Positions 1 through 10,466 of a stretch of 10,466 nucleotides of DNA are shown piece after piece. Source of the DNA: Oscillospiraceae bacterium (GTDB taxonomy: Bacteria; Bacillota; Clostridia; WRCU01); assembly GCA_009783805.1 (NCBI GenBank), contig WRCU01000028.1, forward strand, positions 1 to 10,466, in the 5' to 3' direction. How positions within the stretch are numbered: the stretch's first letter is position 1; each line of letters begins with the position of its first letter. The translations under genes were made by a program, and so were the position numbers. Under the pieces are notes generated by a model that was not told where the DNA came from, made no database searches, and was given only the letters and a program-made list of their open reading frames with translations.

Positions 1-1
1 C

Positions 2-658
2 AGGGTCTCGGGTATCGAGGCCTCCGGCGCGGCCGCGGGCGGGGTCATACACCTGACCAACTCGGGCGCGGCGGCCGTGGACGGCGCGGGCATGCAGGAA
101 TGCGGCGGCGTCCCGGCGATGAAGCCCTTCTGGGACATCACGCCCGAGGAGGCGGCGCTATGCCTGGAAAATTGCAAATGGCGCCCGGCGAACCGCGACT
201 ACTTCAGGGGCGGCGGCTATTCCTCCAACTTCCTCACCAGGGGCGGCATGCCCCTCACGATGTCGAGGGTCAACCTCATCAAGGGCCTGGGCCCGGTGCT
301 GCAGCTGGCCGAAGGCCATTCCGCGGACTTGCCGGCGAAGGCCCACGAAGCCATGAACGAGCGGACTGACCCCACATGGCCGACGACCTGGTTCGTGCCC
401 AACCTGACGGGCGGCGGCGCCTTCAGGGACGTATACTCCGTGATGGCGAACTGGGGGGCGAATCACGGCGTCCTCAGCCACGGCCACATAGGGCGCGAGC
501 TCATCGCGCTCTGCGCGCTGCTGAGGATACCGGTATCGATGCACAACGTCCCCGCCGAGAGGGTCTGCAGGCCGGCGATGTGGCCGTCCTTCGGCACGTC
601 CGAGCCCGAGGGGGCGGACTACAGGGCTTACAAGGCCCTGGGGCCGTTATACGGTTGA
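2..658 (+). CDS. fucI: L-fucose isomerase, C-terminal part (5' end outside window)
   Basis: This is the C-terminal 218 residues of L-fucose isomerase, the cytoplasmic Mn2+-dependent aldose-ketose isomerase that converts L-fucose to L-fuculose and, in many bacteria, D-arabinose to D-ribulose. The open frame runs from the left edge with no start codon, so an internal ATG at 77 is not the real start. Family-typical blocks are readable in order: [100 protein letters not shown], and a [13 protein letters not shown] end matching the family C-terminus. The His codon at 485-487 (in GHIG) corresponds to the metal-binding His528 of the E. coli enzyme; the other metal ligands (Glu337, Asp361) should lie just upstream of the window. 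It is the first visible gene of an operon with the aldolase and glycyl radical enzyme. Identification is from family knowledge and is very secure; L-fucose versus D-arabinose as the physiological substrate is not decided. Confidence 0.95.
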
Positions 659-692
659 CGCAGAGGATAATATCAAGAGTAAACCATGAAAC

Positions 693-699
693 GGGAGGA
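693..699 (+). promoter_or_regulatory. Ribosome binding site of the aldolase gene
   Basis: GGGAGGA lies 8 nt before the ATG at 708, a strong Shine-Dalgarno that fixes this start. It sits in a 49-bp gap after the fucI stop; no convincing promoter pair or terminator hairpin is seen in that gap, so the genes are probably cotranscribed. Confidence 0.8.
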
Positions 700-707
700 C
701 AACCCAA

Positions 708-1622
708 ATGGACTCAAACGAGATACTCAGGCTGGCGGTAATGCACAAGACGATCATACCCGCCTTCAACGTCCCTAGGCTGCCGATGCTCGAGCCCATC
801 GTCGCGGCCATCGTGGACGAGGACGGCATAGCGATGGTGCAGGTGGCCAAGCTCGAGTGGGGGAAGTTCGACGCCGGGAGCCTGGAGGCCGTCGCCGAGG
901 AGTACGCCAGGTTCTGCGACGAGGGCCATACCTTACTGCACCTGGACCACATACCGGAGATAGACGAGGACGACATGGCCGTCGACGTGCTACCCATCAT
1001 AAGGCGTGCGATCGACGCGGGCTACGGCTCGGTCATGGTCGACGCCTCGCGCCTGCCTTTCGTGGGCAACGTCGCCTCGACCAGGCGCGTCGCCGACATG
1101 GCGCACGCGGCGGGCATATACGCCGAGGCGGAGCTGGGGTCGGTTGCTGGCCATGAAAGCGGCGGCATAGGGATGGACTATGAGGAGCTTTTCAGGACCA
1201 GGAAAGGGTTCACCGACATAGGGTCCGCCAGGGACTTCGTGAGGGAGACGGGCTGCGACTGGCTCTCGGTGGCCGTGGGCAGCGTCCACGGTGCGATCGC
1301 CGCGAACACGCGGAATGACATAAAGCCGGAGGCGAGGCTGGACATCGGGCACATAAAGGCCCTGCGCGAGGCGACCGGGGGCATCCCGCTGGTGCTGCAC
1401 GGCGGGTCGGGCATAAACAGGGAATGCATACTCGAGGCGGTCGCAAGCGGCATCGCCAAGATCAACGTGGGCACGGAGGTCCGTCAGGCCTATGACTTCG
1501 CGCTGCGCGACGAGCCGGGCGACATACTCAATGCGCAGGACAAGGTCTATGACAAGGTCAGGCACATTATGAGGCATTTTTTGAACGTCTCCGGCAACAG
1601 GAGCCGGTTCTTCCCCGAGTGA
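708..1622 (+). CDS. Class II (zinc) ketose-phosphate aldolase, FBA/GatY family
   Basis: A 304-residue cytoplasmic aldolase of the class II fructose-bisphosphate/tagatose-bisphosphate aldolase family, which uses Zn2+ to cleave a ketose phosphate to DHAP and an aldehyde. Visible signatures: AFNVPRLPMLEP near the N-terminus; HLDH at 78-81, with Asp80 as the likely catalytic acid/base and His81 as a zinc ligand; VMVDAS at 109-114; EAELG at 140-144; VAVGSVHG with His194 as a zinc ligand; LVLHGGSG with His231 as a zinc ligand and phosphate loop; and INVGTE at 252-257, which contacts DHAP phosphate. Length fits the family (about 280-310). Between fucI and the radical enzyme, its likely substrate is L-fuculose-1-phosphate (giving L-lactaldehyde) or D-ribulose-1-phosphate (giving glycolaldehyde); that is inferred from context. 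The textbook fuculose aldolase FucA belongs to the unrelated AraD-type fold, so this would be a non-orthologous replacement. A housekeeping FBP aldolase is less likely given the operon. Confidence 0.9.
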   Translation: MDSNEILRLAVMHKTIIPAFNVPRLPMLEPIVAAIVDEDGIAMVQVAKLEWGKFDAGSLEAVAEEYARFCDEGHTLLHLDHIPEIDEDDMAVDVLPIIRRAIDAGYGSVMVDASRLPFVGNVASTRRVADMAHAAGIYAEAELGSVAGHESGGIGMDYEELFRTRKGFTDIGSARDFVRETGCDWLSVAVGSVHGAIAANTRNDIKPEARLDIGHIKALREATGGIPLVLHGGSGINRECILEAVASGIAKINVGTEVRQAYDFALRDEPGDILNAQDKVYDKVRHIMRHFLNVSGNRSRFFPE

Positions 1623-1649
1623 CCCCCATATGGGCCAAGGAACGCCGCG

Positions 1650-4082
1650 ATGGGCTATTTCCGCAAGGTCTCCGAGCTGCATAAGGACGCCTACGACCGC
1701 TTCGCCGCCCATAAGGGGGTGAGCCTCGTCGAATCGGACCGCGACCGTTCCAAGCCCGCGAAGCCGACGGGCCACCACCTGCGCGAGTACGCCCTGCTCG
1801 CCGGCGAGCATCCGGTCCTGCGCGAGGCGCGGGCCATTAGGGCCTTCATGTCGAACTGCGCGGTCGAGGTGGACCCCCGCGAGCTCGTCGTCGGCAATAA
1901 GCCGAACGGGTCAAGGGAGGTCTCCGGCTTCCACTTCGGCGGCGGGACCTTCCTGCGGGCCAACCTTCTGGATGAGTACATGGAAGGCATGGGCGAGGCC
2001 AGGAAGGCGGCGGCCCAGGAACGCGTCCGCAAGGTCAAGGAAAATAGGCACATGGCCTATTGGGACCCCGACTTCACGAAGCTGAACGGCGAGGTCTTCA
2101 CCGAGGCCGAGACGTTCGGCCTACGCACGTGCGCGGCCGGCTCCACCTGGTTCAACGGGCACGTGGTGGTCGACTATGAGCGGGTGCTCAAGGGGATCAA
2201 CGCCCGGCGCGAGAACATCAGCGACGCCGCGTACGCGAAGGGCATCCAGACCGACAAGATGGGTATCCATGCGATCCGCTCCCCCAGCTACACCGACGAC
2301 CTGAGCGGCTACACGGACGGGCTGGTCAAGCGGCCGCCCAGGCCGAAAGACGCGGCGAAGGCCGAAATGCACGACCTCGAGTCGTTCTACATGGGCATGC
2401 ACTATATCCTGGACACGTTCGCGATCCTCATCCAAAGGACTGCGATGGCTTGCTTCGACGCCGCCAAGAACGAGCGCGACCCCGACCTGCGCAGGAACAT
2501 GCTGGACCTGCACGCCGACCTGACCCACATATCGGCCGAGCCCCCCGAAACGTTCAGGCAGGCCCTGCAGCTCGTGTGGTTCGCCCACATAATGGCCGAC
2601 ACGGACACCTTCGGCAGGTTCGACAAGTACCTATACCCATTCTATGAGCGCGACCTAAGGAAAGGGACCATAACGGAGGACGACGCCCTATACCTGCTCA
2701 AGGCCTTCATGGTGAAGGTCGATGAGGCCTCGGACATACAGAACATGACGGTCGGGGGCCTCATGCCGAACGGCTCGCCCAGCTACAGCGGGCTGACCTC
2801 GCTCATACTGCGCGCCGTCAGGGAGGCGGGCTACAAGGGCCCTAACCTATGCCTCAGGGTAAACGGCCATATGGATGACGCCCTATGGACGGAGGCCTAC
2901 AGGCTCATGAGGACGGGGCAGGGCCTCCCGGCCCTCTACTCCGACGACGTCATGGTCGCGCAGCTCACGGGCGCGGGCATCCCCCTAAGGCACGCGCGGG
3001 ACTACTGCCTCGCGGGCTGCAGCCAGATCATGGTCCCGGGCCGATGCCAGTTCGTGAACGACATCGGCCTGATGAACGTCGCCAAGATACTCGAGCTGAC
3101 CCTGTACGGCGGCGTGGACCTGGCCAAGTCAAAGGCCGACTCCGGCTTCTCCACCGGCGACATAGCGTCGTACGACGGCTTCGAAGGGCTGATGGAAGCC
3201 TTCAAGCTGCAGCTCGCCCATTACGCGGCGATGGAGGCGAGCGTCAACAACAAGATAGTGGGGTTGGTCTCGCGCAAGGAAGGGTACGCGTTCCGGACGC
3301 TCTTCGTCGAGGACTGCCTCGCCAAAGGTAGGAACATATACAACGGCGGCGCCCTATACAACAACACGCAGCTGGAGTGCATAGGCATCACGAACGCGGC
3401 CGACTCGCTCTACGCCATCAAGAAGGTCATCTATGACGAAGGCTTCGCCACGCCCGCCGAGCTCAGGGACGCCCTGCTGGCCAACTTCGAGGGTTATGGC
3501 AGGTTGAGGTCGGAGTTAATGAAGGCGCCCAAGTTCGGAAACGACGACGACGGCGTCGACACGGTCAGGGCCGACATAACGCGCTTCCTCTTCGATGAGC
3601 TCAGGAGGCAGGATTCGTTCGTGGGCGGGAAGTACGTCCCCGGCGAGGTGATATTCGTCGTGCACGACCCGCAGGGCAAAAACACGGGCGCGACCCCAGA
3701 CGGCCGCCTGGACGGCGAGTGCCTGGCGGACAGCGCCGGCGCCTCGCAGGGCAAGGACATATCGGGGCCCACGGCCCTGCTCAACTCCGTGCTGAAGATA
3801 CCCGTGGACGGGCTATGCACGACGATAGTGTGCAACATGAGGTTCTCGAAAAGCCTCTTCTCCAATAACGGCAGGAAGCCGATGTCCCTCATCAGGTCCT
3901 TCTTCCGCGAGGGGGGGCAGCAGATCCAGGTGAACGTCACGGATAAGAACGAACTGCTGAGGGCAATGGAGGAGCCGGGCAGGCACATGGACCTCATCGT
4001 CCGCGTGGGCGGGTACAGCGCATACTTCCAGACGCTGTCGAGGCGCCTGCAGATGGACGTCATCAACCGGATGGAGTATTAG
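1650..4082 (+). CDS. Glycyl radical enzyme of the PFL/diol-dehydratase superfamily, atypical active site
   Basis: An 810-residue, full-length, cytoplasmic, oxygen-sensitive glycyl radical enzyme. The C-terminal glycyl loop is intact: RVGGYSAYF at 785-793, with Gly788 (codon 4011-4013) as the radical site. The thiyl Cys is Cys457 (codon 3018-3020) in AGCSQIMVPG. Other family landmarks are NGHVVVDYERVL (His171), ETFRQALQLVWFAH (300-313), GRFDKYLYPFY (322-332), PKFGNDDDGVDTV, GATPDGR (680-686) and GPTALLNSVLKIP. It lacks the Cys-Cys pair of true pyruvate formate-lyase. It also differs from glycerol/propanediol/choline-type eliminases: Cys-x-Glu is Cys-Ser-Gln here, and the His-containing NGHS loop expected before GRFD is replaced by a shorter ADTDTF stretch. 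Automated labels such as 'formate acetyltransferase' would therefore be unsafe. The start ATG follows AAGGA (1637-1641) by 8 nt, and the gene begins 27 bp after the aldolase stop, implying one operon. A role on a C2/C3 product of fucose or arabinose breakdown is inferred. The required radical-SAM activase is not in the window. Confidence 0.9.
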   Translation: MGYFRKVSELHKDAYDRFAAHKGVSLVESDRDRSKPAKPTGHHLREYALLAGEHPVLREARAIRAFMSNCAVEVDPRELVVGNKPNGSREVSGFHFGGGTFLRANLLDEYMEGMGEARKAAAQERVRKVKENRHMAYWDPDFTKLNGEVFTEAETFGLRTCAAGSTWFNGHVVVDYERVLKGINARRENISDAAYAKGIQTDKMGIHAIRSPSYTDDLSGYTDGLVKRPPRPKDAAKAEMHDLESFYMGMHYILDTFAILIQRTAMACFDAAKNERDPDLRRNMLDLHADLTHISAEPPETFRQALQLVWFAHIMADTDTFGRFDKYLYPFYERDLRKGTITEDDALYLLKAFMVKVDEASDIQNMTVGGLMPNGSPSYSGLTSLILRAVREAGYKGPNLCLRVNGHMDDALWTEAYRLMRTGQGLPALYSDDVMVAQLTGAGIPLRHARDYCLAGCSQIMVPGRCQFVNDIGLMNVAKILELTLYGGVDLAKSKADSGFSTGDIASYDGFEGLMEAFKLQLAHYAAMEASVNNKIVGLVSRKEGYAFRTLFVEDCLAKGRNIYNGGALYNNTQLECIGITNAADSLYAIKKVIYDEGFATPAELRDALLANFEGYGRLRSELMKAPKFGNDDDGVDTVRADITRFLFDELRRQDSFVGGKYVPGEVIFVVHDPQGKNTGATPDGRLDGECLADSAGASQGKDISGPTALLNSVLKIPVDGLCTTIVCNMRFSKSLFSNNGRKPMSLIRSFFREGGQQIQVNVTDKNELLRAMEEPGRHMDLIVRVGGYSAYFQTLSRRLQMDVINRMEY

Positions 4083-4098
4083 GCGGTGCGTCCCCCCG

Positions 4099-4344
4099 CT
4101 AATCCTGCGAGATAAGCCAGAAGAGGCTCACGGAGGTCACGAGGAAGGCTATCGCCGCGAAGGACGTGTACTTGCTGAGGACGGCGTCTATCGTGCGGCC
4201 CTTGTTCTTGCCGAAGAACGTCTCCGCGCCCCCCGATATGGATCCCAGCCCCGCCTGCTTGCCGGACTGCAGAAGCACTATGATGACCAGCGACAGCGCG
4301 AATATGATCTGCAGCGCGTTCACTATGTATCTCAAGACCGTCAT
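4099..4344 (-). CDS. secG: Preprotein translocase subunit SecG
   Basis: A small inner-membrane protein of the SecYEG channel that assists SecA-driven protein export. Two hydrophobic segments flank a conserved glycine-rich cytosolic loop: the first is ALQIIFALSLVIIVLLQSGK, then AGLGSISGGAETFFGKNKGR, then LSKYTSFAAIAFLVTSVSLFWLI; VLLQSGK-GLGSISGG-FFGK-LSKYT is the SecG hallmark series. I chose the ATG at 4344 (81 residues, beginning MTVLRYIV) because GGGGG lies 8 nt upstream and the length fits the family; an in-frame ATG at 4359 would add five residues (MGVLA) but has no visible ribosome binding site. It converges on the radical enzyme gene, with 16 bp between the two stop codons and no clear terminator. 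It stands alone rather than next to rnr or smpB, which often follow secG in Bacillota. Confidence 0.93.
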   Translation of the reverse strand: MTVLRYIVNALQIIFALSLVIIVLLQSGKQAGLGSISGGAETFFGKNKGRTIDAVLSKYTSFAAIAFLVTSVSLFWLISQD

Positions 4345-4374
4345 TGCCAGGACCCCCATGCCATGTTATATAAT
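4344..4374 (+). promoter_or_regulatory. Possible promoter for the lipoprotein gene
   Basis: A perfect + strand TATAAT at 4369-4374 is preceded by TTGCCA at 4344-4349 (5 of 6 to TTGACA), but the spacer is 19 bp, longer than ideal. The -35 box would overlap the start of secG. The resulting leader to the ATG at 4462 would be about 80 nt; no riboswitch or leader-peptide structure was recognised in it. AT-rich runs make a chance match possible. Confidence 0.35.
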
Positions 4375-4396
4375 CCGACATACGCGGACCCATAGG

Positions 4397-4424
4397 ATTA
4401 TACGCGAAACCGTCGAAAATGCAA
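4397..4424 (-). promoter_or_regulatory. Putative sigma-70-type promoter for secG
   Basis: On the - strand, a perfect TATAAT (4402-4397) follows TTGCAT (4424-4419) with a 16-bp spacer. The -35 box matches consensus in only its first three positions. The inferred transcript start near 4390 would leave a 5' leader of roughly 30-45 nt before either secG start codon. Placement in the AT-richer divergent intergenic region supports it. Confidence 0.5.
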
Positions 4425-4448
4425 GACCCGTCATATTCGCCATTGACC

Positions 4449-4454
4449 GGAGGT
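4449..4454 (+). promoter_or_regulatory. Ribosome binding site of the lipoprotein gene
   Basis: GGAGGT lies 7 nt before the ATG at 4462, a near-perfect Shine-Dalgarno that establishes this start and supports the N-terminal signal peptide. Confidence 0.8.
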
Positions 4455-4461
4455 CACGCAG

Positions 4462-5139
4462 ATGAATAAAGGCCTAACCTTAACGCTGGCAATCCTGCTC
4501 ACGGTCGGCATGCTCACGTCATGCGGGGGGGACGGCGGTGACGGAGGCGTAGGCGGTGACGGAGGCGTAGGCGGCGACGGCGATGGGTCTCCCACGGGCA
4601 ACGACGCTCGGGTGGTCATGGCGTCGGAGCTCCTCACCTTGGATGACGCCGGGCGATTGCTCGGGGGGGATGTGGAGGTCAGGGAAGGGAATGGCGACAA
4701 GGTCGAGCCATCTTCGCTGGGTAGGATCACCACCGTATACAACTCGGATGCGGGGGCGAGCTCACCATACTCCGTCTCCATCGGCATCTATCAGGACGCC
4801 ATGCTGGACGGGGGGAACGCGGCCCATAGGCCATACATAGACAACGGAGGCATAGCCTATTACCAAGCGTCGATCAGGCCCGACCGTGAAGGCAAGGATA
4901 AGGCGGTCATAATGGAAGGCCTCGGCGACTGGGCTTGCGTAACCGGACTTGACAGGTTGGGGTTCGCGGCCGCCCATACGCTGGAGATCGGCTATGGGGG
5001 CTACTGCATAAGCATAACGATGGTCAATTGGCCAAAAGGCAACGCTTTCAGCGATGGGGAGAAGGCAGCCTGGAAGACCGAGAGGCTGACGGAAGCCGGG
5101 CGGCTCGCGTTCGATCGCTTGAAGGCCATCGTGGGTTGA
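4462..5139 (+). CDS. Secreted lipoprotein of unknown function
   Basis: A 225-residue predicted lipoprotein. Residues 1-20 form a lipoprotein signal peptide (MNK, hydrophobic core LTLTLAILLTVG) ending in the lipobox LTSC, with Cys21 the expected diacylglycerol-modified N-terminus after signal peptidase II cleavage. Residues 22-46 are an almost pure Gly/Asp/Val tether encoded partly by an 18-bp tandem repeat. The folded part (about 50-225) has a LLTLDDAGRLLGG segment, then beta-rich stretches (SPYSVSIGIY, AYYQASIRP, GDWACVTG, YGGYCISITMV) and a C-terminal helix (TEAGRLAFDRLKAIV). Cys159 and Cys182 could pair. The pattern of an N-terminal 'Leu-x-x-Asp-Asp-Ala' helix, strands, and a last helix resembles small actinobacterial lipoproteins such as the DUF3558 group, but I cannot claim homology. 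It is transcribed away from secG and converges with the transporter gene. No substrate or partner can be inferred. Confidence 0.85.
   Translation: MNKGLTLTLAILLTVGMLTSCGGDGGDGGVGGDGGVGGDGDGSPTGNDARVVMASELLTLDDAGRLLGGDVEVREGNGDKVEPSSLGRITTVYNSDAGASSPYSVSIGIYQDAMLDGGNAAHRPYIDNGGIAYYQASIRPDREGKDKAVIMEGLGDWACVTGLDRLGFAAAHTLEIGYGGYCISITMVNWPKGNAFSDGEKAAWKTERLTEAGRLAFDRLKAIVG
4534..4581 (+). repeat. 18-bp tandem repeat in the lipoprotein tether
   Basis: Two identical 18-bp units (4534-4551 and 4552-4569; GGCGGTGACGGAGGCGTA) are followed by a degenerate partial third (4570-4581). Each unit encodes six residues of the Gly/Asp/Val tether after the lipidated Cys. As the unit is a multiple of 3, copy-number change would lengthen or shorten the tether without a frameshift. 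Confidence 0.85.
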
Positions 5140-5155
5140 CGTCGGCAGGCAGGCC

Positions 5156-5171
5156 CCACCGCGCGTGGTGG
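5156..5171. terminator. Weak hairpin between convergent genes, possible bidirectional terminator
   Basis: CCACC (5156-5160) can pair with GGTGG (5167-5171) around a 6-nt loop, in the 50-bp gap between the convergent lipoprotein and transporter genes. There is no U-tract on either side, so intrinsic termination is doubtful; position is the main argument. Confidence 0.25.
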
Positions 5172-5189
5172 CCGTCGTTGGCCAAAGGC

Positions 5190-6431
5190 TTACCCACCGC
5201 CCATAGACCCACCCTTCCTCTTCTTAATCCCGTCCTTCCTCCCTATCAGGATGAGCGTCAGGACGAGGCCGGTGCCGGCCAGGCCGGCTGCGCCCAGGAA
5301 GGCGAACCTGGCGAACCCTTCGCCGATCACGCCCGCGGCCACCGGGAAGGCGAGCGACGACAGCGCGAACCCCACCATCACCGCGCCGTAGTTGGCGCCC
5401 ACGTTCCTGACCCCGAAATAGTCGGCGGTGATGACCGGGTATATGCCCGAATAGCCGCCGTAGCAAAGCGAAACGACCGCGACGGCCGCGAGGAACGCGT
5501 ACGACTCGGCGAAGGCCAGGATGACCGCGCAGGCGGCGGTCACCGCGCAGATGGCCAGGGCCCCCCCTCTGCGCCCGATCCTGTCGGAAAGCATGGGGAC
5601 CGCCAGACGCCCTATCGCGTTGGCGACGCCGGTGACCATGACCAGACCCGTTGCCATGAACCCGGTCAAGCCGCGTTCCAACGCCATGATCTTCAACGAG
5701 GGGTTCAGGACGAAGAACAACGAGGTGCCCATCATGAGCGAGAGCGCTATTAGGTAGTATTCCTTCCTCCTGACCATCTCCCCTATCCTGAGCTGCTCAG
5801 TGCCGGCATCGGCGGCATCCGCATGGGAGGCGGGCGCGGCCACCGCGTCCGGCCTCTTGATGGACGGCGACATCGCGATGACGACGGCGGCGAAGATGGC
5901 GGCCAGCGCCATGAAAACGGCCCATACGTCCAACGCGCCGAGCAGGGCCTCGATAAGCGGGGCGAAGAGCACGGTCGACAGCCCGAACGCGCAGACGCTC
6001 ACCCCGTTGGCGAAGCCCCTATGCTCGGGGAACCACATCTGCGCCGTCGATATTATCGCGCTGTAGCTCACGCCGACCCCCAGCCCACCCATAACGCCGT
6101 ACGTGAGCCATATAAGCCATGGGGCGCCGACGGGCACGAAGCCGCTCGCCAGCATCCCCACCGAGAGGGTGGCCCCGCCCAGGAAGGCTATGACCTGCGT
6201 CGTGAGCCTCGCCTGCATCTTGCCGCCCACGATTATCCCGACCACGAACATGCACAGCATGAACGAGGTGGTCAGCTTGACCGAGTCGACCTCCCAGCCG
6301 TAATGCTCGCTCACTGGGGCCACGAAGACGCTCCAGACGTATATGACGCCCAGGAACAACTGCATCAGGCAACCCGCCGCCAGGACGCGCAGGCCCTTCA
6401 CGTTCGATAGGATTCCGCCCGAAGACCCCAC
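5190..6431 (-). CDS. Major facilitator transporter, OFA (oxalate/formate antiporter-like) family
   Basis: A 413-residue integral membrane carrier, probably 12 transmembrane helices, of the OFA branch of the major facilitator superfamily. Family blocks: GCLMQLFLGVIYVWSVF in helix 1 (about 20-36), GGLGVGVSYSAIISTAQMWFPEHRGFANG (115-143), AFGLSTVLFAP (148-158), a polar cytosolic loop at about 189-222, the helix 8-9 loop LSDRIGRRGG (281-290), YGGYSGIYPVITADYFG (324-340) and GANYGAVMVGFALSSLAFP (345-363), with a basic C-terminus. OFA members carry small organic anions such as oxalate or pyruvate-like monocarboxylates. The helix-11 region (about 349-369) contains no Lys, whereas the oxalate carrier OxlT needs Lys355 there, so oxalate is unlikely. 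The start used is GTG at 6431; GTG at 6401 (beginning VKGLRVL) is a reasonable alternative. It lies 57 bp downstream of the surface protein gene on the same strand, so it may be read from the same transcript. Substrate is unknown. Confidence 0.88.
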   Translation of the reverse strand: MGSSGGILSNVKGLRVLAAGCLMQLFLGVIYVWSVFVAPVSEHYGWEVDSVKLTTSFMLCMFVVGIIVGGKMQARLTTQVIAFLGGATLSVGMLASGFVPVGAPWLIWLTYGVMGGLGVGVSYSAIISTAQMWFPEHRGFANGVSVCAFGLSTVLFAPLIEALLGALDVWAVFMALAAIFAAVVIAMSPSIKRPDAVAAPASHADAADAGTEQLRIGEMVRRKEYYLIALSLMMGTSLFFVLNPSLKIMALERGLTGFMATGLVMVTGVANAIGRLAVPMLSDRIGRRGGALAICAVTAACAVILAFAESYAFLAAVAVVSLCYGGYSGIYPVITADYFGVRNVGANYGAVMVGFALSSLAFPVAAGVIGEGFARFAFLGAAGLAGTGLVLTLILIGRKDGIKKRKGGSMGGG

Positions 6432-6472
6432 CCTTCCCCCAATCCACGCATTACCTAAAACACCCAGGCTTT

Positions 6473-6486
6473 CGCCGTACGCGGCG
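6473..6486 (-). terminator. Small stem-loop after the surface protein gene
   Basis: CGCCG (6473-6477) pairs with CGGCG (6482-6486) around a 4-nt loop, starting 3 nt beyond the surface protein stop. On the - strand a TTTT occurs only some 12 nt further on. It could attenuate readthrough into the transporter gene, but is weak as an intrinsic terminator. Confidence 0.25.
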
Positions 6487-6488
6487 GC

Positions 6489-9400
6489 TTAGCCCTTCCC
6501 GGTGCGGCGCCTAGGACGAAGCGGCCCCACCGGCATCAGCGTGATACCCAGGCCCGCGACGGAGCAGCCGAACAGCAGCGCGAGGCATATGGGGAACGCC
6601 CCCACGCCGGTGAAAGGCAGCCCATCCGCCCCATCCATGATCCTCTCGAACACCCAGACGCCGCTTTCCTCGTCCCAGCGCCATAGGCCGAACGGGATGC
6701 CGTACTCGTCTAGCTCCATGTAGACGCCCCCCTCATCCGTCGGGACCAGCACGTTCCCGACGATTTCGGTAACCGGCGGGTCCGCGGTCTGCCAGCCGCC
6801 CGGGAAGAAGTCGTCGTCACCGACGCCGCCGTAGGGGACGTCGGATTCGCCCTCGCCCACATCCCCATCCTGGCCGCCGCCGCCTTTTTCGGCCGCGTCG
6901 CCGTCGCCGGTGCCCTCTTCTTCGCCTAAAGGCCCGCCATCGTTATCCTTATCGTCGCCTCCCTGACCGTCGCCGCCGGCTAGGCCCCCTCCGCCGTCCT
7001 GGCCGCCCCCGCCGTTCGGGTCCGTCTGGCCGCCGGGCGGGCCGACGATGGGCGTTTCGGGCAGGTATATGGAAGTCAGGCCCTCCCACTCATCGCCCAG
7101 GCCGCCTATCGCCATCTCGATGACTATGACGTCGCCCACGACGGCGCCCGCGGATCCTTGCGTCACCTGATAGCCGGCCGGCGCCTCGATGGTCACCTTA
7201 TACTCGCCGGGCAGCAACGCGCCGAAGTGGTATGCGCCTCCCGCGTCGGTCGTGGACGACAGCCACGGCTCATAGGCACCAGACTCGCCTTTCTTGTGGA
7301 GCTCCACCGCCAAGCCGGCGACTACGCCGCCGTCCCCACTTAGGCCCTGGACTACGCCGGACACTTCGGACGGCTCGCAATAGCCGCTGTTCGCGTTATC
7401 CACCCCATCCTCGCCCACGATGAGCGTCCATACCCCGGTACGCGGGTCGAACGAGCTGACCGCGGGGCCCGGCGCGTCCGGCCCGCCGTATCCCGTATAG
7501 AATGACTTGGCGGTGGGGGGGTCCGCCAGCTCCACGGCATACGTCCCGAGCGGCACCTTCGCGAACGAGTACGCGCCGTACCCGTCGGTCAGCGCCTCCG
7601 CGACGGTGCCCCCATCCGCCCCGATGAGGCGAACCAAGGCGCCTGCGATCGGCCCTTCGGACTCGCCGGGCATCCCGTCCGCGTCGCCGTCCATCCACAG
7701 CATGCCGGAGACTCCCACATAGAGCATGGTGCCGATTTCCAAATGCGCGGCCCTGACTTCATAGCTCAAGGCAACGCCGTACGCGTCGGCGTCGGCGTCG
7801 TATGAGGGGTCCTTCGACGTTATGAGGTAACCCGCGGGGAGGCCCGTCACGACCAAGGTATACGCGCCCGGCCCGTCGACCTCGACCGCGAACCTGCCGT
7901 CATCGCCTACCGCAGAAGCGTAAGGCCCGTGCCCGCCGGCGTCGGCCGTGACCGTCACCCAGATGGAGTCCCCGTCCGTGAAGTGCGGCTCTTCGGCGCC
8001 AGCCGCGCCGTCATAGTTGAGGTCCTTCCATACATAGCCCGTGATGAGGTAAGCCGCCTTATAACCTACCTCCAGGTCGTCGCGGGCCTTGCCCGGCCCC
8101 AAGGTGACCGTATATGAGATCGTATTCGCGTCGAACCCCGTACCGTCCGTCGAGACCGTATGGTCCGCCATCGGCTCGAACGTAACCTTGTACGTGCCCG
8201 GCGGGAGCCTAAGGCCCAGCGCGGACCCCGAGTCGAACAGCCCGGTGAGCCCGTCCGTCACGAACCACGCATAGGCCGAAGGCTGCGGCGCCAGCCTCTC
8301 GACCGTCACCTTGACCGAGCAAGGCGCGTCCGCATGGGGCTCATAAGACCCGCTGGAGTCCTTGTCTATGAACGTGAGGCCCGACAGGCTGACCGGCAGG
8401 ACGAGGCCCATCTCCCTATGCAGCGTGAGCAAGGTGTCCGCCGCGCCGAATCCGTAGTCCAATGCCCTGTCCTCGGCCGTTTGGGGCGCCGAAGGGTTCG
8501 TGCATATATAGGCTTCCATTCCCAGGACGGCCACGCGGTATTGGCCGGGCGGAAGCCCGGTGAAGCCGAACTCCCCGCTAGGGCCCGTCAGAACCGGCGC
8601 CGGGTATGCCGGCGCGCCGACATAGCCCGTCCCGTCATAGACGAGCAGCCTTACCTGGATGCCTCCCATGGCGTCCTCACCCGCGCCCCAGACGCCGTCG
8701 GCTTCGTCGTCGGCCCATATGGCCCCCGTTATCGCCCTCTCCGGCGTGAACCCGAAGTCCAGGCCGCCTTTGACGTCGCCGGACAGGATCGTCATCGACC
8801 ACGTGCGCGTCGACGGGTCGAACCCATCGCCGGCGTTCGTCACCAAGTGGCCGGGCACCGCCTCGAAGGTGACTACGTAGTCCCCGGGAATCAGCAGGTC
8901 GAATCCGTACCTGCCATCCGTCGCCGTCGGTTCGGCTGTCCTAACCTGGACGCCGTTGCGGTATACGGTCACGTAATGCCCGTGTATCGGCGTCTCGCCG
9001 ACGCCTCCTGCCGCGTATAGCCCGTCCCCGTCCAGCTCCAGCCAAACGAGCCCAGACACGGACGCGTACCGGGCCATGCCGAAGTCGGCGACGTGCGTCT
9101 CGCCTAGGCCGGCGACCGACATGACGGCCACGCCGTCCGTCCCGTACGTGAACGCCCAGTTTGACGCAGGCGTCGGCGGGGTCACCGAGACCCTGTATAG
9201 CCCAGGCTCCGTCACGGCGTATGAGTACGCCCCGCCGGAGTCCGTCTCGAGCGTCGCGACCTGGACGTATCCGCCGCCCTTGCCGTCGTCATGGAAGACG
9301 ACTACCGCGTGCCCGCCCATGAGCGGCTCCCCGCTTTGGTACGCGCCGTCGCCGTCCGTGTCCTCCCATACCTTGCCCTTAAGCATGGTGGCGCCGGCCA

Positions 9401-10466
9401 GCGCGAAGTCTAGGCCGCCTTGGTCGTGGCCGACGTGGCTCTCGACGGACCATGAGCGCGAGGCGGTGTTGAGGCTCACGGTCGCCGGCGGGCCCACGGC
9501 CCCGGCGAACGCGTTGCTCAGGTGCCGGTCCGCAAGCCTGTCGTCCGCCAGCGTCACCGTATAGGCCCCTAATAAAAGGCCCACGAACGAGTAGGTCCCG
9601 TCCGGGCCGGTAAGCGTGGAGGACGAGTACTTGTATGGACCCGTAATGGCCACGACCGCCCCGGCTACGGGCGCGTCGCCGGCGTCGTAGGAGCCGTTGG
9701 CCGGTATCTCCGTATCCTCCCAAACCCGCCCGCTTAGGCTGATGAGCTGCGTCACGCCGAAGTTGAGGTCCGTCGCGGGCTCCACGCCCGAGAGCATGAC
9801 CGCATGGGTCGGCGCGTTGGACATGACGTCCTCGCCGGGATAGGTGACGTGCCAGTTAGCCGGCAGCGTGAGGACAACCGCGTACTCGCCGAGGTACAGG
9901 TCCCCGAACTCGTACGCCCCGTTCGGGCCGGTCGTCGCGTCGCTTAAATACGTGCCCGAGCCCGACCCTTCGTCCCAATCCGTGTACAGCGTGACCGTAA
10001 GTCCGTCATAGAACGCCTCAGACGGGCCCTTCACCCAGTTATTGTCATGGTCCTTCCATACATAGCCCGATATGGCGCTCATCTTGACCAACCCGGTCTC
10101 CACGTATATGGACTCGGCGTCCGACCTCACCGTAATGACCCAAGCGCCCGCGGACCGGCTGAAGACCGCGCTTGCCGATCCCTCGCTGACCGTCGCCCCG
10201 TCGGGCGTCGCTATCTGCCACCCTGCGGGTATGCCCGTGAACGATAGCGTGTACGTCCCAGGCGCCAGGCCTGTGAACCCGAACGCGCCGTCGCCTGCCG
10301 ACGAGGCCGGCGTGAAGCCGGGCGCTCCGCCCGTATTCAACGTGAGATGGGCGGTGACCCCATCCAAGAGTGACTCCCCTTCGTCCATAGAGCCGCTGAG
10401 GTCCAGGTCCTCGAAGACCACGCCCTTCACAGTGACCAACCGGGTGAGCCCGAAGTCATTGCCGGC
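6489..10466 (-). CDS. Giant LPXTG cell-wall-anchored surface protein with SdrD-B/Cna-B-like repeats (N-terminus outside window)
   Basis: The frame is open to the right edge, so 1325 C-terminal residues are visible and the signal peptide and any ligand-binding N-terminal domain lie outside; a TTG at 10439 is an internal codon, not the start. The residues read before it (NDFGLTR) already match the end of a preceding repeat. Numbering from that TTG, the order is: ten beta-sandwich repeats of about 98-119 residues (1-1120); a Gly/Asp-rich linker (about 1133-1214); a pre-anchor module with IPFGLWRWDEESGVWVFE (1248-1265); LPFTG (1274-1278); a hydrophobic helix (about 1280-1302); and a basic tail ending PRRRTGKG. 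Repeats open with a G-x-V-W-x-D motif followed by acidic DxDxDG-type loops, contain a GxYxV strand motif, and often close with DFG-like residues, as in the SdrD-B and Cna-B families of rod-like stalks in Gram-positive adhesins. The role is therefore probably a sortase-anchored stalk or adhesin; the ligand is unknown. Confidence 0.9.
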   Translation of the reverse strand, partial: AGNDFGLTRLVTVKGVVFEDLDLSGSMDEGESLLDGVTAHLTLNTGGAPGFTPASSAGDGAFGFTGLAPGTYTLSFTGIPAGWQIATPDGATVSEGSASAVFSRSAGAWVITVRSDAESIYVETGLVKMSAISGYVWKDHDNNWVKGPSEAFYDGLTVTLYTDWDEGSGSGTYLSDATTGPNGAYEFGDLYLGEYAVVLTLPANWHVTYPGEDVMSNAPTHAVMLSGVEPATDLNFGVTQLISLSGRVWEDTEIPANGSYDAGDAPVAGAVVAITGPYKYSSSTLTGPDGTYSFVGLLLGAYTVTLADDRLADRHLSNAFAGAVGPPATVSLNTASRSWSVESHVGHDQGGLDFALAGATMLKGKVWEDTDGDGAYQSGEPLMGGHAVVVFHDDGKGGGYVQVATLETDSGGAYSYAVTEPGLYRVSVTPPTPASNWAFTYGTDGVAVMSVAGLGETHVADFGMARYASVSGLVWLELDGDGLYAAGGVGETPIHGHYVTVYRNGVQVRTAEPTATDGRYGFDLLIPGDYVVTFEAVPGHLVTNAGDGFDPSTRTWSMTILSGDVKGGLDFGFTPERAITGAIWADDEADGVWGAGEDAMGGIQVRLLVYDGTGYVGAPAYPAPVLTGPSGEFGFTGLPPGQYRVAVLGMEAYICTNPSAPQTAEDRALDYGFGAADTLLTLHREMGLVLPVSLSGLTFIDKDSSGSYEPHADAPCSVKVTVERLAPQPSAYAWFVTDGLTGLFDSGSALGLRLPPGTYKVTFEPMADHTVSTDGTGFDANTISYTVTLGPGKARDDLEVGYKAAYLITGYVWKDLNYDGAAGAEEPHFTDGDSIWVTVTADAGGHGPYASAVGDDGRFAVEVDGPGAYTLVVTGLPAGYLITSKDPSYDADADAYGVALSYEVRAAHLEIGTMLYVGVSGMLWMDGDADGMPGESEGPIAGALVRLIGADGGTVAEALTDGYGAYSFAKVPLGTYAVELADPPTAKSFYTGYGGPDAPGPAVSSFDPRTGVWTLIVGEDGVDNANSGYCEPSEVSGVVQGLSGDGGVVAGLAVELHKKGESGAYEPWLSSTTDAGGAYHFGALLPGEYKVTIEAPAGYQVTQGSAGAVVGDVIVIEMAIGGLGDEWEGLTSIYLPETPIVGPPGGQTDPNGGGGQDGGGGLAGGDGQGGDDKDNDGGPLGEEEGTGDGDAAEKGGGGQDGDVGEGESDVPYGGVGDDDFFPGGWQTADPPVTEIVGNVLVPTDEGGVYMELDEYGIPFGLWRWDEESGVWVFERIMDGADGLPFTGVGAFPICLALLFGCSVAGLGITLMPVGPLRPRRRTGKG
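6492..6620 (-). other. Sortase sorting signal: LPFTG, membrane helix, basic tail
   Basis: LPFTG is encoded at 6620-6606, followed by a roughly 22-residue hydrophobic stretch (from AFPICLALLFG to GLGITLM) and an Arg/Lys-rich tail PLRPRRRTGKG directly before the stop. This is the classic tripartite signal: a class A-type sortase would cleave between Thr and Gly and link Thr to the peptidoglycan precursor. No sortase gene is visible in the window. Confidence 0.92.
6798..7043 (-). other. Gly/Asp-rich low-complexity linker of the surface protein
   Basis: About 82 residues dominated by Gly, Asp and Glu (GGGGQDGGGG, GGDGQGGDDKDNDGG, EKGGGGQDGDVGEGESD). Its position between the last folded repeat and the anchor fits a flexible, highly acidic wall-spanning segment, playing the part that Pro-rich or Ser-Asp repeats play in other anchored proteins. 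Confidence 0.75.
7080..10439 (-). repeat. Ten diverged SdrD-B/Cna-B-like domain repeats
   Basis: Approximate domain limits on the - strand, N- to C-terminal: R1 10439-10083, R2 10082-9747, R3 9746-9393, R4 9392-9069, R5 9068-8739, R6 8738-8394, R7 8393-8052, R8 8051-7719, R9 7718-7374, R10 7373-7080. Openings are, for example, SGYVWKDHDNN (R2), KGKVWEDTDGDG (R4), SGLVWLELDGDG (R5), TGYVWKDLNYDG (R8) and SGMLWMDGDADG (R9). A mid-domain motif of the type GxYxF...PGxYxV recurs, as in GAYHFGALLPGEYKV in R10. The units are diverged in sequence, which argues for an old array rather than recent tandem duplication. Boundaries are read by eye and may be off by several residues. Confidence 0.8.

Follow-up and report, generated by a model that had tools for sequence, protein, structure and literature searches.

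Glycyl radical enzymes (GREs) are oxygen-sensitive radical enzymes. In GRE eliminases, a Cys-X-Glu motif (CXE) on the loop of the thiyl Cys is described as conserved in the papers on HypD (PMC7077986) and IslA (PMC8473560), and the same papers report a Cys-Ile-Glu motif for IslA and loss of activity in both HypD E436Q and IslA E470Q. Glu lies two residues after the thiyl Cys in all seven solved GREs that we aligned (GD, PD, CutC, YbiW, 6xs4, HypD and HplG); the remaining solved GREs, including X-succinate synthases and decarboxylases, were ranked by score only. The enzyme described here has Cys-Ser-Gln (CSQ) instead.

Its best matches, both by sequence and by Foldseek, are the B12-independent glycerol and 1,2-propanediol dehydratases (GD and PD; 1r8w, 5i2a/5i2g), with which it shares the Gly loop, the thiyl Cys and an equivalent of His171. 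Those enzymes differ in having CVE, the NGHSIS hairpin, a longer beta2-beta3 segment and Leu at the position of Glu666, so that both CXE and the His-Ser of NGHS, by which such dehydratases are recognized, are missing here. VIA-align ranked an uncharacterised GRE (2f3o) and an arylacetate decarboxylase over the dehydratases. HypD, the trans-4-hydroxy-L-proline dehydratase (6vxc), shares the fold, and its His160, the beta-1 substrate residue of CXE eliminases, is present as His171, but HypD has CVE, an Asp278 loop and the beta2-beta3 segment, and our enzyme scores 335.5 against the NCBIfam cut-off of 1100. YbiW and PflD (8id7 and 8id0, anhydrohexitol 6-phosphate complexes by entry title) share the fold and bind a ligand of sugar size; YbiW differs in having CIE and both pocket segments; in place of 8id0 we compared a PflD-like ORF from an E. 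coli plasmid (L068), which has CVE and both segments. Pyruvate formate-lyase shares the GRE fold and the radical Gly, but our enzyme has no Cys-Cys pair, its Cys loop reading AGCSQ, and scores 106 bits against a cut-off of 994. All named GRE equivalogs (HypD, CutC, HpsG, HpfG, IAD, HPAD and PFL) score far under their NCBIfam cut-offs, and the X-succinate synthases are distant by score (158 and 163 bits).

An uncharacterised clade with Cys-Asn-Gln (CNQ) resembles our enzyme in having Gln at Cys+2, two short pocket segments, Asp319-Ser320 and His171. It differs in having Cys666 (119 of 119 rows), Glu471 (116 of 119) and Leu576, and it forms a separate branch. GRE genes of this clade can occur in tandem, three in a row in one genome (G073; L109 1524-8032) and two in another (G101; L110 1-3248), the first truncated by a contig edge. 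At another locus (L108 4861-15423) an activase-type gene comes after the CNQ-clade GRE gene, and the vicinity also holds genes for GH95, a class II aldolase, a xylose-isomerase-like protein and an FGGY kinase.

A glycyl radical enzyme clade with Gln in the Cys loop

The stretch analysed, hereafter the window, is the whole of contig C28 (10,466 bases) from a 1.92-Mb genome in 339 contigs that is 73% complete and shares only its class with the 60 nearest genomes compared. The GRE gene (Table 1) is an uninterrupted ORF with an ATG start. It follows two genes on the same strand, at intergenic gaps of 49 and 27 bases: a fucI gene truncated by the contig edge, which as a 3' fragment scores under the full-length NF008220 cut-off, and an aldolase gene of type PF01116, not PF00596, that falls under every NCBIfam cut-off listed. 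To the right lie secG (- strand), a 225-aa ORF, an MFS transporter whose nearest NCBIfam model, L-lactate transporter, scores under its cut-off, and a SdrD_B-repeat protein (- strand). The 225-aa ORF (4462-5139, +) matches no Pfam or NCBIfam model; by eye, its N-terminus resembles that of a lipoprotein. The repeat protein (6489-10466, -), surface-type, 1325 aa long and open at the contig edge, contains nine SdrD_B stretches and an LPFTG-like end, which we take to be a sorting motif, followed by a hydrophobic stretch. The 1.9 Mb of the genome contain six distinct GRE genes as well as one fragment; contigs C28, C32, C115, C119, C244, C245 and C87 carry GRE or activase genes. It also encodes a rhamnose-type gene set (L125 897-5345): rhaI exceeds its cut-off, a rhamnulokinase-like gene stays under its own, and a class II (PF00596) aldolase matches weakly.

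Table 1. Features of the window discussed in the text. Row counts out of 113 are among the matches listed.
Feature	Positions	Strand	Remarks
fucI (L-fucose isomerase), 3' part	2..658	+	NF008220, 345 bits over profile 373-589; Pfam Fucose_iso_C
Class II FBP-type aldolase, 304 aa	708..1622	+	Pfam F_bP_aldolase (PF01116), 196 bits
Glycyl radical enzyme, CSQ clade, 810 aa	1650..4082	+	
His171, equivalent of HypD His160	2160..2162	+	112/113 rows
Shortened His hairpin (ADTDTFGRFD)	2595..2624	+	6 residues fewer than GD and PD
Asp319	2604..2606	+	113/113 rows
Shortened beta2-beta3 segment, residues 353-370	2706..2759	+	About 15 residues fewer than GD, PD, CutC, HypD
Cys457-Ser458-Gln459, thiyl Cys loop	3018..3026	+	Cys457, TGC 3018-3020; Gln459, CAG 3024-3026
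Asp471	3060..3062	+	113/113 rows
Glu576	3375..3377	+	113/113 rows; Gln in 18/48 CXE locus rows (a few repeats)
Glu666 (PGEVIF), strand beta-8	3645..3647	+	113/113 rows; 1/301 non-CSQ rows
Gly788, glycyl radical site (RVGGYSAYF)	4011..4013	+	

The Pfam PFL-like (387 bits) and Gly_radical (PF01228, 78 bits) domains both exceed their cut-offs, and the structure model (pLDDT 89, pTM 0.90) has the GRE barrel fold with the thiyl Cys on the central loop. The C-terminal RVxGY radical loop is present as RVGGY. A sequence-only reading of this DNA had described the radical machinery as intact, the residue two after the thiyl Cys as Gln, a Cys-Cys pair as lacking (hence not pyruvate formate-lyase) and the His loop as shortened to ADTDTF; our analysis bears out all four, and the Gln extends across the clade.

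Our search found 178 relatives. From the best 120 of these, the 113 longer than 640 aa were aligned, the window's protein included, and seven shorter ones were left out. Among these matches the Cys loop reads CSQ in 112 rows and CNQ in one, and Gly788, the thiyl Cys, Gln459 and the acids at 319, 471, 576 and 666 are each present in 113 of 113, down to about 35% sequence identity. In a tree, 26 CSQ rows all fall on one side of a single branch with SH-aLRT support of 100. The idea that CSQ marks an already characterised family, which would have counted against the sequence-only reading, is not supported: the seven aligned solved GREs are CXE, IslA is Cys-Ile-Glu according to its paper, and no NCBIfam equivalog cut-off is approached. 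Literature searches, with most subscription journals outside their reach, found no paper on a CSQ or CXQ motif, and we found no characterised member. The CSQ enzymes are well supported, in both clade and fold, as a separate and well-defined group of GREs that lies outside the characterised families tested and lacks the CXE Glu throughout.

Within its taxonomic class the clade looks rare. Matches occurred in 27 of 391 genomes (E 1e-150, two candidates scored per genome), and the motif was read in the 30 of 33 match rows that had a locus; CSQ appeared only in the window's own genome (two) and in genome G083, at a strict threshold that may miss distant members. Exceptions to CXE other than CSQ also exist among class relatives: rows with CHW, CNW, CNM and CWG, and Cys-Cys-type rows with CVS. 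The second CSQ enzyme of the same genome, on contig C119, keeps Glu666 and Asp319 but has Ala for Asp471 and Gln for Glu576.

Missing pocket segments and a candidate acid/base

Two stretches present at full length in the CXE eliminases GD, PD, CutC and HypD are absent at that length here. The His hairpin, residues 311-323, counts 13 residues in all 133 rows of the CSQ clade, a set that contains repeat copies of the window. Of 31 CVE locus rows, 28 have 19-20 residues here, and all 116 rows of a CVQ/CVE family described below have 19. The beta2-beta3 segment, residues 353-370, has 18 residues in 131 of those 133 CSQ rows; its length is 33-34 in 26 of the 31 CVE locus rows and 33 in every one of the 116 CVQ/CVE-family rows. 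This second shortening is an addition to the sequence-only reading, which named the His loop alone. A short hairpin is also found in 118 of 127 CNQ rows and in a few uncharacterised CXE rows (CTE 3/3, CQE 2/2, some CAE and CNE), so shortness alone does not mark the CSQ clade. Ser334 of HypD and Phe333 of GD are pocket residues according to PMC7077986, and our alignments would place both within one of the missing segments. The loss of the two segments suggests a wider pocket. Because every relative examined has Gln for Glu and two pieces of the wall are gone, the chemistry is not readable from a characterised relative.

A comparison family indicates where the acid might have gone. Using the GRE at L113 13252-15612, from 13255 on, as query, we took the best 120 of 358 matches and aligned 116 (P0241-P0360), the CVQ/CVE family referred to above, whose named sources include Sporomusa, Clostridium aminobutyricum and Emergencia timonensis. 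Its two best solved matches, GD and HplG (second-best, CIE), keep CXE. Among the matches listed, Gln at Cys+2 occurs with Glu667 in 70 rows and without it in two; Glu at Cys+2 occurs with Glu667 in 12 and without it in 30; and two rows have Asp together with Glu667. In a FastTree phylogeny the Gln/Glu667 rows fall into three groups, each adjoining Glu/Glu667 rows, so Glu667 seems to have come first, before Gln. Three gains of Gln are cheaper by a single step than one gain with three reversions, on a tree in which some nodes are weak, and the two Gln rows lacking Glu667 group with Glu rows.

Because Glu667 accompanies Gln in this separate family on the same strand, Glu666 of strand beta-8 would by analogy be the leading candidate for a relocated acid/base in the CSQ clade. 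The non-CSQ rows compared comprise 119 from the CNQ clade, 116 from the CVQ/CVE family and 66 locus rows (some repeats), and the sole Glu666 among them belongs to a long-branch row from contig C115 of the window's own genome, in a doubtful part of the alignment. Relative to the comparison position, Glu666 is displaced by one residue. Phe669 aligns with HypD Thr645, which contacts the substrate according to PMC7077986, so under plain strand alternation residue 667, not 666, would face the pocket unless a bulge intervenes; both structure models end the regular strand in the region of Glu666, and neither settles the register. The sequence-only reading had held that a Glu shifted but still present in the pocket would count against it: this is possible, and the invariant Glu666 on beta-8 would be the candidate. 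Also counting against relocation to Glu666 is the CNQ clade, with Cys666 and Glu471 instead. A charge swap between Glu576 and Gln459 is not preferred, since no more than 18 of 48 CXE locus rows carry Gln576, which the C119 paralogue has as well. A literature search returned no paper on GD with Tyr640.

The Glu might instead simply have been lost, with Gln459 only binding substrate, in a radical chemistry that needs no base on the substrate hydroxyl, such as isomerisation, C-C cleavage or addition, or epimerisation. We consider this rather unlikely: sequence and Foldseek comparisons both place the enzyme closest, among solved structures, to glycerol and diol dehydratases, and His171 and Asp471 are retained among the matches listed (Table 1).

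Genomic setting, activation and substrate

We fetched 18 loci, several with short flanks: 15 are CSQ, two are CXE (L022, L023) and one (L024) was left out of the motif reading. The CSQ enzyme of L025 comes from Neglectibacter timonensis strain SN17. Together with the window and the C119 gene the 15 give 17 CSQ loci, whose neighbours were scanned selectively. BLASTP (E 1e-8) against the ORFs of these 18 loci, some with short flanks, found no relative of the window's fucI or aldolase, and the operon-like order fucI-aldolase-GRE is thus confined to the window in this comparison. Among the neighbours scanned, 7 of the 17 CSQ loci have carbohydrate-linked genes next to the GRE or in its vicinity. 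These are the window's own fucI and aldolase; a DUF2961 gene (L009), a family that presumably has a glycosidase link; a Gfo/Idh/MocA gene (L010); a GH42-like gene (L012); an esterase and a GH130 (L013); a GH3 with sugar-ABC genes (L019); and a sulfatase, downstream of which the second CSQ enzyme is encoded (C119). At the other ten loci none was seen among the scanned neighbours, which include cell-shape, FHA, methyltransferase and ABC-exporter genes. Genes of the URO-D family were found by Pfam beside or a few kb from GRE or activase genes at L009 3831-4994, L019 6903-7946, L021 14188-16242 and L106 3204-4181, and by eye only at L001 3266-4378.

These observations bear on the suggestion, made in the sequence-only reading, that the enzyme acts on lactaldehyde, 1,2-propanediol or glycolaldehyde in a fucose or D-arabinose pathway. 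The part that stands is local: fucI and a class II aldolase directly precede the GRE gene. It also draws support from a CNQ-clade GRE elsewhere, whose surroundings contain genes for GH95, a class II aldolase and an FGGY kinase. Against it, the expected conservation of fucI and aldolase beside CSQ genes failed to appear at the 18 loci, one of which (L008) encodes a 54% identical enzyme with flanks of only about 2.6 and 1.7 kb, and the enzyme lacks the CXE and the His-Ser hairpin that diol dehydratases have. Since the two genes do not recur at these loci, none of fucose, lactaldehyde and propanediol can count as an established substrate; a fucose-operon reading of the whole clade is rejected, and for the window's enzyme such a pathway is improbable.

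It is similarly improbable that an intact sugar, sugar phosphate or sugar acid is turned over with Asp471 and His171, or Glu576, rather than Glu666, as the catalytic residues. Asp471 and Glu576 are invariant among the matches listed, and the YbiW and PflD crystals indicate a fold that accepts hexose-sized ligands, but the C119 paralogue lacks both acids and yet keeps Glu666.

A motif scan found no activase gene in the window. An activase-type gene adjoins the GRE in two of 16 loci by the same kind of scan (L012 and L019), and in L021 a third activase-like piece sits at the locus edge, some 7.5 kb away from the GRE. The 73% complete genome contains 20 radical-SAM matches, four of them typed, of which two (C87 and C245) are GRE activases above the TIGR02494 cut-off; activation would therefore be in trans. 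A degenerate or inactive enzyme, which the missing Cys-loop Glu and the lack of an activase in the window might suggest, is highly improbable given those two activases and a radical Gly, thiyl Cys and pocket acids retained in every aligned row among the matches listed.

We favour, at a probability of about 0.4, a functional enzyme of a distinct GRE clade with a relocated acid/base, an enlarged pocket and a sugar-derived substrate. An activase acting in trans would generate the radical on Gly788, and Cys457 would then abstract hydrogen from a substrate carbon that bears a hydroxyl group. This substrate would exceed in size the C2-C3 diols handled by known eliminases and probably derive from a sugar or polyol. 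Gln459 and His171 would hold it, and an adjacent C-O bond would be eliminated. The proton transfer carried out by the CXE Glu may have moved to an acid elsewhere in the barrel, with Glu666 leading and Glu576 and Asp471 as alternatives.

CXE is the described conserved mark of GRE eliminases and an aid for reading function from sequence. We suggest tentatively, as a generalisation that is somewhat unlikely to hold in full, that GREs are not bound to carry their catalytic Glu on the Cys loop: Gln occurs there in at least three lineages (CSQ, CNQ and CVQ), each with an acid conserved elsewhere (666, 471 and 667, respectively), and the CSQ clade may combine this with an opened pocket and cleave C-O bonds of intact sugars, or of sugar derivatives, in a radical reaction not yet described. 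A clade conserved in the absence of CXE, together with a family in which the change can be traced on a tree, makes movement of the base testable, and the CSQ clade likewise makes testable the action of such GREs on sugar-sized substrates in anaerobes.
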